Shown here piece after piece: positions 1-64,000 of a stretch of 64,000 bases of DNA; the first letter of the stretch is position 1, and every line of letters begins with the position of its first letter. The stretch is taken from contig JAJVIP010000009.1 of NCBI GenBank assembly GCA_022072025.1, positions 62,001-126,000 of the forward strand. Direction: 5' to 3'. The translations under genes were made by a program, and so were the position numbers. The notes beneath the pieces were generated by a model. It did no database searches, had not been told where the DNA came from, and saw only the letters and a program-made list of their open reading frames with translations. The DNA is from Elusimicrobiota bacterium (lineage in GTDB: Bacteria > Elusimicrobiota > Elusimicrobia > F11).

Positions 1-656
1 CTTCGGTACCAGACATCGGAACCGAACAAAACCGCGCCAATGAGGCCCGCTTCGCCGGACTTGAAAGTGGCGACATCAGTGGAGTGCGTTTTCACGATGT
101 CGTGCGCCGAATGGATGTCATCGTCTGTGGCCACCAACACGCCACGCCCTTTGGCATTCGGGTCGGCGGCGATCGCGACAGCGTTGTAGATGTTGAGCGG
201 TCCATCGGCGCTCATCGCGGTCGAGGGACGCATGGATCCCGTCAAAACCACCGGCTTGTCGCTTTTGACCACGAGATGAAGAAAGTAGGACGTTTCTTCC
301 ATGGTGTCGGTGCCATGCGTAATGGCCACGCCAAAGACGTCGGGTTTGGCGAGTATTTCGTTCACGCGTTTACCAAGTTTCAACCAAACTTCGTCGTTCA
401 TGTCTTGGCTGCCGATGCTGGCAATTTGTTCGCCGGTGACTTGCGCCACGTCTTTCAACTGGGGAACGGCATTGATGAGAATATCCACGCCAACAGCGCC
501 CGATTTGTAGCCAGCGTCCGTTTGCGAGGCCGCCGCTCCGGCAATGGTCCCGCCGGTGGCAACGATGACGACTTTTGGTTTGTCCGCGGCTTGCGCAAAG
601 GCCGTGCTGAAAAGCGCGAGCGCCCCCATGAGACTTAGAATTTTTAATGACTTCAT
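1..656 (-). CDS. ansB: Secreted L-asparaginase (type II), 3' end outside window
   Basis: Hydrolyses L-asparagine (often also glutamine) to aspartate and ammonia, by family knowledge in the periplasm. About 218 N-terminal residues are visible; the C-terminal part lies beyond base 1. The start ATG (654-656) follows AAAGGAG at a normal distance. A signal peptide of about 20 residues (MKSLKI then a hydrophobic stretch ending TAFAQA) precedes the first catalytic motif ATGGTIAG; the second catalytic motif HGTDTMEET and the following GSMRPSTAMSADG are both intact. It lies 28 bp downstream of the aspartase gene on the same strand, so the two are probably cotranscribed and convert asparagine to aspartate and then fumarate. 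Family assignment is secure; periplasmic location rests on the signal peptide. Confidence 0.93.
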   Translation of the reverse strand, partial: MKSLKILSLMGALALFSTAFAQAADKPKVVIVATGGTIAGAAASQTDAGYKSGAVGVDILINAVPQLKDVAQVTGEQIASIGSQDMNDEVWLKLGKRVNEILAKPDVFGVAITHGTDTMEETSYFLHLVVKSDKPVVLTGSMRPSTAMSADGPLNIYNAVAIAADPNAKGRGVLVATDDDIHSAHDIVKTHSTDVATFKSGEAGLIGAVLFGSDVWYR

Positions 657-684
657 ATATTTTTCTCCTTTATATGCGTGTTGA

Positions 685-2166
685 TTAATTGTTCGGGTAC
701 TGCTTTGGGTCCAGATTGGTCAGTTTGATGGGGTCCAATAGATCAGCAATTTGCTTTTCGGTTAAGAGCTTCTTCTCGCGGATGACCTCGAGGACGCCCT
801 TGCCGCTTTTGTAGGCCTCGGCGGCCAGCTCCGTTGCTTTTTCATAACCCAAAACAGGATTCAACGCGGTGACGATTCCGACGGTGGTCTCCATGTAACG
901 AGACAAAATCTTTTCATTGACGGTAATACCGTCAATGCATTTGGTGCGAAACGCCTTGGATGTGTTGAAGAGGAGCGCTTGGGATTCTATGACCGTGATG
1001 CCAGCCAGCGGCTCGTAGGCATTGAGTTGAAGTTGTCCGCTATGAGCAGCCAGAGTCAGCGCGGTGTCATTCCCGATGACGCGGAAGGCGACAATGCCCA
1101 TCACTTCAGGCATGACCGGATTGACTTTGCCCGGCATGATAGAAGATCCGGGCTGCAGAGCCGGCAAGTTGATTTCGGCCAATCCTGCGCGCGGACCGGA
1201 GGTGAGAAGGATCAAATCGCTGGAGATCTTCGAGAGTTTGATCGCCAAGCTTTTGAGGGCTCCAGAATAGACCACAAAACCCTGTTGATCCCACGTCGCC
1301 GCGAGCATGTCCTTGGCGGGAACGATTGGTTTGCCGGTCAGTTTGGCCAGATGCGCCGCGCACTTCTCCGCATATCCTTTCGGCACATTGATTCCTGTTC
1401 CGATGGCCGTGGCGCCCATGTTGACGGCATAGAGGTATTTTTCCGCGTCCTTGAGCAATTGAATTTCGCTTTCAAGGGAGGCGGCGAAGGCGTGGAATTC
1501 TTGGCCGACGGTCATGGGAACCGCGTCCTGAAGTTCCGTGCGTCCCATTTTCACGATCTTCAAATAGGCATTGCCCTTGGTTCGGAACGAGGCCACCAGC
1601 TTCTGGAGTTCTTCAATCAGCTTGTTATTGCGCAGAAGAAACGCCACCTTAATCGCGGTCGGATAGGAATCATTGGTGGACTGTGACATGTTCAGGTCGT
1701 CATGCGGCTCAATAAACTGATACTCACCTTTTTTGTGGCCGCTCAATTCCAGAGCGATGTTGGCCAGCACTTCATTGGCGTTCATGTTTGTGGACGTACC
1801 GGCTCCGCCTTGATACCAGTCGACCAGGAATTGGTCGTGATACTTGCCTTCACGCACGGCCTTGCACGCTTTTTCAATGGCCGCAAGTCTTTCCGGTTTC
1901 ATGGCGCCCACTTCGGTGTTGGCTCGGGCCGCGGCCAGCTTAACGATGGCCCAGGCCTCGACAAAACCGGGGTAGTGATTAATGGGAATGCCGGAAAGTT
2001 GGAAGTTTTCCAGCGCTCGAGCCGTCTGCACGCCGTAATAGGCGTCGGCCGGAATTTGCATTTCGCCGAGCAAATCTTTCTCTGTCCGGAATTTCTCTTT
2101 TGCGTTGATTAGGGATGGCGTTAAAAGCGACGCCAGCAACATCATCAATAATATTTTTCGGTTCAT
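685..2166 (-). CDS. aspA: Aspartate ammonia-lyase with N-terminal signal peptide
   Basis: Converts L-aspartate to fumarate and ammonia. The 493-residue protein carries the aspartase/fumarase signature GSSIMPGKVNP followed by VMPEV, which fits aspartase better than fumarase, plus the N-terminal DLLGEMQIPADAYYG block typical of AspA. The start ATG has a clear AGGAGG upstream. Unusually, residues 1-22 form a good Sec signal peptide (MNRK, hydrophobic core, cleavage after INA) placed before the normal aspartase N-terminus. Aspartases are normally cytoplasmic. It heads a two-gene unit with the exported asparaginase (28 bp gap). A DosR/NarL-like box at 2234-2250 lies 68 bp upstream of the start. 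Confidence 0.94.
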   Translation of the reverse strand: MNRKILLMMLLASLLTPSLINAKEKFRTEKDLLGEMQIPADAYYGVQTARALENFQLSGIPINHYPGFVEAWAIVKLAAARANTEVGAMKPERLAAIEKACKAVREGKYHDQFLVDWYQGGAGTSTNMNANEVLANIALELSGHKKGEYQFIEPHDDLNMSQSTNDSYPTAIKVAFLLRNNKLIEELQKLVASFRTKGNAYLKIVKMGRTELQDAVPMTVGQEFHAFAASLESEIQLLKDAEKYLYAVNMGATAIGTGINVPKGYAEKCAAHLAKLTGKPIVPAKDMLAATWDQQGFVVYSGALKSLAIKLSKISSDLILLTSGPRAGLAEINLPALQPGSSIMPGKVNPVMPEVMGIVAFRVIGNDTALTLAAHSGQLQLNAYEPLAGITVIESQALLFNTSKAFRTKCIDGITVNEKILSRYMETTVGIVTALNPVLGYEKATELAAEAYKSGKGVLEVIREKKLLTEKQIADLLDPIKLTNLDPKQYPNN

Positions 2167-2233
2167 TCGAATCCTCCTGGTATTTTGTGTTTTGTTTGCT
2201 TGGCATACTAACCAAAGGCTCTGAACTGATATA

Positions 2234-2250
2234 TGGGACTTTGGTCCAAT
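2234..2250. promoter_or_regulatory. DosR/NarL-like box upstream of aspA
   Basis: TGGGACTTTGGTCCAAT reads as an imperfect dyad resembling DosR-type boxes (GGGACTNNAGTCCC). Its 3' half, GGTCCAATAG, is repeated in the perfect palindrome at 2870-2887. The box sits 68 bp upstream of the aspA start; the second box sits 70 bp upstream of the Cys-rich gene. The regulator is not in this window. Confidence 0.45.
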
Positions 2251-2343
2251 AGGGCGGGCCAGTGGGGCAAGTTTCTCAGGTGATCCTTCGCTTACGCTTC
2301 AAATGACGAGGCCGATGAGAGTTTAACTTCCTGTGAAATAACC

Positions 2344-2371
2344 AGCGGAGTCCGCCTTAGCGGACTCCGCT
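2344..2371. terminator. Perfect 12-bp hairpin after the Cys-rich gene
   Basis: AGCGGAGTCCGC, loop CTTA, GCGGACTCCGCT forms a perfect 12-bp stem 6 bp past the stop codon of the minus-strand gene ending at 2378. There is only a weak T-rich tail, so it may be a terminator or an mRNA-stabilising hairpin. Confidence 0.55.
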
Positions 2372-2377
2372 GAATTA

Positions 2378-2800
2378 TTATTTTGCTGCGGTTTCTTTTA
2401 AGGCTGTGGCGCAACGTTCATTCAGTTTCTTTTCGTTTTTCTTGAGGCAGTTGATGATTCGGCCTTGCCCGGGGGCCACTTCGGCACAATATTTTTCCAT
2501 GTCATCCGAACATTCGTTGGCGACGTAGGTGAGTTTGGCCACCGCATGTTGCAGTTGCGTGGCCGCGTCATAGAGCGCGTACTCACATTGACTGGACAAT
2601 TTGTCCTCGAACGCGTAGAGGCAGGCCAGAACCCGGCCTTCTCCCGGGGTCACGTCTTTGCAAACCGTCGTCAATTCCTTTTTACAGCCCTCCTGCACCG
2701 ACTTCAATAATTTTTCTGCTTTCATTTCCATGGTCTCCGCGCAAAATGCGTTTCCTAGAAACGTTGAAGCGAAGATGAATGCCATAAGAATTCTTTTCAT
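2378..2800 (-). CDS. Secreted Cys-rich protein with two GLG1-type repeats
   Basis: A 140-residue exported protein. The start at 2798-2800 is chosen because AAAAGGAGA precedes it and residues 1-20 form a signal peptide (MKRILMAFIF... ending NAFCA). The mature part has two copies of a Cys pattern, CKKELTTVCKDVTPGEGRVLAC and a second block with CSDDMEKYC, VAPGQGRIINC, matching the cysteine-rich GLG1 (Cys_rich_FGFR) repeat. The function of bacterial members is unknown; the paired cysteines suggest disulfides in the periplasm. A paralogue lies at 6503-6880. A palindromic box at 2870-2887 lies 70 bp upstream. The open frame continues far upstream, but nothing there looks coding. Confidence 0.85.
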   Translation of the reverse strand: MKRILMAFIFASTFLGNAFCAETMEMKAEKLLKSVQEGCKKELTTVCKDVTPGEGRVLACLYAFEDKLSSQCEYALYDAATQLQHAVAKLTYVANECSDDMEKYCAEVAPGQGRIINCLKKNEKKLNERCATALKETAAK

Positions 2801-2869
2801 ACAGATGTCTCCTTTTTCATGTCTATCGTGAAACACCGGGAAATATAGAAAGCCGACTTCGGTCTGCCA

Positions 2870-2887
2870 ATTGGACCAAGGTCCAAT
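2870..2887. promoter_or_regulatory. Perfect palindrome ATTGGACC-AA-GGTCCAAT
   Basis: An 18-base perfect dyad in the 138-bp gap between the divergent Cys-rich gene (start 2800) and membrane protein gene (start 2939). It shares GGTCCAATAG with the box upstream of aspA. Resembles DosR/NarL-family operators; by position it could act on both flanking genes. Confidence 0.5.
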
Positions 2888-2938
2888 AGACCCCCCGAAG
2901 GGGAGTTGGTAGAAATCAATTAAATAAAGGAGCTGTGA

Positions 2939-3337
2939 ATGTTGGATCGGATTATTTCCCAATTGTTGGGGCGGGCGGACGGCCCGATGTATTTGCGTTT
3001 GATCATCCAGCCTTTGGTGGCGATTGTGCTCGCATTGCGAGCGGGAATTCGTGACGCAAAGGCAAACAAGACCCCCTATTTGGAGGATATTTTGAAAAAC
3101 CCTGAAAAACGTCCCGACTTGCTTCATGCGGGATGGAAGGATTTTAATACTGTGTTTTTTTCTGCCTTGGGTGTTGACCTCGTATACCAAATCTTTATCC
3201 TTCATCGTTTTTATCCACTCCAGGCGGTCCTGGTGGCGGTGGTGTTGTCGATACTGCCGTACTTTTTGGTTCGGGGCCCGGTTACCCGGTTGGCCAAGAA
3301 GTGGATCAGCCTCAATCAAAAGAAGAGTGTGTTGTGA
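2939..3337 (+). CDS. Small membrane protein of unknown function
   Basis: 132 residues, ATG preceded by AAAGGAG. Contains a hydrophobic segment around residues 20-38 (LRLIIQPLVAIVLALRAGI), a soluble middle rich in charged residues, and two further hydrophobic stretches (about 72-88 and 93-112) followed by a basic tail. I do not recognise a named family with certainty. It is divergent from the Cys-rich gene and shares the palindrome at 2870-2887 as a possible operator, which points to co-regulation. The downstream 200 bp is a palindromic repeat, so it is probably monocistronic. Confidence 0.75.
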   Translation: MLDRIISQLLGRADGPMYLRLIIQPLVAIVLALRAGIRDAKANKTPYLEDILKNPEKRPDLLHAGWKDFNTVFFSALGVDLVYQIFILHRFYPLQAVLVAVVLSILPYFLVRGPVTRLAKKWISLNQKKSVL

Positions 3338-3360
3338 AGGGGCACCGCAAGTTAATGAGA

Positions 3361-3549
3361 TTAACCGGAATGATTCAGTTGAATCGTCGCCCCGGCGTTC
3401 TTTTGGCCGGGGCCCAGGTTTTCCCATTGGTAAAAACCTGGATCCCGTACCGTTCCATAATGATCTTGGTCGGTACGTACCGGCATTATGCAAATCAATG
3501 TATCGGTACGGCCAGAAAGCATGCCGGGATGACGGCACAAAAATATTCA
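3361..3549. repeat. Palindromic intergenic element, copy 1
   Basis: Begins TTAACCGGAATGATTCAGTT, nearly identical to the element start at 15222. Contains an outer inverted pair (CGTCGCCCCGGC at 3385-3396 with GCCGGGATGACG at 3523-3534) and an inner pair (GGCCGGGGCCCAGGTTTT at 3405-3422 with AAAACCTGGATCCCG at 3433-3447). A further block of GTACCG/CGGTAC hairpins (about 3446-3511) sits between them. Same architecture as the element at 28708-28872. Confidence 0.8.
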
Positions 3550-5787
3550 ATGTTGATAGACAAAAAAGGACCTTTAAATAAATTATTTGGATTAATTATT
3601 TTTTTTATAACAGTCAGTTTGATTTGGCCTTCTTCTTTGGTTTTGGGTGAAGAAAAGCGTCCTGTTCGGCCCAAAATTGGGCTTGTTTTGAGTGGAGGGG
3701 GCGCCCGGGGCGCAACGCATGTCGGAATTCTTAATGTCTTGGAAGAAATGCGTATTCCAGTGGCTCTTGTGACTGGAACCAGTATGGGGTCGGCCGTGGG
3801 CGGGCTTTATGCGGCAGGCCTTACAGCGGAGGAACTTGAAGAAGTTTTCTTGAAGTTTGATTGGCAAGCGGCGTTCAATGATTCCCCGCCACGGCGAGAT
3901 TTATCCTTTCGTCGTAAGGAAGACGATCGATACTTCTTGGTGAAAGCGCGCGTCGGAGTTGGCAAAGAGGGCATCAAACTTCCGCGTGGCTTGGTGGAAG
4001 GCCAAAACTTTGTCATGGAGCTCCGAAAACTCTCCAGGATGACCCAATCCGTGAAGAGTTTTGACGATTTGCCGATTCCATTTCGCGCCATGGCCACGGA
4101 CCTGGTCACGGGAGAACCCGTGATTATGGATCGGGGCGATTTGGTGAAAGCCATTCGGGCGAGCGTGGCAGTTTCTCCCTTGTTTACGCCTGTCGAGATT
4201 GATGGCCGTTTGTTGGTGGATGGGGGGTACTTGCGTAATATTCCCGTCGAGATCGCTCAAAGCATGGGCGCTGATCAACTGATTGTGGTCAATATCGGAA
4301 CTCCATTATCAGACAAGGAAGAAATCAATTCGATGGTCAGTGTGATTTCTCAAGTGGGCCGGTTGGGAGGAACACAGTCTGACCGAAGCCAGATCAAAAA
4401 GATGAACCCCACCGATGTTTTGATTCAACCAGATTTGGGGAACCTGAGCTTCACCGATTTCCACAAGATACCGGAGTTCATCCAGCGAGGGGAGGCGGCC
4501 GCGCGGAGCATGTCCGAACAACTGAAAAAGTTTTCAGTTTCGGAAAAAGAATATCAAGAGTGGCGAAGGTCTCTGAAAACCCGGCCCGTGTTTCCTGTGG
4601 TTGATTCGCTTGAGATACGCAATGGAACGCGGATTCCCACCTCCGTCATACACCCCTTTATCAGACAACCGATGGGACAGATGCTGGACCCCTTGGGTAT
4701 TCAAGAAGATTTGGCCCGTGTTTATGGCCTGGGATATTTTGAATGGTTGGATTATCACGTTGAGCCCAAAGAAGAGAAGAGGGTGATGGTGGTTGACGCT
4801 CCCCGTAAAAGTTGGGGGCCCGATTACTTGAAGTTGGGAGTTAAAGTTTCAGAAGGATTCAATGGCGACAGCAGTTATGGCATTTTGATGCGGTATCAGA
4901 TGACCGAAATCAATGCGTTGGGAGCGGAGTTTCAGGTTGATGGCGAAATCGGAACGAACTCCGGCGTAAGGGGTGAATTCTACCAGCCGATCGGTCGGGT
5001 TCCGCGTCGACTGAGTTATGGGGCTCCTTACTTTGTCTTCATTGATGCGGCCTACAGATATCAAAATGATCCTCTGCTTCTGGACATGAACAATCAAGTT
5101 CCTTTCGAGGTCAAGGGCGGCGGCGGGAATGTTGGAATGGGACGAACCATGGGGAAATGGGGCCGCATTAAATTGGGATACGGCCATCAGCAGGACGACT
5201 GGCGAACCCCCACCGTACCCACTTTTCATTTAAAGCAAAAAATTGGAGATGTATTCGGAGCGGTTCAACTCGATACATTGGATAAACCTGGTTTCCCTCG
5301 CTTGGGAATGGTCGGTAAACTTGAAGGAAGAGGAGCCTCTGAATCTTTGGGAGCGGATGATTCCGCCTCGACGGTGATCGCTGACTTGGGAATGGCGCGA
5401 TCACTCGGCAACCACACGGTCCGATTGAAGGGAAAATATGCCACGAATTTTTATGAGGACACAACCTCACCCTACCTCTACCGGATCGGAGGGTTTTTGA
5501 ATCTCTCTGGTTTTGCTCCCAACGCGCTTCTCGGGAGAACCATGTCGCTCGCTCAAGCGCAGTATCTCTATCGAATGGGATCACGCGAAGGGCCCTTGTA
5601 TTTGGGAAGCGCCGTCGAGTGGGGAGGGGCGTGGGAGACCCGATCTGAAATATCAGAAAGTTCAGGCCTCTGGTCCGGGAGTATTTTTGTCGCGGTGGAT
5701 TCAGGAATTGGGCCTGTTTATGTCGGTTATTCACAAACCGAGGCGGGCCGTTACGTCGTTTCATTTAATGTGGGGCAGGCGTTCTAA
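3550..5787 (+). CDS. Patatin-like phospholipase fused to POTRA and Omp85-type beta-barrel
   Basis: 745 residues from ATG 3550. Residues 1-36 form a signal peptide (LFGLIIFFITVSLIW core). The patatin domain follows with oxyanion loop GGGARG, nucleophile elbow GTSMGS and the dyad Asp in DGGYLRNIPV, all intact, so lipase activity is expected. A POTRA-like segment (starting FPVVDSLEIRNGTRIP) leads to a C-terminal barrel of about 270 residues ending in Phe (VSFNVGQAF). This is the layout of PlpD-type (type Vd) autotransporters, in which the barrel puts the lipase on or across the outer membrane. No clear Shine-Dalgarno precedes the ATG, and the palindromic element copy 1 abuts it, so the native 5' region may have been altered. 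It heads the envelope cluster to 10297. Confidence 0.9.
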   Translation: MLIDKKGPLNKLFGLIIFFITVSLIWPSSLVLGEEKRPVRPKIGLVLSGGGARGATHVGILNVLEEMRIPVALVTGTSMGSAVGGLYAAGLTAEELEEVFLKFDWQAAFNDSPPRRDLSFRRKEDDRYFLVKARVGVGKEGIKLPRGLVEGQNFVMELRKLSRMTQSVKSFDDLPIPFRAMATDLVTGEPVIMDRGDLVKAIRASVAVSPLFTPVEIDGRLLVDGGYLRNIPVEIAQSMGADQLIVVNIGTPLSDKEEINSMVSVISQVGRLGGTQSDRSQIKKMNPTDVLIQPDLGNLSFTDFHKIPEFIQRGEAAARSMSEQLKKFSVSEKEYQEWRRSLKTRPVFPVVDSLEIRNGTRIPTSVIHPFIRQPMGQMLDPLGIQEDLARVYGLGYFEWLDYHVEPKEEKRVMVVDAPRKSWGPDYLKLGVKVSEGFNGDSSYGILMRYQMTEINALGAEFQVDGEIGTNSGVRGEFYQPIGRVPRRLSYGAPYFVFIDAAYRYQNDPLLLDMNNQVPFEVKGGGGNVGMGRTMGKWGRIKLGYGHQQDDWRTPTVPTFHLKQKIGDVFGAVQLDTLDKPGFPRLGMVGKLEGRGASESLGADDSASTVIADLGMARSLGNHTVRLKGKYATNFYEDTTSPYLYRIGGFLNLSGFAPNALLGRTMSLAQAQYLYRMGSREGPLYLGSAVEWGGAWETRSEISESSGLWSGSIFVAVDSGIGPVYVGYSQTEAGRYVVSFNVGQAF

Positions 5788-5816
5788 TTTTTTAAACGAA
5801 ACAATCGGAGGTTATT

Positions 5817-6476
5817 ATGCGATGTAGAAATAAAATAAAACTAATGTTCAGCGGATTTTTGACGCTGGCTTTTCTGGTTCTGCCAGTCCAAGACGTTAGT
5901 TCGGAGGTTGCGGGGCCTTATAGTTTTGGTTTCAATTTGAATTTTCCAACACCGGCAGGCGACACTACAGGGGTACTCAAAAACGGATTTGGATTTGGTT
6001 TTGATATTGGGTATCGCCCTGAGAATAGCTTCTTGGGTGTGCGACTGGATGTGTCTCATGGAACCTTCGATTTAACCAGCGCTGTCCTCGACCAAATTCA
6101 GCAAGCAGACGACGGTTGGGCCTCCTATTGGGGCATTGATCTCAGTGCGGTGTTGACGCCCCGGAACGCCAAAGTGGTGAGGCCCTATGTGCAATTCGGG
6201 CCCGGCATTTATTATGAACATGCGGAGGCTTCTCGGTTTGCCGGCGGCGGAGGTGTTGTTTGTGACCCTTGGTTTGGCTGTTGGAATTACAACAACACGG
6301 AAGATGTGGCCGACTGGAGCACCTGGCGAGTGGGATGGATGGGTGGAGCCGGCTTAAACTTTGAGTTCGATTACGGAGGAGCTTTATATCTTCAAGCGCA
6401 ATACCACTACATTGATAATACCAACCAAGATATTGAATTGGTGCCGCTCGCCCTTGGTTATCGACACAGTTTCTGA
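5817..6476 (+). CDS. Outer membrane beta-barrel protein
   Basis: 219 residues, ATG preceded by CGGAGGT. Signal peptide about 1-30 (FSGFLTLAFLVLPV core, cleavage near VSS). The mature part alternates polar and aromatic residues with many glycines (GFGFGFDIGYRPEN, WRVGWMGGAGLNFEFDYGG) and ends in Phe after YRHSF, the classical barrel C-terminus, consistent with an 8-stranded OmpA/OmpW-like barrel. It contains a Cys-bearing loop (VVCDPWFGCWNYNN). It follows the patatin gene by 29 bp and precedes a Cys-rich periplasmic gene by 26 bp. Function unknown. Confidence 0.8.
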   Translation: MRCRNKIKLMFSGFLTLAFLVLPVQDVSSEVAGPYSFGFNLNFPTPAGDTTGVLKNGFGFGFDIGYRPENSFLGVRLDVSHGTFDLTSAVLDQIQQADDGWASYWGIDLSAVLTPRNAKVVRPYVQFGPGIYYEHAEASRFAGGGGVVCDPWFGCWNYNNTEDVADWSTWRVGWMGGAGLNFEFDYGGALYLQAQYHYIDNTNQDIELVPLALGYRHSF

Positions 6477-6502
6477 TAGTCATCGACTAATAGGAGATTT
6501 AT

Positions 6503-6880
6503 ATGAATTACCGAAAATTTATCAAGGCCATCACTCCGATCTTGGGGGGAGTGGCCCTTTTGTGTATGACAAGTTCCGTGGGGGTGGCTGGTCCCTGTGA
6601 TGCGGACTTGGATAAGTTCTGTTTCGATGTTCAACCAGGGCAGGGTCAACTTGAGAATTGCATCAATTCCCAAAGACATAATTTCACATCCCAATGTCGG
6701 TCTTGGTTGACCAAAATGGAACGCTCTCTGAAACGAATCGGTAGCGCCTGTTCTGAATCGGCGCGGGCTTATTGCCGCGATGTTCGTCCGGGCTATCAAC
6801 GGGTCAAGAATTGTCTCATGGACAATTTCGACAAATTGCCAGAAGACTGCCAGCGGGCGCTCAATGAGACAGGCCAGTAA
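6503..6880 (+). CDS. Secreted Cys-rich protein with GLG1-type repeats, paralogue 2
   Basis: 125 residues with a TAGGAG ribosome site. Signal peptide about 1-30 ending VGVAG. The mature protein repeats the pattern CDADLDKFCFDVQPGQG...C and CSESARAYCRDVRPGYQ...C, the same GLG1-type cysteine spacing as the protein at 2378-2800, but here the gene is embedded between two beta-barrel genes. It ends 1 bp before the next start codon. Role unknown; an oxidised, disulfide-bonded periplasmic protein is the inference. Confidence 0.85.
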   Translation: MNYRKFIKAITPILGGVALLCMTSSVGVAGPCDADLDKFCFDVQPGQGQLENCINSQRHNFTSQCRSWLTKMERSLKRIGSACSESARAYCRDVRPGYQRVKNCLMDNFDKLPEDCQRALNETGQ

Positions 6881-6881
6881 T

Positions 6882-7400
6882 ATGCGTCGATTAAAACTCC
6901 TGTTTATTTTCGCGGGATTGTTTCTGATCCCCACGCTCAAAACGTGGGGTTCCGTTTCTGTTGGAACCACCCTCTTTGGCGCAGGGCGATTTCGGATGTC
7001 TGCCTATGGAGGGGCGGCGACCGCCTTTGATCAGACCTATACGCTGTTGGGGGTGGGGGCCGGATACTTCCTGATGAATGGATTGGAGATGGGCCTGGAC
7101 GGGGAAGCGTGGATGGGAAATGATCCGAGTATCTACAAACTCACGCCCCAGGTTCGGTACGTGTTTTACCGTTTCGGACGGTTGATGCCCTATGTGGGCG
7201 GTTTCTATCGACGGACGTATTACGAAAGTTATTCGGACCTTGATTCCTACGGAGGACGCGTTGGAGTATTTTCATCTCTGGGTGGAAAAGGATACGCGGG
7301 TTTTGGAATGGTTTACGAAAAACTCTCGAATTGCGATGACAATATCTATTCGTCCTGTTCCTCAACATATCCTGAAATATCGTTTTCAGTAGGATTCTGA
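6882..7400 (+). CDS. Small outer membrane beta-barrel protein
   Basis: 172 residues. ATG 6882 lies one base after the previous stop codon, so translation is probably coupled. Signal peptide about 1-24 (LKLLFIFAGLFLIPTL core). Glycine- and aromatic-rich amphipathic strands (LLGVGAGYFLMNGLEMGLDGE, LMPYVGGFYRRTYYESY) and a terminal Phe (ISFSVGF) support an OmpA/OmpX-sized barrel. A short Cys-containing loop (SNCDDNIYSSCSS) lies near the C-terminus. No specific function can be assigned. Confidence 0.78.
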   Translation: MRRLKLLFIFAGLFLIPTLKTWGSVSVGTTLFGAGRFRMSAYGGAATAFDQTYTLLGVGAGYFLMNGLEMGLDGEAWMGNDPSIYKLTPQVRYVFYRFGRLMPYVGGFYRRTYYESYSDLDSYGGRVGVFSSLGGKGYAGFGMVYEKLSNCDDNIYSSCSSTYPEISFSVGF

Positions 7401-7403
7401 AAA

Positions 7404-9704
7404 ATGAAAAAAAATGTGTGCGTTGTCTGGGCGGGGGTCCTGGCATTATCGGTATCCCTGGTTGTGGGGGCGGAACCGTCGCCAGAGAAAAGTCCCGCCA
7501 CTGAGAAAAGCGAGGCGAGTGAAACACCCGCGGCGGCTGACCCCGATGGGGGGTGGCCTCGATTGGCGACATCAGAGGCGGGTTCCCAAATTCTCATGTA
7601 TCAGCCTCAGATAGAAAGTTGGGAAGATCAACGGACGATTCTGGCCTGGTCGGCCATAGAGGTGTTGATCAGTGGGCGAACCAAGTCAGAGATAGGGGTC
7701 CTAAAGCTGGAGGCGAAAACCTCGGTGGCAATGGAGGAGCGTCTCGTAAAGTTAGAAAATATCCACATTAAGCAAGTAAATTTCCCGACGTTGGATCAGA
7801 CCCGGACACGCGAAGTCACCACCACCGTGATGAACCGTTTTCCAAAAGAAGGTTTGGTCATTGCCTTGGACCGAATTTTGGCCGCTGTCGACAAGAGCGC
7901 CGTGCGCGCCAATGGAATTGCGATCAATCAAAAACCCCCTCCGATATTTTTCGCCAAACGTCCGGCGATTCTTGTCCAATTTGATGGAGAACCGATCGTG
8001 AGCCCGATCAAAGATAGCGCGCTCAAGTTCATCGTGAACACGAATTGGGACATTTTGTTTGATCCTGACCTAAATCTCTATTACCTACGCAATGAAAAAA
8101 CTTGGTTTTCTTCGGCGGACATTACAAAGGGCTGGGAACCGGTCAAGAAATTGCCAAAGTCGTTCGACACGCTGCCGAAAGATTCCAATTGGGATGAAAT
8201 CCGCGCCAGTATTCCTCCAAAAAGCATAAGCAAGAGCAGCGCTCCTCTTATTTACCTGAGCAAAGAACCGGCGGAACTCATTGTGACGACTGGCAAACCA
8301 AAAACAGAACCGGTCGCAAAAAAATCAAAACTCCTTTGGATCAAAAACACCGAATGTGACGTTTTCCAGATGAAAAAAGGTCCCTATTATCTTCTGGTCT
8401 CTGGTCGGTGGTTTCGCGCCGATAAGTTGGAAGGGCCTTGGACATTTTCAACGCCTGATCTACCCAAAGAATTTTTGAACATTCCACGGACCCATCCGCG
8501 GGCGCGTGTGCGTTCTTCCATTCCCGGGACAGACGAAGCGGCGGAGGCCGTTTTGCTTGCCAATCTTCCCCAGACCTTGCGAGTCGAGATCGACAACCTT
8601 CAATCTCCTGAGGTGAAATATCAAGGCGATCCGAAATTTGTGGAAATCAAAGGAACCAAAGTATCCTACGCGGCCAACACGGTCAATGACGTTTTGAAGG
8701 TGGGCGACATGTACTATTTGTGTTTTCAGGGGGCCTGGTTGCAATCTCGCCGTCCCGAAGGGCCATGGGAATTGGCGAAGTCGGTGCCTGACGAAATTTA
8801 CAAGATCCCCGCCGATTGTCCGCTTCACCATGTGACCTACGTCAAGGTGGAATCGTCTGACGCGGAATCGGTCACCTATGTTTGCAATTCCGGTTATTCA
8901 GGCGTCTCTGTCTCTTTTGGCGTTGCCATGTATGGAACCGGTTGGTATTACCCTCCCTACTATTATGGAGGTTATTATCCCACCTATTATCCCTACCACC
9001 ACAGTTATGGTTCCTACGCCATATACAATTCTCGCACGGGCGCGTATGGATATGGATCAACCGTGAGTGGACCCTATGGGGGGCTATCACATGCCGCCAC
9101 TTATAACCCCAACACCGGAACCTATGCCCGCGGCTCCGCCGCTTGGGGTCCTTCGGGAGGGAAAATGCAAGGCCATGCCTATAACCCCCGGACCGGAACC
9201 TCACTTGATACCCGCCAAGGAAGAAATGCCCAAGGAAGTTGGGGAACCACCAAGGTTCAACGCGGCGATAACTGGGCGCAACGCGGTCATATCAGTACGG
9301 ATCAAGGTTCGCTCAGTGGTGTGCGGACCAGTGAGGGATCGGGCGTTATTCGCGGCAAAGGAGAAGAAGGCAGTGGGTTCGTGGGAAAAAAGGGTGACGA
9401 TATCTATGCTGGAAAAGACGGAAATGTCTATCGGAAAACAGAGGACGGCTGGCAGCAGCACACGCAAGACGGTTGGAGCGATGTTGAGCGCGGGGAACCC
9501 AAGGCTTCCACTCGCGATAAGGGAAGTCAAACGCGCGATCAATTGACCCGAGACGCTGGCGCCCGCAGTCAGGGAAATCAGCGGGTACAAAATTCGAGTG
9601 CCAACCGTGGTTCCTACCAAAGCGGGAGTTATAACCGCGGAGGAAGCCGTGGTTCCGGAGGTGGAGGGCGATCTTATGGGGGGGGCGGAGGACGAAGAAG
9701 ATGA
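7404..9704 (+). CDS. Large secreted W/Y/G-rich protein (carbohydrate-binding family V/XII-like)
   Basis: 766 residues, signal peptide 1-22, then a Pro/Glu/Ala-rich linker to about residue 48. The N-terminal domain (MYQPQIESWEDQ and following) resembles proteins often labelled carbohydrate-binding family V/XII; that label is by resemblance only. Three related repeats begin near residues 226, 326 and 437 (YYLRNEKTWF...GWEP; YYLLVSGRWF...GPW; YYLCFQGAWL...GPWE). From about residue 505 the chain turns Tyr/Gly-rich (WYYPPYYYGGYY), with duplicated AYNPRTGT / TYNPNTGTYA units, and ends in a Gly/Arg/Ser-rich tail (NRGGSRGSGGGG, GGRRR). Its stop overlaps the next start (ATGA), indicating coupling. Probably a surface or periplasmic structural protein. 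Confidence 0.82.
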   Translation: MKKNVCVVWAGVLALSVSLVVGAEPSPEKSPATEKSEASETPAAADPDGGWPRLATSEAGSQILMYQPQIESWEDQRTILAWSAIEVLISGRTKSEIGVLKLEAKTSVAMEERLVKLENIHIKQVNFPTLDQTRTREVTTTVMNRFPKEGLVIALDRILAAVDKSAVRANGIAINQKPPPIFFAKRPAILVQFDGEPIVSPIKDSALKFIVNTNWDILFDPDLNLYYLRNEKTWFSSADITKGWEPVKKLPKSFDTLPKDSNWDEIRASIPPKSISKSSAPLIYLSKEPAELIVTTGKPKTEPVAKKSKLLWIKNTECDVFQMKKGPYYLLVSGRWFRADKLEGPWTFSTPDLPKEFLNIPRTHPRARVRSSIPGTDEAAEAVLLANLPQTLRVEIDNLQSPEVKYQGDPKFVEIKGTKVSYAANTVNDVLKVGDMYYLCFQGAWLQSRRPEGPWELAKSVPDEIYKIPADCPLHHVTYVKVESSDAESVTYVCNSGYSGVSVSFGVAMYGTGWYYPPYYYGGYYPTYYPYHHSYGSYAIYNSRTGAYGYGSTVSGPYGGLSHAATYNPNTGTYARGSAAWGPSGGKMQGHAYNPRTGTSLDTRQGRNAQGSWGTTKVQRGDNWAQRGHISTDQGSLSGVRTSEGSGVIRGKGEEGSGFVGKKGDDIYAGKDGNVYRKTEDGWQQHTQDGWSDVERGEPKASTRDKGSQTRDQLTRDAGARSQGNQRVQNSSANRGSYQSGSYNRGGSRGSGGGGRSYGGGGGRRR

Positions 9705-10297
9705 GGAGGTCTTTTATCAGCGCATTACTTCTCGGTTCTTTAATCACGCCGCCATGTGTACACGCCGGATATGGCAAGAGCAATCATGTGTTGGCGGGTT
9801 CCTTTGGGGCTGTGCTTGGGGCAAATGATCTCGACCAAGTGAAAGGAAGCGGCCCAGGAGGGGGAGTGTCTTATCGCTATTATGTCTCTGATATTTTTTC
9901 CTTTGGGGTCGACGTCGCGTTGGATTATTTCGGCGACCATTACTCAGAAGAGGATGAGACCGACATCGATACCCAAATGTTGTCCACCATGTTGCTTTGG
10001 CGTGTGGATTTCTGGCCGCGCAATGAGTTTGCGACCTATGCTTCTTTGGGGACGGGCAGTTTGTATGTGGAAAGAGAATTTCACGAGCCCACGGGCGACC
10101 GAACAGAAACAACCGGCCTGGCCGGATATTTTCTCGCCCTTGGGTTCGAAGGCCCGCTTTTTAAGCGGTGGATGTGGGGCGCCGAGCTTCGCGGCACCGA
10201 TCCGGTCGGCATTTCCGCGGATTCCCTCGGTCTTAAATTCACCTTGTCGAGGCGTTTTGGAAAAGAAATGGCGCCCTTGAACAAGGGTTTCGATTAA
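9701..10297 (+). CDS. Outer membrane beta-barrel protein
   Basis: 198 residues, start codon overlapping the preceding stop by 4 bases. Signal peptide 1-22 (MRRSFISALLLGSLITPPCVHA). Strand-like segments (GGGVSYRYYVSDIFSFGVDVALDYF, MLLWRVDFWPRNEFATYASLG, LALGFEGPLFKRWMWGAEL) fit an OmpW/OmpA-type barrel, but the end (FGKEMAPLNKGFD) lacks a terminal aromatic residue, so the last strand is probably LKFTLSRRF. It closes the envelope cluster. Function unknown. Confidence 0.75.
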   Translation: MRRSFISALLLGSLITPPCVHAGYGKSNHVLAGSFGAVLGANDLDQVKGSGPGGGVSYRYYVSDIFSFGVDVALDYFGDHYSEEDETDIDTQMLSTMLLWRVDFWPRNEFATYASLGTGSLYVEREFHEPTGDRTETTGLAGYFLALGFEGPLFKRWMWGAELRGTDPVGISADSLGLKFTLSRRFGKEMAPLNKGFD

Positions 10298-10388
10298 AAA
10301 TTCTTTTTTTGATGAGTATTTGGTACACCTGCCCATAAATTCAGCCCGGGTTTTATAAGTGTCCTCTTGAGCGGAGAATGAGAAGACA

Positions 10389-10535
10389 ATGAAAACAAAA
10401 AGTGTGAAAATTCGCCGGATGTGGAAAATTAAACCTGCGACGCGAATTGAAAAAGTGAACGTGAAATATAATCGAAGACGGGCGAAAAAGGAATTGAGGC
10501 GCCTCTTACGAGAAGAAAACAACGGCTCTCTTAAA
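10389..10535 (+). other. Basic 49-codon leader in frame with the sulfate-binding gene
   Basis: From ATG 10389 an open frame encodes a Lys/Arg-rich segment ([20 protein letters not shown], then [16 protein letters not shown]) that runs in frame and without a stop into the sulfate-binding protein. GAGAAG precedes the ATG. It could be a small independent protein whose stop was lost, or untranslated leader. A 49-residue basic extension before a Sec signal would be abnormal. Confidence 0.35.
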
Positions 10536-11546
10536 ATGAAGTTTCAGAAACTTGTGGTAACAATACTCGCGATCACGCTTTTCTCTGAGCCACCCCTGTT
10601 TGCCAAGAACATGACCCTCCTGAACGTCTCCTATGATCCTACGAGAGAGTTTTATCAGGAATTTAATAAAGAGTTTGCCGCGTACTGGAAACAGAAAACG
10701 GGTGATACGGTCACGATCAACCAATCCCATGGCGGAGCGGGGAAGCAAGCCCGCGCCGTGATTGATGGACTCGATGCCGATGTTGTGACGCTGGCATTGG
10801 CCTATGACATCGACGCACTCCATGAAAAAGCTGGCCTTATTCCTCAGAACTGGCAAACCCGGCTTCCGAACAACAGCGCACCTTACACCTCGACCATTGT
10901 GTTCCTCGTTCGAAAGGGAAATCCCAAGAACATTAAAGATTGGGATGACTTGGCCAAACCGGGAATCGCGGTGATAACCCCCAATCCCAAAACCTCCGGT
11001 GGCGCGCGCTGGAATTATTTGGCGGCTTGGGGATACGCGCTCAAGAAATGGGCCAACGACCCAGCCAAAGCCAAGGATTTCGTCACGAAGATTTATAAGA
11101 ACGTTCCTGTATTGGACTCTGGGGCCCGCGGATCTACCGTGACGTTCGCGGAGCGCGAGATTGGAGATGTGTTCATTTCCTGGGAAAATGAAGCGTTTCT
11201 CGCGGTGAACCAATTGGGAAAAGAAAAATTTGAAATTGTCGTTCCTTCCATCAGTATCCTGGCCGAACCGCCTGTCACGCTGGTCGACAAGAATACCAAT
11301 CGAAAAGGAACAACCGAGGTGGCCAAGGCCTATCTCGAATTTCTCTACAGCGAAAAAGGGCAAGATATTGCCGGGAAACATTATTACCGGCCTCGGTTGG
11401 AACCCGCCGTCTCCAAATACGCCAACACTTTTCCGAAAGTGACCTTGTTCACCATTGATGAGCTGTTTGGCGGCTGGCAGAAAGCTCAAAAAACCCACTT
11501 CATGGATGGGGGGCTTTTCGATCAAATCTACCAATTGGGCCAATAG
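10536..11546 (+). CDS. sbp: Periplasmic sulfate-binding protein
   Basis: 336 residues from ATG 10536, chosen because a standard Sec signal ([16 protein letters not shown], cleavage after FAK region) begins there. The sulfate ABC-receptor signature is clear: [51 protein letters not shown] and [11 protein letters not shown]. It would deliver sulfate (or thiosulfate) to a CysTWA permease, but no permease or ATPase genes are nearby; the next genes encode a VIT1-type transporter and, further on, YeeE/YedE proteins. The frame is open upstream to 10389 (see the basic leader). Confidence 0.93.
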
Positions 11547-11562
11547 AAGGTCGCTTCTTTAG

Positions 11563-12240
11563 ATGAAAATATTCATAAGAAATCGTATTCGGGACGGTAT
11601 TTTCGGTCTTCAGGATGGATTGATATCGACTTCTGGCGCGTTGCTCGGAATCGCTGTGGGTACCCAAAACTCGTCGGTGGCGGCTTTGTCAGGACTTGTT
11701 ATTGTGACGGTGGAATCCTTATCTATGGCAGCGGGTTCATATATTTCTTCGAAATCTCAAAGGGAATACCTGGAGCGCCTCCTTAAAGAAGAGAAAGAAG
11801 CCATCGAAAATGATCCGGAGGGCGAACGCCAGGAACTTCGGACAATGTACAGGGAACGGGGATTTACGGATCAAGAGATTGCGATGCTTGAAAATCGATT
11901 GTTCAGTGATAAGAATATTTTGCTTGAAGACATGGCTCACAAAGAATTGGGGATATGTCCCAGGTCAATGGAAGATCCGATTGGAAATGCCCTGATTATG
12001 GGGTTGGCCTACATCATTGGCGGGATGATTCCGGTGGGTCCCTATTTTTGGTGGCCGGTGCAGAAAGCCATTGTCCTGTCCATTTTCCTGACCGCCAGTG
12101 GACTCTTCGTGTTCGGAGGTGTGAAAGGAAAACTGGTTCATCAGGTGTGGTGGAAGAGTGGCCTCGAAATGATGGGGGTAGCTGGTATCGCCGGCATTGC
12201 AGGCTATGTCATTGGTTCCTTGGCAAAAAGATGGGTTTAA
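11563..12240 (+). CDS. VIT1/CCC1-family iron/manganese transporter
   Basis: 225 residues. The N-terminus RDGIFGLQDGLISTSGALLG is the hallmark first membrane helix of the VIT1/CCC1 family, followed by a second helix with VESLSMAAGSYISSKSQ. A charged cytoplasmic region (about 65-130: EREYLERLLKEE, MYRERGFTDQEI, ENRLF) matches the metal-binding helical domain of this family, and three more membrane segments complete the fold. Expected to move Fe2+ or Mn2+ out of the cytoplasm. It starts 16 bp after the sulfate-binding gene, possibly in one transcript. Confidence 0.88.
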   Translation: MKIFIRNRIRDGIFGLQDGLISTSGALLGIAVGTQNSSVAALSGLVIVTVESLSMAAGSYISSKSQREYLERLLKEEKEAIENDPEGERQELRTMYRERGFTDQEIAMLENRLFSDKNILLEDMAHKELGICPRSMEDPIGNALIMGLAYIIGGMIPVGPYFWWPVQKAIVLSIFLTASGLFVFGGVKGKLVHQVWWKSGLEMMGVAGIAGIAGYVIGSLAKRWV

Positions 12241-12314
12241 TACGATAACAAGGAGATTCATCTTCGATTAGATGGACATTTCGCCGAAGTTGATCGCTTT
12301 GATTTGCGGTTATT

Positions 12315-12716
12315 CTATTTGTTCAATTCCACCAAAGCCTTTTTGTTATCAGAACTTGAAAATACAATCAGACATTTTTCGGCGTCCTGAAGTGCGGTCG
12401 CGTATAAATGTTTAAGATCGATTCCAGCCTTCTCCAGGCGTTCTGTCATTTGCTTGAGCATCCCCGGTTTATGTTTGACTTCCACGAGCACCACATCTTC
12501 CTCCTTGGCGTCAAACTTCTGCGCTTGAAGGGCTTCTTTGGCTCTTAAATTGTCATCTGTGATGAGATGAACCATGGCCATGATGTCATAAACCCAGCAG
12601 CTGATCGCCAAAATGCCCACACCCTTCTCTGATACAGTTTTTGAAATGTACTTGAGTGCGCCCACCTGATTCGATGTTTTTACGACAATTTCTTTTCCTT
12701 GAGTTGCTTGAAACAT
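12315..12716 (-). CDS. Tandem ACT-domain protein
   Basis: 133 residues. The start at 12714-12716 is preferred because GGGAGGT lies directly upstream on the minus strand. Two ACT folds are seen: residues 1-65 (KEIVVKTSNQVGALKYISKTVSEKGVGI) and 70-133 (VLVEVKHKPGMLKQMTERLEKAGIDLKHLYATA). ACT domains bind small ligands, usually amino acids, and regulate enzymes; no enzyme is attached here. A TATGA-N6-TCATA box at 12770-12785 lies 54 bp upstream and is shared with the divergent 66-residue gene. Confidence 0.85.
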   Translation of the reverse strand: MFQATQGKEIVVKTSNQVGALKYISKTVSEKGVGILAISCWVYDIMAMVHLITDDNLRAKEALQAQKFDAKEEDVVLVEVKHKPGMLKQMTERLEKAGIDLKHLYATALQDAEKCLIVFSSSDNKKALVELNK

Positions 12717-12769
12717 AATCCACCTCCCATAAGACACAAATGAAACTATGAAATTTTTTGCCACCTCAT

Positions 12770-12785
12770 TATGACGGCCCTCATA
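12770..12785. promoter_or_regulatory. CRP/FNR-like box A, TATGA-CGGCCC-TCATA
   Basis: Perfect TATGA-N6-TCATA dyad. On the plus strand a TG-extended hexamer TATTTT (12807-12812) is centred exactly 32 bp from the dyad centre, as in class II activator promoters, and the gene at 12841 starts 56 bp past the box. The ACT gene lies divergently 54 bp away. Confidence 0.75.
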
Positions 12786-12840
12786 TTGGAAGGAGACGTT
12801 TTTTGTTATTTTTTAACGGTGAGAACGAGGAGGAATCCAT

Positions 12841-13041
12841 ATGCATCACGCGCGAAAAATTTACAAAACGGAATCCAAAAAACAGCATCGGCAAATAATG
12901 TGCCCCACGATTCCCAATGTGGGAATGAAGAAAATGAGGGATAAAAAAAGCTACGACGCGGAACATCCAAGGCACCTCGCGGATCTGCACCATCAAGACG
13001 AACATAATATTCCCGGCGGGCCTGTGAATAAGAATCTCTAA
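12841..13041 (+). CDS. Small His/Lys-rich protein, 66 residues
   Basis: A 66-residue hydrophilic protein with no membrane segment or signal peptide; rich in His (including HHARK, PRHLADLHHQDEH) and Lys. The evidence for coding is a strong ribosome site (GAGGAGGA, 7 bases from ATG) and a CRP/FNR-like box plus a -10-like hexamer at ideal spacing upstream. I recognise no family. The His-rich stretch could bind metal but that is speculation. It is followed by about 150 bp of apparently empty sequence before the convergent diguanylate cyclase gene. Confidence 0.65.
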   Translation: MHHARKIYKTESKKQHRQIMCPTIPNVGMKKMRDKKSYDAEHPRHLADLHHQDEHNIPGGPVNKNL

Positions 13042-13188
13042 AGAAGAGGGTCTTCGGGCCCCGTTGCAGGAAATGTGAGAGGAGAAGATCGTGGGTTTCG
13101 ACAGGGATGAGAGGGATTTATTTGTCCTGGTTTCCGTCAACAAATCGACAGGATTTCCCCACAGAAAAGCCAGAAGACCCAGAAAAGA

Positions 13189-14004
13189 TTAATTCCCCAC
13201 TTCCTGTAGTGTTCTAGTGGCTTTGTGGAGGATTGTCCGGTTTTTTCCACTACGTTTCGCTTCATATAAAGCGTCATCAGCGGCCTTAAGAAGGCCGCTT
13301 TTATCGTTAATGCCCGGGCCGGGATAACAAGCCACTCCAATACTCACAGTAACGTGGATTTCTGTTTCGCCCATTTTAAAAGGCCAGCATTGAACTGCTT
13401 GCCGAATTCGTTCGGCAATGGGGAAGGCGGTGTCGGCAGACGTGTGAGGCATCACCACCAAAAATTCTTCACCCCCAAGCCGTCCGACAATGTCAACTCT
13501 CCGGACGCACTGTCTAAAAATTTTAGCCAGTGTGACCAGGATGATATCTCCAGACGGGTGTCCGTATTTGTCGTTGATCGATTTAAAGTCATCTATATCG
13601 AACATGAGACACGTCAAAGGGGAATTGTAGCGTTTGGCGGATTCCGTCTCGATGGAGAGCTGTTCGTGAAGGTACCGGGCGTTATGGACATTTGTTAGGG
13701 CATCGGTAATGGCCAATTGGCTAACCTTGTTAAGCGTTTCCTTTGCTGAATTTGCTTGGTCAGAGACTCGGTCGCTGTGTCGTCCAAGAAAATATCCATA
13801 CAAAGTAAAGGCTGCGATGGTGCCCAAGGTCATATAAAGATAGGTGGCTCCAAATTGGTTGAATTCATGTCGGAGCCATTCCGGTTGATCAAAAAGCGCT
13901 CTTGAAAAAAGCCATCCAACGGGAGCCCCCAGGCCCAAAACGAAACCGAGAGAGGCATAAATCCATCTGTCATGTGTTCTATGTCGGTTATTCATCTTTG
14001 ACAT
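13189..14004 (-). CDS. Membrane diguanylate cyclase (GGDEF)
   Basis: 271 residues from ATG 14004, which follows GGAGGT by 10 bases; a GTG six codons earlier is less likely. Two N-terminal membrane helices (about 13-32 and 47-66) precede a GGDEF domain with the active-site GGEEF and, five residues earlier, RRVD, an intact RxxD inhibitory I-site. Synthesises c-di-GMP from two GTP with product feedback. There is no periplasmic sensor of any size between the helices. CRP/FNR-like box B lies 72 bp upstream, with a TAAAAT hexamer at exactly class II spacing, so activation by a Crp/Fnr regulator is likely. Confidence 0.93.
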   Translation of the reverse strand: MSKMNNRHRTHDRWIYASLGFVLGLGAPVGWLFSRALFDQPEWLRHEFNQFGATYLYMTLGTIAAFTLYGYFLGRHSDRVSDQANSAKETLNKVSQLAITDALTNVHNARYLHEQLSIETESAKRYNSPLTCLMFDIDDFKSINDKYGHPSGDIILVTLAKIFRQCVRRVDIVGRLGGEEFLVVMPHTSADTAFPIAERIRQAVQCWPFKMGETEIHVTVSIGVACYPGPGINDKSGLLKAADDALYEAKRSGKNRTILHKATRTLQEVGN

Positions 14005-14075
14005 ATATCTTTGGACCTCCACTTAAGTGTGGCATCCTACCTATGACCATTTTATGCGCTGGAAAGGAACCATTA

Positions 14076-14091
14076 TATGACCTTCCTCATA
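14076..14091. promoter_or_regulatory. CRP/FNR-like box B, TATGA-CCTTCC-TCATA
   Basis: Perfect dyad in the divergent region between the GGDEF gene (minus) and the AI-2E family gene (plus). On the minus strand TAAAAT (14049-14054) is centred 32 bp from the dyad centre and matches the -10 consensus in five of six bases; the plus-strand position has no comparable hexamer. Confidence 0.75.
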
Positions 14092-14168
14092 GTAATTGAA
14101 AACTTTTTATTTCAATGTTGTATTGTCCTTTCAATAGCCTGCGGCCCCGTGGAGGATTGATTCAAGAC

Positions 14169-15224
14169 ATGAAACCGGAAGCATTTCAGCGTAGTTTTCT
14201 GTTAATCCTTGTGACGATCATCAGCATTGTTTTCTTGTGGATGATCAGGTTTTTGTTGATTTCGTTGCTGCTTGCCGCTCTTTTCTCTAGCTTGGCGCGC
14301 CCTTTGTATCTGCGAATCCTCTCCGCCATACCTGGCAAAGAAAAAATCTGCTCCGGGCTGACGCTGTTGTTTCTCTTTTTGTTAATTGTTATTCCGCTTT
14401 TCGGTTTTATGGGAATTGTCGCGAATGAAGCCTTTCATGTGACTGAAAACGTGAGGCCCTGGATACAAGAGAAGTTGAGCAACAAAGAAGAATTTAACCG
14501 GAACTTGCAACGGCTACCTGGATCAGAATATTTGGCTTCCCACAGCGAGCAGATTATCAGCAAAGTTGGTGAGGCGGTCAGTAGTTTGGGGCATTTTATT
14601 ATTCAACGGGTCTCCTCATTCACCACGGGAACCATCGTCTTTTTCATCAATATCGCGGTTATGTTTTACGCGATGTTTTTCTTCTTTATTGATGGGCCGA
14701 CCATATTGGACAAGATTCTGTTTTATATGCCGCTCCAGAACCGCGATGAACAACGGCTGTTGAATGGATTCCGCTCGATGGCACGAGCCACCCTCAAGAG
14801 CCTGGTGATCATTGGAACTATTCAAGGCACCCTGGGAGGATTGGCCTTTTGGATGGTGGGTATTCCGAGCGCCCTTTTTTGGGGAACGGTGATGGCCGTT
14901 CTTTCCATGATTCCGAATATTGGGTCTGCGCTTGTGTGGGTTCCCGGCTGCCTGTTTCTCCTCCTGAATGGAAATACAACGGCAGGCTTATTCCTATTTA
15001 TATGGGGTGTGCTGGTGGTTGGAACCGCAGATAATTTTCTGAGGCCTCTTCTGGTCGGGAAGGATACCAAGGTGCCCGAACTTCTCATTTTGGTGAGCAC
15101 GCTGGGGGGGTTGACCATGTTGGGTCTTTCGGGATTTATTCTTGGACCGGTCCTGGCGCTTCTCTTTTTAACGATTTGGGATATCTATGGAGCCACCTTT
15201 AAAAACGTTTTGCCGAAAACATAA
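14169..15224 (+). CDS. AI-2E family transporter (TqsA/PerM-like)
   Basis: 351 residues from ATG 14169, with GTGGAGG 13 bases upstream. Eight or so hydrophobic segments arranged as two N-terminal helices, a helix at about 55-80, a soluble stretch (VRPWIQEKLSNKEEF...) and a C-terminal block containing GTIQGTLGGLAFWMVGIPSALFWG and PNIGSALVWVPGC, typical of the AI-2E/UPF0118 family. Members export autoinducer-2 or act as Na+/H+ antiporters, so the substrate here is open. The stop codon TAA coincides with the first bases of a palindromic element. Box B lies upstream, but its promoter appears to point the other way. Confidence 0.9.
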   Translation: MKPEAFQRSFLLILVTIISIVFLWMIRFLLISLLLAALFSSLARPLYLRILSAIPGKEKICSGLTLLFLFLLIVIPLFGFMGIVANEAFHVTENVRPWIQEKLSNKEEFNRNLQRLPGSEYLASHSEQIISKVGEAVSSLGHFIIQRVSSFTTGTIVFFINIAVMFYAMFFFFIDGPTILDKILFYMPLQNRDEQRLLNGFRSMARATLKSLVIIGTIQGTLGGLAFWMVGIPSALFWGTVMAVLSMIPNIGSALVWVPGCLFLLLNGNTTAGLFLFIWGVLVVGTADNFLRPLLVGKDTKVPELLILVSTLGGLTMLGLSGFILGPVLALLFLTIWDIYGATFKNVLPKT

Positions 15225-15304
15225 CCGGAATGATTCAGCGGAATCGGTCCTAAATGACTGCACAAGACCTTGCCGCCCCGGCGAGTGGCAGCCCGAGGGG
15301 CGGC
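15222..15304. repeat. Palindromic intergenic element, copy 2
   Basis: Starts TAACCGGAATGATTCAG, overlapping the AI-2E gene stop codon, and continues almost identical to copy 1 for 26 bases. Ends in a hairpin GCCGCCCC (15272-15279) / GGGGCGGC (15297-15304) that may terminate transcription. Confidence 0.65.
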
Positions 15305-15350
15305 TCTTGACTCCACCTCCTTGCGGAAAATTTATTAGAGTGCTTTTGCT

Positions 15351-15779
15351 ATGCCATATGAATATGTAAAGGCCTTGCTTGGTGGAATGCTCATTGGGCT
15401 TTCCGCCATCATCCTCCTCCTTGCGGATGGAAAAATCGCCGGGATCAGCGGCATGATTGGCGGTTTACTTCGGACTCGAATTCAACTCAATGGTTGGCGC
15501 CTTGCCTTCCTTGGGGGACTGGTCGCCGGAGGAATGTTGGTTCGTTGGGTGGGAGGGGCTGCCTTTTCGCCATTGAGTGGTCGGTCCATTGGGGCGATTA
15601 TCGCGGCGGGTCTGCTCGTGGGTTTTGGGACTCAAGTCGGATCGGGCTGCACAAGTGGTCATGGAGTTTGTGGCATAGGACGCTTTTCATTCCGTTCTTT
15701 GGTCGCGACGATAACTTTTATAGCCGCCGGTGCCGTTTCCGTTTACGTGGTTCATCATGTTTTGGGAGGCACGGTATGA
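15351..15779 (+). CDS. YeeE/YedE family protein, first half (PmpA-like)
   Basis: 142 residues with about four membrane helices and the conserved GSGCTSGHGVCG motif of YeeE/YedE (sulfur transport) proteins. In thiosulfate importers of this family the Cys residues pass the sulfur species through the membrane. Here the family is encoded by two half-size genes, and this is the N-terminal half. The last bases ATGA overlap the start of the second half, so the two are translated together and probably form one transporter. A sulfur role fits the nearby sulfate-binding gene. Confidence 0.87.
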   Translation: MPYEYVKALLGGMLIGLSAIILLLADGKIAGISGMIGGLLRTRIQLNGWRLAFLGGLVAGGMLVRWVGGAAFSPLSGRSIGAIIAAGLLVGFGTQVGSGCTSGHGVCGIGRFSFRSLVATITFIAAGAVSVYVVHHVLGGTV

Positions 15780-16222
15780 GATCTCTTGCCGCTTTCGGAT
15801 CAGGTTTGATGTTCTCTTTGGGACTTGTCCTCGCCGGCATGACGCAACCCGCCAACATTGTTGGATTTTTAGATTTCTTCGGAAATTGGAAACCGGCCCT
15901 GATATTCGTCATGGCGGGAGCCGTCGGGGTTTACGCGCTGCTTTACCGAATTGTTCTCAAACGACGTTCTCCATTGTTTGCCCCGTCCTTCGATGTGCCC
16001 GCTCGCGATCAGGTGGACGCGCCTCTTCTGGTTGGTTCTGCTGCGTTTGGAGTGGGGTGGGGGCTTGGAGGTTTTTGCCCGGGCCCCGCGTTGGTGGCTC
16101 TCGGTATGGGCGCGCTTCAGGCGGTCCTTTTTTTGGCGGCGTTGTTATTTGGGATCGTTCTCTATCATTTTTCCTCTCGAAATGGCCCTTCCGGCGGAGA
16201 AGACAACAATGCCTGTGGTTAA
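15776..16222 (+). CDS. YeeE/YedE family protein, second half (PmpB-like)
   Basis: 148 residues from the overlapping ATG 15776. It has an N-terminal helix with LGLVLAGMTQPANIVGFLDFFG, typical of the second half-protein, and a conserved Cys in GFCPGPALVALGMG. About four membrane helices. Completes the split YeeE/YedE transporter with the preceding gene. The C-terminus (NGPSGGEDNNACG) is short and hydrophilic. Confidence 0.87.
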   Translation: MRSLAAFGSGLMFSLGLVLAGMTQPANIVGFLDFFGNWKPALIFVMAGAVGVYALLYRIVLKRRSPLFAPSFDVPARDQVDAPLLVGSAAFGVGWGLGGFCPGPALVALGMGALQAVLFLAALLFGIVLYHFSSRNGPSGGEDNNACG

Positions 16223-16399
16223 TTTAATTGATCGATTACTCCCGATGCTTGTTCTTCCGCGAACAAATTTTCTCATCGAATTCCTCTCCGTGCTGTACAA
16301 CGGGGGGGTTAGGAGGGGTACCCGATGGGAATTCCATTTGCGCTCCTTTTATATTCGATGGGGGAAAGCAAAAAAATACAGAGTTAATTAAGAAGAATG

Positions 16400-17026
16400 T
16401 CACGGCCGTGAGTTGGACTTCATTTTCTCTTCATCAAATCGTTTTCGTAACGATTTGGCCCAAATACGAAAAGCGTCCTGAATATTCCTCAATCGGCTTA
16501 GATTTTCTTGTTCCATGTAGGGGCGCCCTTTGAGTGGGTGGACAAGCGCCACCACCCGTTCACCCGTTCTCGAGTCCAGGCAATCAATTTCCATCACGGC
16601 GCTTTCCAACGTTGTGTCAAACTTGAGAAGCACGAATTCATCTTCATCGAGTTCCCAATGAGCGGGATGGATGTCCCGAATGGCTGTTCGAATTCGCAAA
16701 ACTTCCGCCCCTGATGAATCGACAATTTCATAACCATCTTTTAATGTATTGATCAATTCGTTTCGAAATTCATTGGCGAGCATGGCCAATTCCTCTGGTT
16801 TGATTCCTCTGTTTCCTGCGTATTGATCGCTGAACAAGGTCACCGGATCGATTATGAATTTTGAATAGTTGGTGGTTACGAACCGGGAATTCCGATGGAT
16901 GAGAACATCTTGGTCGTGGGGATCGGGAACAAAAGACAAAGTGTCCCCAAAGATAACGATGGTTTTTAAGGGGCTTGGGGCGCACGCGCCCAAAATTAAA
17001 GCCAAAACCGCAATCAATTTTTTCAT
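16400..17026 (-). CDS. DUF3313-like lipoprotein
   Basis: 208 residues. The N-terminus MKKLIAVLALILGAC is a lipoprotein signal with the lipobox LGAC at Cys15. The body has YSKFIIDPVTLFSD and the later RIRTAIRDI / ESAVMEIDCLDSRTGERV blocks, which resemble DUF3313 lipoproteins; the assignment is by pattern only. Ends in a charged tail (AKSLRKRFDEEKMKS). CRP/FNR-like box F lies 45 bp upstream on the minus strand. Confidence 0.75.
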   Translation of the reverse strand: MKKLIAVLALILGACAPSPLKTIVIFGDTLSFVPDPHDQDVLIHRNSRFVTTNYSKFIIDPVTLFSDQYAGNRGIKPEELAMLANEFRNELINTLKDGYEIVDSSGAEVLRIRTAIRDIHPAHWELDEDEFVLLKFDTTLESAVMEIDCLDSRTGERVVALVHPLKGRPYMEQENLSRLRNIQDAFRIWAKSLRKRFDEEKMKSNSRP

Positions 17027-17070
17027 CTTTGTACCTTATTGATAGTTTCCCATTTTTATGAGAGCAAGAT

Positions 17071-17086
17071 TATGATGGGAATCATA
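17071..17086. promoter_or_regulatory. CRP/FNR-like box F, TATGA-TGGGAA-TCATA
   Basis: Perfect dyad between the lipoprotein gene (minus, 45 bp away) and the ECF sigma gene (plus, 114 bp away). The hexamers at class II spacing are weak on both strands, so a class I or repressor role is possible. Confidence 0.6.
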
Positions 17087-17199
17087 GCAGATGGATTATT
17101 CGTAGGAAGGAACAAGGGCTAAGATTCGGATGTTTAATAGAGTCCTTCAATAAGTTGGGTTGGTTTTTTTGGAGATATAAATTGGGTGGTTATTACAAA

Positions 17200-17697
17200 A
17201 TGAACAAAGAAAACTTTGCCGAGGTGGTTCGGCAATATCACGCCAAGGTTTTCAGATTGTGTTTTGGGATGTTGGGCGCCCAAGACCAGGCCGACGATGC
17301 CGCGCAGGATATATTTGTCAAGGCTTACGAACGACTGGATAGTTTCCGAGAACAAACCCGCTTCTCAACCTGGCTGTTCCGTTTGGCCTCCAACCATTGT
17401 CTCGATTTGTTGCGTGCCCGTCGTCATCGAAAAACTGAACCGCTTGAGGTCGCGATCGACCACATTTCAGAGCGAGATCAAGCCCCTATTCAGGACTTGG
17501 CCCAGCACCTCCTGTCTCAATTGACCGTTGACCACCGATTGATATTAACCCTGCGTGAATATAAAGGCCTCAATTATCAAGAAATTGCTGAGGTAATGGA
17601 CCTGTCTTTGGACGGGGTTAAATCTCTTCTCAAACGGGCCCGTCAAGACCTGTTGAAAAAGTTTGACACTTTTCAAGCCACTCAAACGTCTAAATAA
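17200..17697 (+). CDS. ECF-type RNA polymerase sigma factor
   Basis: 165 residues from ATG 17200. Region 2 is clear (DAAQDIFVKAYERLDSFREQTRFSTWLFRLASNHCLDLLRARRH) and region 4 contains the helix-turn-helix (LREYKGLNYQEIAEVMDLSLDGVKSLLKRARQDL). The following gene encodes a zinc-finger anti-sigma factor and the one after a Spy/CpxP-like periplasmic protein, so this is an ECF unit that probably senses envelope or metal stress and drives the efflux genes behind it. The ribosome site is weak (GGTGG). Confidence 0.93.
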   Translation: MNKENFAEVVRQYHAKVFRLCFGMLGAQDQADDAAQDIFVKAYERLDSFREQTRFSTWLFRLASNHCLDLLRARRHRKTEPLEVAIDHISERDQAPIQDLAQHLLSQLTVDHRLILTLREYKGLNYQEIAEVMDLSLDGVKSLLKRARQDLLKKFDTFQATQTSK

Positions 17698-17708
17698 GTG
17701 GAGACCCT

Positions 17709-18143
17709 ATGAATCACGAATCCATCAAAGAGAAACTCTATGACTACCAGGATGGGGAGCTGTCCGACCAAGAACAGCTTGAGATTGAGACCCATTTATC
17801 AACTTGCTTGGAATGCCGGCATCGGCTCGCGACGTGGGGAAAAATCGCGGAGACAATCTTTTCTGCCCCGCCCTCCTCTAACACCGATCATTTCGTCACT
17901 CGGGTTATGGCGCAAATTGACTCGCGTTCCCGGCCGGTGAACCGGTCGTGGTGGCCGGTGGGGGCCTTGGGAGTGGCGGTTATCTTGATTCTCACGATGG
18001 GCGGGATTACAGATGAAATGCGTTTGTCCACGCGCGACTTGTTGTTGACCCCGTCATCAGATGAAAAGTGGGACGTGTTTGACGATTCAACAGAAGCGCT
18101 TGAGCAAGACGAGTTATTGGAAGAGATCACGGAGGCGTTATGA
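17709..18143 (+). CDS. Anti-sigma factor with zinc-finger (zf-HC2) domain
   Basis: 144 residues. The N-terminal zinc anti-sigma motif is HLSTCLEC (HxxxCxxC) at about residues 29-36, preceded by the usual DYQDGELSDQEQ. One membrane helix at about residues 81-98 (WWPVGALGVAVILILTM) leaves a short acidic periplasmic tail rich in Asp/Glu (DSTEALEQDELLEEI). Follows the sigma gene by 11 bp and overlaps the next gene by ATGA. Expected to hold the sigma factor inactive until an envelope signal arrives. Confidence 0.9.
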   Translation: MNHESIKEKLYDYQDGELSDQEQLEIETHLSTCLECRHRLATWGKIAETIFSAPPSSNTDHFVTRVMAQIDSRSRPVNRSWWPVGALGVAVILILTMGGITDEMRLSTRDLLLTPSSDEKWDVFDDSTEALEQDELLEEITEAL

Positions 18144-18523
18144 TCAAATGGTATCAGGTTCTTTTGGCTTTTATCCTTGGTGTTGGTGTGACGGTGGGAG
18201 TCATCCAGTGGAAACAATCTGGGTGGCATCAACGCAACCCCTATCAACACAAGTTGGAACGTTTCAGCAAGAAACTGGATTTGTCAGAAGATCAAAGGAT
18301 AAAGATCAAAGAAATATTTGAAGCCAAACGAAAAAAAATAGATGACTTGCGGGCGGACATGCGCCCCAAATATGACGAGATTTACTCAAAAGCCCGGGAA
18401 GAAATTCGCCAAACTCTTCAGCCAGCACAGATTGAAAAATACGACAAACTTGAGCAAAAAATGGAAGAACGGCGTAAGCAACGGAGAGAACGGAAAAGTC
18501 AATGGCGTGGAAAGGAAAAATAA
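18140..18523 (+). CDS. Spy/CpxP/CnrX-like periplasmic sensor protein
   Basis: 127 residues, start overlapping the anti-sigma stop. One N-terminal membrane anchor (about 6-23) then an all-helical, highly charged domain (LDLSEDQRIKIKEIFEAKRK, LRADMRPKYDEIYSKAREEI, LQPAQIEKYDKL) with LSEDQ and LQPAQ, the LTxxQ-type motifs of Spy/CpxP/CnrX proteins. In the Cnr system such a protein senses metal and signals to the anti-sigma factor. No His/Met metal cluster is obvious here, so a chaperone-like sensing of misfolding is equally possible. Confidence 0.82.
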   Translation: MIKWYQVLLAFILGVGVTVGVIQWKQSGWHQRNPYQHKLERFSKKLDLSEDQRIKIKEIFEAKRKKIDDLRADMRPKYDEIYSKAREEIRQTLQPAQIEKYDKLEQKMEERRKQRRERKSQWRGKEK

Positions 18524-19740
18524 TCGCCGCTCTCTGTTTCTCGTCTGGTCCTCTTTGGGCAGTTCCCCTCACCTGGCCTGAAATCGTTGAACTCGCTTTA
18601 CAACAGAATCCTTCTCTGTTGGCCCAACGGAAATCGGTGGAAGCAAACGAAGCGGCGGTCCGAACCTCAAGAAACAGTGTTCTGCCTCAACTTGATCTTT
18701 CCAGTGGCTATTCAGAGTCGAAGGGCGATCCCTCGGGTCAATGGAATGCCGCCGGAGAGGCGAGCCTCAATGTTTTTGATAAAGGGGCCTATGCGGATAT
18801 GGCTGTTTCGGCCGCGAGGCGAGACTCTTCCGTGGCAGCGCTACAACTTGTTTCCGCGGAGATTCGTCGGGATTTACGTGAGGTTTATGTCGATTTGGCC
18901 TTCGCGCAAGAAGAGGTGGATGTCGCCAAAAGAATTTATGAATTACGAAAGAAAAATGCCGAATTGGTGTCCTTAAAATATGATTCGGGCCGCGAATCCA
19001 AGGGAAATATGTTGAAAGCCCAAGCGGAGCTCAAAGAAGCTCTGGTCTCCACTTTTAAAACGGAGCGCGCCCTTAAACAAGCACAGCAAGAATTGGGGAG
19101 ACAGTTGGGGCGGGAGGAAAAAATAGAGGTGGTGGTTGAGCCGATCCCCGTTCATTCTCCTTCTCTGATTGAAGATCTGGATTTGGTTATTGATCAACAT
19201 CCCACCCTGAGGGTCAGTAAAGCCGTCTATCGGGAAGCTCAAAAGAGTTTGGCCTCGGAACGAAGTTTGTTTTGGCCAACCCTCTCCGCGCGATATTCCA
19301 GATCCTTCACGGGGGAAAATTATTTCCCGAGCTATGCGCAATGGAGGGTGTCGGGTGATGTAAATCTGCCGATATTTTCTGGAGGACCCACTGCCACCCA
19401 AAACAGGATTCAAACGGCCAAGGCGAACACTGAAAAAGCGGAAATTGAATTGATGGCGACAAGATTGGAGGTGCAGACCAATTTGAACCAGGCTCTTACC
19501 ACTCTGTTGGACCGGATTGATGAGGTGACTGTTCAAGAAGATTTTTTAGAAGCATCCAAACAACGAAACACCGAATCAAATATTCGCTATTCAATTGGGT
19601 TGATGAATTATGAGGATTGGGAAAGGGCCGGGACCGATCTGGTTAATTATGAACGGGGATATGTGCGGTCTCGGCGTGAGGCGGCCTTGGCCGAAGCTGC
19701 TTGGGATTTCGCGAAAGGCCGATCATTGGAGGGATTGTGA
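18502..19740 (+). CDS. TolC-family outer membrane efflux protein
   Basis: 412 residues. The start ATG overlaps the end of the previous gene by 22 bases; GGAGAG lies upstream. Signal peptide about 1-20 (IIAALCFSSGPLWA). Two long helical repeats with TWPEIVELALQQNPSLLAQ and, later, ATQNRIQTAKANTEKAEIEL are typical of the TolC duplicated hairpin. It forms the outer membrane channel for the adaptor and MacB-type ATPase that follow. Confidence 0.9.
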   Translation: MAWKGKIIAALCFSSGPLWAVPLTWPEIVELALQQNPSLLAQRKSVEANEAAVRTSRNSVLPQLDLSSGYSESKGDPSGQWNAAGEASLNVFDKGAYADMAVSAARRDSSVAALQLVSAEIRRDLREVYVDLAFAQEEVDVAKRIYELRKKNAELVSLKYDSGRESKGNMLKAQAELKEALVSTFKTERALKQAQQELGRQLGREEKIEVVVEPIPVHSPSLIEDLDLVIDQHPTLRVSKAVYREAQKSLASERSLFWPTLSARYSRSFTGENYFPSYAQWRVSGDVNLPIFSGGPTATQNRIQTAKANTEKAEIELMATRLEVQTNLNQALTTLLDRIDEVTVQEDFLEASKQRNTESNIRYSIGLMNYEDWERAGTDLVNYERGYVRSRREAALAEAAWDFAKGRSLEGL

Positions 19741-20693
19741 GAAATAAATTTTTCATAGGGAGTTTGATCTTAACCCTGTTACTCGCCGCGGGAGGAGTTT
19801 GGAGATATAAAAACAACAAGCGAGAGAAGAAAAACGGCGGGATGCAAACGGTGAAAGTGTTGGAGGGGCCACTTGAAAAAACCGTGGATGCCACAGGGGA
19901 GGTGGCGCCCTTAAATCGAGTGGAAATAAAACCTCCGCTGGCGGGTCGGATCGAACAAATATTGGTGGACGAAGGCAGCCAAGTTAAAGCGGGTCAAATA
20001 TTGGCTTGGATGAGTTCAAATGACCGCGCGGCCATTTTAGATGCGGCGAGGGCCAAAGGGATGGAGGAAGTTAAAAAGTGGGAAGACTCCTATAAACCAA
20101 CTCCGCTCGTTGCGCCCTTATCGGGCGTTATTATTTTACGCAACGCCGTCGTGGGGCAGACCGTGGATGCAGGAACCATTTTATTCGCAATGTCCGATAA
20201 ATTGATCGTTTTGACCTACGTCGATGAGGTGGACATTGGACGCATCAAGATCGGGATGCCGGCCAGAATAAATTTGGACGCCTTCCCCGATCGGCCCGTT
20301 CGGGGACATGTCACCCATATCCTTTATGAGGGGAAGAATGTATCGAACGTCATTACCTACGGAGTCAAGATTCAACCTGAATCCATCCCTCCCTTCTTTC
20401 GTTCCCAAATGACGGCCAATGTTCAGCTGTTGTTGGAATCCAAAGACAATGTTTTGGTGGTTCCATTGGCCGCGTTGCAGGAGTCACAGGGGCAGACCCT
20501 GGTTTTGGTCCCAGGGTCGAAAGGGAAACCCGATCTCAAACCCGTTCAAGTCGGACTAAAAACAGATGAAAGCGCGGAAATTATTTCTGGATTGTCTGCA
20601 GGCGATGTCGTTTTGATCGGTTCTGGTCGATATGCCCCGCAGAAAGAAGGCGGTTCAAATCCATTGATGATGTCGCGTCGTCGCAGGTCCTGA
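19737..20693 (+). CDS. Periplasmic adaptor (HlyD/MacA family) with short hairpin
   Basis: 318 residues from GTG 19737, overlapping the TolC stop by GTGA. One N-terminal membrane helix (about 4-22), then a biotinyl-lipoyl-like domain (VEIKPPLAGRIEQILVDEGSQVKAGQILAWM) and the matching half (TPLVAPLSGVIILRNAVVGQTVDAGTILF), beta-barrel and membrane-proximal domains. Between the lipoyl halves only about 30 residues (DRAAILDAARAKGMEEVKKW) form the helical hairpin, far shorter than in MacA. It would link the MacB-type pump to TolC. A palindromic element separates it from the MacB gene. Confidence 0.88.
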   Translation: MRNKFFIGSLILTLLLAAGGVWRYKNNKREKKNGGMQTVKVLEGPLEKTVDATGEVAPLNRVEIKPPLAGRIEQILVDEGSQVKAGQILAWMSSNDRAAILDAARAKGMEEVKKWEDSYKPTPLVAPLSGVIILRNAVVGQTVDAGTILFAMSDKLIVLTYVDEVDIGRIKIGMPARINLDAFPDRPVRGHVTHILYEGKNVSNVITYGVKIQPESIPPFFRSQMTANVQLLLESKDNVLVVPLAALQESQGQTLVLVPGSKGKPDLKPVQVGLKTDESAEIISGLSAGDVVLIGSGRYAPQKEGGSNPLMMSRRRRS

Positions 20694-20750
20694 TCCATGA
20701 TGAAATGGATTCGTGGGACCCTGTTTTTATACGAAGAAATGTCTGACGCA

Positions 20751-20925
20751 CGTCGTCGCCCCGGCCTCGCTTTTAAGGGCAGTGACTGTTGGCAAGTGTA
20801 TAAGCCGGGGCCCAGTCGTTCCGGCAGAAGGGGTGATGGAATCACCTCCCTCTCGGGAGAGGCTGGGTCCCGGGTTATACTCTTCTCGGCGCACACATCC
20901 TTTAAAAAATGGGCCGGGACGACGG
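20751..20925. repeat. Large nested palindromic element, copy 3
   Basis: Outer arms CGTCGTCGCCCCGGCC (20751-20766) and GGGCCGGGACGACGG (20911-20925); inner arms at 20798-20816 and 20862-20880 pair in 16 of 19 positions; innermost hairpins GGTGAT-GGA-ATCACC and CTCTC-GGGAGAG. It fills the 272-bp gap between adaptor and MacB genes and shares the CCGGGRYCC core of the other copies. Confidence 0.75.
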
Positions 20926-20965
20926 TCATGTTTGATCCCTTGTTGGGTTGCGGCGGAGCTGCGCA

Positions 20966-22924
20966 ATGGGTCTCATAGAGTTAAAGAATATCACCCGTTC
21001 CTATTCCCTTGGAAATACAACCCTCCAGGTCTTAAAAGGAATTTCGCTCACCATCGAGCAAGGAGATTTTGTGGCGATCATGGGACCGTCAGGTTCGGGA
21101 AAATCGACGCTGATGCAAATTCTGGGATTGCTCGATCGACCCACCAGTGGAACCTATTCGCTCATGGGTCGGGATGTATCCAAACTCACCGACGATGAAG
21201 GGGCCCTTCTCCGCTCCGAAAGCATCGGTTTTATATTCCAGATGTTTAATTTGTTGTCGCGAACCACGGCGCTCGATAACGTGGCTTTGCCGCTCGTCTA
21301 TTCCGGCCGTTCCGAGAGTGAAAGTCGCGCTCGGGAGCTGTTGGGATTGGTCGGTTTAGGGGACCGGGTTCACCATCGACCGAATCAACTATCAGGCGGA
21401 CAACAGCAGCGAGTGGCCATTGCCCGCTCCTTGGCCAATCAGCCCCAAATCATTTTCGCCGATGAACCCACCGGGAATTTGGCCTCCGATCAAGCAGAAG
21501 AAATCATGAAACAATTAAAAAAATTAAACGAGGAAGGCATGACGCTTGTGGTGGTCACACATGAGCCCGATATCGCATCTCAAACTTCTCGGATCATAAA
21601 AATCAGGGATGGTTTGATCGTAGAAGATAAACGATTGCGGCCCCATGCTCCACCCGTTCTTAAAGACCAAAAAAATATCAAGGGTGCGGCGAAAAGAAGT
21701 CCATTGTCGGAATGGAGGGAGTACCTGCGTTCGGCGCTTAAAGCGATGATGGTTCATAAGGTGCGCAGTTTGTTGTCGGTATTGGGGATTCTCATCGGTG
21801 TGGCTGCGGTCATCACCATGTTGGCTTTGGGACGGGGGGCCCAAAAAGCCGTGGAACGGCAATTGACGAGTTTGGGGTCGAACCTTTTGATGTTGCGTCC
21901 GGGTTCTCCCAGTTCTCGCGGCGTGTCGGGTGGGGACCGAGACGCCGCCAGCCGTTTAACCGTGATTGATATCGAGGCATTGGCCAAGGCCCATCCAGGA
22001 ATACGCAACGTGGACGGTAATATTTCAGGAAATGTTCAAGTTGTCTATGGCGATAAAAATACAAACACCCAAGTCACCGGAGCCCTGCCTGTCTACGAAT
22101 CCATGCGAAACGCAACGCCTTATTACGGACGATTTTACACCCAACAAGAAAATGATCGCATGGACCGGGTGGCGCTTTTGGGACAGACGGTGGTCAAAAA
22201 TATCTTTGGAAACGAAAATCCAGTGGGCCAAGTGATAAAAATTAATCGAATCGGATTTCGCGTGATTGGAGTTCTCCCCTTAAAAGGGGCGACCGGGTTT
22301 CGCGATCAGGATGACACCATCCTGGTGCCGCTTAAAACGGCCATGAACCGATTGTTGGGCAGAAAATATTTGAATTCAATTTCAATTGAATGCGCTGAGG
22401 CGGCCGTGATTCCGGAGGTCACCAAAGCGATTGAAAATGTGATGCGGCGCCGGCACCGATTGCCGGCTCACAAAGAAAACGATTTTGACATTCGAAACAT
22501 GGCTGATATTCAGGCGGCGGTGGCGGGAACCACGCAAACATTTGGCCTTTTGTTGGGCATCGTCGCCACCATTTCCCTTTTGGTCGGAGGGATCGGCATC
22601 ATGAACATCATGCTCGTTTCCGTCAATGAACGAACCCGTGAAATTGGTTTACGAAAAGCGATTGGCGCGCGCCGCCGGGCAATCTTGGCGCAATTTTTAA
22701 TCGAGGCCACCCTTTTATCAACGGTGGGCGGGCTGGGCGGTATCCTCTTCGGATCGGGGGCCTCCTATATCTTGGCGACGGTGGCTGATTGGACCATGGT
22801 CATCACACTTCAATCTGTTTTGGTCGCATTCATATTTTCATCATTGGTTGGCATATTGTTTGGATATTTGCCCGCGCGCCAGGCGTCCCTCCTTTCGCCA
22901 ATTGAAGCATTAAGGTATGAATAG
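20966..22924 (+). CDS. MacB-type ABC transporter (ATPase-permease fusion)
   Basis: 652 residues from ATG 20966 (GGAG upstream). ATPase domain 1-225: Walker A GPSGSGKST, Q-loop FIFQMFNLL, signature LSGGQQQRVAIARS, Walker B IIFADEPTGN, H-loop VVTHE. The permease part has the first helix near 268-288 (KVRSLLSVLGILIGVAAVITM), a large periplasmic domain (about 290-530) and three C-terminal helices with NIMLVSVNERTREIGLRKAIGA, the FtsX/MacB signature. With the TolC and adaptor genes it forms a tripartite MacAB-TolC-like exporter of a lipid, peptide or drug. Confidence 0.94.
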   Translation: MGLIELKNITRSYSLGNTTLQVLKGISLTIEQGDFVAIMGPSGSGKSTLMQILGLLDRPTSGTYSLMGRDVSKLTDDEGALLRSESIGFIFQMFNLLSRTTALDNVALPLVYSGRSESESRARELLGLVGLGDRVHHRPNQLSGGQQQRVAIARSLANQPQIIFADEPTGNLASDQAEEIMKQLKKLNEEGMTLVVVTHEPDIASQTSRIIKIRDGLIVEDKRLRPHAPPVLKDQKNIKGAAKRSPLSEWREYLRSALKAMMVHKVRSLLSVLGILIGVAAVITMLALGRGAQKAVERQLTSLGSNLLMLRPGSPSSRGVSGGDRDAASRLTVIDIEALAKAHPGIRNVDGNISGNVQVVYGDKNTNTQVTGALPVYESMRNATPYYGRFYTQQENDRMDRVALLGQTVVKNIFGNENPVGQVIKINRIGFRVIGVLPLKGATGFRDQDDTILVPLKTAMNRLLGRKYLNSISIECAEAAVIPEVTKAIENVMRRRHRLPAHKENDFDIRNMADIQAAVAGTTQTFGLLLGIVATISLLVGGIGIMNIMLVSVNERTREIGLRKAIGARRRAILAQFLIEATLLSTVGGLGGILFGSGASYILATVADWTMVITLQSVLVAFIFSSLVGILFGYLPARQASLLSPIEALRYE

Positions 22925-22993
22925 GCGATTCAACCAACCCATTCCCTGATACGGGCTTTGGAAAGAAATTTATTGAGAAGAGGAGATTGGAGA

Positions 22994-24079
22994 ATGATCA
23001 CAGACCTGCTGAATAAGACCACTTGGGGAAATACATTTGTGGATTATGGGGAATCTTTGCTTATTTTCATTTTGGGCGTTGTTGCGACGGGTGTTCTCCG
23101 GTTCTTTATTCTTCGACGAGTTAAAAAGTGGACCGAACAGACAAAAACCCAATATGATGACTTCCTGTTTTCTTCCATTCAAAAATTTGCCTTTCCCCTT
23201 ATTTATTTCGGAATTTTTTCATTGGCTCTCAAAAACCTCTCATTGAGCGCGGGGATGGCCAGAGCTTTGTCGATTCTGTCGGTGTTGGTCGTGAGTGTTA
23301 TTGGGATTTTATTCCTGACCCATCTGTTGCGCTTCTCCCTGCTTAATGTTTATGCCAAAAAGTTTCCTGATCAGCCGGATCTTGGTAATCGACTTCGTGC
23401 TTTAATGCCGGCCTTTACGGTGTTGATTTGGGTTCTCGGCGTCATCTTCCTTCTCGATAATTTGGGGTTTCAAATTTCAGCGATTATCACAGGCCTGGGA
23501 ATAGGAGGGGTGGCCGTCGCTTTGGCCGCATCTGTTGTTCTTAACGATTTGTTCGCTTATTTCGCGATTATGTTTGATCAACCATTTGTCATTGGCGATT
23601 TTATTATCGTGGGTGAATTCATGGGCACGGTTGAAAAAATTGGTGTTAAGACCACGCGTATCCGAAGCTTGGGGGGTGAATTGTTGGTGTTTTCAAATAA
23701 AGACATCACTGATTCAAGGGTGCGAAATTTTCAACGCATGGACCGGCGTCGAATCGTTTTTAAGTTGGGCGTGACCTATACCACATCCGTTCAGATGCTT
23801 GAAGAAATCCCTTCACTTATAAAACGAATTATTCAAGAGGCGGGGGGGACGACCTTTGATCGGGCGCATTTCTCTTCGTTCGGTGACTTTAATCTCCTCC
23901 TCGAAATCGTTTATTACGTGGAAAGTGCCGATTACAACCGATATATGGATATTCAGCAGGAGATTAACCTGGCGATTAAAAAAGAATTTGAGAAAAGAAA
24001 CATTCAATTCGCGTTCCCAACTCAAACACTTCACGTAGAAGGACTTGCCTCCCTCTCGTCAAAATCATCGTCAAATTAA
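22994..24079 (+). CDS. MscS-family mechanosensitive channel
   Basis: 361 residues from ATG 22994 (AGGAGA upstream). Four N-terminal hydrophobic segments then the pore helix with GLGIGGVAVALAASVVLNDLFAYFAIMFDQPFVIGDFI, the MscS pore and following beta-domain signature, and VEKIGVKTTRIRSLGGELLVFSNKDI. It protects against hypo-osmotic shock. The stop TAA begins a TTAACCGGAA sequence like the palindromic element starts, followed by the regulatory box C for the next transcript. Confidence 0.92.
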   Translation: MITDLLNKTTWGNTFVDYGESLLIFILGVVATGVLRFFILRRVKKWTEQTKTQYDDFLFSSIQKFAFPLIYFGIFSLALKNLSLSAGMARALSILSVLVVSVIGILFLTHLLRFSLLNVYAKKFPDQPDLGNRLRALMPAFTVLIWVLGVIFLLDNLGFQISAIITGLGIGGVAVALAASVVLNDLFAYFAIMFDQPFVIGDFIIVGEFMGTVEKIGVKTTRIRSLGGELLVFSNKDITDSRVRNFQRMDRRRIVFKLGVTYTTSVQMLEEIPSLIKRIIQEAGGTTFDRAHFSSFGDFNLLLEIVYYVESADYNRYMDIQQEINLAIKKEFEKRNIQFAFPTQTLHVEGLASLSSKSSSN

Positions 24080-24105
24080 CCGGAAAATTTCGGTAAAGCT
24101 TCCTT

Positions 24106-24121
24106 TATGACGCCCCTCATA
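24106..24121. promoter_or_regulatory. CRP/FNR-like box C, TATGA-CGCCCC-TCATA
   Basis: Perfect dyad 56 bp upstream of the tolC-RND unit. A TG-extended hexamer TATCGT (24143-24148, preceded by TGA) is centred exactly 32 bp from the dyad centre. The same hexamer and spacing recur at box D. Confidence 0.78.
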
Positions 24122-24176
24122 CAACAAATGTTTCTGGTTTGATATCGTTCTCGCCTAAAATCAAAAAGGGGAGTTC

Positions 24177-25538
24177 ATGAGAAACAGCCTTCTTTTGTCT
24201 CTGATATTTTCTTTTGTTTATGGCGCGCAAGGATTTTCAGAGATGCGATTGGAGTCGGTGGTAGACCGTGTTTTGGCCAGGAACCCCACTCTTAATATGG
24301 CCCAACTTCAGGTTGAAAAAGCCAAGAGCGATTGGGGAGAGGTGCGCTCGTTGCGGCTCCCAAAATTGGCCATCCGAAGCGCACTCATCCGAGGGGATAA
24401 TCCCGTCTATGTATTTGGATCTTTGCTTGAACAAGAGTCGTTTGGACCCGAGAATTTCGCCATTGATTCGCTGAACAATCCGGATTATTTGACCAATATT
24501 AAAAACGCATTGGATTTGGGCTTGCCGATTTTTATGGGGTTTGAAATATCCACGGGGGAAAAGATTCGGAAACTTTATATAGAACAATCCCGGGAGCAGT
24601 ATGGAATGATTGAACAGAAAACTCTGTTCGATGCCATGATGGGTTATTTGGCCGTTTTAAGAACCCAAGAAAAATGTCGGATGCTGGTGGAACGATTGGA
24701 ATCAGCCAATCGAGAGCTCGTTGATGCGAAAAAATTAAATGCCAAAGGACTCGTGTTGGGTTCTGATTATTTTGCGGCCCAAGCTATTTTAAGTGGATTA
24801 AAAGCTCGCCATTCGCAGGCCCTGGTCGAGTTTGAGACAGCCAAAAAAAGCCTGGCGATTGTCATGGGCGAGCCCTTGTCTTCGACTGAAACATTCAAGG
24901 GCGGTTTGAGTGAGTCTCGATATAAAATCAATGAAGAAAATGATTGGATAAAAACCGCCTTCTCTAATCGGAGAGATCTGAGAATTGTCGATCTTCAAAA
25001 TTCGATGGCGGATTTGTCCTACGATCAATCCAAACGAGGTTTTTATCCAAAGATCGAAGCCTTTGCCTCGCTAGAAACCAATACGGAGGATTTTGAATCC
25101 AATCCCACCAACCGAATGGTGGGGGTGCGGTCCCATTTCCCAATTGGGGACCCTTCTTATTTTTCTCGACGCTCTCAAGCCAAGACAAATGCGCAGTTGG
25201 CTTCAAGTCAAAAAAAATCCATTGAAGAATCGGTTCGGTTGGAAGTTCTCAATGCTCTTCAGAATTACCTTTCCGCTCTCTCAAGTCTTTCATTTGTTCA
25301 GAACGCCGTTGAAGAGTCCAAAAAATCTTTAGAAATGTTTCGCCCTCTTTATCGTGAAGGCCGTCAGAGTATTTTGGATGTATTAAAAGCCGAAGAAGGT
25401 TTGGTTCGGGCCCAAGAGGCGCTTATCGACAACCAATTTCAGATTCATGGAGGGTATGCTCGGTTGCAACTGGTTATAGGAGAGTTGGGCCCTTCAACAC
25501 TACAAATGGTTCAAGCCAATCTGGAGAAAGTGCCGTGA
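24177..25538 (+). CDS. TolC-family outer membrane efflux protein
   Basis: 453 residues, ATG after AAGGGGAG. Signal peptide about 1-20 (LLLSLIFSFVYGAQG). TolC-type helical repeats: RVLARNPTLNMAQLQVEKAK near the start and GRQSILDVLKAEEGLVRAQEA near the end. Its last bases GTGA contain the start of the RND pump gene, so the two are translationally coupled. A perfect CRP/FNR-like box with a -10 element lies upstream. Confidence 0.9.
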   Translation: MRNSLLLSLIFSFVYGAQGFSEMRLESVVDRVLARNPTLNMAQLQVEKAKSDWGEVRSLRLPKLAIRSALIRGDNPVYVFGSLLEQESFGPENFAIDSLNNPDYLTNIKNALDLGLPIFMGFEISTGEKIRKLYIEQSREQYGMIEQKTLFDAMMGYLAVLRTQEKCRMLVERLESANRELVDAKKLNAKGLVLGSDYFAAQAILSGLKARHSQALVEFETAKKSLAIVMGEPLSSTETFKGGLSESRYKINEENDWIKTAFSNRRDLRIVDLQNSMADLSYDQSKRGFYPKIEAFASLETNTEDFESNPTNRMVGVRSHFPIGDPSYFSRRSQAKTNAQLASSQKKSIEESVRLEVLNALQNYLSALSSLSFVQNAVEESKKSLEMFRPLYREGRQSILDVLKAEEGLVRAQEALIDNQFQIHGGYARLQLVIGELGPSTLQMVQANLEKVP

Positions 25539-28500
25539 CGGTTGATCAGAAACCACTGGGAATTTCAGGCCGGATGGCGGATTACTTTATCAAGTCAAAA
25601 CTGACGATATTGGTGATTGTGGCGTCGCTGCTCATAGGGATTTTTGCCACCGTTCGTCTTCCCAGAGAAGAAGAACCTCAAATCAATGTGCCGATGTTTG
25701 ACATCTTTGTTCCGTTCCCTGGTGCCAGTGCCAAAGAAGTGGAGGAGCGTATTGTGACGGTGGGGGAGAGGCGGCTGTGGGAAATTCCCGGGGTTGAATA
25801 TATTTATTCGACTTCCGAGCCTGGGCATGCTTTGTTTATCGTTCGTTTTAAGGTTGGAACCAATCCTGAAGAGGCGATGACCCGAATCTACACCAAAACT
25901 TTCGCCCATGTGGACTCCTTGGCCGTTGGTGTGGGGCAACCATTGATCAAACCACGATCCATCGATGATGTCCCGATATTGACCGTCACCCTCTCTGGGG
26001 AAAATATTGATTCTCTTGAATTGCGTCGGATGGCCTTAATTCTTCGACAGGAGATCAGTCATATTCACAACGTGTCTGAAACGCAGATTATTGGCGGAAA
26101 GAAACGTCAATTCTTAATTCATTTTGATCCAGAGAAGTTGAAAGAGCGCAGATTAACCGTTCTTGAACTTTTGGGAATTGTTCGGGCCACCAATCGCCGT
26201 TTGCCCGCGGGTCATTACAATCAAGAAGGGCTTGCCATTCAGGTGGATACGGATGCTTTCATTCGTTCAGCGGATGATCTCAAACAGGTGGTGGTGGGTG
26301 TTTCGAGTGGTCGCCCTGTGATGATGGGTGATGTGGCCACCATCACCGATGGACCCGATGAAGGCGAAAGTTTCGTTTCTCTGGACGGAAGACCAGCGGT
26401 AACCGTGGCTGTTTCAAAAAGACGCGGAGCCAATGCCACGCATGTTTCCCACGCTGTCCTTTCGCGTATTGATGAAATGAAATCGATCTGGGCGACGACG
26501 GGAGTTCAATTAAAAGTAACCAGGGATTACGGTGAAACAGCCAAAGAAAAATCAGATGAATTATTGTTTCATGTGCTGCTCGCGACATTTTCAGTCACGC
26601 TGTTGATCGCTTTGGCTCTGGGCATTCGCGAAGCCCTTGTGGTGTTGATTGCCATCCCCGTCACGCTGGCTTTAACCCTCGCTGTTTATTTTCTCTCTGG
26701 ATACACGCTTAACAGAATTACTCTCTTCGCGCTGATTTTTTCGATTGGCATTCTCGTCGACGACGCCATTGTGGTTGTTGAAAACATACACCGGCATTAT
26801 GTGATGCGTGACGGTCGCTCCTTGTGGCGCTTGGCGGTGGAAGCGGTTGATGAAGTGGGAAATCCAACGTTGTTGGCCACTTTTGCGGTGATTGCGGCCA
26901 TCCTACCCATGGCCTTCGTCAGTGGGCTCATGGGGCCCTATATGAGACCCATTCCGGTGGGGGCCTCCATCTCGATGCTTTTTTCCGTTGTCATCGCTTT
27001 TGTCGTATCGCCTTGGGCCTTTGCCCACCTATTGGAATGGTGGAGCCCGAAGGTGACAAATCACGAACACAAAGAGTCTTGGCTGGATCATCAGTACAAA
27101 CGATTGATGGGGAGCATTCTTAACCATGGAAAAATTCGATGGTTGTATTTCATCGGCATGGTTTTTTTGCTTTTCAGTTCTATCTCACTTATTTATTTTA
27201 AGTTGGTGACAGTCAAGATGCTCCCCTTTGACAACAAAAATGAATTTGAAGTGGTGGTGACCTTGCCCGAAGGAAGCGCCATCGATAAAACCAAACAGGC
27301 GATTCAGGAAATGTCGGTGGTCCTTAAAAATATTCCGGAAGTTCTCAACGTGACCAGCTACGTTGGCGCGGCGGCCCCATATAATTTTAACGGACTTGTC
27401 CGGCATTATTTCTTGAGAGAAAGGCCCCATCAGGCTGATTTGGTGGTTAATTTAAAACGTCGCCAGGACCGGGAGAGACAAAGTCACGATATCGCCAAAG
27501 AGGTTCGCGGTCCTCTCCTGCAAATTGCGAAAAAATACAACGCCCGGATCCAGGTGGCGGAAGTCCCTCCAGGGCCGCCGGTTTTATCAACACTCGTTTT
27601 CGAAATTTATGGGCCCGCAATTGAAAAACGGAGAGAAATAGCGGATCGGCTAAAAAAACTTCTTGAAGCTACCGATGGAATTGTTGATGTGGACACCTAC
27701 GTTCCAGATCCGCAACCGCTGGCTCGGCTCAAGGTGGATCGAAATCGAGCCACGTTAAATGGCATCCCCGCCGATCAAATCGCGCAAACGGTTGGAATTG
27801 CCCTTTATGGTCACACTGTGGACCTCGCTCATTTGGAAACTGAAAAAGAACCTGTTGAGATTCGGTTGCGTTTGGCTGAGAAGAACCGCCGAGGATTGGG
27901 GGCGGTTCGAAAAATTCCACTTCTTTCTCGCAATGGCACGGCCATTCCAATTGGAGATCTCACGACCGTAGAGCGTATTTCTCTAGATGATCCGATCTAT
28001 CATAAAAATCTTCAGCCCGTGAGTTATGTGATCGCTGATGTGGCAGGTCGCCAAGAAAGTCCCATCTATGCCATCTTGGAACTCAGGGAAAAAATTCAGG
28101 GCATGGCCAGCTCAATGGGTGTCGAGTTGAAAGAATATTTCGCGGAGCAACCCCATACCTCATCAGAATATGCCCTCAAGTGGGATGGAGAATGGCAAGT
28201 GACGTACGAAGTGTTTCGAGATCTCGGTATTGCCTTCGCTTTGGTTCTGGTCCTTATTTACATCCTCGTTGTCGGTTGGTTTAAATCCTTTACTGTTCCA
28301 TTTGTAATTATGATTCCCATTCCGTTGACGTTGGTGGGAATCCTTCCGGCGCATTGGTTGATGGGAGCCTTTTTTACAGCCACCTCCATGATCGGTTTTA
28401 TTGCGGGAGCCGGGATCGTTGTTCGAAACTCAATTATTCTTGTCGATTTTATCCAACTGAGACAAAAGGAAGGGATGCCGCTTAAAGAGGCCGTGATTGA

Positions 28501-28705
28501 CGCCGGCGCCGTTCGATTTCGTCCCATGTTGTTGACGGCGGCGGCGGTTGTGGTGGGGGCGGGCGTTATTTTATTCGATCCCATTTTTCAGGGATTGGCG
28601 GTTTCCTTAATGGCCGGAGAAGTGGCTTCGACCATTCTTTCCCGAACGGCGGTTCCCGTTCTTTATTATTTGTTGATGCGCCAAAGACAAGAAAAGACGC
28701 TTTAA
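25535..28705 (+). CDS. RND-family efflux pump permease
   Basis: 1056 residues, GTG start overlapping the TolC stop. Twelve membrane helices in the usual two blocks with two large periplasmic loops. The helix 4 proton-relay pair is present (GILVDDAIVVVENI). In helix 10 the usual Lys position is Arg (GIVVRNSIILVDFI). N-terminal block LPREEEPQINVPMF and VEERIVTVGERRLW are typical of HAE/unclassified RND pumps. No periplasmic adaptor gene lies next to it, although TolC does. Substrate unknown. The stop is followed within 3 bp by a palindromic element. Confidence 0.93.
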   Translation: MTVDQKPLGISGRMADYFIKSKLTILVIVASLLIGIFATVRLPREEEPQINVPMFDIFVPFPGASAKEVEERIVTVGERRLWEIPGVEYIYSTSEPGHALFIVRFKVGTNPEEAMTRIYTKTFAHVDSLAVGVGQPLIKPRSIDDVPILTVTLSGENIDSLELRRMALILRQEISHIHNVSETQIIGGKKRQFLIHFDPEKLKERRLTVLELLGIVRATNRRLPAGHYNQEGLAIQVDTDAFIRSADDLKQVVVGVSSGRPVMMGDVATITDGPDEGESFVSLDGRPAVTVAVSKRRGANATHVSHAVLSRIDEMKSIWATTGVQLKVTRDYGETAKEKSDELLFHVLLATFSVTLLIALALGIREALVVLIAIPVTLALTLAVYFLSGYTLNRITLFALIFSIGILVDDAIVVVENIHRHYVMRDGRSLWRLAVEAVDEVGNPTLLATFAVIAAILPMAFVSGLMGPYMRPIPVGASISMLFSVVIAFVVSPWAFAHLLEWWSPKVTNHEHKESWLDHQYKRLMGSILNHGKIRWLYFIGMVFLLFSSISLIYFKLVTVKMLPFDNKNEFEVVVTLPEGSAIDKTKQAIQEMSVVLKNIPEVLNVTSYVGAAAPYNFNGLVRHYFLRERPHQADLVVNLKRRQDRERQSHDIAKEVRGPLLQIAKKYNARIQVAEVPPGPPVLSTLVFEIYGPAIEKRREIADRLKKLLEATDGIVDVDTYVPDPQPLARLKVDRNRATLNGIPADQIAQTVGIALYGHTVDLAHLETEKEPVEIRLRLAEKNRRGLGAVRKIPLLSRNGTAIPIGDLTTVERISLDDPIYHKNLQPVSYVIADVAGRQESPIYAILELREKIQGMASSMGVELKEYFAEQPHTSSEYALKWDGEWQVTYEVFRDLGIAFALVLVLIYILVVGWFKSFTVPFVIMIPIPLTLVGILPAHWLMGAFFTATSMIGFIAGAGIVVRNSIILVDFIQLRQKEGMPLKEAVIDAGAVRFRPMLLTAAAVVVGAGVILFDPIFQGLAVSLMAGEVASTILSRTAVPVLYYLLMRQRQEKTL

Positions 28706-28707
28706 TC

Positions 28708-28872
28708 CCAATGCAGTTTAGTTAAGGAATTTTCATATCGAAACTTCGTCATCCCGGCAATCCTTTGGCCGGGATCCAGGTTTTGATCGTTGGTGAAAAC
28801 CTGGGCCCCGGCCAAAAACGTGCCGGGGCGACGATTTGTGTCTAACAATTTTTCTTAACAAAACCGCATTGG
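28708..28872. repeat. Palindromic MITE-like element, copy 4, with 19-base terminal inverted repeats
   Basis: 165 bp. The ends CCAATGCAGTTTAGTTAAG and (reverse complement of right end) CCAATGCGGTTTTGTTAAG match in 17 of 19 positions. Inside are arms CGTCATCCCGGC (28747-28758) / GCCGGGGCGACG (28822-28833) and GGCCGGGATCCAGGTTTT (28767-28784) / AAAACCTGGGCCCCGGCC (28796-28813). No coding capacity. Confidence 0.85.
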
Positions 28873-28882
28873 TTTTAATCCG

Positions 28883-28898
28883 TATGATAACCCTCATA
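28883..28898. promoter_or_regulatory. CRP/FNR-like box D, TATGA-TAACCC-TCATA
   Basis: Perfect dyad 60 bp upstream of the universal stress gene. Hexamer TATCGT (28920-28925), identical to that at box C, is centred exactly 32 bp from the dyad centre. The box starts 11 bp past the palindromic element. Confidence 0.78.
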
Positions 28899-28957
28899 TA
28901 TGAGGAGTTTTTGATTTAATATCGTGCGTTCAGAGAATCAAAAAAGGAGGGGCTTAT

Positions 28958-29905
28958 ATGGCTGAATCAAAACGCATCATTATTGGTTATGACGGGTCTT
29001 CAGCGTCGCAGGCCATATTTGCTGATTTAAAGAGAGCAGGCCTCCCTCCCCATCTCGAGGCTATTGTTCTTTCCGCGATTGACTTCACCCCTCCCAATTG
29101 GATCGACATGGCCACCATTAACCAGTCCGTTTTGGTTGAAGAAATAGAATCCGCTCGTTCGAATGCCTTGGAGTATGCCGAGAAAATCTCCAAAGAAGCC
29201 TGTGATCGGTTGAAAGCCCAATTCCCAGGATGGAAGGTCAGTCCTGAAGCCCATTCGGTTTCCGCGGCGCAGGCATTGGTGACGAAAGCGGAGAAATGGA
29301 ACGCCGATCTTATTGTGATGGGGGCCCATGGCCACTCACAACTGGGACGGTTTTTGGGCAGCGTATCTCAATTGGTTCTTATGCAGGCCCCTTGTTCGGT
29401 TCGGATTTCGAGATCTCCCGCCGAATCATCCCCGGGTGTTAAGATTTTAATCGGTGTGGATGGTTCCTTGGGATCTGATGCGGCCATGAAGACCGTTCAA
29501 GGTCGTTTTTGGCCCTCTTCAACCGAGGCCCGCGTTTTATCTGCGCTTTATTCACATCCCACTTTGCAAATGACGCATATGGTTCCTCCTGATCTGAAAG
29601 CCGTTCGTCCAGTGTCAGGCCAACAACGAATGGCTGTTAATCAGATGGTGGAAAAATTTTCAGGAGAACTTCGAAAAGTCGGAGTGGAGGCGCAGGCCTT
29701 GGTGCGGGAGGGCGATCCCAAGCACCTATTGGTGGCTGAAGCTGAATCCTGGAAAGCGGATTGCATCTTTATGGGAGCTCGCGGCTTAAGTTCGTTGAGA
29801 CGGTTTTTACTGGGAAGTGTGTCGATGGCCGTGGCCGCAAGGGCACATTCTTCAGTTGAAGTGGTTCGTTCTAAAGACCAAGCCTCGAACGAGGCGAGGT
29901 CATAA
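28958..29905 (+). CDS. Tandem universal stress protein
   Basis: 315 residues, ATG after AAAGGAGG. Two UspA domains: about 1-150 and 155-310. The ATP-binding motif G2xG9xGS is exact in the second (GARGLSSLRRFLLGS) and one residue short in the first (GAHGHSQLGRFLGS). Both start with a typical strand (IIIGYDGS; ILIGVDGS). Tandem Usp proteins accumulate in growth arrest or oxygen limitation. The promoter carries CRP/FNR-like box D, and a 69-residue gene follows 16 bp later. Confidence 0.92.
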   Translation: MAESKRIIIGYDGSSASQAIFADLKRAGLPPHLEAIVLSAIDFTPPNWIDMATINQSVLVEEIESARSNALEYAEKISKEACDRLKAQFPGWKVSPEAHSVSAAQALVTKAEKWNADLIVMGAHGHSQLGRFLGSVSQLVLMQAPCSVRISRSPAESSPGVKILIGVDGSLGSDAAMKTVQGRFWPSSTEARVLSALYSHPTLQMTHMVPPDLKAVRPVSGQQRMAVNQMVEKFSGELRKVGVEAQALVREGDPKHLLVAEAESWKADCIFMGARGLSSLRRFLLGSVSMAVAARAHSSVEVVRSKDQASNEARS

Positions 29906-29921
29906 AAAAATAGGAGGGGAT

Positions 29922-30131
29922 ATGATCAATTTGAAATTGACGTCAGGGGAAAGGGATATGTTGATTCGGGTGTTGGATGTCTATTTCTCAGATCTTCGAA
30001 ATGAAATTTCAAATACGGAAAGCTGGGAGTATAAAGATAATCTGAAAAATGAGGAAAAATTTTTAAACCGGATCATGGGGGAATTAAAAACAGACAAGGC
30101 CATGGAAGAAGAAAAAAAATCAAGAAAATGA
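29922..30131 (+). CDS. Small acidic/basic helical protein of unknown function
   Basis: 69 residues, ATG preceded by TAGGAGGGG, 16 bp after the universal stress gene and probably in the same transcript. Predicted helical and highly charged (SGERDMLIRVLDVYFSDLRNEI; EEKFLNRIMGELK; tail EEEKKSRK); no membrane segment, no cysteines. Not recognised. The strong ribosome site and operon position are the evidence for coding. Confidence 0.72.
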   Translation: MINLKLTSGERDMLIRVLDVYFSDLRNEISNTESWEYKDNLKNEEKFLNRIMGELKTDKAMEEEKKSRK

Positions 30132-30142
30132 AACAAAGATTA

Positions 30143-30580
30143 TTATAAGTGGGGGTCCAAATTAACTTTTAAGGCTTTGAGGGAGAGGGACACGTCCAAG
30201 AGGAAGTACACCATGGCCACACAGAGGCAAACCACCCCGAGGAAGAGAAATGCAAGGACGAACCCTTCACAGGCCCACCCAAAAAAAAGCCTCACCAAAA
30301 GTCCCAGAATAATCAAGGTAGAAAGAAATACGCTGGAGGCCGTGAAGAAAACAGAATTGCGAAGCAATTCTGAGCGCCGAACGAGAATGCGTAATTGCTC
30401 TTTGGCTTGAAGATTTTGATGGTCGTCATTTTTTAATTCCAAGGCCATGGACCTGGCTCGGTCAATGGATCTCCCGAGCCGGTTGGTTATGGAGAGAAGC
30501 AACAGCCCCGCGCCTGAAATCAAAGCAATGGGCGAGAGTGAGAGTTGAAGAAGTTTGGCAAAGGTTTCAATATTATTCAC
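30143..30580 (-). CDS. DUF2721-family membrane protein
   Basis: 145 residues from a GTG start. Three membrane helices (about 13-32, 77-97, 105-127) with the family-like LLQLSLSPIALISGAGLLLLSITNRLGR at the N-terminus, a charged cytoplasmic linker (ALELKNDDHQNLQAKEQLRILVRRSELLRNS), and a short C-terminus. DUF2721 function is unknown. It is convergent with the stress-protein unit (11 bp between stops) and divergent from nrfH. Confidence 0.85.
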   Translation of the reverse strand: MNNIETFAKLLQLSLSPIALISGAGLLLLSITNRLGRSIDRARSMALELKNDDHQNLQAKEQLRILVRRSELLRNSVFFTASSVFLSTLIILGLLVRLFFGWACEGFVLAFLFLGVVCLCVAMVYFLLDVSLSLKALKVNLDPHL

Positions 30581-30642
30581 GGTGGAATGTTAGCAAACCC
30601 AAAGACTTGCTGAGACGACCACTTTATTACTGTTACTATAGG

Positions 30643-30655
30643 ATGATGCAATCAT
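30643..30655. promoter_or_regulatory. Dyad ATGAT-GCA-ATCAT upstream of nrfH
   Basis: A perfect 13-base palindrome 20 bp before the nrfH start. It can be read as ATGA-N5-TCAT, a one-base-shorter version of the TATGA-N6-TCATA boxes, or as an FNR-like TGAT/ATCA site. Position so close to the start suggests repression or a very short leader. Confidence 0.4.
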
Positions 30656-30674
30656 GTGTGGCTTTTAAACTTGA

Positions 30675-31184
30675 ATGGACAGGCTTAAAAAGTTTTATTT
30701 TTTCTTTCTCTTTATAACCTCGCTCTTCTGCGGATTGGGTCTTTTTACATTCCATTATGCGGAGGGTTTGTCCTATTTCAGTACAGATCCCAAAGCTTGC
30801 GTGAATTGTCACATCATGCAACCTCAATATAACTCCTGGAAACGTTCCAGTCACCATTCGGTGGCTTCGTGTGTGGAATGTCATTTGCCCCATAACTTTA
30901 TTAATAAATATATAGCGAAGGCAGACAATGGCTACCGGCATTCAAAAGGATTCACATTTCAAGATTTTCATGAGCCGATTATGATCAGCCCAAGAAACAG
31001 CCAAATTTTGCAAGAAAATTGCATGAGGTGTCATTCCCCGTTGGTTCATGGCTCGGCTTTGACCTTTGCCAGTGATACACAACCTGTTTCATGTGTGCAT
31101 TGCCACTCGGGGGTTGGGCACGGAGAGAGAACAGGCGTGGGGCGTTTTGAAAAATTTAAGTTATATGAGGGGGAGAAAGGGTGA
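30675..31184 (+). CDS. nrfH: NrfH-type tetraheme quinol dehydrogenase
   Basis: 169 residues. One N-terminal membrane anchor (about 7-27) then four CxxCH heme sites: CVNCH, CVECH, CMRCH, CVHCH. This is the NapC/NirT family and with the next gene forms the NrfHA complex, which takes electrons from menaquinol for nitrite reduction. The last bases GTGA contain the nrfA start. A dyad ATGAT-GCA-ATCAT lies just upstream. Confidence 0.93.
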
Positions 31185-32617
31185 ATAAAATAATTGAGTT
31201 GTTCAGAAAACTAAAATTTCAACTTTTATTGGGGGCGGGCCTCATCATAGGAACCGTCCTCATCACGGCTTTGTTGATCAATATTTTTGAAAGAAAAAGG
31301 GAAGCACGAAACCCCTATGTTCGTTTGGTTGAAGTGACTGAAAATGATACCGACCCCGCCAAGTGGGGAATCAATTGGCCAAAAGAATATGACTCCTATA
31401 AACTCACCGCGCTTTCAACCCGAACACGGTTTGGCGGGCATGGGGGAAGTGAGGCCATGCCCCAAGAAAAGTTGGAACGAGATCCATGGCTCAAGCGAAT
31501 GTTTCAAGGTTATGCGTTTTCAATTGATTATCGGGATCGCCGAGGGCATGCCTATATGTTGTCCGATCAAGAGTCCACCAAACGGCTCAGCAAACCCCAA
31601 TCCGGATCTTGTCTGCATTGCCATGCGTCCGTCATGCCGCTGTATCGGAAGTTGGGGGACGGAGATGCCGCGAAAGGATTTGAAAAAAGTTATCAATATT
31701 CATACCAGGAGCTAAACCAGATACTGCATGATGAGGGGCACGCTCATCCTGTGTCTTGCGTTGATTGTCATGATCCCAAATCCATGGAGTTAAGAGTGAC
31801 ACGCCCCGGTTTTATCAAAGGAATCCAATCACTTGCTCAGTCCAATTCACCGGTTCCACATATTCCCTCCATTCAACGGTGGAGAGAGGGAGATCGTAAA
31901 AAGCCCTACGATCCCAATCGCGAGGCCTCCCAAACGGAGATGAGGTCTTTTGCTTGCGCGCAATGTCACGTGGAATACTATTGTGGGCCCAAAATGCCTT
32001 TGACGTTTCCTTGGGGCAAGGGGCTCAAGGTGGAGGAGGTTGAAGAATTCTGGAACACCACACAATATACGGATGGAACTCCTTTTTCAGATTTTGTCCA
32101 TGCGGAAACAGGAGCCAAACTTCTCAAGGCGCAACATCCCGAATTTGAATTGTGGAGTCAAGGCATTCACGCGCGAAGTGGCGTTTCCTGCGCGGATTGT
32201 CATATGCCCTACATGCGTGACGGCGCCACCAAAGTCTCCGACCACTGGGTTCGAAGCCCCCTTCTCAATATCAACCGGGCTTGCCAAACCTGCCACCGAT
32301 GGCCGGAGGAAGAGATCAAGGCTCGAGTGGATGTGATTCAGGAACGGAACCACAATCTCCTGCAGCGAGCGGCCAAGGCACTTATGGATCAGTTGGATGC
32401 GATTCAACAAGCCAAAAAAGAAGGAGCCACAGAGATTCATTTGAAAGAGGCGTTTGAATTTCAGCGAAAGGCGCAATGGCGTCTTGATTTTATTGCTGCA
32501 GAAAATTCCATGGGATTTCATGCTCCTCAGGAGGCCGCGCGGATTCTGGGAGAAGCAGCCGATTACGCTCGCCAAGGGCAAGTTGCCGCCGTTCATTGGA
32601 AGAAGACGAAACAATAA
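31181..32617 (+). CDS. nrfA: Cytochrome c nitrite reductase catalytic subunit with CxxCH heme 1
   Basis: 478 residues, GTG start overlapping nrfH. N-terminal signal/anchor helix (about 15-34). Five heme sites: CLHCH, CVDCH, CAQCH, CADCH, CQTCH. Active-site context is kept: Tyr in [12 protein letters not shown] and His in [15 protein letters not shown]. In classical NrfA the first, catalytic heme is CxxCK with lysine as ligand; here it is CLHCH, the histidine-type variant known from some epsilon-proteobacteria and others. Reduces nitrite to ammonium in the periplasm with six electrons. Overlaps/abuts the SulP gene. Confidence 0.93.
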
Positions 32618-34327
32618 ATGGGAAGAGACGCCTTTCATCGTTGGGTTCAAAAGAACCTTCATAAGTACGAAGACATTTTTATTCCGAAGTTATTTTTTTC
32701 TCTCAGGGATTATTCCAGTAAACAATTCCGTTCGGATTTGTCCGCTGGTGTGGTGGTGGGCTTGGTGGCTCTCCCGTTGGGCATGGCTTTCGCCATTGCC
32801 TCTGGTCTACCCCCAGAGAGAGGTTTATATACGGCTATTGTGGCGGGTTTCCTGATTTCGCTTTTGGGCGGTAGCCGCGTTCAAATTGGAGGACCCACCG
32901 GCGCCTTTGTGGTTATTGTTGGCGGTGTTGCCGCTCAACATGGTTATGAAGGACTTGCGATTGCCACATTGATGGCGGGCTGTATCCTGTTTTTGATGGG
33001 CCTCGGACGCTTGGGGACCTTGATTAAGTTTATACCGGTTCCCGTTATAACGGGGTTCACATCAGGAATCGCGGTCATTATTTTCAGTGGCCAGATCAAA
33101 GATTTCCTGGGTTTACAAATGGACTCTGTCCCCTTGGACTTTATTGAAAAATGGCGCGCCTATGGTGACGCCATTGGATCTTTGAACGGCGCGGCTTTTT
33201 TGATCGGCCTATCCACAACCCTGTTGATTTTTTTCTGGCCTAAGAAATGGCAAAGATTTCCTGCCTCCATTGTCGCGCTCGTCTTAGCGACACTGGTTGT
33301 CGAAGTATTCCGTCTGCCGGTGGAAACAATTCATTCTCGCTTTGGAGACGTTCCCCACGGATTGCCATTTCCAGAATGGCCTTCTGTTTCTTGGGAAAAA
33401 GTTAAATTGTTGTTCCCAAGCGCATTGACCATCGCAGCCTTGGGGGCCATTGAATCGCTCCTTTCGGCGGTTGTGGCCGATGGAATGATCGGCAGCCGCC
33501 ACAGGTCCAATCAAGAACTGTTGGCCCAGGGCATTGCCAATATCACAACCCCTTTTTTTGGCGGGTTTGCCGCCACCGGGGCCATTGCTCGAACAGCCAC
33601 CAATGTAAAAAATGGGGCCCGGACACCCATCGCCGGAATAACCCATGCGATTGTCCTCCTTATTATATTGCTGGTGGCGGGTCCCTTGGCGTCGCTTGTT
33701 CCTTTGGCTGCCTTGACTGGGGTTCTGATCGTCGTGAGTTATCACATGTCGGAGTGGCGATCGTTTCGATTTCTTCTTTCCGGAACCGGGAGCGACAAAC
33801 TTGTTCTGCTCGCCACCTTTTTCCTGACCGTGTTTGTGGATTTGGTGGTAGCCGTAGAAGTAGGCATGGTCTTGGCGGCCTTTTTGTTCATGAAAAACAT
33901 GGCGGAATTAACTGAAGTGAAGGCTTTCACGAAAGAAATGGCTCCGGAAGGCGGCGAAGATCTGGTTCAGGATTTTACCGCCCCACCGGGCGTGGAGGTT
34001 TTTTCAATACGGGGAGCTTTCTTTTTTGCGGCAGTTCACAAAATGATGGAGGTGGACCGAATTGTCGCGAAAACTCCTCATGCCTTGGTGTTGGATATGG
34101 GGGACGTTATCCATATGGACATGAGTGGACTTCATGTGCTTGAGCGACTCCATCAACAATGTCGGGCCCGAAAAATTCGGTTTATTTTATCGGGGCTCCA
34201 TTCTCAGCCTTACCAAACAATCCTAAAAGCGAACAAAGTCGATATGTTTGGAAAAGAACACATCAAACGCGATTTAAAAACCGCTTTGCGGGACCTCAGT
34301 TCACCAGCCCCTAAATCTGTTCATTAA
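32618..34327 (+). CDS. SulP-family anion transporter with STAS domain
   Basis: 569 residues, ATG directly after the nrfA stop. About 11-12 membrane helices including the SulP signature (GLVALPLGMAFAIASGLPPERGLYTAIVAG and IQIGGPTGAFVVIVGG) and a C-terminal STAS domain (LVLDMGDVIHMDMSGLHVLERL). Family members carry sulfate, bicarbonate, nitrate or organic anions. Its tight linkage to nrfHA suggests an anion related to nitrite/ammonium metabolism or bicarbonate, but the substrate is unproved. The stop codon lies inside the left terminal repeat of a palindromic element. Confidence 0.92.
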   Translation: MGRDAFHRWVQKNLHKYEDIFIPKLFFSLRDYSSKQFRSDLSAGVVVGLVALPLGMAFAIASGLPPERGLYTAIVAGFLISLLGGSRVQIGGPTGAFVVIVGGVAAQHGYEGLAIATLMAGCILFLMGLGRLGTLIKFIPVPVITGFTSGIAVIIFSGQIKDFLGLQMDSVPLDFIEKWRAYGDAIGSLNGAAFLIGLSTTLLIFFWPKKWQRFPASIVALVLATLVVEVFRLPVETIHSRFGDVPHGLPFPEWPSVSWEKVKLLFPSALTIAALGAIESLLSAVVADGMIGSRHRSNQELLAQGIANITTPFFGGFAATGAIARTATNVKNGARTPIAGITHAIVLLIILLVAGPLASLVPLAALTGVLIVVSYHMSEWRSFRFLLSGTGSDKLVLLATFFLTVFVDLVVAVEVGMVLAAFLFMKNMAELTEVKAFTKEMAPEGGEDLVQDFTAPPGVEVFSIRGAFFFAAVHKMMEVDRIVAKTPHALVLDMGDVIHMDMSGLHVLERLHQQCRARKIRFILSGLHSQPYQTILKANKVDMFGKEHIKRDLKTALRDLSSPAPKSVH

Positions 34328-34443
34328 CCGGAAATATTCAGTTGCCTTGGTCGTCATTCCCGCGAAAGCGGGAATGACGGACCCAAAAAAATATTCGAGG
34401 TTAATAAACGGCAAAGTTAGACCAACTGAATTATTCGCGTTAA
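34324..34443. repeat. 120-bp MITE-like element, copy 5, with 21-base terminal inverted repeats
   Basis: Left end 34324-34344 and the reverse complement of 34423-34443 agree in 17 of 21 positions (TTAACCGGAAATATTCAGTTG against TTAACGCGAATAATTCAGTTG). Between them lies a perfect hairpin GTCATTCCCGC-GAAA-GCGGGAATGAC. The left end supplies the stop codon of the SulP gene. The hairpin could end transcription from both sides. Confidence 0.85.
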
Positions 34444-34462
34444 CGGTGCCTTCTTTCTTGGT

Positions 34463-35023
34463 TCAGTGAGTTGATGTGCGGCGTCTCATTTCCTCTCGAA
34501 CTTCTTCAAGAAGAATTTTTACGTTCTTTTTAAAGACTCGCATGGTGAGAAAATCCGGAGAATAAAAGGCCGGGACCGCTTCCAGTTCATAGGTGACGCT
34601 TGTATTATTTCCCACAGAAGAGAGGCTCCACTTTCCCGCATACGATTTAAAGGATTTTTTGGAGACATCGTGGAAGGCGATTGTTTGCAGCGGAACTTCT
34701 TTGATTTCCAGCAGCAGGTAAATTCGTTTTCTAAAAAAACCCGTTTTTCCCGTCATTATTTGTTCGACAACCCAATGGCCATTTTCCTGACGAACTTTTT
34801 TGCTGGATTTGATGCTGGAGACGAATTTCGTGAGATGATCGTAATCGCCTAAAACTTCCCAGGCTGTTTGCGACGAACATTCAAGAGTGAAATGTCCTTC
34901 CACCCGATGTGAATCCTTGGGTCCTTGAGAAAGAGTGACTTGGATCTCCGTCCCTTTGTTCAGGTTCTCTGCACAAAGGGGGGAGATCCAAGTCAAGATC
35001 AATAATAGGGCAGAAAATCTCAC
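34463..35023 (-). CDS. Secreted START/SRPBCC-like ligand-binding protein
   Basis: 186 residues from GTG 35023, one base after the upstream stop. Signal peptide about 1-18 (LLLILTWISPLCA). The rest matches the SRPBCC/START fold pattern: GHFTLECSSQTAWEVLGDYDHLTKFVSSIKSS, IYLLLEIKEVPLQTIAFHDVS, YAGKWSLSSV, TYELEAVPAFYSPDFLTMRV. Such proteins bind hydrophobic ligands. It is the last gene of a five-gene minus-strand unit with YceI and a beta-barrel, which suggests transfer or sensing of a lipid-like molecule across the periplasm. Confidence 0.82.
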   Translation of the reverse strand: MRFSALLLILTWISPLCAENLNKGTEIQVTLSQGPKDSHRVEGHFTLECSSQTAWEVLGDYDHLTKFVSSIKSSKKVRQENGHWVVEQIMTGKTGFFRKRIYLLLEIKEVPLQTIAFHDVSKKSFKSYAGKWSLSSVGNNTSVTYELEAVPAFYSPDFLTMRVFKKNVKILLEEVREEMRRRTSTH

Positions 35024-35024
35024 C

Positions 35025-36269
35025 CTACTCGGATTTGTCTCCGAAGGCTGTTGCGCCGAATTTAACGCCGAATTCTGATATCACGCCTCTAAACCGAGGG
35101 TCTTGGGCGTTAATATGAGCTGGATTGGTTCCTTTGAAGTCTTGATAGCGTTGATCGACATATTCAACCTTGAAGAGCATTCCGTCAGCAATTTTATAGC
35201 CACCGCCCACTTGGAACCGTCCCACGCGTCCATCTTGTTCCACTCCGCGAATAATGGAAGAACGGGCCGCGCTAAAACGCGTGGCCGCGTAAAAGCGTTG
35301 GGTGATATCCACCTTGGCTTCCGCGCCCCAATAGGTCCATCTTTCGGCGGGGGTCCCTGCGGTCAATCCACTGTTGGTGTCGGCGTCCTCATACCAACCC
35401 CAAAGGCCGCTCATGGCGAGTCGGGAAAGGGTGAAACCCGCGTCGAATTGATAGGCCGTTACATCATACCCTTTGCCCATGAACACTTGTCCCGCGTCAG
35501 GGTCACCGTCCACGGAAGTGGGGCCAAATACTCCCGCGTACCGACTGCCGCTTCTTAGCGCCGAGAAAAGTTCGGTTGTGGCATTGCTTGAATGGTGAAC
35601 CCGATAATAGGATCCGGCCAAGAAGAATTTTTTACTTTTAGGCTCAATGAGAACTTTTCCGTGATTGGAATAGGCTCGACCTGAAGTAAACTTTTCTGTC
35701 GTCACTCCGTTGCTTATGCCACCCACCAGGTGCAGCCAATTAAAGTCTCCGATGAGTTCAACGCCTCCTTCCACCGTGTTCGGATCGACCACATAATTTC
35801 CGATCAGCGGATTGCGATAGATGTCGGCATTGTCTGAGCGGTAGAGATGCTGTTGCCCGAAATCCAATTCGAAGTGACCGCCTTTGACCTTGAAATATTT
35901 AAAAAACCAATCGTTGATGTTCAATACATTCATGTGGTCGGGCAATTTGGAAATCATCAAATAGCCTTCGCGGGCGTACAGAGTGCCCAAATGTCTCCGG
36001 CTGGAGAGATAGAAGTCCGCATAGACGTCGATTCCAGGCATGACTGTTGTGAACAATTCCAAATTGGCCAACGCCGCATGGAATCCAGACTCGATTTGTG
36101 GCAATGTACCGTTGTTGTTTTTTTGTTGTAAGTCTTGCCACGCGCCCACCGTGAGAACGCGAATTTTTACCGGTGGAAGCGATGTGTCGTAATCCTCCAA
36201 TGCCGCTTTAACCGGGCCGCTTAAAAGCAGTCCAGCCAACAGCATGAAAGACCATCTTAATTTACCCAT
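35025..36269 (-). CDS. Outer membrane beta-barrel porin-like protein
   Basis: 414 residues. Signal peptide 1-22 (MLLAGLLLSGPVKA). The mature chain is rich in short amphipathic strands and aromatic residues (GYLMISKLPDHMNVLNINDWFFKYFKVKGGHFELDFGQQHLYRS; FQVGGGYKIADGMLFKVEYVDQRY) and resembles 16-stranded porins. The end (SEFGVKFGATAFGDKSE) has the last strand shortly before the terminus. Spacing to neighbours is 20 bp upstream (YceI) and 1 bp downstream. Substrate unknown. Confidence 0.82.
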   Translation of the reverse strand: MGKLRWSFMLLAGLLLSGPVKAALEDYDTSLPPVKIRVLTVGAWQDLQQKNNNGTLPQIESGFHAALANLELFTTVMPGIDVYADFYLSSRRHLGTLYAREGYLMISKLPDHMNVLNINDWFFKYFKVKGGHFELDFGQQHLYRSDNADIYRNPLIGNYVVDPNTVEGGVELIGDFNWLHLVGGISNGVTTEKFTSGRAYSNHGKVLIEPKSKKFFLAGSYYRVHHSSNATTELFSALRSGSRYAGVFGPTSVDGDPDAGQVFMGKGYDVTAYQFDAGFTLSRLAMSGLWGWYEDADTNSGLTAGTPAERWTYWGAEAKVDITQRFYAATRFSAARSSIIRGVEQDGRVGRFQVGGGYKIADGMLFKVEYVDQRYQDFKGTNPAHINAQDPRFRGVISEFGVKFGATAFGDKSE

Positions 36270-36289
36270 AGAACCCCCTTTTTTTATTT

Positions 36290-36919
36290 TTAATTTTTAG
36301 TGAGACGTAAATCGAAGTTAACAACCACGCGGTTGTGCGTTCGGATGGCCCCCATGATGGTGGGGGGCTTGACTCCATACTCGGTCATCAGAAGATCGCG
36401 GTTTCCTTTAATGATGACGGTCTCTCCTTCAATCACTGTCGCCTCAATGTCCACTGGTTTTGTTTGCCCTGCGATGGTGAGATCTCCTTTCGAAGACAGG
36501 TTAAATTGGCCAGTCACGGAAGATGGGGAAACCGTGTAGCTGTTCAAAAGATAAGAAATATGAGGATGGTCAACCGCTTTTAAAGCTTTGTACATGTTTT
36601 TGTCCATTTGAGCTTTTCCCGATTTGAGTCCTGTCACAGCTACTTTCACCTGAAGACTTTTTAATCCCCCGGTTTTAATGGCTTCATATATATTTTCAGA
36701 AGCGGGTTGAACATCAACGTTAAATTCAAGTTCGGTGGCGGTGGCGGAATAGGCGTGGAGCGTGGAATCTCCAATCAGCCACAATTTACTTTCAGGAGCC
36801 AGAACAACTTGGGTGGCAGGTTTTTGCGTCGATGGTTCGGGGGTGGCCACTGGTGCTGAGAAACAAAGTCCGCTATTTAAGAGGAGGGCGAGAGTCCAGG
36901 TACCCAATTTTCTCTTCAT
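36290..36919 (-). CDS. YceI-family periplasmic lipid-binding protein
   Basis: 209 residues, signal peptide 1-21. The YceI lipocalin-like fold is visible: SKLWLIGDSTLHAYSATATELEFNV at the start, KMYKALKAVDHPHISYLLNSY, LTIAGQTKPVDIEATV, and HNRVVVNFDLRLT at the end. YceI proteins bind polyisoprenoid or similar lipids. Preceded by AGGAGA-type site and placed 9 bp after the 100-residue gene, 20 bp before the barrel gene. Confidence 0.88.
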   Translation of the reverse strand: MKRKLGTWTLALLLNSGLCFSAPVATPEPSTQKPATQVVLAPESKLWLIGDSTLHAYSATATELEFNVDVQPASENIYEAIKTGGLKSLQVKVAVTGLKSGKAQMDKNMYKALKAVDHPHISYLLNSYTVSPSSVTGQFNLSSKGDLTIAGQTKPVDIEATVIEGETVIIKGNRDLLMTEYGVKPPTIMGAIRTHNRVVVNFDLRLTKN

Positions 36920-36928
36920 ATTTTCTCC

Positions 36929-37231
36929 TTAGGCCGCCTCTCGTAACGCATTCAGGGCAGCGACTTCAATGGTTGGTGTAATTGATTCGATGATAGAGGG
37001 CTCAATTTCATACGAAAACAACATGGGAATAATAGAAATTTGAATATCTTTGGCTAATTTGGCTTTCTGTTCATCAGAAAAAAAAGACAAGTCAGTTATC
37101 GGTTCGAGAATCTTTCGAACTTTAAACGTGAGCGCGGGAACCAGCATTAAGGGTGGTTGGGGAAATTGTTGAATGATATCGCTGTAAATGGCTCCCGCTA
37201 CTTTCCCCACCATCCGGTCAAATTCAACCAT
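36929..37231 (-). CDS. Hypothetical protein, 100 residues, second gene of CBS operon
   Basis: The start at 37229-37231 is chosen for the AGGAGGG eight bases upstream; the gene overlaps the end of the CBS gene by 8 bases. Predicted mostly helical, no signal peptide (MVEFDRMVGKVAGAIYSDII, then FPQPPLMLVPALTFKVRKIL, ITPTIEVAALNALREAA). I do not recognise it. Its coupling to the CBS gene suggests a joint cytoplasmic role. Confidence 0.7.
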   Translation of the reverse strand: MVEFDRMVGKVAGAIYSDIIQQFPQPPLMLVPALTFKVRKILEPITDLSFFSDEQKAKLAKDIQISIIPMLFSYEIEPSIIESITPTIEVAALNALREAA

Positions 37232-37727
37232 GTTGAACGCCCTCCTCTGTTTCAGCTGCAACTTGTCGAAGAACATCGAAACTGCTGACAATGCCGGCCA
37301 GGGGTTCGTTGTTTTTTCCCTGGACGAAAATATGATGAATTCCATATTTCACCATACGGCGGGAAATTTCCTTTAAAGAGGTCTCGGGTTTAACGCTGAA
37401 GATGACCGGGGTCATCCAATTCTGGACGGTGTCATCTTCATCGATGACATGAAATCCGGCGGGTTTGTCTTCTCGGTTAATATTTGAGAGATCCTTTTTA
37501 TTGACGGTTTTGCTTCCATCGTTCCCTTCTTCGTATCGGACGATGTCGGTTTTTGTGATGACCCCCACGGGTTTTCCTTTGGTGTCCAAGACGGCGGCGG
37601 CTCCAATATGATTTTCTGTGAATAGGCGGGCCACGTCATGGATGGAGTCGGAGAAACGGACGACCTCGACAGGTTTGGTCATGATTTCATGCGCCTGTAG
37701 GTCTTCAATCGCGGTTTTGGTTTTCAT
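37224..37727 (-). CDS. CBS-domain pair protein
   Basis: 167 residues, ATG after GGAGGAG. Two CBS motifs: residues 12-68 (AHEIMTKPVEVVRFSDSIHDVARLFTENHIGAAAVLD, then PVGVITKTDIVR) and 98-155 (VQNWMTPVIFSVKPETSLKEISRRMVKYGIHHIFV, then LAGIVSSFDVLRQ). CBS pairs bind adenine nucleotides and report energy state. It heads a five-gene unit with the 100-residue protein, YceI, the barrel and the START-like protein. CRP/FNR-like box E lies 61 bp upstream. Confidence 0.92.
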   Translation of the reverse strand: MKTKTAIEDLQAHEIMTKPVEVVRFSDSIHDVARLFTENHIGAAAVLDTKGKPVGVITKTDIVRYEEGNDGSKTVNKKDLSNINREDKPAGFHVIDEDDTVQNWMTPVIFSVKPETSLKEISRRMVKYGIHHIFVQGKNNEPLAGIVSSFDVLRQVAAETEEGVQHG

Positions 37728-37787
37728 ATCTCCTCCTCAAAATCTTGTTGTATGTGTCTCAGTGTGCCTCATTCAGCGAAAAGTGTT

Positions 37788-37803
37788 TATGATTCGCATC
37801 ATA
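37788..37803. promoter_or_regulatory. CRP/FNR-like box E, TATGA-TTCGCA-TCATA
   Basis: Perfect dyad 61 bp upstream of the CBS gene on the minus strand and directly beyond the 3' end of the Crp/Fnr regulator gene. The hexamer at class II spacing (CACACT) is weak, so promoter strength or class may differ. Confidence 0.68.
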
Positions 37804-37830
37804 TTGGTGGGTCAATATTTAGGGGAGTGT

Positions 37831-38493
37831 CTATTGCAAGAGGGCTTGAAGTTTTTCTTTGTTTTTTAAAAATATTTGTCCTCGGGATGAGTCAATCCAA
37901 TGTTTCTTTTGAAATTGACTCAAAGTGCGGATGGTGGTTTCAACGGTCGTGGCGGCCAATTCTCCGATTTGTCTTTTTGTGTAAGGGAGGGTGTTTCCAT
38001 GAGTTTTGGAAAGCTGAAACAAGGTTCTCACGATTCTTTTTTCAACAGGTTCTTGTGTGGTACAGGTCAATTCCTGCATCATGTTGAGTCGGTTGCTGCA
38101 GAGCGTGCAAACGCCTGAGACCACAGAGGGATTTCTACGGAAAATATCCAGGAAAACACTGTCTGGAATGCGGTATGAGGCGGAATCCACGGCGGAGATG
38201 GCGGTGCAAGGATAGGTTTTTCCGCTGCCTCCCATGCGGCAGAGGGTGCCAAACAACTCCCCCGGGTTTATGATTTCAATGGCGCGGGGTTTTCCGTCCG
38301 AGGTGTATTTGAAAATTTCGAGTCGGCCTTGAGTGAGCACCCAGACGCTACCGGCCTCATCGCCCTCGTTAAAAATAGTTTCGCCTTTGAGATGTTTGAA
38401 CTCCTGAGCCATCGATGCCAAATGGTCCAAATCACCGGCAGATAAGCCTCTGAAAGGATCGATGTTGGATAAAAAAAATCTAACGGAACCCAT
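37831..38493 (-). CDS. Crp/Fnr-family transcription regulator
   Basis: 220 residues from ATG 38493. Cyclic-nucleotide-type sensor domain (about 10-130: HLKGETIFNEGDEAGSVWVLTQGRLEIF, NPGELFGTLCRM) and C-terminal winged helix (TKRQIGELAATTVETTIRTL). The cAMP-contact motif of CRP is not conserved (YPCTA in place of the RS/T site), and no N-terminal FNR cysteine cluster exists; cysteines occur instead at LCR, YPC, VCTLC and LTC, so a redox or other ligand is possible. The recognition helix has Val184, Glu185 and Arg189 at the positions of CRP Arg180, Glu181 and Arg185. Best candidate to bind the TATGA-N6-TCATA boxes. Confidence 0.9.
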   Translation of the reverse strand: MGSVRFFLSNIDPFRGLSAGDLDHLASMAQEFKHLKGETIFNEGDEAGSVWVLTQGRLEIFKYTSDGKPRAIEIINPGELFGTLCRMGGSGKTYPCTAISAVDSASYRIPDSVFLDIFRRNPSVVSGVCTLCSNRLNMMQELTCTTQEPVEKRIVRTLFQLSKTHGNTLPYTKRQIGELAATTVETTIRTLSQFQKKHWIDSSRGQIFLKNKEKLQALLQ

Positions 38494-38523
38494 AGCGCTT
38501 TCTAACAAACAACACCCACCAAA

Positions 38524-39441
38524 TCAATTCTGATCCTCATTTTCATCGGGTCGAATGGTTCTCCTGCCGTTTACGACGATAGAATCGGCCAGAAGTCCGG
38601 CCAAAATAATAAACAAGCCCCCCAAAACAATGATGACGTCCACGCTTCCAATGTGCCTATACGTGAACCAATCGTAAACCATTTTTATTAACCCGCTGGA
38701 AATAACGAAAAAACTGAGAGGAATAAAAAATCGAAGCGGAGAAAAGTACATGATGGTTCTAATCACCAGCGAAATATAATTGTAGGTGTCCTTAATGGGA
38801 GCGAAAGTTGAGCGCCCTCCTTTGCGTTTAAAATAATCGATGGGCAAAAAATCAGTGGGCCGGTTGTTGCAGAGGAAAGCCAATGTGATGGTGCTTTCCC
38901 AGGAGTGACTGTTGGGGAGTAAATAAAAATATTTGAGGGCCACGGACCTCTTGATAATTCGGAGTCCTGAGTTCAAATCCGGGATATGAAATTCACAGAG
39001 GTAGGAGGCGAGTTTGCGGATTATGTATTTCGGAATTGAACGATGGGGCCATTCGAATACCACATTCTTCCCAATTCTCGCCCCCACCACCATATCGCAG
39101 TTATTTTCTTGAAAATGTTTATAGAGGCGCGGGATCTGATCGTTGGGATAGGTTCCATCCACATCGGTGGTGACGACCACCTTCCCTTTTGAATTGAGGA
39201 TTCCTGTCTTTCTCGCGGCGCCGACCCCAAGATTTCTGCGATGTTGAATGATCCGGACGTTCCTTGTCTTGGCCAGATTAACCGTTGAGTCTTTAGACCC
39301 ATCATCGATAATCAAGATTTCAAAAGGAATTTTGGCTTTGGTTAATGTTGATTCCACTTCATCAATGGTTGAAAGAATGCAGTCCTCTTCATTGTAGGCC
39401 GGCAATATAACGGACAAAATTTCTTTTGATTCCTGATTCAT
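38524..39441 (-). CDS. Family 2 glycosyltransferase, polyprenyl-phosphate sugar synthase type
   Basis: 305 residues from ATG 39441, which overlaps the stop of the methyltransferase gene (ATGA). GT2 domain with SVILPAYNEEDCILSTIDEV, IIDDGSKDSTV, TTDVDGTYP (DxD) and NLGVGAARKTGIL. Two C-terminal membrane helices (about 238-262 and 272-295) as in DPMS-like synthases that make polyprenyl-phosphate sugars. Such products are donors for the GT39-type membrane transferases nearby. Confidence 0.88.
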   Translation of the reverse strand: MNQESKEILSVILPAYNEEDCILSTIDEVESTLTKAKIPFEILIIDDGSKDSTVNLAKTRNVRIIQHRRNLGVGAARKTGILNSKGKVVVTTDVDGTYPNDQIPRLYKHFQENNCDMVVGARIGKNVVFEWPHRSIPKYIIRKLASYLCEFHIPDLNSGLRIIKRSVALKYFYLLPNSHSWESTITLAFLCNNRPTDFLPIDYFKRKGGRSTFAPIKDTYNYISLVIRTIMYFSPLRFFIPLSFFVISSGLIKMVYDWFTYRHIGSVDVIIVLGGLFIILAGLLADSIVVNGRRTIRPDENEDQN

Positions 39442-40346
39442 GTTGAGTGATGATCTCCTTTGGGGGTGGCAATTAGATACTGCTCGTAAGTTTTTCCAGT
39501 TAACCGTTGGAAAAAATAAACGAGCTTCAGCCCTGTTTGAATAAATTTGGATGTCGTGGCTCGATCGGCCGGGAACTCGCCTATCCAATAGTCATTTATT
39601 GCATAACCGCTTTTTTCCAGGCAATGTAAAAGGGTCTTCTTGCTAAAGTAAATAACATGATAAACCTCATGCATTCGGTTCGCCGCAGATTTAAACAATC
39701 CCGCAGTCAATTTATATAGCAGGAGGGAGAATTGAGAGAGGAGGCAATCTTCATTAATGGTTCGAATAATCAATTTCCCGCCTGGACGAATGAGTCCTTT
39801 AACGGAACGTAAAAATGAAACTGGGTCTGGCACGTGCTCGAGTACGTCCCATGCGGACACCACATCAAAAGGATTCATCAATGGGATATGTTGGTGATTG
39901 CCATCATAAATGTGGATTTTAAAATCCTTCGAAAGGAATTTGCTGATTGACTCTGATACTTCCAGTCCCTCCGCGTAAAAGCCAATTTTTTTAGCCATAT
40001 TGAGCAAGTGTCCAGTGCCGCATCCAATGTCAAGCAAGGTGGGATTTTGGGCATCAAGGAGGGACTTCGTTCTGGATAAGGCATTAAAGTAGTTCGGATT
40101 GTCGGAGCTTGGCGCCTCATTGGCGTTTTGAAAATAGGGACGATCATAAAAATGATCTTCATTGTTTCGATAGAAATCGAAAAACTTTGGGTCAATGAGT
40201 CTGTCGCTGAAAATCAATTCGCATTGAGGACATTTAAAGAGCGTGTGGGTTCCAGAGAAAATTTTTTTTAATGAGTTGCTTTGAGAGCACAGGGGGCACG
40301 CTAAGGTTGATTTCGAAGATATTGGTATGGGGGAAATTGATGGCAT
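39438..40346 (-). CDS. SAM-dependent methyltransferase with zinc-ribbon N-terminus
   Basis: 302 residues. N-terminal CxxC pairs (CPLCSQSNS and CPQCELIFS) form a zinc ribbon as in sugar C-methyltransferase-like proteins. The SAM-binding motif is LLDIGCGTGHLLNMAKKIG, followed by VVSAWDVLEHVPDPVSFL and PGGKLIIRT. Typical of methyltransferases in surface polysaccharide clusters. The target sugar is unknown. Coupled to the downstream GT2 gene. Confidence 0.88.
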   Translation of the reverse strand: MPSISPIPISSKSTLACPLCSQSNSLKKIFSGTHTLFKCPQCELIFSDRLIDPKFFDFYRNNEDHFYDRPYFQNANEAPSSDNPNYFNALSRTKSLLDAQNPTLLDIGCGTGHLLNMAKKIGFYAEGLEVSESISKFLSKDFKIHIYDGNHQHIPLMNPFDVVSAWDVLEHVPDPVSFLRSVKGLIRPGGKLIIRTINEDCLLSQFSLLLYKLTAGLFKSAANRMHEVYHVIYFSKKTLLHCLEKSGYAINDYWIGEFPADRATTSKFIQTGLKLVYFFQRLTGKTYEQYLIATPKGDHHST

Positions 40347-40487
40347 GATAAATATCTGCGTTTGATTGTACGGAATGACCGGGATGAGTACAATGGCAAT
40401 TGCTTGAATGGGAACTAATTCAAATAAGGAAATTTTCTGAATAACACAACGAACGAATTACTTCATAAGAATTATTTCGGATTAAGC

Positions 40488-42065
40488 TTGCTGGTGGCCG
40501 CCGTTGTTTATTTAAGTCTCTCTTTGGCAGGAATCCGTTATGGCCTTCCGGATTCCGGGCACTTTTTCTCCTACAATTGCGATGAACTCAACTATATTGA
40601 GGTTTTGAGTCAACTTAATCCCCGTGAGGGAAAATTAAATCCCCATCCTTTTTATACCCACCCCACCTGCTATTTATTTATGAACGCAACGGCGCTTCTC
40701 ATCGCCCAAAAGATCGGGTGGATCCCTTCAGGCGATAAGGAATTTTTCCGAAAAAATCCACATCTGTTCGCGAGATTTTATTTGGTTGGAAGGGGGTTGC
40801 AGATTCTATGTGGGCTTGCCATTTTGGTCGCCTGCGGGTTTTTCTTAAAAAAAATCTTTAATTCTCATGTGGCTTCCATCACAGTTTTTTTTCTGTCTGT
40901 ATGCCCCGCCTTTATCGCTGCCTCTCACTTTAGTCAGGCCAGTATCCCGGTCGCCTTGTTCGCCACTATCAGTATTTTGTCTTTGTTGATGGCTCTCCAA
41001 GAAGAATTTTCGAATCGGTGGTTATTTGTTGGTTCTTTTTTTGCTGGCGTTGCCATCGGGACAAAATACTCTGCCTTGGCTCTATTCGCTCCTGTATTGT
41101 ATGGGGCGCTCTGCGCGCCCAAAAAGGCGAAGAGTTCTCTTTTGTCATTGTTCCTCCTTGTGTTTGGATTTGTTCTCACCAATCCATTTTTTGTTTTGGC
41201 CAATAAGTCATTTGTTGAAGGGGCCTCCTTTAATATGAGGTCGAATCAAATGCCAATTCCAAAATTTTGGGAGGGACTCATCTTTCCCTTTAAAGTCGCA
41301 TTTGCCCAGGGTTTGGGGTGGCCATTGTTGCTTCTTTGCTCAGCCGGACTTTTGTTTTTAATTTTTAAGTCTCGGAATAACCAAAAGATTATTTTAATCC
41401 TTGTCTGGGTTTTGGGATTTTATGTCGCCACTGTTCGTGTTGGGTATATAGCGACTTCAGCGCGAGTTTTTATCGTTATCCCAATGATCATCTTGATGGC
41501 AGGGCTCTTTTTGAATGATCTGGGAAAGATTCATCCCAAAGGGAAATGGATTGGTTTCGCTTTTTTCTGTTTTACTTTTATCTTTACAGCGCGATATTCA
41601 TTGGCTCTTGTTAACTTAAGATTAACGTATCCAACTCAGAAACAAGTTTCCGATTGGGTGGTGGCCCATGTGCCGAGAGATAAAACCATTGGTATCCCTG
41701 GAGTTATCTATTGGTGGACGCCGGATATTGTGTATCAATCCGCCCATCACCCGGAGCGGATGCATAAACCCTATAAAGTTCAGGGGTTCAATTTTTCACT
41801 TGAAAAACTTCAATCCGAAAAACCAGATTACGCCATCAATACGGAGTGGGAAAGGAGCAATTGTTCTCATTTGATTCCGGCTGAAACGTGCAATGCCTAT
41901 TTCGATTATTTTGAAGAGTCAGGTGATTATGAGGTGGCGAAAAGATTCCCTCGTAAGGTTGGGTTCGGAAACTGGGTTTGGGATCGTCCTGAAATATTTC
42001 TCCATTTTGATGACGATTTGTGGATGACGGCCATGACCGTGTATAAAAAGAAATCATCGAAATGA
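40488..42065 (+). CDS. GT39-like multi-pass glycosyltransferase, start uncertain
   Basis: About 525 residues from TTG 40488. An in-frame CTG at 40437, with AAGGA six bases upstream, would add 17 residues that complete the first membrane helix (NYFGLSLLVAAVVYLSLSLAG) and is an equally good or better start; an ATG is absent. Around 10-12 membrane helices; first periplasmic loop carries NCDELNYIEVL, the Asp-Glu typical of PMT/ArnT-like enzymes that use lipid-linked sugars. Ends in a soluble C-terminal domain. Overlaps the next gene by ATGA. Confidence 0.82.
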   Translation: MLVAAVVYLSLSLAGIRYGLPDSGHFFSYNCDELNYIEVLSQLNPREGKLNPHPFYTHPTCYLFMNATALLIAQKIGWIPSGDKEFFRKNPHLFARFYLVGRGLQILCGLAILVACGFFLKKIFNSHVASITVFFLSVCPAFIAASHFSQASIPVALFATISILSLLMALQEEFSNRWLFVGSFFAGVAIGTKYSALALFAPVLYGALCAPKKAKSSLLSLFLLVFGFVLTNPFFVLANKSFVEGASFNMRSNQMPIPKFWEGLIFPFKVAFAQGLGWPLLLLCSAGLLFLIFKSRNNQKIILILVWVLGFYVATVRVGYIATSARVFIVIPMIILMAGLFLNDLGKIHPKGKWIGFAFFCFTFIFTARYSLALVNLRLTYPTQKQVSDWVVAHVPRDKTIGIPGVIYWWTPDIVYQSAHHPERMHKPYKVQGFNFSLEKLQSEKPDYAINTEWERSNCSHLIPAETCNAYFDYFEESGDYEVAKRFPRKVGFGNWVWDRPEIFLHFDDDLWMTAMTVYKKKSSK

Positions 42066-44014
42066 GAATTCGGTTCCATCTGTCAACTCTGATAATTTTT
42101 TTCTTAGCTTGGGCGACTCTCTTGCACCCCGTTCGAACCCCCCTGTCATTGAGTCCGCTTCTGTATTCGTTTGTATTTTCGGTTTTTGTCGTTGGATTGG
42201 CGTGGTTTTTTAGAAAAATTGATTTTGACGTTACTCTCTCAAATGTTGACTTGCGCGTTTTCCTTTTCCTCTTCCTTTCTTTCGGCCTTATTAATTTCAG
42301 ATTCTTGAATTTTTCTTTGGGGGGAGATGAACTCTACCATGGTCAAAGGGCCAGTTCATTTTGGTTTTTTAGATCACAATTGAGTCAACTTGGCCTGTTT
42401 TCAAATCTTCCGATTTCCTTGATCAACAGTTATCTGTCGCTCACGCTTTGGCTGATATTTCTTTTCGGTTGTTTCCTTTATCATTCGATGGGAAAACGGA
42501 TTTCAGAACCCCTACGGTTTTTGGGGTATTTTATTTCCCTTGTTATAGTTGGAGTTATTTTTTCCTGGATACGTCCCCCCGTGGAGCCGCATCCGCCGTT
42601 GCGGTTGTTGCCCCTTTTTATTTTTCAATCTATTTTCGGACTGAATGATTTCTCATTTAAATTGACAGGCATTTTTTTTACGTCAATGGTTGGCTTTTCT
42701 TTTTACAAGGTTATCTCGATGTATCGGCCGGGGCACAAAGGTGTGGCTTTACTGGTCAGCGCTGCAATTATGTGCATTCCCACGGTTCTTCACGCCTCTT
42801 CTATCGTTGAACCCTCCCTTTGGGTTTTTATTGGGGGGACGCTCGCCATGCTCTCTTTTTTTCATGCTCATGAAAGAAATGAGGAAAAATATTTAATTTA
42901 TGGTTTTTTCATTGTTGGAATGGGTGTTCTTTTTCGACAGAACATGATTATCTTTTGGCTGCCCGCCTTTCTGTTTGCATGGATCAAGCGTAGGCTTGTA
43001 AAAAGTCCTTTGTTGCTAATTTTGCCCGTCTTTTTTTCTTTTCCTTATTTTTATTCCGTGGCTCAGATCGGGCATCCTGTCGTCAGTGTTAAAATTATGA
43101 ATGAGGAAACAGAAAAAAAATCGTCCTCTTCAGACCCAGTTGTTCTAAATCAAGTGAATCCTTCAAGTGCATTTTCTCTATCAGAGCCCTCGAGGCCAGG
43201 ATATTTCAGGAAAATTGTCACTCCCCTTCGCAATATTTTTCATTCAATACAAACCATCGAGGGTCCCATTCTTGTTTTGAAATCAAGTGACTCATTTTGG
43301 GTGCTTTTATTATTTGTCGGGGCCATTGTTTCATTGATTTTTGTGAGTACACCCCTTCACGTTTTTCATCTGATATTGGTGATTGGTTATGCCCTTTTCC
43401 ACTCCCTGTTCTCTGATTTGTGGGGGATGGGTCGTTATCAGGTGGAATATATCGCCCCCGCTACGGCTCTGGTTATATTGCTTCTGACGGTTCGTCCGTT
43501 CAAATTCCACGTTTCTCTTTTGATCATCATGGGTCTGTTGATCGCTCATTCTCTTTTTTTAAATTACACCATCCCACACGACGTATATTTTTCCAATAAA
43601 TTTAAACGGAGGTTGTCTACAGAGTTTATTTTTCCTTACAAACAATCATTGGATTTCATTCATGGACTCGATTGCCAGGGTAAGTTTGTTTTCCTTGGAG
43701 CAGCGCCGGGACGGAATGAATTTTTATTGTGGTTGCGGGGTTTTAATATGAACGACTGCGATCGATTCAATTCTGTTACAAAAAAATTTGATGACTTCAT
43801 ATTAACGGCGCCGAGCCTATCGGACTTCCAGAAATTCTTGACTGACAATGAGTTGAAGTATTTTGTCGTAGAAAATGGAGATAAGAGAGAGCGTTTGAAT
43901 CGTCCTTCTGAACTGACGTTTCTAATGGACAGTTTGGAAAAATCCGCGTTGGTTCCACAGTATTCATTTTATGAGCGGGGGGGCGGCGCCATTCAGATAT
44001 TTTCCGTTAATTAA
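42062..44014 (+). CDS. GT39-like multi-pass glycosyltransferase
   Basis: 650 residues, ATG overlapping the previous stop. About 12-13 membrane helices, first loop GGDELYHGQRASSFWFF with the Asp-Glu pair of the family, C-terminal soluble domain of about 130 residues (QSLDFIHGLDCQGKFVFLG, LRGFNMNDCDRF). Likely attaches a sugar from a polyprenyl donor to a periplasmic acceptor. The stop TAA falls at the start of a hairpin shared with the convergent gene. Substrate unknown. Confidence 0.8.
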   Translation: MRIRFHLSTLIIFFLAWATLLHPVRTPLSLSPLLYSFVFSVFVVGLAWFFRKIDFDVTLSNVDLRVFLFLFLSFGLINFRFLNFSLGGDELYHGQRASSFWFFRSQLSQLGLFSNLPISLINSYLSLTLWLIFLFGCFLYHSMGKRISEPLRFLGYFISLVIVGVIFSWIRPPVEPHPPLRLLPLFIFQSIFGLNDFSFKLTGIFFTSMVGFSFYKVISMYRPGHKGVALLVSAAIMCIPTVLHASSIVEPSLWVFIGGTLAMLSFFHAHERNEEKYLIYGFFIVGMGVLFRQNMIIFWLPAFLFAWIKRRLVKSPLLLILPVFFSFPYFYSVAQIGHPVVSVKIMNEETEKKSSSSDPVVLNQVNPSSAFSLSEPSRPGYFRKIVTPLRNIFHSIQTIEGPILVLKSSDSFWVLLLFVGAIVSLIFVSTPLHVFHLILVIGYALFHSLFSDLWGMGRYQVEYIAPATALVILLLTVRPFKFHVSLLIIMGLLIAHSLFLNYTIPHDVYFSNKFKRRLSTEFIFPYKQSLDFIHGLDCQGKFVFLGAAPGRNEFLLWLRGFNMNDCDRFNSVTKKFDDFILTAPSLSDFQKFLTDNELKYFVVENGDKRERLNRPSELTFLMDSLEKSALVPQYSFYERGGGAIQIFSVN

Positions 44015-44042
44015 CCGAATGGGGAAAAGGATTCGTTCGGTT
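44013..44042. terminator. Bidirectional hairpin between convergent glycosyltransferase genes
   Basis: AACCGAA (44013-44019) pairs with TTCGGTT (44036-44042), with inner GAAT/ATTC pairing. It lies between two convergent stops (44014 and 44045) and its left arm begins in the stop codon, as in the TTAACCG-starting elements elsewhere. Confidence 0.5.
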
Positions 44043-44044
44043 GG

Positions 44045-45760
44045 TTATCGTTGGTAGATTTGTATCCAAGCCCCCAAAACTTGTTTGCCCATTGCAAGGT
44101 TGCGAACTTCGGGACGAAATTCTGAGACAAGCTGAAATTTATTCGGGATTTCCTTGATCCATTCGGGCCGATGAGGATCATTCTCAAAAAGAACCACAAC
44201 AGCCGTTTTGATGTCACTGTTGTTTAATGCTGAGATCCCCTCTGCGTTTAAGTCAATTGTTTCTTGAGCTTCATATGACTTTTCGGTTCGTCTTGGTAAA
44301 TCCTCCACTTGATTGAGTGTTCGCCGCAGTGTGATGACTTCATATCCAATATTGGGATGATGGTGAGCCAAGGCCTCATAATAATGCTGTCTGGGATGGT
44401 TGAGAGTTTGGGTTATCTTCAATAATTTTAATACCTGATCTTTGGATTTCGGCAATTGCGGGCAGTAATAAGGATCCATCACAAAAACCTTTTCGCCTTG
44501 GGGAACATTTTCAAAAATCCATTTTTGAGCGGCTGTGCGGGAATCCAGAAGGCTGAGATTATTCGCGTAACGCGATATATTCCAAATCCACGGAAGAAAA
44601 ATTGCCAAGGCCAGGGCAATTTTCACCAAGCGAAGTGTTTTGAACCGTTCCATTAAAAATGTGAACCCCGCCGCGGTGGGAATAATAAGAGGGATATAGA
44701 CTCCAAGCGAATATCGATAATAATTCCCATGATAGGTAAAGAAGAGGATCGTCAGGAGGGCCAGCGCGGGACAAGTCCACATAAGCAACTGGAGACGGGA
44801 TTTTAGGTCTCGCGCCATCATTATCCCCAGAATCAAGAAAGCAAACCCCAATCCCCACGGATCAATGAAACGGATCAAATTCTTTCCACTTTCCAGGAGC
44901 AACGCAAGTGATAAACCAGGACGGGTGGCCAATTCATTGGCCTGCAATTGTCCCATCGGAGCGATGTGAAGTTGCCCCATAGAAAAAATGTCCGATCGAG
45001 CCTGTGCAAAATCGAGCAAAAGATAGGGGGATCCCGCAATGAATCCGAATCCCACCGCGATGAGCCCCAAAAGGAGGGGTTTCGCTTCGTTTTTGAAATG
45101 TCCCCGAATTAAATAGGCCCCCGGAAGAAGAAGTGCCACGGGAGCTGCGATGTAGTGAGAAGACAGGCCCAGTCCCATGATGAATCCTGAAATGAGGGTG
45201 TCCCGCAAGGATCCTGTAATGATCAGACCATGAACAAAATAGAGGCTCAGGCAAATGAAGAAGACCATGAGGCTGTTCATGGTGGCTTCGCGCCCAAATT
45301 GGAACATAGAGGGGCTGAGAGCGAGGAACAATCCGGCCGCCAATCCACAGAGGCGGGAATGAAATTTTTTGCCGGTCCAGTAGAGGATCATCGCCCCCAG
45401 CGAGAAAAAAAGGTTTGAGGTCAGGCGCGCGCTTAAATAGAAAACAGTGGGCGTGTGAAAGAAGGCGCTGGCAAAATCAAGAGGGGTTTGAGTCAGTCCC
45501 AACCATTTTCCCGCCACAAACAAAAAACCCAACAACACGGAAAGGACATAACTCCAAAGGGTGGGATATTTGAAATCGTGGGGGTTTAAATCTCCGGTTC
45601 CGAAATGAGCGGCGATGTGAAGGTGGTGAGGTTCGTCTTGATGATAAAGATTGGGGAGATCATAACCGATGTTCCAGGCATGAAAGAAAAATGAAATTAA
45701 AAAAACTCCGACAGCGAAAAGGTCAGGTCTAATTTTATTTTTAATGGATTTTTCAATCAT
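44045..45760 (-). CDS. GT39/PMT-family glycosyltransferase
   Basis: 571 residues from ATG 45760 (a TTG four codons upstream is possible). About 12 membrane helices. The first loop has YHQDEPHHLHIAAHFGTGDL, the Asp-Glu pair of PMT-like enzymes, and ISLGAMILYWTGKKFHSR follows as in family members. A C-terminal soluble domain of about 170 residues (RTAAQKWIFENVPQGEKVFV) is typical of the PMT_2 group. Divergent from the gene at 45815. Confidence 0.85.
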   Translation of the reverse strand: MIEKSIKNKIRPDLFAVGVFLISFFFHAWNIGYDLPNLYHQDEPHHLHIAAHFGTGDLNPHDFKYPTLWSYVLSVLLGFLFVAGKWLGLTQTPLDFASAFFHTPTVFYLSARLTSNLFFSLGAMILYWTGKKFHSRLCGLAAGLFLALSPSMFQFGREATMNSLMVFFICLSLYFVHGLIITGSLRDTLISGFIMGLGLSSHYIAAPVALLLPGAYLIRGHFKNEAKPLLLGLIAVGFGFIAGSPYLLLDFAQARSDIFSMGQLHIAPMGQLQANELATRPGLSLALLLESGKNLIRFIDPWGLGFAFLILGIMMARDLKSRLQLLMWTCPALALLTILFFTYHGNYYRYSLGVYIPLIIPTAAGFTFLMERFKTLRLVKIALALAIFLPWIWNISRYANNLSLLDSRTAAQKWIFENVPQGEKVFVMDPYYCPQLPKSKDQVLKLLKITQTLNHPRQHYYEALAHHHPNIGYEVITLRRTLNQVEDLPRRTEKSYEAQETIDLNAEGISALNNSDIKTAVVVLFENDPHRPEWIKEIPNKFQLVSEFRPEVRNLAMGKQVLGAWIQIYQR

Positions 45761-45814
45761 GTAACATGCCAAACATAGAATATCAACACAGCTAAAAAAA
45801 GGGATCGTTGTGAA

Positions 45815-47047
45815 ATGATCAAAAATTTTTACGAGAGATTGGAGAAGATGTCGAAATCAAAAAGAACCCTCTGGGTTCTTTTTTTTGCGGCGATTTTAAC
45901 TCGGTTATTGGGGGCCCTTGTGGGAGGCACCCGGTCCGAAGATGATGATCGTTGGCATTATCAAATCGCGCAAAACTTTTTACAAGGAAACGGCTTTCGT
46001 TTGGACCAGGCTTTTGGCCCCACCTATTCTTGGATTCAGCCCGGGTTGGCCGCCATTCACGTGGTCTTCATGCTTGTGTTCAAAGACAATTTCATGTTTC
46101 CGGAGAGAATATTCCTTCATTTGTTCAGCGCGGCGACCATTTTGGCCTACTTTTTTTTGGCGCGACGCTTGTTCTCCTCCGGCGTGGCGCTCCTTTCAAC
46201 CATCATTCTTATTTTCTACCCGCCTCAATGGTTTTGGATGACACGCCTCAACCCCCATGCTTTTGCCACCAATATTCTCATCTTCGCGTTTTTGATTCAT
46301 TTTATCTCCATCGAAAAGAAAAGTTGGTTGCTTGCTTTTGTGGTGGGCTTTTTGTGGGGAGCGCTCACGCTCATGAGGCCGGAATATCAAATGGGGTTTT
46401 TGTGCTTGGCTTTTTCCTTTTTCTTTGTTTCAGAGTCTTGGTTCAGGAAATTAACATTGGCGGGAAGTTTGGTGTTGGGATTTGTGGTGTTTATTTCGCC
46501 TTGGGTGATACGAAATTACCGCATTCATCAACGCTTGGTCATTTCTACCACCCATTATGGAATCAATCTCTGGTATGTTTTTAATCCGAATTATCAATAT
46601 GAGTCCGTCAGTCCGCCCACTCCTCCCGAGTTGGAGCAGGCCCTCATGAATGAGCCAAATGAAGTACGGCGGGCCGACATTTGGATGGCGGAGGGTAAGA
46701 AATTCATTCGAGAAAACCCCGGTCTGGCCTTGGAACGTGTTTGGCGAAATTTTCTCACCTATTGGCGGCCCTGGCTCTCTCCGAAAGTAACCTCTCTTTT
46801 GGAGAACGTGGTATATGTGACGTCCTACGTGCCGATTTTTCTATTCTTCCTTTGGGGATTGTTCAAAATTCCGTGGCGAGATCCACGGTGGATTGCCCTG
46901 GTCACTTTTATGGCTTACAAAATGGCGGCACATGTTCCTTTCTATATGATCGTCCGTTTCAGGGAAGCCACCATGCCACTGATGCTTTTGATTGCCACTC
47001 TTCCTTTACAATCCTTAATTGATGGGAAAAAAGAATCACGACAATGA
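45815..47047 (+). CDS. GT39-like glycosyltransferase
   Basis: 410 residues; an internal ATG at residue 12, with TTGGAGA before it, is an alternative start. About 10 membrane helices, loop 1 motif RSEDDDRWHYQIAQNFLQGNGFR, and a segment EPNEVRRADIWMAEGKKFIRENPGL close to the C-terminal helices, as in PMT_2-like proteins. Overlaps the next gene by ATGA (47044-47047), a paralogue of similar size. Confidence 0.82.
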   Translation: MIKNFYERLEKMSKSKRTLWVLFFAAILTRLLGALVGGTRSEDDDRWHYQIAQNFLQGNGFRLDQAFGPTYSWIQPGLAAIHVVFMLVFKDNFMFPERIFLHLFSAATILAYFFLARRLFSSGVALLSTIILIFYPPQWFWMTRLNPHAFATNILIFAFLIHFISIEKKSWLLAFVVGFLWGALTLMRPEYQMGFLCLAFSFFFVSESWFRKLTLAGSLVLGFVVFISPWVIRNYRIHQRLVISTTHYGINLWYVFNPNYQYESVSPPTPPELEQALMNEPNEVRRADIWMAEGKKFIRENPGLALERVWRNFLTYWRPWLSPKVTSLLENVVYVTSYVPIFLFFLWGLFKIPWRDPRWIALVTFMAYKMAAHVPFYMIVRFREATMPLMLLIATLPLQSLIDGKKESRQ

Positions 47048-48285
47048 AATCGGATAAACAAGGGAAATCTTTTCCTTTTGTTTTTTCCGGAATGATGTTG
47101 GCGATCGCCGCCCTTCTTAGATTCTCGTTCCTTCTTGTTTGGAAAACCCGTGAATTGGAAAATATTTTCAGCTTTGACCCTTACGTTTATTTGGCTCAAT
47201 ATTGGTTGGGTTGGTATCCCGACGCCAATGAACTGATCATTCATTGCGTGGCTCCTGGTTTCGCTGGTTTTGTCGCCTTGTTGTTTTGGTTGTCGGGGGG
47301 AGTGAATTTTGAAGTTATCCGGATTTGTAACCTGGTCTTGTCCACGTTGACAGTTTGGGTGACGGGTTGGTACGCGTTTAAAATCATGGGAAGGTCCAGT
47401 GCGAGGATCACGATGTTGGTCATGGCCGTGGCTCCGGTGCTTATTTTTTTTACTCCCCATCTTCAAAGTGAATCGTTTTATTTGTTCTGGCAGATGGTTT
47501 TTTTCCTCTTGCTCATCTCTTTTTGGGATCAGGCCAACATAAGAAGGGCCTTCTTCATGGGACTTTTTGGAGGGTTTTTGGCGCTCACCCGTTCCGTTTT
47601 TGTTTTGTATTTGCCTTTTCTTCTGATCGCTCTTTTTTTTCAAGCCAAAAAAAAGGGGAAGTCCGTCACTTTGTTGTTATTTTTGGTCGGAGGATGGATG
47701 TTGCCCATCGCGGTGAGGACGGCCGCCAATTGGCATTTCTATAAGAAATTTATTCCGCTGACCGCTCAGGGGGGACAAGATTTGTATCTGGGCATAGGCC
47801 GCTATGCCGAGGATCGCGCTGTGCGAATGCGCGAGGTCGCGGAAAAAAGCAAGGAAGGGGGGTACGGTTACGATCGATGGGTGGACCGGGATAAGTTTTT
47901 ACGCGGAGAAGCCTTGGCCTATATCAAGGCGCATCCTATTGAATATGGGGTGACTGTCGCCATCAAGTTTCTTCGATATTGGCGGCCCTGGCCTTACGCG
48001 CCCTATCCTCTAAAAGCCAGATTTATTCTTGGAATCTACTACTCGGTCCTTTTTTTGTTGGCGTTGAGTGGGGTTTGGTTGCTACGAGAGAGATTCGTGG
48101 AGTTTTTACCGGTTTATGGATTTTTTTTAACTCTTTCGATAACCCACGCTTTCTTGGATACCTCTCTTCGTTACAGGGTTCCTCTTGAACCGTTTTTAAT
48201 AGTATGGACCAGTTACGCTCTTTCAAAGGTTTGGAGTTCAATGAGTAAAATGACGAAGGGGCATGTGGCCCCAGTCAAAAATTAA
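47044..48285 (+). CDS. GT39-like glycosyltransferase, paralogue of the preceding gene
   Basis: 413 residues, start overlapping the previous stop. Around 10 membrane helices; shares with its neighbour the loop region before the last helices (VDRDKFLRGEALAYIKAHPIEY and FLRYWRPWPYAPYP versus FLTYWRPWLSPK). Loop 1 has SFDPYVYLAQYWLGWYPDANE. The two appear to have arisen by tandem duplication. Target glycan unknown. Fifth GT39-like gene of the region. Confidence 0.82.
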   Translation: MKSDKQGKSFPFVFSGMMLAIAALLRFSFLLVWKTRELENIFSFDPYVYLAQYWLGWYPDANELIIHCVAPGFAGFVALLFWLSGGVNFEVIRICNLVLSTLTVWVTGWYAFKIMGRSSARITMLVMAVAPVLIFFTPHLQSESFYLFWQMVFFLLLISFWDQANIRRAFFMGLFGGFLALTRSVFVLYLPFLLIALFFQAKKKGKSVTLLLFLVGGWMLPIAVRTAANWHFYKKFIPLTAQGGQDLYLGIGRYAEDRAVRMREVAEKSKEGGYGYDRWVDRDKFLRGEALAYIKAHPIEYGVTVAIKFLRYWRPWPYAPYPLKARFILGIYYSVLFLLALSGVWLLRERFVEFLPVYGFFLTLSITHAFLDTSLRYRVPLEPFLIVWTSYALSKVWSSMSKMTKGHVAPVKN

Positions 48286-48355
48286 ATGGAACCATTCAAG
48301 GAGAGGCCTGTTCAAATAAGGCGGATTTAAAAAAATTCAGAACCAAGGAGGATAT

Positions 48356-48826
48356 ATGAGCACAGTACAAGACATCCCGGTTGAACAGAAAAAAGAGATC
48401 GCACAAAATTTAGCGGTCTTATTGGCGGATACTTACACTCTGTATCTAAAAACGCACAATTTTCATTGGAATGTGAAAGGGCCCATGTTTCAGACACTTC
48501 ATTTGATGTTCGAACAACAATACACGGAATTGGCCTTGGCGGTTGACTTGATTGCGGAAAGAATTCGAGCTTTGGGGCATCCGGCTCCTGGGTCCTACGC
48601 GGAGTTTCAAAAGTTGACCAGCGTCAAAGAAGCCAATGGCGTTCCCAAAGCCGAAGAAATGATTCGCCAACTCTTGGCGGATCAAGAGATTGTTTCAAGA
48701 ACCGCTAGCCGTGGGTTGCCCTCCGCTGAGAAAGCGGGTGATCAAGCCACCATTGATCTGTTCACTCAACGCCTCAACATCCACGAAAAGACCGCTTGGA
48801 TGTTGCGGAGCCTTCTCGAAAGTTAA
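48356..48826 (+). CDS. dps: Dps-family ferritin-like DNA-protection protein
   Basis: 156 residues, ATG after AAGGAGGATAT. The Dps ferroxidase signature is clear: THNFHWNVKGPMFQTLHLMFEQQY, and the second ligand region LAVDLIAERIRALGHPAPGS. Dps dodecamers oxidise and store iron and shield DNA during stress. The gene stands alone between the glycan genes and the arn cluster; a GC-rich hairpin follows it. Confidence 0.93.
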   Translation: MSTVQDIPVEQKKEIAQNLAVLLADTYTLYLKTHNFHWNVKGPMFQTLHLMFEQQYTELALAVDLIAERIRALGHPAPGSYAEFQKLTSVKEANGVPKAEEMIRQLLADQEIVSRTASRGLPSAEKAGDQATIDLFTQRLNIHEKTAWMLRSLLES

Positions 48827-48840
48827 ACCCCAAACCCTCC

Positions 48841-48864
48841 GCCCTCCCCGTTTCTGGGGAGGGC
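48841..48864. terminator. Perfect 9-bp GC hairpin after dps
   Basis: GCCCTCCCC, loop GTTTCT, GGGGAGGGC, followed 15 bases later by a run of eight T (48880-48887). Likely terminator of dps, although the T-run is not adjacent. Confidence 0.55.
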
Positions 48865-48934
48865 TCGTTGCACCCTTAATTTTTTTTAATCTGGTTTTAA
48901 GCCTCCATTAAACCAACTGATCTATTCTGATCCC

Positions 48935-50125
48935 ATGAATAGATCCAAATCCAAACCCACCATTCGTTCCACATTTCTCCCGTTCACGCGGCCGTCAGTC
49001 GGAGAAGAAGAAATAAAGGAAATTTCAGATTCCATCCATTCTGGTTGGATCACCACCGGTCCCAAAGTTGAGAAATTCGCAAATGATTTGAGCCAATATC
49101 TTGGCGCTCCTTTCGTTATTCCTGTGTCCTCCGCCACAGCAGGGTTGCATGTGTCATTGTTGGCTCATGGAATTGGCCCGGGAGATGAAGTGATCACCAC
49201 TCCCATGACTTTTGCGGCGACCGCCAATGTCATTGTGCTGGCGGGCGCGACGCCTATTTTTGCTGATATTGATAGACGGACGTACCAGATTCGTCCTGAA
49301 GAAGTTGAAAAAAAAATAACTCCCCGAACAAAAGCCATTCTTCCGGTTCATTTCGCGGGTCAACCAGTTGATCTGGATCCATTGATGGATTTGGCCAAGA
49401 GAAAAAAATTGATTCTGATTGAAGATGCCGCTCATGCCATTGGCACGGAGTATAAAGGCCGTCGAATCGGATCTTTCCCTCATACAGCCGTGTTTTCATT
49501 CCATCCCAATAAGAACATCACCACGGGCGAAGGGGGAGCGGTCGCGACATTTGACCCGGACCTTGCCGAAAAAATATCGCTTTTAAGATTCCATGGCATG
49601 GACAAGAACGCCTGGAAACGTTTCGAAAAATCCGGTAGCGCTCGTTACGATATTTCTGTTCCTGGGTTTAAGTACAACATGATGGATATTCAAGCCGCCA
49701 TGGGCATCCATCAGTTAAAAAAATTGGAATCGTTTATCGTCCAACGGAGAGCCCGGGCTGAAAAGTACAACGAGTTTTTTTTAAATGTGAAAGGGGTGCT
49801 TGTCCCCCATGCCGTTCCCATGCCTCACCGCCATGCCTGGCACCTATATACACCCCTCATCGATATCGAGGTTCTTGATTTATCGCGGGATGAATTCATG
49901 TCGGAACTCAAGGAACGCAATATTGGTTCCGGCCTTCATTACACAGCGGTCCATGAGTTTTCTTATTACGCCCGAACCTATGGCTATCGACCTCTTGATT
50001 TCCCTGAAGCCCATTTTGTTTCTGAGCGAATTATTTCTTTGCCGCTTTTTCCCGCCATGACGGATCAAGATCAAGAAGATGTGGTGGAAGCCGTGGTGGA
50101 CGTCTGTGAGGCGCATATAAAATGA
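48935..50125 (+). CDS. arnB: UDP-4-amino-4-deoxy-L-arabinose aminotransferase
   Basis: 396 residues of the DegT/DnrJ/EryC1/StrS aminotransferase family. PLP lysine is in FSFHPNKNITTGEGGA, and phosphate/ring contacts in SATAGLHVSLL and VIEDAAHAIG-like LIEDAAHAIG are intact. Assigned as ArnB rather than another sugar aminotransferase because the next five genes are arnC, both halves of arnA, arnD and arnT. Transfers the amino group from glutamate to UDP-4-keto-pentose. Stop overlaps the arnC start (ATGA). Confidence 0.93.
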   Translation: MNRSKSKPTIRSTFLPFTRPSVGEEEIKEISDSIHSGWITTGPKVEKFANDLSQYLGAPFVIPVSSATAGLHVSLLAHGIGPGDEVITTPMTFAATANVIVLAGATPIFADIDRRTYQIRPEEVEKKITPRTKAILPVHFAGQPVDLDPLMDLAKRKKLILIEDAAHAIGTEYKGRRIGSFPHTAVFSFHPNKNITTGEGGAVATFDPDLAEKISLLRFHGMDKNAWKRFEKSGSARYDISVPGFKYNMMDIQAAMGIHQLKKLESFIVQRRARAEKYNEFFLNVKGVLVPHAVPMPHRHAWHLYTPLIDIEVLDLSRDEFMSELKERNIGSGLHYTAVHEFSYYARTYGYRPLDFPEAHFVSERIISLPLFPAMTDQDQEDVVEAVVDVCEAHIK

Positions 50126-51102
50126 CCGCATATTTTAATCGAGAGAAAGTGTCGGTGGCCATCCCTATTTTTAATGAAGGGGAAAATCTGCCCGTTCTTT
50201 TGTCGCGATTATTACCCGTCATGATCGCCCTGAACCGTTCCTATGAAATTATCTTTGTGGATGACGGCAGTCGGGATCATTCGCTGGAAATTCTTAAAAA
50301 AGCGGCTCAAGACAATCCAGGATTGATTCAAGTTATCGAATTGGTCCGAAATTATGGACAACACCCAGCTTTATTGGCGGCTTTCCGTTATGTCTCAGGC
50401 CAGTATGTGATTACGCTTGATGCCGACCTTCAAAACCCACCTGAAGAAATCCCGAAAATTCTCAAGAAATTGGAAGAAGGATACGATGTGGTGGGAGGGA
50501 TTCGAATTCATCGCAAAGATTCCTTCTTTAGGTTGGTTGCTTCCCGGTTGGTGAACCGAGTGACGTCCCTCATGACCAAGATGAAATTGTCCGATTATGG
50601 GTGCATGTTGCGAGGCTATTCCAGAGCGGTCATTGATCAGATCAATATCTGCGAAGAAAACTCCACCTTCATTCCCGCGTTGGGAATGTTGTTCGCGCGA
50701 AAACCCATCGAAATCCCTGTCCGCCATGAACCCCGATTGATCGGGGAATCCAAATACTCTTTTTATCGATTGATTCGATTAAATTTCGATTTGATGACCG
50801 GATTTTCGGTCGTTCCCTTGCAAATTTTCACCCTTTTTGGATTTCTGACGGCCACTGGGGGACTCATGTTTGGCTTTTATTTGTTGTTGCGGCGGTTCCT
50901 GTTTCTTCGTCAATCCGAAGCCGAAGGGGTTTTTACGCTTTTTGCGCTTGCGTTCGTGGTGATGGGAATTCTCATGGCGGGACTTGGAGTTGTGGGGGAA
51001 TACGTTGGCCGAATCTATCAAGAAGTCAGAGGGCGCCCTCGATATTCTGTTCGAACTGTCCACGGGGTTAAGGAAAGCAGTTTACAGGTGAGCCATTTAT
51101 GA
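50122..51102 (+). CDS. arnC: Undecaprenyl-phosphate 4-deoxy-4-formamido-L-arabinose transferase
   Basis: 326 residues. GT2 domain with VAIPIFNEGENLPVLLSRL, FVDDGSRDHSLEIL, DADLQNPPEEIPKIL, and two C-terminal membrane helices (about 226-255 and 260-290: FTLFGFLTATGGLMFGFYLLLRR). Transfers formylated aminoarabinose from UDP to undecaprenyl phosphate. Overlaps both neighbours by ATGA. Confidence 0.92.
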   Translation: MTAYFNREKVSVAIPIFNEGENLPVLLSRLLPVMIALNRSYEIIFVDDGSRDHSLEILKKAAQDNPGLIQVIELVRNYGQHPALLAAFRYVSGQYVITLDADLQNPPEEIPKILKKLEEGYDVVGGIRIHRKDSFFRLVASRLVNRVTSLMTKMKLSDYGCMLRGYSRAVIDQINICEENSTFIPALGMLFARKPIEIPVRHEPRLIGESKYSFYRLIRLNFDLMTGFSVVPLQIFTLFGFLTATGGLMFGFYLLLRRFLFLRQSEAEGVFTLFALAFVVMGILMAGLGVVGEYVGRIYQEVRGRPRYSVRTVHGVKESSLQVSHL

Positions 51103-52034
51103 AGAGTTCGCGCATTGTTGTGTTTGCTTACTCTGATCTGGGCCATGCCTGTTTAAAATTCCTATTGGAACAGGGTGAAAATGTGGTGGGCGTGTATACC
51201 CATGCCGACAATCCCCAAGAAACACTGTGGTTTCCTTCCGTTCAAAAATTGGCTGAAGAATATTCCGTTCCCGTTCGGTTGAGCGACAATTTGAAATCGG
51301 AAAACGAAGAGATGTTTGTTCGAGCGTTAAAGCCTGATTTATTGTTTTCATTTTATTACCGGAGGATCATTCCGCTCTCTCTTTTGAAAATCCCCTCTTT
51401 GGGCGCTTTTAATATGCATGGTTCTCTGTTGCCCCAATATCGGGGGCGAGCCCCCATCAATTGGGCCATTTTGAAAGGGGAGAAAAAAACCGGCGCCACC
51501 CTGCATGTGATGACTGAAAGGCCCGATGCCGGCGAATGGGTGGACCAAGAAGAAGTATCGATTGAAATCGATGATACGGCCCAAGTTGTTCAAAAGAAAG
51601 TGACAAAAGCCGCTTTAATGATTTTGGCGCGTCAATTGGACGCGCTCAAAAACGGCAGAGCCCCTCGGCATCCGCAAAATGAAGCGCAATCCAGCTATTT
51701 TGGCCGGCGGGGACCGCAAGATGGCGAGATTAACTGGAATTGGCCGGCGGAACACATTCACAATCTTGTTCGCGCGGTCACGCACCCTTTCCCGGGCGCC
51801 TTTGGTTCGATTCAAGGAGAGAAGACCCTGATTTGGAAAACGCATCTCACCCCTATAAATTTTCCAGAGAGACAACCAGGGGAGATTGTTCTTGATCAGA
51901 ATCGGTTTTTTGTTGTTTGCGGGGACAAGCGCGCTCTCGAGATTATTTCCATTCAGAAAGAAGGGCAGCGCGAGATGTCAGGAAAAGAATTTGAGCATAT
52001 GGTCGCACCAGCACAAGGGGAGGAACGAAAATGA
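51099..52034 (+). CDS. UDP-L-Ara4N formyltransferase (separate ArnA N-terminal domain)
   Basis: 311 residues matching the formyltransferase half of ArnA. Catalytic residues are visible: Asn and His in [19 protein letters not shown] and Asp in [11 protein letters not shown]. It formylates UDP-4-amino-arabinose using 10-formyl-THF. In E. coli this is fused to the decarboxylase; here it is a free gene overlapping the next gene (ATGA), so the two are probably made in equal amounts. Confidence 0.92.
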
Positions 52035-53074
52035 AAGTGTTAATTCTGGGCGTCAACGGGTTTATCGGGAATGCCTTAACGGAACGCATTCTAACCACCA
52101 CGGATTGGGAAGTGTTTGGCTTGGACGTAGGGTCCAATAAAATCCAGGGTTTTTTGTCGCATCCTCGGTTCCGATATTTAGAGGGGGATATTGCGATCAA
52201 TAAAGAATGGACCGAATATCACGTCAAAAAGGCTGATGTTGTGTTGCCGCTGGTGGCCATCGCTACGCCGGCTGCCTATGTGGAGCGCCCTTTGGAAGTA
52301 TTTCAATTGGATTTTGAAGAGAACCTAAGAATTATCAAACAATGTGTTCACTACAAAAAAAGGTTGGTGTTTCCATCAACCTCAGAAGTCTATGGAATGT
52401 GCCCTGACAAAGAATTTGATGAAGAGCTTTCCCCCTTGGTTTATGGTCCCATTCACAAGCAACGATGGATATATTCCTGTTCAAAACAGCTTTTGGACCG
52501 GGTTATCTATGCGTTTGGTCAATCGGAAGGGCTCAAATTCACGTTGTTTCGTCCCTTTAATTGGATCGGTCCGCACCTGGACAATGTGGACGCTCCCAAA
52601 GAAGGGTCCTCCCGTGTTCTGACGCAGTTTCTTCACAATATTCTTTATGGTCAACCGATTAAGTTGGTGGATGGCGGCCAACAACGGCGTTGTTTCACCT
52701 ATATCTCTGATGGCGTTGATGCCTTGATGAAAATTCTTCGCAATGAACAGGGGTGCGCTGATGGCCAAATTTTCAACATCGGGAACCCGGCCAATGATCT
52801 GTCGATTAAAGAGGTGGCGGAAAAATTAATTGAAAAGGTTTCCCATTATCCGGGGTATGAAGACATTGCCGCACAGGCGAAAATTGTGGCCGTCCAATCT
52901 TCCTCATATTATGGAAAAGGGTATCAAGACATCATGACGCGCAAGCCGTCATTGCGTTTGATTCGGTCCAAGCTGGGGTGGGAGCCGCGCATCTCGATGG
53001 ATGAAGCCCTCACCAAAACTTTGGATTTTTATTTAAAAAACCGAGAACCCGCCCAATTGGCGCGAGTCTCTTAA
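52031..53074 (+). CDS. UDP-glucuronate decarboxylase (separate ArnA C-terminal domain)
   Basis: 347 residues, NAD-dependent SDR fold ([17 protein letters not shown]). Catalytic Tyr-x3-Lys is [11 protein letters not shown], Thr/Glu pair in PSTSEVYG, and the ArnA-specific Arg in [16 protein letters not shown]. These point to oxidative decarboxylation of UDP-glucuronate to UDP-4-keto-pentose, the first committed step. Split from the formyltransferase. Confidence 0.93.
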
Positions 53075-53075
53075 A

Positions 53076-53987
53076 GTGGAAAAGATCAAGCGGGTTGCTC
53101 TTAAAGTTGATTGCGATACTTTTGAAGGAACGCGTGAAGGGATTCCCACCCTGCTTCGACTTTTCAAATCAAAAGGGATAAGGGCGACTTTTTTCTTTAC
53201 GTTGGGACCCGACCGGTCCGGAATGGCCATCCGACGCATATTCACCCAAAAAGGGTTCTTGAGAAAAATGTTGCGTTCCAATGCGGTGTCCCTGTATGGC
53301 CCCAAGACCATGTTGTATGGGACCTTGTTGCCGCCGCCCATGATTGGAGAAAGACTCGGAGCCGTTATTCGTTCTGTGGAAGAGGCGGGCCATGAAGTGG
53401 GAGTTCATGGATGGGACCATGTCAAATGGCATGATCGTTTGGACCATTTAACCGAATATGAAATCGCAAGCGACTATAAAAAAGCCCACGACGTTTTTAA
53501 GAATATTTTTGGAAAACCCGCCAAGGCTTCGGCCGCTCCCGGATGGCATGCCACGCCGGCCTCATTAAAGGTTCAAGGAAAATTCGATTTGACCTATGCC
53601 TCCGATACCAGAGGAGGATCTCCGTTTTTTCCGATGACGGAGGGGGAAGTTTTTAATTTTCTACAAATTCCAACCACACTTCCCACTTTGGATGAAATGT
53701 TGGCGGATCCCGACACCAAAACACAGGAGAAACTCATTGGGTTTTATAGAGACGCAGTTGTCGGAACCGAAGTTCACACGATTCACACCGAAGTGGAGGG
53801 AATGCGCTATGCCCCTTTCTTTGAAAAGTTGTTGGAGGCGTGGAAAAATGAGGGGGTGTCCTTTCTTCAATTGCAAGAATGGGCCGAAGAAAATTTACAA
53901 CACAAAGAAAAAATCCCTTGCCGAGAGCTCATAAGAAAAACAATCCCAAACAGAGGGGGCTTGGTTTCATCCACGCCGGAAATATGA
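53076..53987 (+). CDS. arnD: 4-deoxy-4-formamido-L-arabinose-phosphoundecaprenol deformylase
   Basis: 303 residues from a GTG one base after the previous stop. Polysaccharide-deacetylase (NodB) fold: VDCDTFEGTREGIPTLLRLF with the metal Asp, ATFFFTLGPDRSG, and the metal-binding His pair in HGWDHVKWHD. Removes the formyl group after transfer to the lipid carrier. Overlaps arnT by ATGA at 53984. Confidence 0.92.
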   Translation: MEKIKRVALKVDCDTFEGTREGIPTLLRLFKSKGIRATFFFTLGPDRSGMAIRRIFTQKGFLRKMLRSNAVSLYGPKTMLYGTLLPPPMIGERLGAVIRSVEEAGHEVGVHGWDHVKWHDRLDHLTEYEIASDYKKAHDVFKNIFGKPAKASAAPGWHATPASLKVQGKFDLTYASDTRGGSPFFPMTEGEVFNFLQIPTTLPTLDEMLADPDTKTQEKLIGFYRDAVVGTEVHTIHTEVEGMRYAPFFEKLLEAWKNEGVSFLQLQEWAEENLQHKEKIPCRELIRKTIPNRGGLVSSTPEI

Positions 53988-55402
53988 TGAAGTGGACTCA
54001 CCCTTCAAAACTCTTTTGGTTGCTGGCCATTGTTATCCCTTTCTATCTTACTTGGACCTTTGACCATTCTCTCTGGAACCCAGATGAAACACGCGACGCT
54101 GGAATCGCCAGCGAAATGTATCGGAATCAATCTTTTGTTGTGCCCACGTTGAATGGAGAGGTGTTCCTTGAAAAACCCCCGCTTTATTACTGGAGTTGTT
54201 CACTTGTTTATTGGCTGAGCGGAAAAGTCACTGCTGGAACCACGCGACTTCCATCCGCTCTTTATGGAATCTTGGGGATCTTGTTCACTTTTCTTTTGGG
54301 GAGAAGATTGTTTAACGACAACATAGGATTTGTCGCGGGACTCATGTTGGCCACCACACTCCAATATTTCAAGATGAGTCACTTTGCCATGATGGACGTT
54401 TCCTTGGCGGCGCTTGTAGCGGGGGCTTTGTATTTTTATGTTATCGGATCCAAAGTCGGTTTTTCCGTTTTTACGATTCTTGCGTTTTTTTCAAAAGGAT
54501 TTCTGGGAATAATTTTGCCGGGTCTGGTGGTTATCGGAGACTGCATCCTGGAAAAGAAGCCCAAAGAATTGGCGAAATGGATGGGGGTGGGGGCCGTTTT
54601 CTTCGTTGCTTTAGCGGGACCCTGGCTTTGGGCGCTCTGGCAAAAGGGAGGGAGACAGTTCCTCGAGATTTTTTTGATTGACAATCACTGGCATAGATTT
54701 TTTTCCGAATCGGCTGATCACACAGAACATTTTTGGTTTTATTACTTCTTGTCCTTCCCCGTTGATTTTTTACCTTGGTCGCTGTGGTTTATTGTTTTTA
54801 TCAAACGGCTCATTCAGAATTTCTCGGAGATCTTAACCCACCGCGGGGTGAGATTCGTTCTGACTTGGTTTGTCGCACTGTTTGTCTTCTTCACGATTTC
54901 TTCGAGCAAACGAAGTATTTATTTGCTGCCTCTTTTCCCTGCGGGGGCCTTGTTGTCGGCCTACGGCATTGGAGGAATACAATCCAGAATTTTTCAAAAG
55001 GCGCATGTCTATGTCGTCAGTCTTTTTGTTTTTCTGTTGATGGTTTCAAGCATCACGGTTGTAAAGAGATTGGACATTGAAAAAACCTTTGTTCCCTTGT
55101 GCGACGTCATCAAGTCCAATATGGTTGAAGGCGTTTTTGTCGGTTACAACCTCAATGAAATGGAGAGGGGGGTGTTCGGGTTTTATTTGAATTCAACTTT
55201 TAAAAATGTGCTGACTCAAGATGAACTGGCCCAATTTATTAACGGTCATTCCTCCCAGAAAATCTTGGTTCTCGTCAATCGGAATAAAATGCATGATATG
55301 GCAAATCTCTCGGGAATAAAACTTGAACCTCTGTTTGCTTATCGGCCTGAGAAAAGGACGAGGTCCTATATCCTTTATGAAAGTGTTGATCGTCGAAGAT
55401 GA
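53984..55402 (+). CDS. arnT: Lipid A aminoarabinose transferase
   Basis: 472 residues from ATG 53984 (the next codon is also ATG). About 12 membrane helices; catalytic-loop motif WNPDETRDAGIASEMYRNQ with the essential Asp-Glu and the FLEKPPLYYW motif of ArnT/PMT proteins. Transfers aminoarabinose from undecaprenyl phosphate to lipid A on the periplasmic face, lowering surface charge and giving polymyxin resistance. No arnE/arnF flippase or ugd gene is in the window. Ends inside the response-regulator gene. Confidence 0.93.
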   Translation: MMKWTHPSKLFWLLAIVIPFYLTWTFDHSLWNPDETRDAGIASEMYRNQSFVVPTLNGEVFLEKPPLYYWSCSLVYWLSGKVTAGTTRLPSALYGILGILFTFLLGRRLFNDNIGFVAGLMLATTLQYFKMSHFAMMDVSLAALVAGALYFYVIGSKVGFSVFTILAFFSKGFLGIILPGLVVIGDCILEKKPKELAKWMGVGAVFFVALAGPWLWALWQKGGRQFLEIFLIDNHWHRFFSESADHTEHFWFYYFLSFPVDFLPWSLWFIVFIKRLIQNFSEILTHRGVRFVLTWFVALFVFFTISSSKRSIYLLPLFPAGALLSAYGIGGIQSRIFQKAHVYVVSLFVFLLMVSSITVVKRLDIEKTFVPLCDVIKSNMVEGVFVGYNLNEMERGVFGFYLNSTFKNVLTQDELAQFINGHSSQKILVLVNRNKMHDMANLSGIKLEPLFAYRPEKRTRSYILYESVDRRR

Positions 55403-56054
55403 TAAATCGATTCGAAATTTCGTTTCTCAAGGATTAAAAGAAGAAGGCCACGTTGTCACCACGGCCGCAGATGGGAAAACCGGCTTTGACTTGGCGCTTT
55501 CCAATGACTTCGAACTTTTGATTTTGGATTTGATGCTCCCCAAAATGGATGGGTTGACCATTTGCCGTCTTCTTCGCGAAAGAGGTTGTAATTTCCCTGT
55601 CGTGATGCTCACCGCCAAAGATTCAGTTGAAAACCGTGTAGAAGGCCTTGATGTGGGGGCCGATGATTACCTGGTGAAACCCTTCGCCTTTAGTGAATTG
55701 CTGGCTCGGATACGCGCTGTCTGCCGCCGAAAAACGAGCGAAGGTAAAACTCAGATGGAGTTGGGAGGGCTTAGGGTGGATTTGGTTCGCCACAAAGTTG
55801 AATATGAGAAAACTCAGATTGAGCTGACCAGTCGAGAATTTTTACTGCTCAAGTATTTCATGTCTCACCCCGGGCATGTGTTGAGCCGGACCATGATCAT
55901 AGAGTCCGTATGGGGATATGATTTTCAGGCGGGAACCAACATCATTGATGTGTATGTCAATTTCTTGAGAAAAAAACTCAAAAAGTTAACCGGGAAAGAT
56001 TGGATTCGAACTCTTCGCAACCGCGGTTATGTTTTTGAAGAGCCCCTTGAATGA
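55377..56054 (+). CDS. OmpR/PmrA-type response regulator 1
   Basis: 225 residues from ATG 55377, overlapping arnT by 26 bases. Receiver domain with VEDDKSIRN, phospho-Asp in LLILDLMLPKMDGL, Lys in DYLVKPFAF; C-terminal winged helix (EYEKTQIELTSREFLLLKYF, GTNIIDVYVNFLRKKL). Encoded directly behind arnT and ahead of its kinase; likely controls the arn genes in response to cationic peptides or metals, as PmrAB does, though this is inference. Confidence 0.93.
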   Translation: MKVLIVEDDKSIRNFVSQGLKEEGHVVTTAADGKTGFDLALSNDFELLILDLMLPKMDGLTICRLLRERGCNFPVVMLTAKDSVENRVEGLDVGADDYLVKPFAFSELLARIRAVCRRKTSEGKTQMELGGLRVDLVRHKVEYEKTQIELTSREFLLLKYFMSHPGHVLSRTMIIESVWGYDFQAGTNIIDVYVNFLRKKLKKLTGKDWIRTLRNRGYVFEEPLE

Positions 56055-57427
56055 AACTCCCGATTCGTCTGCGCCTCACCTTGGCCTTTGGTCTCATCTT
56101 CGCTGTTTTGTTGGCGACGTTTTCCGTGGTGGTCTATTTTTTGATGTCCTCCAGCTTGGAACGTGAACTAATCAAAGACACCGAACATGATATGACACAG
56201 GTTCTCCGTGTTTTTAATCATGGCAACTGGGCCAGTCAGTTGGCTGAAATGCCTGAAGAAAGTGAGGAATTTAAACTCAATATTCAATTGTTGGATAATC
56301 GAGGAGAAATTCTTTACCGAACGGAAGGTGTGCAAAATTGGGATTGGCCTGTCGACAAAGCCATATTGGACAAGGCTCTTCAAAAACCGATTTGGTCGGA
56401 TACTGAAATCAATGAGGTTTCACACTTGGTCTTGACTCACGCGGTTGTTTCCGCCGGGAGCCCTTTACATTTTGTTCAGGTGGCCAATTCCCGACACGAT
56501 ATCAACAAGATTCGAAATCGATTAATTACCTGTATCAATGTCGGAACACCCGTGATCCTCATCGTCGCGCTGTTGATGGGGCAGTTTTTTTCAAAAAAAG
56601 CATTGGCGCCCGTTGAAAAGATTCGCGAACGAGCCCAAGCGTTCAAACCCAGCAACTTGGGAGAACGATTGGTCTATAACGGTCCGGAAGATGAATTGTC
56701 TCGTCTGACAGACACACTCAATAATTTGTTCGAGAGAATTCAGACCTCTGTGAACCAGACCAAACGATTTATCGCTGATGCTTCGCACGAGCTGAGAATT
56801 CCCTTGACTGGTTTGCGGGGAACCATGGAGGTGGCTTTGAGAAAGGATCGAACCGCTGAGGAATATAAACGTGTGATTGAGGATGCTCATGAGGAGTCTC
56901 AGCGATTAAGTGAGTTGGTTTGGGAATTGCTCTCTCTGGCGCGCGCCGATGCGGGAGAGATGGCGCTGGACATCAAACCAGTTGATTTGCCCTCCTTTTT
57001 CAAACATTTGGAGGAGGCCGCTCAGCATTTAAATTCAGAAAAATCAGTTGAGATTATTTTTCAAGGAATGCCTTCAGGGAATGCCTCATTTGATGAGATG
57101 AAAATTCATCAGCTGTTGCTTAACTTGATAGAAAACGCCATCAAATACAACAAGCCCGGCGGACAGGTTATTCTCAAGGCACAACTGGACCCAAACAAAC
57201 TATCGGTTTTTGTTGAAGACACGGGAGTCGGAATTTCCAAAGAAGACCAAACCAAGGTTTTTGATCGTTTTTTCCGTGTTGATAAAGCGCGTTCGCGCGA
57301 AACAGGCGGAACCGGCTTGGGGCTTTCCATTGCGCGGTCCATTGCGGAGGCTCACAAAGGGACCTTGACGGTTCAGAGCGAAAGCGGGAAGGGATCCATT
57401 TTTCAACTCACGCTCCCGCTGGTTTAG
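56051..57427 (+). CDS. Sensor histidine kinase 1
   Basis: 458 residues, start overlapping the regulator stop. First membrane helix 10-32, a periplasmic domain of about 120 residues, second helix about 162-183, HAMP domain (ALAPVEKIRERAQAF, EDELSRLTDTLNNLFERI), H-box ADASHELRIPLTGLRG, N-box LLNLIENAIKY, G-boxes EDTGVGIS and TGGTGLGLSI. The H-box reads HELRIPL in place of the usual HELRTPL. Pairs with the preceding regulator. Stops 6 bp from the convergent second kinase. Confidence 0.93.
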   Translation: MKLPIRLRLTLAFGLIFAVLLATFSVVVYFLMSSSLERELIKDTEHDMTQVLRVFNHGNWASQLAEMPEESEEFKLNIQLLDNRGEILYRTEGVQNWDWPVDKAILDKALQKPIWSDTEINEVSHLVLTHAVVSAGSPLHFVQVANSRHDINKIRNRLITCINVGTPVILIVALLMGQFFSKKALAPVEKIRERAQAFKPSNLGERLVYNGPEDELSRLTDTLNNLFERIQTSVNQTKRFIADASHELRIPLTGLRGTMEVALRKDRTAEEYKRVIEDAHEESQRLSELVWELLSLARADAGEMALDIKPVDLPSFFKHLEEAAQHLNSEKSVEIIFQGMPSGNASFDEMKIHQLLLNLIENAIKYNKPGGQVILKAQLDPNKLSVFVEDTGVGISKEDQTKVFDRFFRVDKARSRETGGTGLGLSIARSIAEAHKGTLTVQSESGKGSIFQLTLPLV

Positions 57428-57433
57428 AAGGTT

Positions 57434-58693
57434 TTAACGAAGGCCTTGGGCTGGGAGGGTGACTGTAAAGATCGAGCCTTTTCCCAGTTGGCTCTTGACT
57501 TGCACGTTTCCGCCGTGGGCGCGCGCGACCCAATCGACAATGGACAGGCCCAAGCCAGTTCCGCCTGTTTCGCGTGAACGGGCCTTGTCCACTCTGTAAA
57601 ATCGATCAAATATTTTTCCGAGATCCTCTTCGGGAATGCCCTGGCCATTGTCTTCCAATGATATTCGCATGAATTCTCCATCGTTTTTGATTTGCAGTTG
57701 GGCTGTTCCCCCCTTGCGCCCATATTTGAACGCGTTGTCAATGAGGTTAATAAGCAATTGGTTGATTCGTTCAGGGTCAAAAACAGCTTCTCCCATAACT
57801 TGAGGGGGGAATAGGAGTTTAACTTGATGGGGGTTCTCGAGGGACTGTGATTGTGCATACACACGGTCCAAGAATGGCTGAAGAGGGACTTTTTGGATAT
57901 TTAAGGAAATTTTCCCCGAGTCAGTTTGCGCCAATAGAAGCAAGTCTTGAGTAAGCCGGCTTAAATTTTCTGTTTCTTCCAGAGCTTCCTGCAAAACTTC
58001 TCTATATTCAGGAATCGAACGTTCTTTTCGAAGGGCAACTTCCAAATTTCCACGGAGAGCCGTTAGGGGAGCCCGAAGTTCATGAGAGGCGTCCGCGGAG
58101 AATTTTTTTAATTGGTCAAACGCCTGTTGCTCCACCTTTAACGTTCGAGAAGAAAAAATGGATCCCAAAAAGGCGCTCACAACGATCATGAATGGGAAAA
58201 TAACCGCCATCCAAAAGATTATTTTTTCCTTGATTCGTTTGAAATTTTCCATGGAACGAACCATATGAAGAGAGTACGTCCCTTTGGTTGGAACGTGAAC
58301 CAGGCGACTGAAAAGCATCACGTGCTGTTGATTGATGAGAATTTCTTTGAAAACGGGGGATTCCTTTATTTGACCAAGCAACGCGTCATCGATGGCGATC
58401 CCCAGGCGGTCCCATTCTTCTGATTTCACAAGGATGTTTTGATGGGCGTCGAGGACATATAAGTTGATCCCGAACTCTTTTATTTCTTCTTGAAATTCTT
58501 CGAGGTCATTTAATTTAAGCTCTTCTTTGAATAGCTCCGCCATGATACGGCCGTCGTGAACCATTTCAGATTGAAAATCTCTGTAAAGACTTTTGTTGAT
58601 CCGAAAACTAAGAATCATAAAAGTAATGGCGAGGAGGCCGGCGAAAAGGGCGGAAAAGAACAGGGTTAATTTGGAATGGGTGGTGAGTTTCAT
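57434..58693 (-). CDS. Sensor histidine kinase 2, without HAMP domain
   Basis: 419 residues, paralogous to kinase 1. Membrane helices at about 10-29 and 160-178, periplasmic domain between. After helix 2 only about 22 residues (RTLKVEQQAFDQLKKFSA) precede the H-box ADASHELRAPLTALRG, so the HAMP domain present in kinase 1 is absent. N-box LLINLIDNAFKYG, G-boxes EDNGQGIP and TGGTGLGLSI are intact. Starts by overlapping the regulator 2 stop. Confidence 0.92.
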   Translation of the reverse strand: MKLTTHSKLTLFFSALFAGLLAITFMILSFRINKSLYRDFQSEMVHDGRIMAELFKEELKLNDLEEFQEEIKEFGINLYVLDAHQNILVKSEEWDRLGIAIDDALLGQIKESPVFKEILINQQHVMLFSRLVHVPTKGTYSLHMVRSMENFKRIKEKIIFWMAVIFPFMIVVSAFLGSIFSSRTLKVEQQAFDQLKKFSADASHELRAPLTALRGNLEVALRKERSIPEYREVLQEALEETENLSRLTQDLLLLAQTDSGKISLNIQKVPLQPFLDRVYAQSQSLENPHQVKLLFPPQVMGEAVFDPERINQLLINLIDNAFKYGRKGGTAQLQIKNDGEFMRISLEDNGQGIPEEDLGKIFDRFYRVDKARSRETGGTGLGLSIVDWVARAHGGNVQVKSQLGKGSIFTVTLPAQGLR

Positions 58694-59367
58694 TCGGCTG
58701 GATCTTTAAAAAGATAACCGCGGTTTCGAACGGTTTCGATGACGTCTCTGCCGGATATTTTTTTGAGTTTGTTTCGAAGGTAATTCACATAGACATCTAT
58801 GACATTGGTTCCGCTTTGAAAATCGTAATCCCACACCGATTCAGCGATGAGGGTTCTTGAAAGTATATGTCCCTTCCTTTTCATGAAGAGTTGAAGGAGC
58901 GCGAATTCTCGGTTGGTGAGGTCAATTTTGTTCCCTTGAAAAGTGGCGGTATGCGCAGTCATATCCAATTGAAAATCCCCAACGGTGAGAGTTGAAGTTA
59001 AATTTTCAGTTTTCCTTCTCGCCAAGGCGCGAATTCGGGCCAAAAGTTCATTAAATGAAAAAGGCTTGGGGAGGTAATCATCGGCCCCTGCGTCCAGGCC
59101 TTCCACCCGGTTTTCAATGGTGCTCCGCGCGCTTAATATAAGGATGGGAACACGGTTTCCTTTTTGACGAATTTCACGGCAGAGCGTCAGCCCGTCTCTT
59201 TTGGGGAGCATGCGATCAAGAACGAGCACGTCCCATTCTTCTTGGGTGGCGTTCTGGAGGGCGGAATCGCCATCTTGAACCCAATGTGTGACATAGCCTT
59301 CTTCTTTGAGACCTTTTAATAGAAATTGGGCGATTTTCTTGTCGTCTTCAACAACCAGGATTTTCAT
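58690..59367 (-). CDS. OmpR/PmrA-type response regulator 2
   Basis: 225 residues, the same length as regulator 1 and clearly its paralogue. Receiver: VEDDKKIAQ, phospho-Asp in VLVLDRMLPKRDGL, Lys in DYLPKPFSF; winged helix with NKIDLTNREFALLQLF and GTNVIDVYVNYLRNKLKK. Transcribed toward kinase 2 and convergent with system 1. Its promoter lies in the 70-bp gap to the VOC gene. Confidence 0.93.
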   Translation of the reverse strand: MKILVVEDDKKIAQFLLKGLKEEGYVTHWVQDGDSALQNATQEEWDVLVLDRMLPKRDGLTLCREIRQKGNRVPILILSARSTIENRVEGLDAGADDYLPKPFSFNELLARIRALARRKTENLTSTLTVGDFQLDMTAHTATFQGNKIDLTNREFALLQLFMKRKGHILSRTLIAESVWDYDFQSGTNVIDVYVNYLRNKLKKISGRDVIETVRNRGYLFKDPAE

Positions 59368-59437
59368 GGGTGGGGAGATTAGAAAATTCTAATGATTCTC
59401 TAAGGTTATTTTAATTTACGCCTTTTAGAATTGTCAC

Positions 59438-59830
59438 ATGAACTTAAAACCAATGGCTGTTAAATCCACCTGGTTCGACCTCCTCACTTCTAACATGGCT
59501 GATACCCGTTCATTTTATGAGGGACTTTTCGGTTGGCAATTTTTGCGTCTCAGCGATTCGGCTTTGCCTGATTATTGGGTGATCCAAGCTGGCGAGGAAC
59601 TGATTGGGGGGCTTCGAAAAGCGTCTGCTGAAACGCAGAGTCAAAATTCTTCGGTCCTTTATTTTACGGTCCCCAACTTGGAGTCGAGTGCGCAGCGGGT
59701 AAAAGAGTTGGGGGGCCAGTTGGTGGGAGAGAGAGTGGATTTGGGAAAAAACCGCGGATCGTATCAATGGTTTCGGGACCGCGAAGGAAACATGGCGGCT
59801 CTTTGGGCCGCTCAAAAGGAGTCGATATGA
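59438..59830 (+). CDS. VOC-superfamily (glyoxalase-like) protein
   Basis: 130 residues with a VOC fold: TWFDLLTSNMADTRSFYEGLFGWQF at the start and YFTVPNLESSAQRVKELGGQLVGERVDLG, then DREGNMAALW. It resembles the small 27 kDa-antigen/CFP30B-like VOC proteins; substrate unknown. The stop overlaps the DUF4266 start (ATGA), making it the first gene of the operon to CcdA. Confidence 0.82.
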   Translation: MNLKPMAVKSTWFDLLTSNMADTRSFYEGLFGWQFLRLSDSALPDYWVIQAGEELIGGLRKASAETQSQNSSVLYFTVPNLESSAQRVKELGGQLVGERVDLGKNRGSYQWFRDREGNMAALWAAQKESI

Positions 59831-60051
59831 GAAGGACAATGTGGATTTTACTGGCCTTATCCGGCGGCGGTCTATTAAGTGGCTGCGCCACCATGGGAGT
59901 TCAACCCTGGGAACGGGACATGATGTCTGAGCCTGCCATGCAAGTGGACCCCAACCCTATTCAGTCAAGTTATGACGATCATATTTACTTCAGTCTCGAA
60001 GCATCGAGCGGAGGACGGAGCTTTGGAGGTGGCGGCTGTGGATGTAACTAA
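59827..60051 (+). CDS. DUF4266 lipoprotein with GGGCGCN tail
   Basis: 74 residues. Lipoprotein signal with lipobox LLSGC at Cys20, then VQPWERDMMSEPAM, a short DDHIYFSLEASSGGRS segment and a Gly/Cys tail GGGGCGCN at the very C-terminus, all typical of DUF4266. Function unknown. The tail has two cysteines, and the operon encodes a thioredoxin-like TlpA and CcdA, so thiol chemistry on this tail is plausible. Overlaps the VOC gene by 4 bases and the next gene by 14. Confidence 0.88.
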   Translation: MRRTMWILLALSGGGLLSGCATMGVQPWERDMMSEPAMQVDPNPIQSSYDDHIYFSLEASSGGRSFGGGGCGCN

Positions 60052-61312
60052 CAATCGAAAAACGGATATCACAAGGAAACTCTCTTCGGCCACATGCGCT
60101 TTGTTGGGGGCCCTTCCGGCAGCGCATGCCAATGAACAAGAAAAAAGTTGGGCGGTTGATACAGCCGTCCTCCATTACTCGGAAGCGGACAATCGCGTGC
60201 AAGCCATCGAACCTGTTATTGAATTCAAAAAACAATTTCGAGAAGGCCGCGAAGGCACTGTGAAATTAACATTGGACGTTCTAACGGGCGCAACGCCCAA
60301 CGGGGCCACGGCCACAAACACCGCTCAAACTTTTACGCGCCCTTCTGGAAGCGGAAGCTACACGGTTCCGGCGGGAGAAATTCCGTTGGACGATACTTTT
60401 CATGACACCCGCGTGGCTTTAAATGGGTCTTGGAAGCATCCGCTGAGTCGCCTCAGCGTGTTGACTCTGGGCGCCAACTTCTCCAAGGAATATGACTTTC
60501 TTTCCATGGGAGCCAGTGCGCTTATCTCAAGGGATTTCAATCAAAAAAACACCACATTGACATTCGGTCTTTCCAGTGAGGTTGATCAAATTGATCCGGT
60601 GGGAGGCGTTCCCGTTCCGTTTGCCAATACGGTGGCCTCGGGTTTATCTCAACCCCGTCAAGGAGCAGGGGATAACAAAACCCTTATTGACGCGATATTG
60701 GGTGTTACGCAAATCATCAATCGCCGCACGCTCATGCAGTTAAATTATTCTCTCAGCAGCGCGAGCGGTTATTTAAATGATCCTTATAAATTCCTGAGCC
60801 GTGTTGATCCGAACACGGGGTCCACGGTCGACTATGTCTATGAAAGCCGTCCGGACAGTCGAACCAAACATGCGCTCTATTGGTTGACCCGGTATCATCT
60901 CAATCGAGATGTGGTGAGCGTCTCTTATCGATATTTCTTCGATGATTGGGGTATCAACTCACACACGGTGGACCTCAATTACAATTGGAAGTTTTCTGAG
61001 AAACAATATCTCGAGCCCCGATTTCGGTTTTATAACCAATCGGAGGCCGACTTCTTCCATGTGAACTTATTGAGCGGGACGCCCCTTCCAACGGAGGCCA
61101 GCGCGGATTATCGGTTGGCCAAATTTAATGGACTGACCTATGGGCTTAAGTGGGGACTCAATTTGCCCAAAGGGCGTGAACTCATATTCCGTTTGGAATA
61201 TTACACCCAAGTGGGGGACAGCGATCCGGCTTCAGCGATTGGAATCCAAAAGGGGTTGGATTTGTATCCCGATCTTAAGGCCACCATCGCTCAGGTCCAA
61301 TATCGGTTCTAA
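60038..61312 (+). CDS. DUF3570 outer membrane beta-barrel protein
   Basis: 424 residues from GTG 60038, chosen because GGAGGT lies 8 bases upstream and a signal peptide follows (KLSSATCALLGALPAAHA). The DUF3570 pattern is clear: VDTAVLHYSEADNRVQAIEPVIEFKK, TLKLTLDVLTGATPNGA, WKHPLSRLSVLTLGANFSKEYDF, and the end YPDLKATIAQVQYRF with terminal aromatic residue. Barrel of about 14-16 strands. It overlaps the DUF4266 gene by 14 bases and always-linked occurrence of these two families is known; their joint role is not. Confidence 0.88.
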   Translation: MDVTNNRKTDITRKLSSATCALLGALPAAHANEQEKSWAVDTAVLHYSEADNRVQAIEPVIEFKKQFREGREGTVKLTLDVLTGATPNGATATNTAQTFTRPSGSGSYTVPAGEIPLDDTFHDTRVALNGSWKHPLSRLSVLTLGANFSKEYDFLSMGASALISRDFNQKNTTLTFGLSSEVDQIDPVGGVPVPFANTVASGLSQPRQGAGDNKTLIDAILGVTQIINRRTLMQLNYSLSSASGYLNDPYKFLSRVDPNTGSTVDYVYESRPDSRTKHALYWLTRYHLNRDVVSVSYRYFFDDWGINSHTVDLNYNWKFSEKQYLEPRFRFYNQSEADFFHVNLLSGTPLPTEASADYRLAKFNGLTYGLKWGLNLPKGRELIFRLEYYTQVGDSDPASAIGIQKGLDLYPDLKATIAQVQYRF

Positions 61313-61314
61313 AT

Positions 61315-62277
61315 ATGAATATCTTGGGGCTTGCTCCCAATACCAAAATGTTCAAAACCGAGGGGTTCTTAAAAGGAACCTTTGAAGCCATGCATTGTGG
61401 TTGTGAAGTTCTCATGGACACGGAGGATATTGACCTGGCCAGAGAATTGGTGACATTGGCGGCGGAGGAAGCTCATCGGATTGAGAAAAAATTCAGCCGT
61501 TATGTGTCTGGAAACATTGTTGATTTGATCAACAAAAGCGAGGGACGGGTGGTTGAGGTCGATGATGAAACGGCCCTTTTGCTTAATTTCTCGGCACGTT
61601 GTTATGAGTTAAGTGGCGGCCTGTTTGACATTACCTCAGGGATATTACGCAAAGCGTGGAAATTTGATGGCAAAAGCTCCTTGCCGAATGAATCTCAAGT
61701 GAAAGAGTTGCTCGCCTTGGTGGGTTGGAACAAAGTCAAGTGGACTCCCAACCAACTCCAACTTCAACCGGGCATGGAAATTGACTTGGGCGGAATTGGA
61801 AAAGAATATGCGGTGGACCGCGTATTGAAATTGATCCAACAGAAAACAAAATCAAGTGTGTTGGTTAATTTCGGAGGTGATATCGCGGCGGGGGGGCCGC
61901 GAAAGGACGGCCAGCCATGGAGGGTGGGAATCGAAAAGGCCGATCAAGTCGATCAAGCCAGTGGAATTGTTGAGTTGAAGGAAGGCGCCATTGCCACCAG
62001 CGGCGACTCAAAAAAATTCGTCCAAATCGGGAATAAAAAACTTGGTCATATTTTAAACCCACGGAACGGTTGGCCGGTTCAAGGGGGCCCGAGGTCTGTT
62101 ACGGTGGCGGCGTCGACCTGCACGGAGGCGGGGTTTTTCTCCACTGTGGGTATGTTGAATGGAGAACAAGCAGAAACATTTTTGAAGGAATCCGGCGTAC
62201 AGCATTGGTGTCTTTCAGATAATACAGTGGGGAGGTCGCCGAAGGCGACTCGCCGAGGAGGGTCAGGAGGGTTATGA
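61315..62277 (+). CDS. apbE: ApbE-type FAD:protein FMN transferase
   Basis: 320 residues. ApbE signatures: EKKFSRYVSGNIVDLIN, FDITSGILRKAWKF, DLGGIGKEYAVDRVLKL, VNFGGDIAAGG, AIATSGDSKKF, HILNPRNGWPVQGGP. Transfers FMN to Ser/Thr of exported proteins. It lacks a recognisable signal peptide or lipobox, unlike most ApbE. The last 15 residues (GRSPKATRRGGSGGL) are encoded by a palindromic sequence (62235-62249) and look like an inserted tail. Overlaps TlpA by ATGA. Confidence 0.92.
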   Translation: MNILGLAPNTKMFKTEGFLKGTFEAMHCGCEVLMDTEDIDLARELVTLAAEEAHRIEKKFSRYVSGNIVDLINKSEGRVVEVDDETALLLNFSARCYELSGGLFDITSGILRKAWKFDGKSSLPNESQVKELLALVGWNKVKWTPNQLQLQPGMEIDLGGIGKEYAVDRVLKLIQQKTKSSVLVNFGGDIAAGGPRKDGQPWRVGIEKADQVDQASGIVELKEGAIATSGDSKKFVQIGNKKLGHILNPRNGWPVQGGPRSVTVAASTCTEAGFFSTVGMLNGEQAETFLKESGVQHWCLSDNTVGRSPKATRRGGSGGL

Positions 62278-62783
62278 ATAAGAAAATATTTCTATGCGCG
62301 TTGGCATTAAATTTCGGGGGGTTTTCTCAAGCCGCCTTTATCAATGATCCAGCCCCCGCGTTTGCTCTTAAAAGCATGGACGGTAAAGAAGTCAAATTAA
62401 GTGACTTTGACGGAATGGTGGTGTTGGTCAATTTTTGGGCCAGTTGGTGCCCTCCCTGTAAAAAGGAATTCCCTGAACTCAATGAATTGGCGAATGAATA
62501 CAAAGGGCAGGGCGCGAAGGTGGTGGGTATCAACTTGGACAAAAGCGTAAGCCGCGTGGAGAAATTCTTGGAGAAGGTGGGAAGCAAACCCGATGCCATG
62601 ATTATATTGCTCGATCCCGACTCCAAAGTGGTGGCGAACTATGTGGCGCGTTCGATGCCTTCTTCATTTATTGTCGATAAAAATGGGGTCATTCGTTATG
62701 TTCATTTCGGATTCAACGATAAAGACCCTCTAAAATGGCGCAGTGAAATCAATGGCCTGTTGGCCGAAGAGAGGAAAAAATGA
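62274..62783 (+). CDS. TlpA-like periplasmic thioredoxin
   Basis: 169 residues, start overlapping the ApbE stop. Signal peptide 1-20 (IFLCALALNFGGFSQA). Thioredoxin fold with the active site NFWASWCPPCKKEFPEL and cis-Pro region RSMPSSFIVDKNG. Reduces disulfides in the periplasm using electrons from CcdA (next gene, ATGA overlap). Confidence 0.93.
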   Translation: MNKKIFLCALALNFGGFSQAAFINDPAPAFALKSMDGKEVKLSDFDGMVVLVNFWASWCPPCKKEFPELNELANEYKGQGAKVVGINLDKSVSRVEKFLEKVGSKPDAMIILLDPDSKVVANYVARSMPSSFIVDKNGVIRYVHFGFNDKDPLKWRSEINGLLAEERKK

Positions 62784-63490
62784 GCCCCTGGATGGCGTTT
62801 ACGGCTGGATTTATTTCATTTCTGTCCCCTTGTGTGTTGCCTTTGATTCCTTCCTACGTGGGCTTCATTACCGGTATGTCGTTTGCAGATTTAACGAATG
62901 AAGCCAACCGGGACAAAGCTCTTCGCGTCACCATCGTCAATTCTCTTCTCTTTATAGGCGGGTTTTCGCTCGTGTTTGTGGCATTGGGCGCGACGGCAAC
63001 GGCGGTGGGAAGCGCTCTGAACCAGTACCAGAATATTATTCGTATTGTGGGCGGAATTCTCGTGGTGATTTTGGGCATCCATTTCACCGGACTCATTAAT
63101 ATTAAATTCCTTCAAATTGAAAAGCGGGTTCACCTTCAAAGCCGGCCGGTGGGATATTTGGGAGCGGTATTGATTGGAATGGCCTTTGCCGCGGGTTGGA
63201 CGCCTTGTATCGGTCCCATCTTGGGCTCTATTCTCATGGTGGCCGCCACGGAAGCGGAAATTTGGAAAGGAGTTACCATGCTTTCCTTTTATTCTTTGGG
63301 GTTTGGGCTTCCCTTTTTTATTTCAGCCGTGCTGCTCAATCGTTTTTTAACCACCTACAGGAAATTTAATCGGTACATTCCTATGATTGTCGTGGCCAGC
63401 GGCGTGTTGCTTATCATTATTGGCCTCTTGATCATGACCAACAACCTCAGTATGGTCGGCTTGGTCCTCACCGACTGGTTTTCGGATTAA
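62780..63490 (+). CDS. ccdA: CcdA-family thiol-disulfide electron transporter
   Basis: 236 residues, six membrane helices with the two conserved cysteines: SPCVLPLIPSYVGF and GWTPCIGPILGSIL. Moves electrons from cytoplasmic thioredoxin to periplasmic TlpA. Last gene of the operon; a 7-bp hairpin beginning in its stop codon separates it from the convergent TrkA-C gene. Confidence 0.94.
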   Translation: MSPWMAFTAGFISFLSPCVLPLIPSYVGFITGMSFADLTNEANRDKALRVTIVNSLLFIGGFSLVFVALGATATAVGSALNQYQNIIRIVGGILVVILGIHFTGLINIKFLQIEKRVHLQSRPVGYLGAVLIGMAFAAGWTPCIGPILGSILMVAATEAEIWKGVTMLSFYSLGFGLPFFISAVLLNRFLTTYRKFNRYIPMIVVASGVLLIIIGLLIMTNNLSMVGLVLTDWFSD

Positions 63491-63506
63491 CCGCTATTGA
63501 GCGGTT
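63489..63506. terminator. Bidirectional hairpin between ccdA and the convergent gene
   Basis: AACCGCT-ATTG-AGCGGTT, a perfect 7-bp stem. It overlaps the stop codons of both convergent genes (63490 and 63494). A T-run (GGGTTTTTGCTTTTT) follows on the plus strand. Confidence 0.7.
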
Positions 63507-64000
63507 AGGAGGGTTTTTGCTTTTTCGAGTTCGTCGGGATCTCCGAGAATAACCAGAACATCGTCTGCCAAAAGCGGTGTATCGGGGCCGGGGTTGGCCA
63601 TGTGTTTTCCTCCCCGATAAATAGCCACCAAGGTGGCCCCGGTCTGTTCGCGCAATTTAATTTCGCGCACCGTTTGGCCGCAGGCACGGGAGGCTTCTCC
63701 CAATTTAACCTGATCTGTTATGTCGACCAAAAGCAGAGATCGGTCCCCTGACATCAACACCGCTTGCCGTGTGGGTTCGCTCGTGGCCAAACCTGTGATT
63801 TGATCCAATCTTTCTTCCAGCCATTCCTTTCCGTGGGCCCATCTTTTTTTAAATACATGGCGGATTCCGAGGATAAAGATGAGTCCCAAAATCGTGTACA
63901 CCGTGCCCTCCAAAAGGGGGGCGCTGGCCGCGAGAAAGGTATAAATAAGAAAATTTATTGTTAGGAAATCCAGGGCGTTATAAAACGCATGGATGTCGAT
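63494..64000 (-). CDS. Membrane protein with TrkA-C (RCK_C) domain, 5' end outside window
   Basis: The frame is open without a stop from 63494 to the window edge, about 168 residues. It begins in membrane helices (DFLTINFLIYTFLAASAPLL, TVYTILGLIFILGI), has a basic linker (FKKRWAHGKEWLEERL) and a C-terminal TrkA-C-like domain (KLREQTGATLVAIYRGG, ADDVLVILGDPDELEKAKTLL). This suggests a K+ channel or cation:proton antiporter. The missing N-terminus prevents a firm assignment. Confidence 0.75.
   Translation of the reverse strand: MDIHAFYNALDFLTINFLIYTFLAASAPLLEGTVYTILGLIFILGIRHVFKKRWAHGKEWLEERLDQITGLATSEPTRQAVLMSGDRSLLLVDITDQVKLGEASRACGQTVREIKLREQTGATLVAIYRGGKHMANPGPDTPLLADDVLVILGDPDELEKAKTLLTAQ

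Follow-up and report, generated by a model that had tools for sequence, protein, structure and literature searches.

A Crp/Fnr-family regulator of Elusimicrobia predicted to act through TATGA-N6-TCATA boxes

A stretch of DNA from an Elusimicrobiota bacterium carries both a gene for a Crp/Fnr-type regulator and several copies of the palindrome TATGA-N6-TCATA, which raises the question of whether the one is read by the other. The stretch (the window, 64,000 nucleotides) represents positions 62001-126000 of contig C9 in a source genome (G000) of 3.64 Mb and 43 contigs. A sequence-only reading had placed a Crp/Fnr regulator at 37831-38493; this was borne out by the open reading frame and by Pfam, and the strand, which had not been given, is minus. 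The gene runs from an ATG at 38493 to a stop at 37831 and encodes 220 amino acids (P0001), with an alternative TTG start at 38508. Pfam matches to cNMP_binding (E 8.8e-18) and HTH_Crp_2 (E 2.6e-13) were both above the cut-offs, giving the cNMP-binding-like beta-roll and HTH_Crp_2 domain of the Crp/Fnr superfamily. An AlphaFold model (pLDDT 82.6) matched CRP-family structures with TM values up to 0.85; CRP, GlxR, FNR and FixK2 structures were among the matches and the CRP fold was dominant. None of the curated equivalog or subfamily cut-offs for the named regulators of NCBIfam was passed, the best scores being FixK with 40 bits (cut-off 300), Fnr with 39 (228) and CRP with 34 (266). Orthologs with 45-60% identity are present in Elusimicrobia, and those with descriptions are Elusimicrobia metagenome-assembled genomes (MAGs), several from groundwater or subsurface samples.

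Six exact TATGA-N6-TCATA boxes are found in the window, beginning at 12770, 14076, 17071, 24106, 28883 and 37788. The 3.64 Mb genome holds 17 such boxes against one match to a reversed-pattern control (Poisson about 1e-15), and contig C9, which constitutes 7.7% of the genome and carries the regulator, accounts for 8 of the 17 (binomial 1.6e-5). Chance palindromes were excluded as an explanation by reversed-pattern controls across 235 genomes. At no source-genome site is TATGA followed by A in either half; the next base is always C, T or G. No TATGA motif of a Crp/Fnr protein was found in the open papers searched, and TATGA represents a specificity variant new to this literature, within a type of CRP/FNR switch that is well known. 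RedB was considered as a relative and rejected, as its reported motif is a non-palindromic AT-rich 12-mer (PMC9603854) and no link was found.

The box at 37788-37803 begins 27 bp after the regulator stop, in agreement with an earlier claim that one box, termed E, lies just beyond the gene. Orthologs were collected with a 15-row profile from 235 genomes of the class; 20 genomes scored above 300 bits and the next score was 238. Of the first 15 orthologs, 12 have a box with no more than one mismatch at -5 to +37 bp relative to the stop, and 16 of all 20 have one with 0-1 mismatch at -5 to +74 bp; the 20 include some close relatives or genomes of recent shared ancestry and are not fully independent. 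No box was found right behind the gene in G022, G039, G021 and G218. The middle six bases of the adjoining box vary among genomes, as does the gene that follows it: CBS in the source genome, hemerythrin in G045 and G031, DUF488 in G009 and a multihaem cytochrome in G002. When every inverted repeat of 5 bases with a spacer of 2-12 was tallied de novo behind the 20 regulator genes, TATGA-N6 came out on top with 11 of 20 exact, followed by ATGAC-N4, which is its shifted form, and unrelated repeats reached at most 4; upstream of the same genes no inverted repeat stood out.

When the boxes of the source genome are oriented to their genes, 9 of 21 have a TANNNT that starts exactly 21 bp beyond the palindrome, and no other distance is represented more than twice. 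With all orientations counted, the figures are 11 of 34 at 21 bp (mean elsewhere 0.4), and in the other ortholog-bearing genomes 24 of 65 (mean elsewhere 0.8); the distance was found by scanning the source genome and then confirmed in the other genomes. A TANNNT hexamer at 21 bp places the centre of the box at -41.5, which is the class II position of Crp/Fnr activators. This position was found in two genome sets and is derived from the -10 spacing, the transcription start being predicted. Start codons of the target genes are mostly 50-90 bp from the box. Promoters of the ortholog genomes also show a G bias downstream of the box (TCATAG, 27 of 47), and no matching C precedes the upstream half in the sites checked.

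These distances bear on the direction of control. The regulator might repress from its boxes, or the box behind its gene might serve that gene's own termination or autoregulation, as its place just past the stop in most orthologs would allow. The fixed 21-bp gap sets the box upstream of the -10 rather than over it at many promoters, and the start codons lie mostly 50-90 bp away, so that repression or autoregulation is considered improbable and activation is preferred.

The box tracks the ortholog across the class. The sequence-only reading had proposed co-occurrence of regulator and motif among genomes as a check, and the 20 ortholog-bearing genomes hold 87 exact boxes against 5 control matches, while most genomes without the ortholog show no such excess over the control. 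Counts per ortholog-bearing genome outside the source genome and G007 are modest, between 1 and 6. A box accompanied by a -10 was present in 17 of the 20 ortholog genomes and in 20 of the other 215 (Fisher 4e-13). The ortholog of G205 (38% identity, helix L-E-T-T-F-R) comes from a genome without an exact box.

The motif in a genome lacking the ortholog had been named as evidence that would count against the pairing. Such genomes do occur, and most instances are likely explained by a sister clade, congeners, palindromes without promoters or AT-rich background. Eight of the 20 non-ortholog genomes with a box and a -10 hold distant homologs of the regulator (G048, G059, G213, G214, G216, G221, G231 and G232). 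The homologs of six of these eight were included in a tree, where they form clade 2, sister to the clade of the orthologs (clade 1), and clades 1 and 2 together have a support of 96/88. The sister-clade homolog of G231 has a box about 41 bp away and that of G232 one about 33 bp away, and in seven of the eight genomes the box is found some 35-55 bp ahead of genes whose protein products contain YYPAPSGVY. TATGA promoters in clade 2 genomes (L161-L166, L115) mostly precede exported-looking proteins with the string YYPAPSGVYTQM. Two further genomes, G227 and G050, share a genus with ortholog-bearing genomes. The other ten are f14 and f10 genomes, where the matches are mostly away from gene starts; these appear to be mostly AT-rich background, and are not fully explained. 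Boxes without the ortholog were also found in G016 and some f14 genomes.

G028, with nine exact boxes and no ortholog, was rejected as a counter-example: none of the nine is followed by a -10 at the 21-bp distance, and the one copy inspected appears to fall within a coding sequence or at its end. Judged from this single copy, the G028 palindromes seem to represent a coding repeat. In G028 no Crp/Fnr regulator passed the family cut-off, three weak HTH_Crp_2 matches falling below it. Separately, f14 genomes (L222, L223, L220) encode FNR-like regulators with an N-terminal CxxC...C and L-E-T-V-V-R helices, and in G142 and G143 ATTGAC-type boxes adjoin genes for FNR-like L-E-T-V-V-R regulators.

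It is conceivable that the boxes are read by another protein, a Crp/Fnr paralog or an unrelated palindrome-binding factor, and that the regulator is merely a neighbour; the box lies behind the regulator gene and not in its promoter, and some genomes without the ortholog have boxes. Three HTH_Crp_2 regulators were found in the source genome, and the recognition helices of the two paralogs, S-R-E-T-V-A-R and A-R-E-V-I-S-R, both keep the Arg180 of CRP, which goes with TGTGA. The genome does contain TGTGA-N6-TCACA, six copies against none for the control. Two of these are on C26, at 14150 and 21825, as is the S-R-E-T-V-A-R paralog (C26:20523-21173; L129, L213); one is 648 bp from the paralog gene and the other about 6 kb, and both have TANNNT at 21 bp. 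A neighbour's role is also at odds with the box staying with the regulator as the adjacent genes change, with the -41.5 centring typical of Crp/Fnr activators and with box-plus-promoter tracking the ortholog across 235 genomes. A different reader is thus judged quite improbable. The claim that the regulator reads TATGA is strongly supported by co-occurrence, the conserved adjoining box, the -10 spacing and the elimination of paralogs, all of these being comparisons of sequence, and it is very probable that the regulator pairs with TATGA-N6-TCATA and acts as a class II activator.

The sequence-only reading had assigned TATGA to this protein from its recognition helix, given as T-V-E-T-T-I-R with the Glu and Arg of CRP kept and Arg180 replaced by Val. 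Alignment with E. coli CRP and FNR agrees with this description: in T183-V184-E185-T186-T187-I188-R189 (37927-37947, minus strand), V184 corresponds to CRP Arg180 and FNR Val208, E185 to Glu181 and Glu209, I188 to Gly184 and Ser212, and R189 to Arg185 and Arg213. CRP contacts bases through Arg180, Glu181 and Arg185 (PMC12531629), and by a published rule R180 pairs with G3 and E181 with A6 of the half-site, HcpR proteins without Arg180 reading TTGAC (PMC1274295). Clade 1 has V, L, I or T at the Arg180 position, Glu181 in 19 of 20 members and Arg185 in all 20. The exception at Glu181 is the G031 ortholog (L024), in which Arg replaces the Glu, yet an exact TATGA box lies behind its gene; the Arg may be a real change or an assembly error.

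The argument from these residues stood in part. Loss of Arg180 does account for the missing G, but the A at the second arm position is not predicted by it, as FNR, with the same Val-Glu...Arg, has T. Nor are the named residues sufficient: distant homologs with E-T-A-I-R or E-S-A-I-R helices (G024, G008, G019) belong to genomes in which 0-1 TATGA boxes were counted, and for this reason, together with the T of FNR, the helix residues were rejected as a sufficient cause. Since loss of Arg180 alone goes with T in FNR and HcpR, the A of TATGA needs another cause, and the few boxes in the genomes of the E-T-A-I-R homologs indicate that the context of the helix matters too. The position of FNR Ser212 is Ile or Phe throughout clades 1 and 2, and from this we infer a candidate cause of the A. 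The earlier residue argument pointed to the right protein, but alone does not predict TATGA.

Targets were assigned by distance and orientation to a box only. The box behind the regulator is centred 68 bp before the gene of a CBS-domain protein (37224-37727, minus strand), the first gene of a same-strand run, and the hexamer at the usual spacing from this box (CACACT, 37761-37766) makes an imperfect -10. The rest of this predicted operon (34463-37345, minus strand) encodes a 138-aa protein without a Pfam match, a YceI-like protein, a 414-aa protein without a Pfam match that is porin-like by eye, and a polyketide-cyclase-like protein. The box at 12770-12785 precedes an ACT-domain gene, with a -10 (TAGTTT, 12743-12748) on the minus strand, and the combination of box and ACT gene recurs in G007. 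If the ACT-domain frame (12315-12770) were read from the GTG at 12764 it would span its own promoter; an ATG near 12716 is the probable start. The box at 14076-14091 separates a minus-strand GGDEF gene, on whose side a -10 is present (TAAAAT, 14049-14054), from an AI-2E-family transporter gene on the plus strand, and that at 17071-17086 is flanked by a minus-strand gene for a DUF3313 lipoprotein and a plus-strand gene for an ECF-type sigma factor. The two others precede genes for an outer-membrane efflux protein and AcrB-type pump (24106-24121; -10 TATCGT, 24143-24148) and a double universal stress protein gene at 28958 (28883-28898; -10 TATCGT, 28920-28925).

Over the whole source genome the predicted targets include universal stress proteins (three sites), the CBS operon, GGDEF, ECF sigma factor, efflux and ACT-domain genes, MarC, a cytochrome oxidase subunit II domain, sensor kinases, an AAA_33 kinase, DUF308, and an alpha/beta hydrolase with a phosphoribosyltransferase gene nearby. 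Those of relatives include hemerythrin, an NrfH-type cytochrome, multihaem cytochromes, a molybdopterin oxidoreductase, Hsp20, an ACT-domain protein and cytochrome oxidase subunit II. From these predictions the regulator appears to turn on genes of respiration and stress survival. No exact box was found in front of the genes for a NapC/NrfH-type cytochrome, cytochrome c552 nitrite reductase and a SulP transporter at 30675-34327 of the window. The NrfH-type gene of G007 has a box, unlike the NapC/NrfH-type gene of the window, which lies between boxes.

The residues around the old nucleotide pocket suggest what the protein may sense. The cAMP ligands of CRP, Glu72, Arg82 and Ser83, are replaced by Thr83, Tyr94 and Pro95, so cAMP is unlikely as the signal. 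A cAMP-dependent CRP with a drifted site would suit the dominance of CRP-fold neighbours in the fold search, but it is contradicted by these replacements and by the paralog at C27:168744, which keeps F-G-E...R-S-A and would be the better cAMP candidate; it is regarded as extremely improbable. The N-terminal cysteine cluster of FNR was not found either, there being no cysteine before residue 85 and no N-terminal extension. Cysteines are conserved elsewhere: Cys85 (38239-38241) and Cys96 (38206-38208), both on the minus strand, are invariant in clades 1 and 2, and Cys96 occupies the cAMP-phosphate site of CRP (Y-P-C against R-S-A). Cys129-x2-Cys132 (38098-38109, minus strand) is at the start of the dimerisation helix, with Cys132 invariant in 15 alignment rows and throughout clade 1, and Cys129 nearly so in clade 1 but absent in G002. 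Cys144 (38062-38064, minus strand), in the dimerisation helix, is nearly invariant in clade 1 and also absent in G002. These data suggest redox state or a nitrogen oxide as the signal, through cysteines 85 and 96 with 129, 132 and 144, and more broadly a thiol, metal or nitrogen-oxide signal. Nitric oxide or oxygen might instead be sensed on haem, as proposed for DNR-type regulators, with the cysteines axial or structural; hemerythrin, the NrfH-type and multihaem cytochromes and cytochrome oxidase subunit II among the targets lend a flavour of nitrogen oxides and respiration, but near the pocket it is cysteines that are strictly conserved as candidate ligands, and no histidine was picked out in the alignment. 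Haem sensing is considered unlikely, though credible, and sensing through the cysteines is preferred.

The comparisons support the assignment of the box to the regulator, its centring at -41.5, the types of target and the absence of cAMP and FNR ligand residues; from them we infer binding, activation, the role of Ile/Phe188 and the nature of the signal. The protein would be a homodimeric activator of CRP/FNR fold, specific to Elusimicrobia as far as searched, placing one recognition helix in each half of TATGA-N6-TCATA. Glu185 and Arg189 would read the TGA core, the missing Arg180 of CRP would lift the demand for G at the second position, and the clade-wide Ile/Phe at 188 probably favours A there. 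At many targets a box centred at -41.5 would let the dimer contact RNA polymerase as a class II activator. The predicted targets are respiratory and stress-survival genes: universal stress and CBS proteins, hemerythrin, NrfH-type and multihaem cytochromes, cytochrome oxidase subunit II, Hsp20, efflux, diguanylate cyclase and sensor kinases. The signal is probably neither cAMP nor an FNR-type N-terminal iron-sulphur cluster, and is most likely redox state or a nitrogen oxide acting through Cys85 and Cys96 (with Cys129, 132 and 144) beside the old nucleotide pocket. A bolder reading, advanced tentatively and with somewhat less than even expectation, is that the two sister clades form an Elusimicrobia-specific subfamily in which redox or nitrogen-oxide sensing relies on a new site of cysteines (Cys85, Cys96, the helix pair Cys129-x2-Cys132 and Cys144) next to a nucleotide pocket that has fallen out of use. 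The site might hold a metal or Fe-S centre where the family is not known to have one, and TATGA would have evolved through Ile/Phe at the Ser212 position.

A mostly uncultured and experimentally open phylum would thereby gain a defined regulator with a readable regulon, and the cysteines in place of the cAMP ligands point to a directly testable sensing site. One genome pairs an R-E-T-V-A-R paralog and TGTGA with a V-E-T-T-I-R protein and TATGA, a natural comparison of residue against base, and the CRP/FNR recognition code gains a case in which Arg180 loss goes with A, not T, at the second arm position.

Among known systems, a low-oxygen gene set of Burkholderia, the low-oxygen-activated (lxa) locus, for which a FixK/Anr-like protein is the candidate regulator, resembles the predicted regulon in its universal stress proteins, heat-shock protein and cytochrome c, a likeness of gene content, in another phylum and with another regulator subfamily (PMC6127331). 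The HcpR1, DNR and NnrR group shares the absence of the FNR cysteines, and its control of nitrogen-oxide and anaerobic genes is of a type that some predicted targets fit; there too Arg180 loss removes the G of the motif, and the reported motifs are of TGTGA, TTGAC, TTGAT or TTGcg types, not TATGA (PMC1274295). E. coli CRP (TGTGA-N6-TCACA) has the same fold, Glu181, Arg185 and half-site spacing, but the regulator has Val184 for Arg180, lacks the cAMP ligands and has no G at the second arm position of its sites. E. coli FNR (TTGAT-N4-ATCAA) shares the Crp/Fnr fold, Val-Glu...Arg at the three base-reading positions, the X5-N6-X5 box geometry, the class II position at many promoters and, by prediction, respiratory targets. 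FNR is marked by Val208, Glu209, Ser212 and Arg213 with TTGAT sites, whereas the regulator and its orthologs have Ile or Phe at 212 and TATGA sites; the regulator itself has Ile for Ser212, carries its cysteines away from the N terminus, where FNR has its cluster, and is predicted to read A, not T, at the second arm position.
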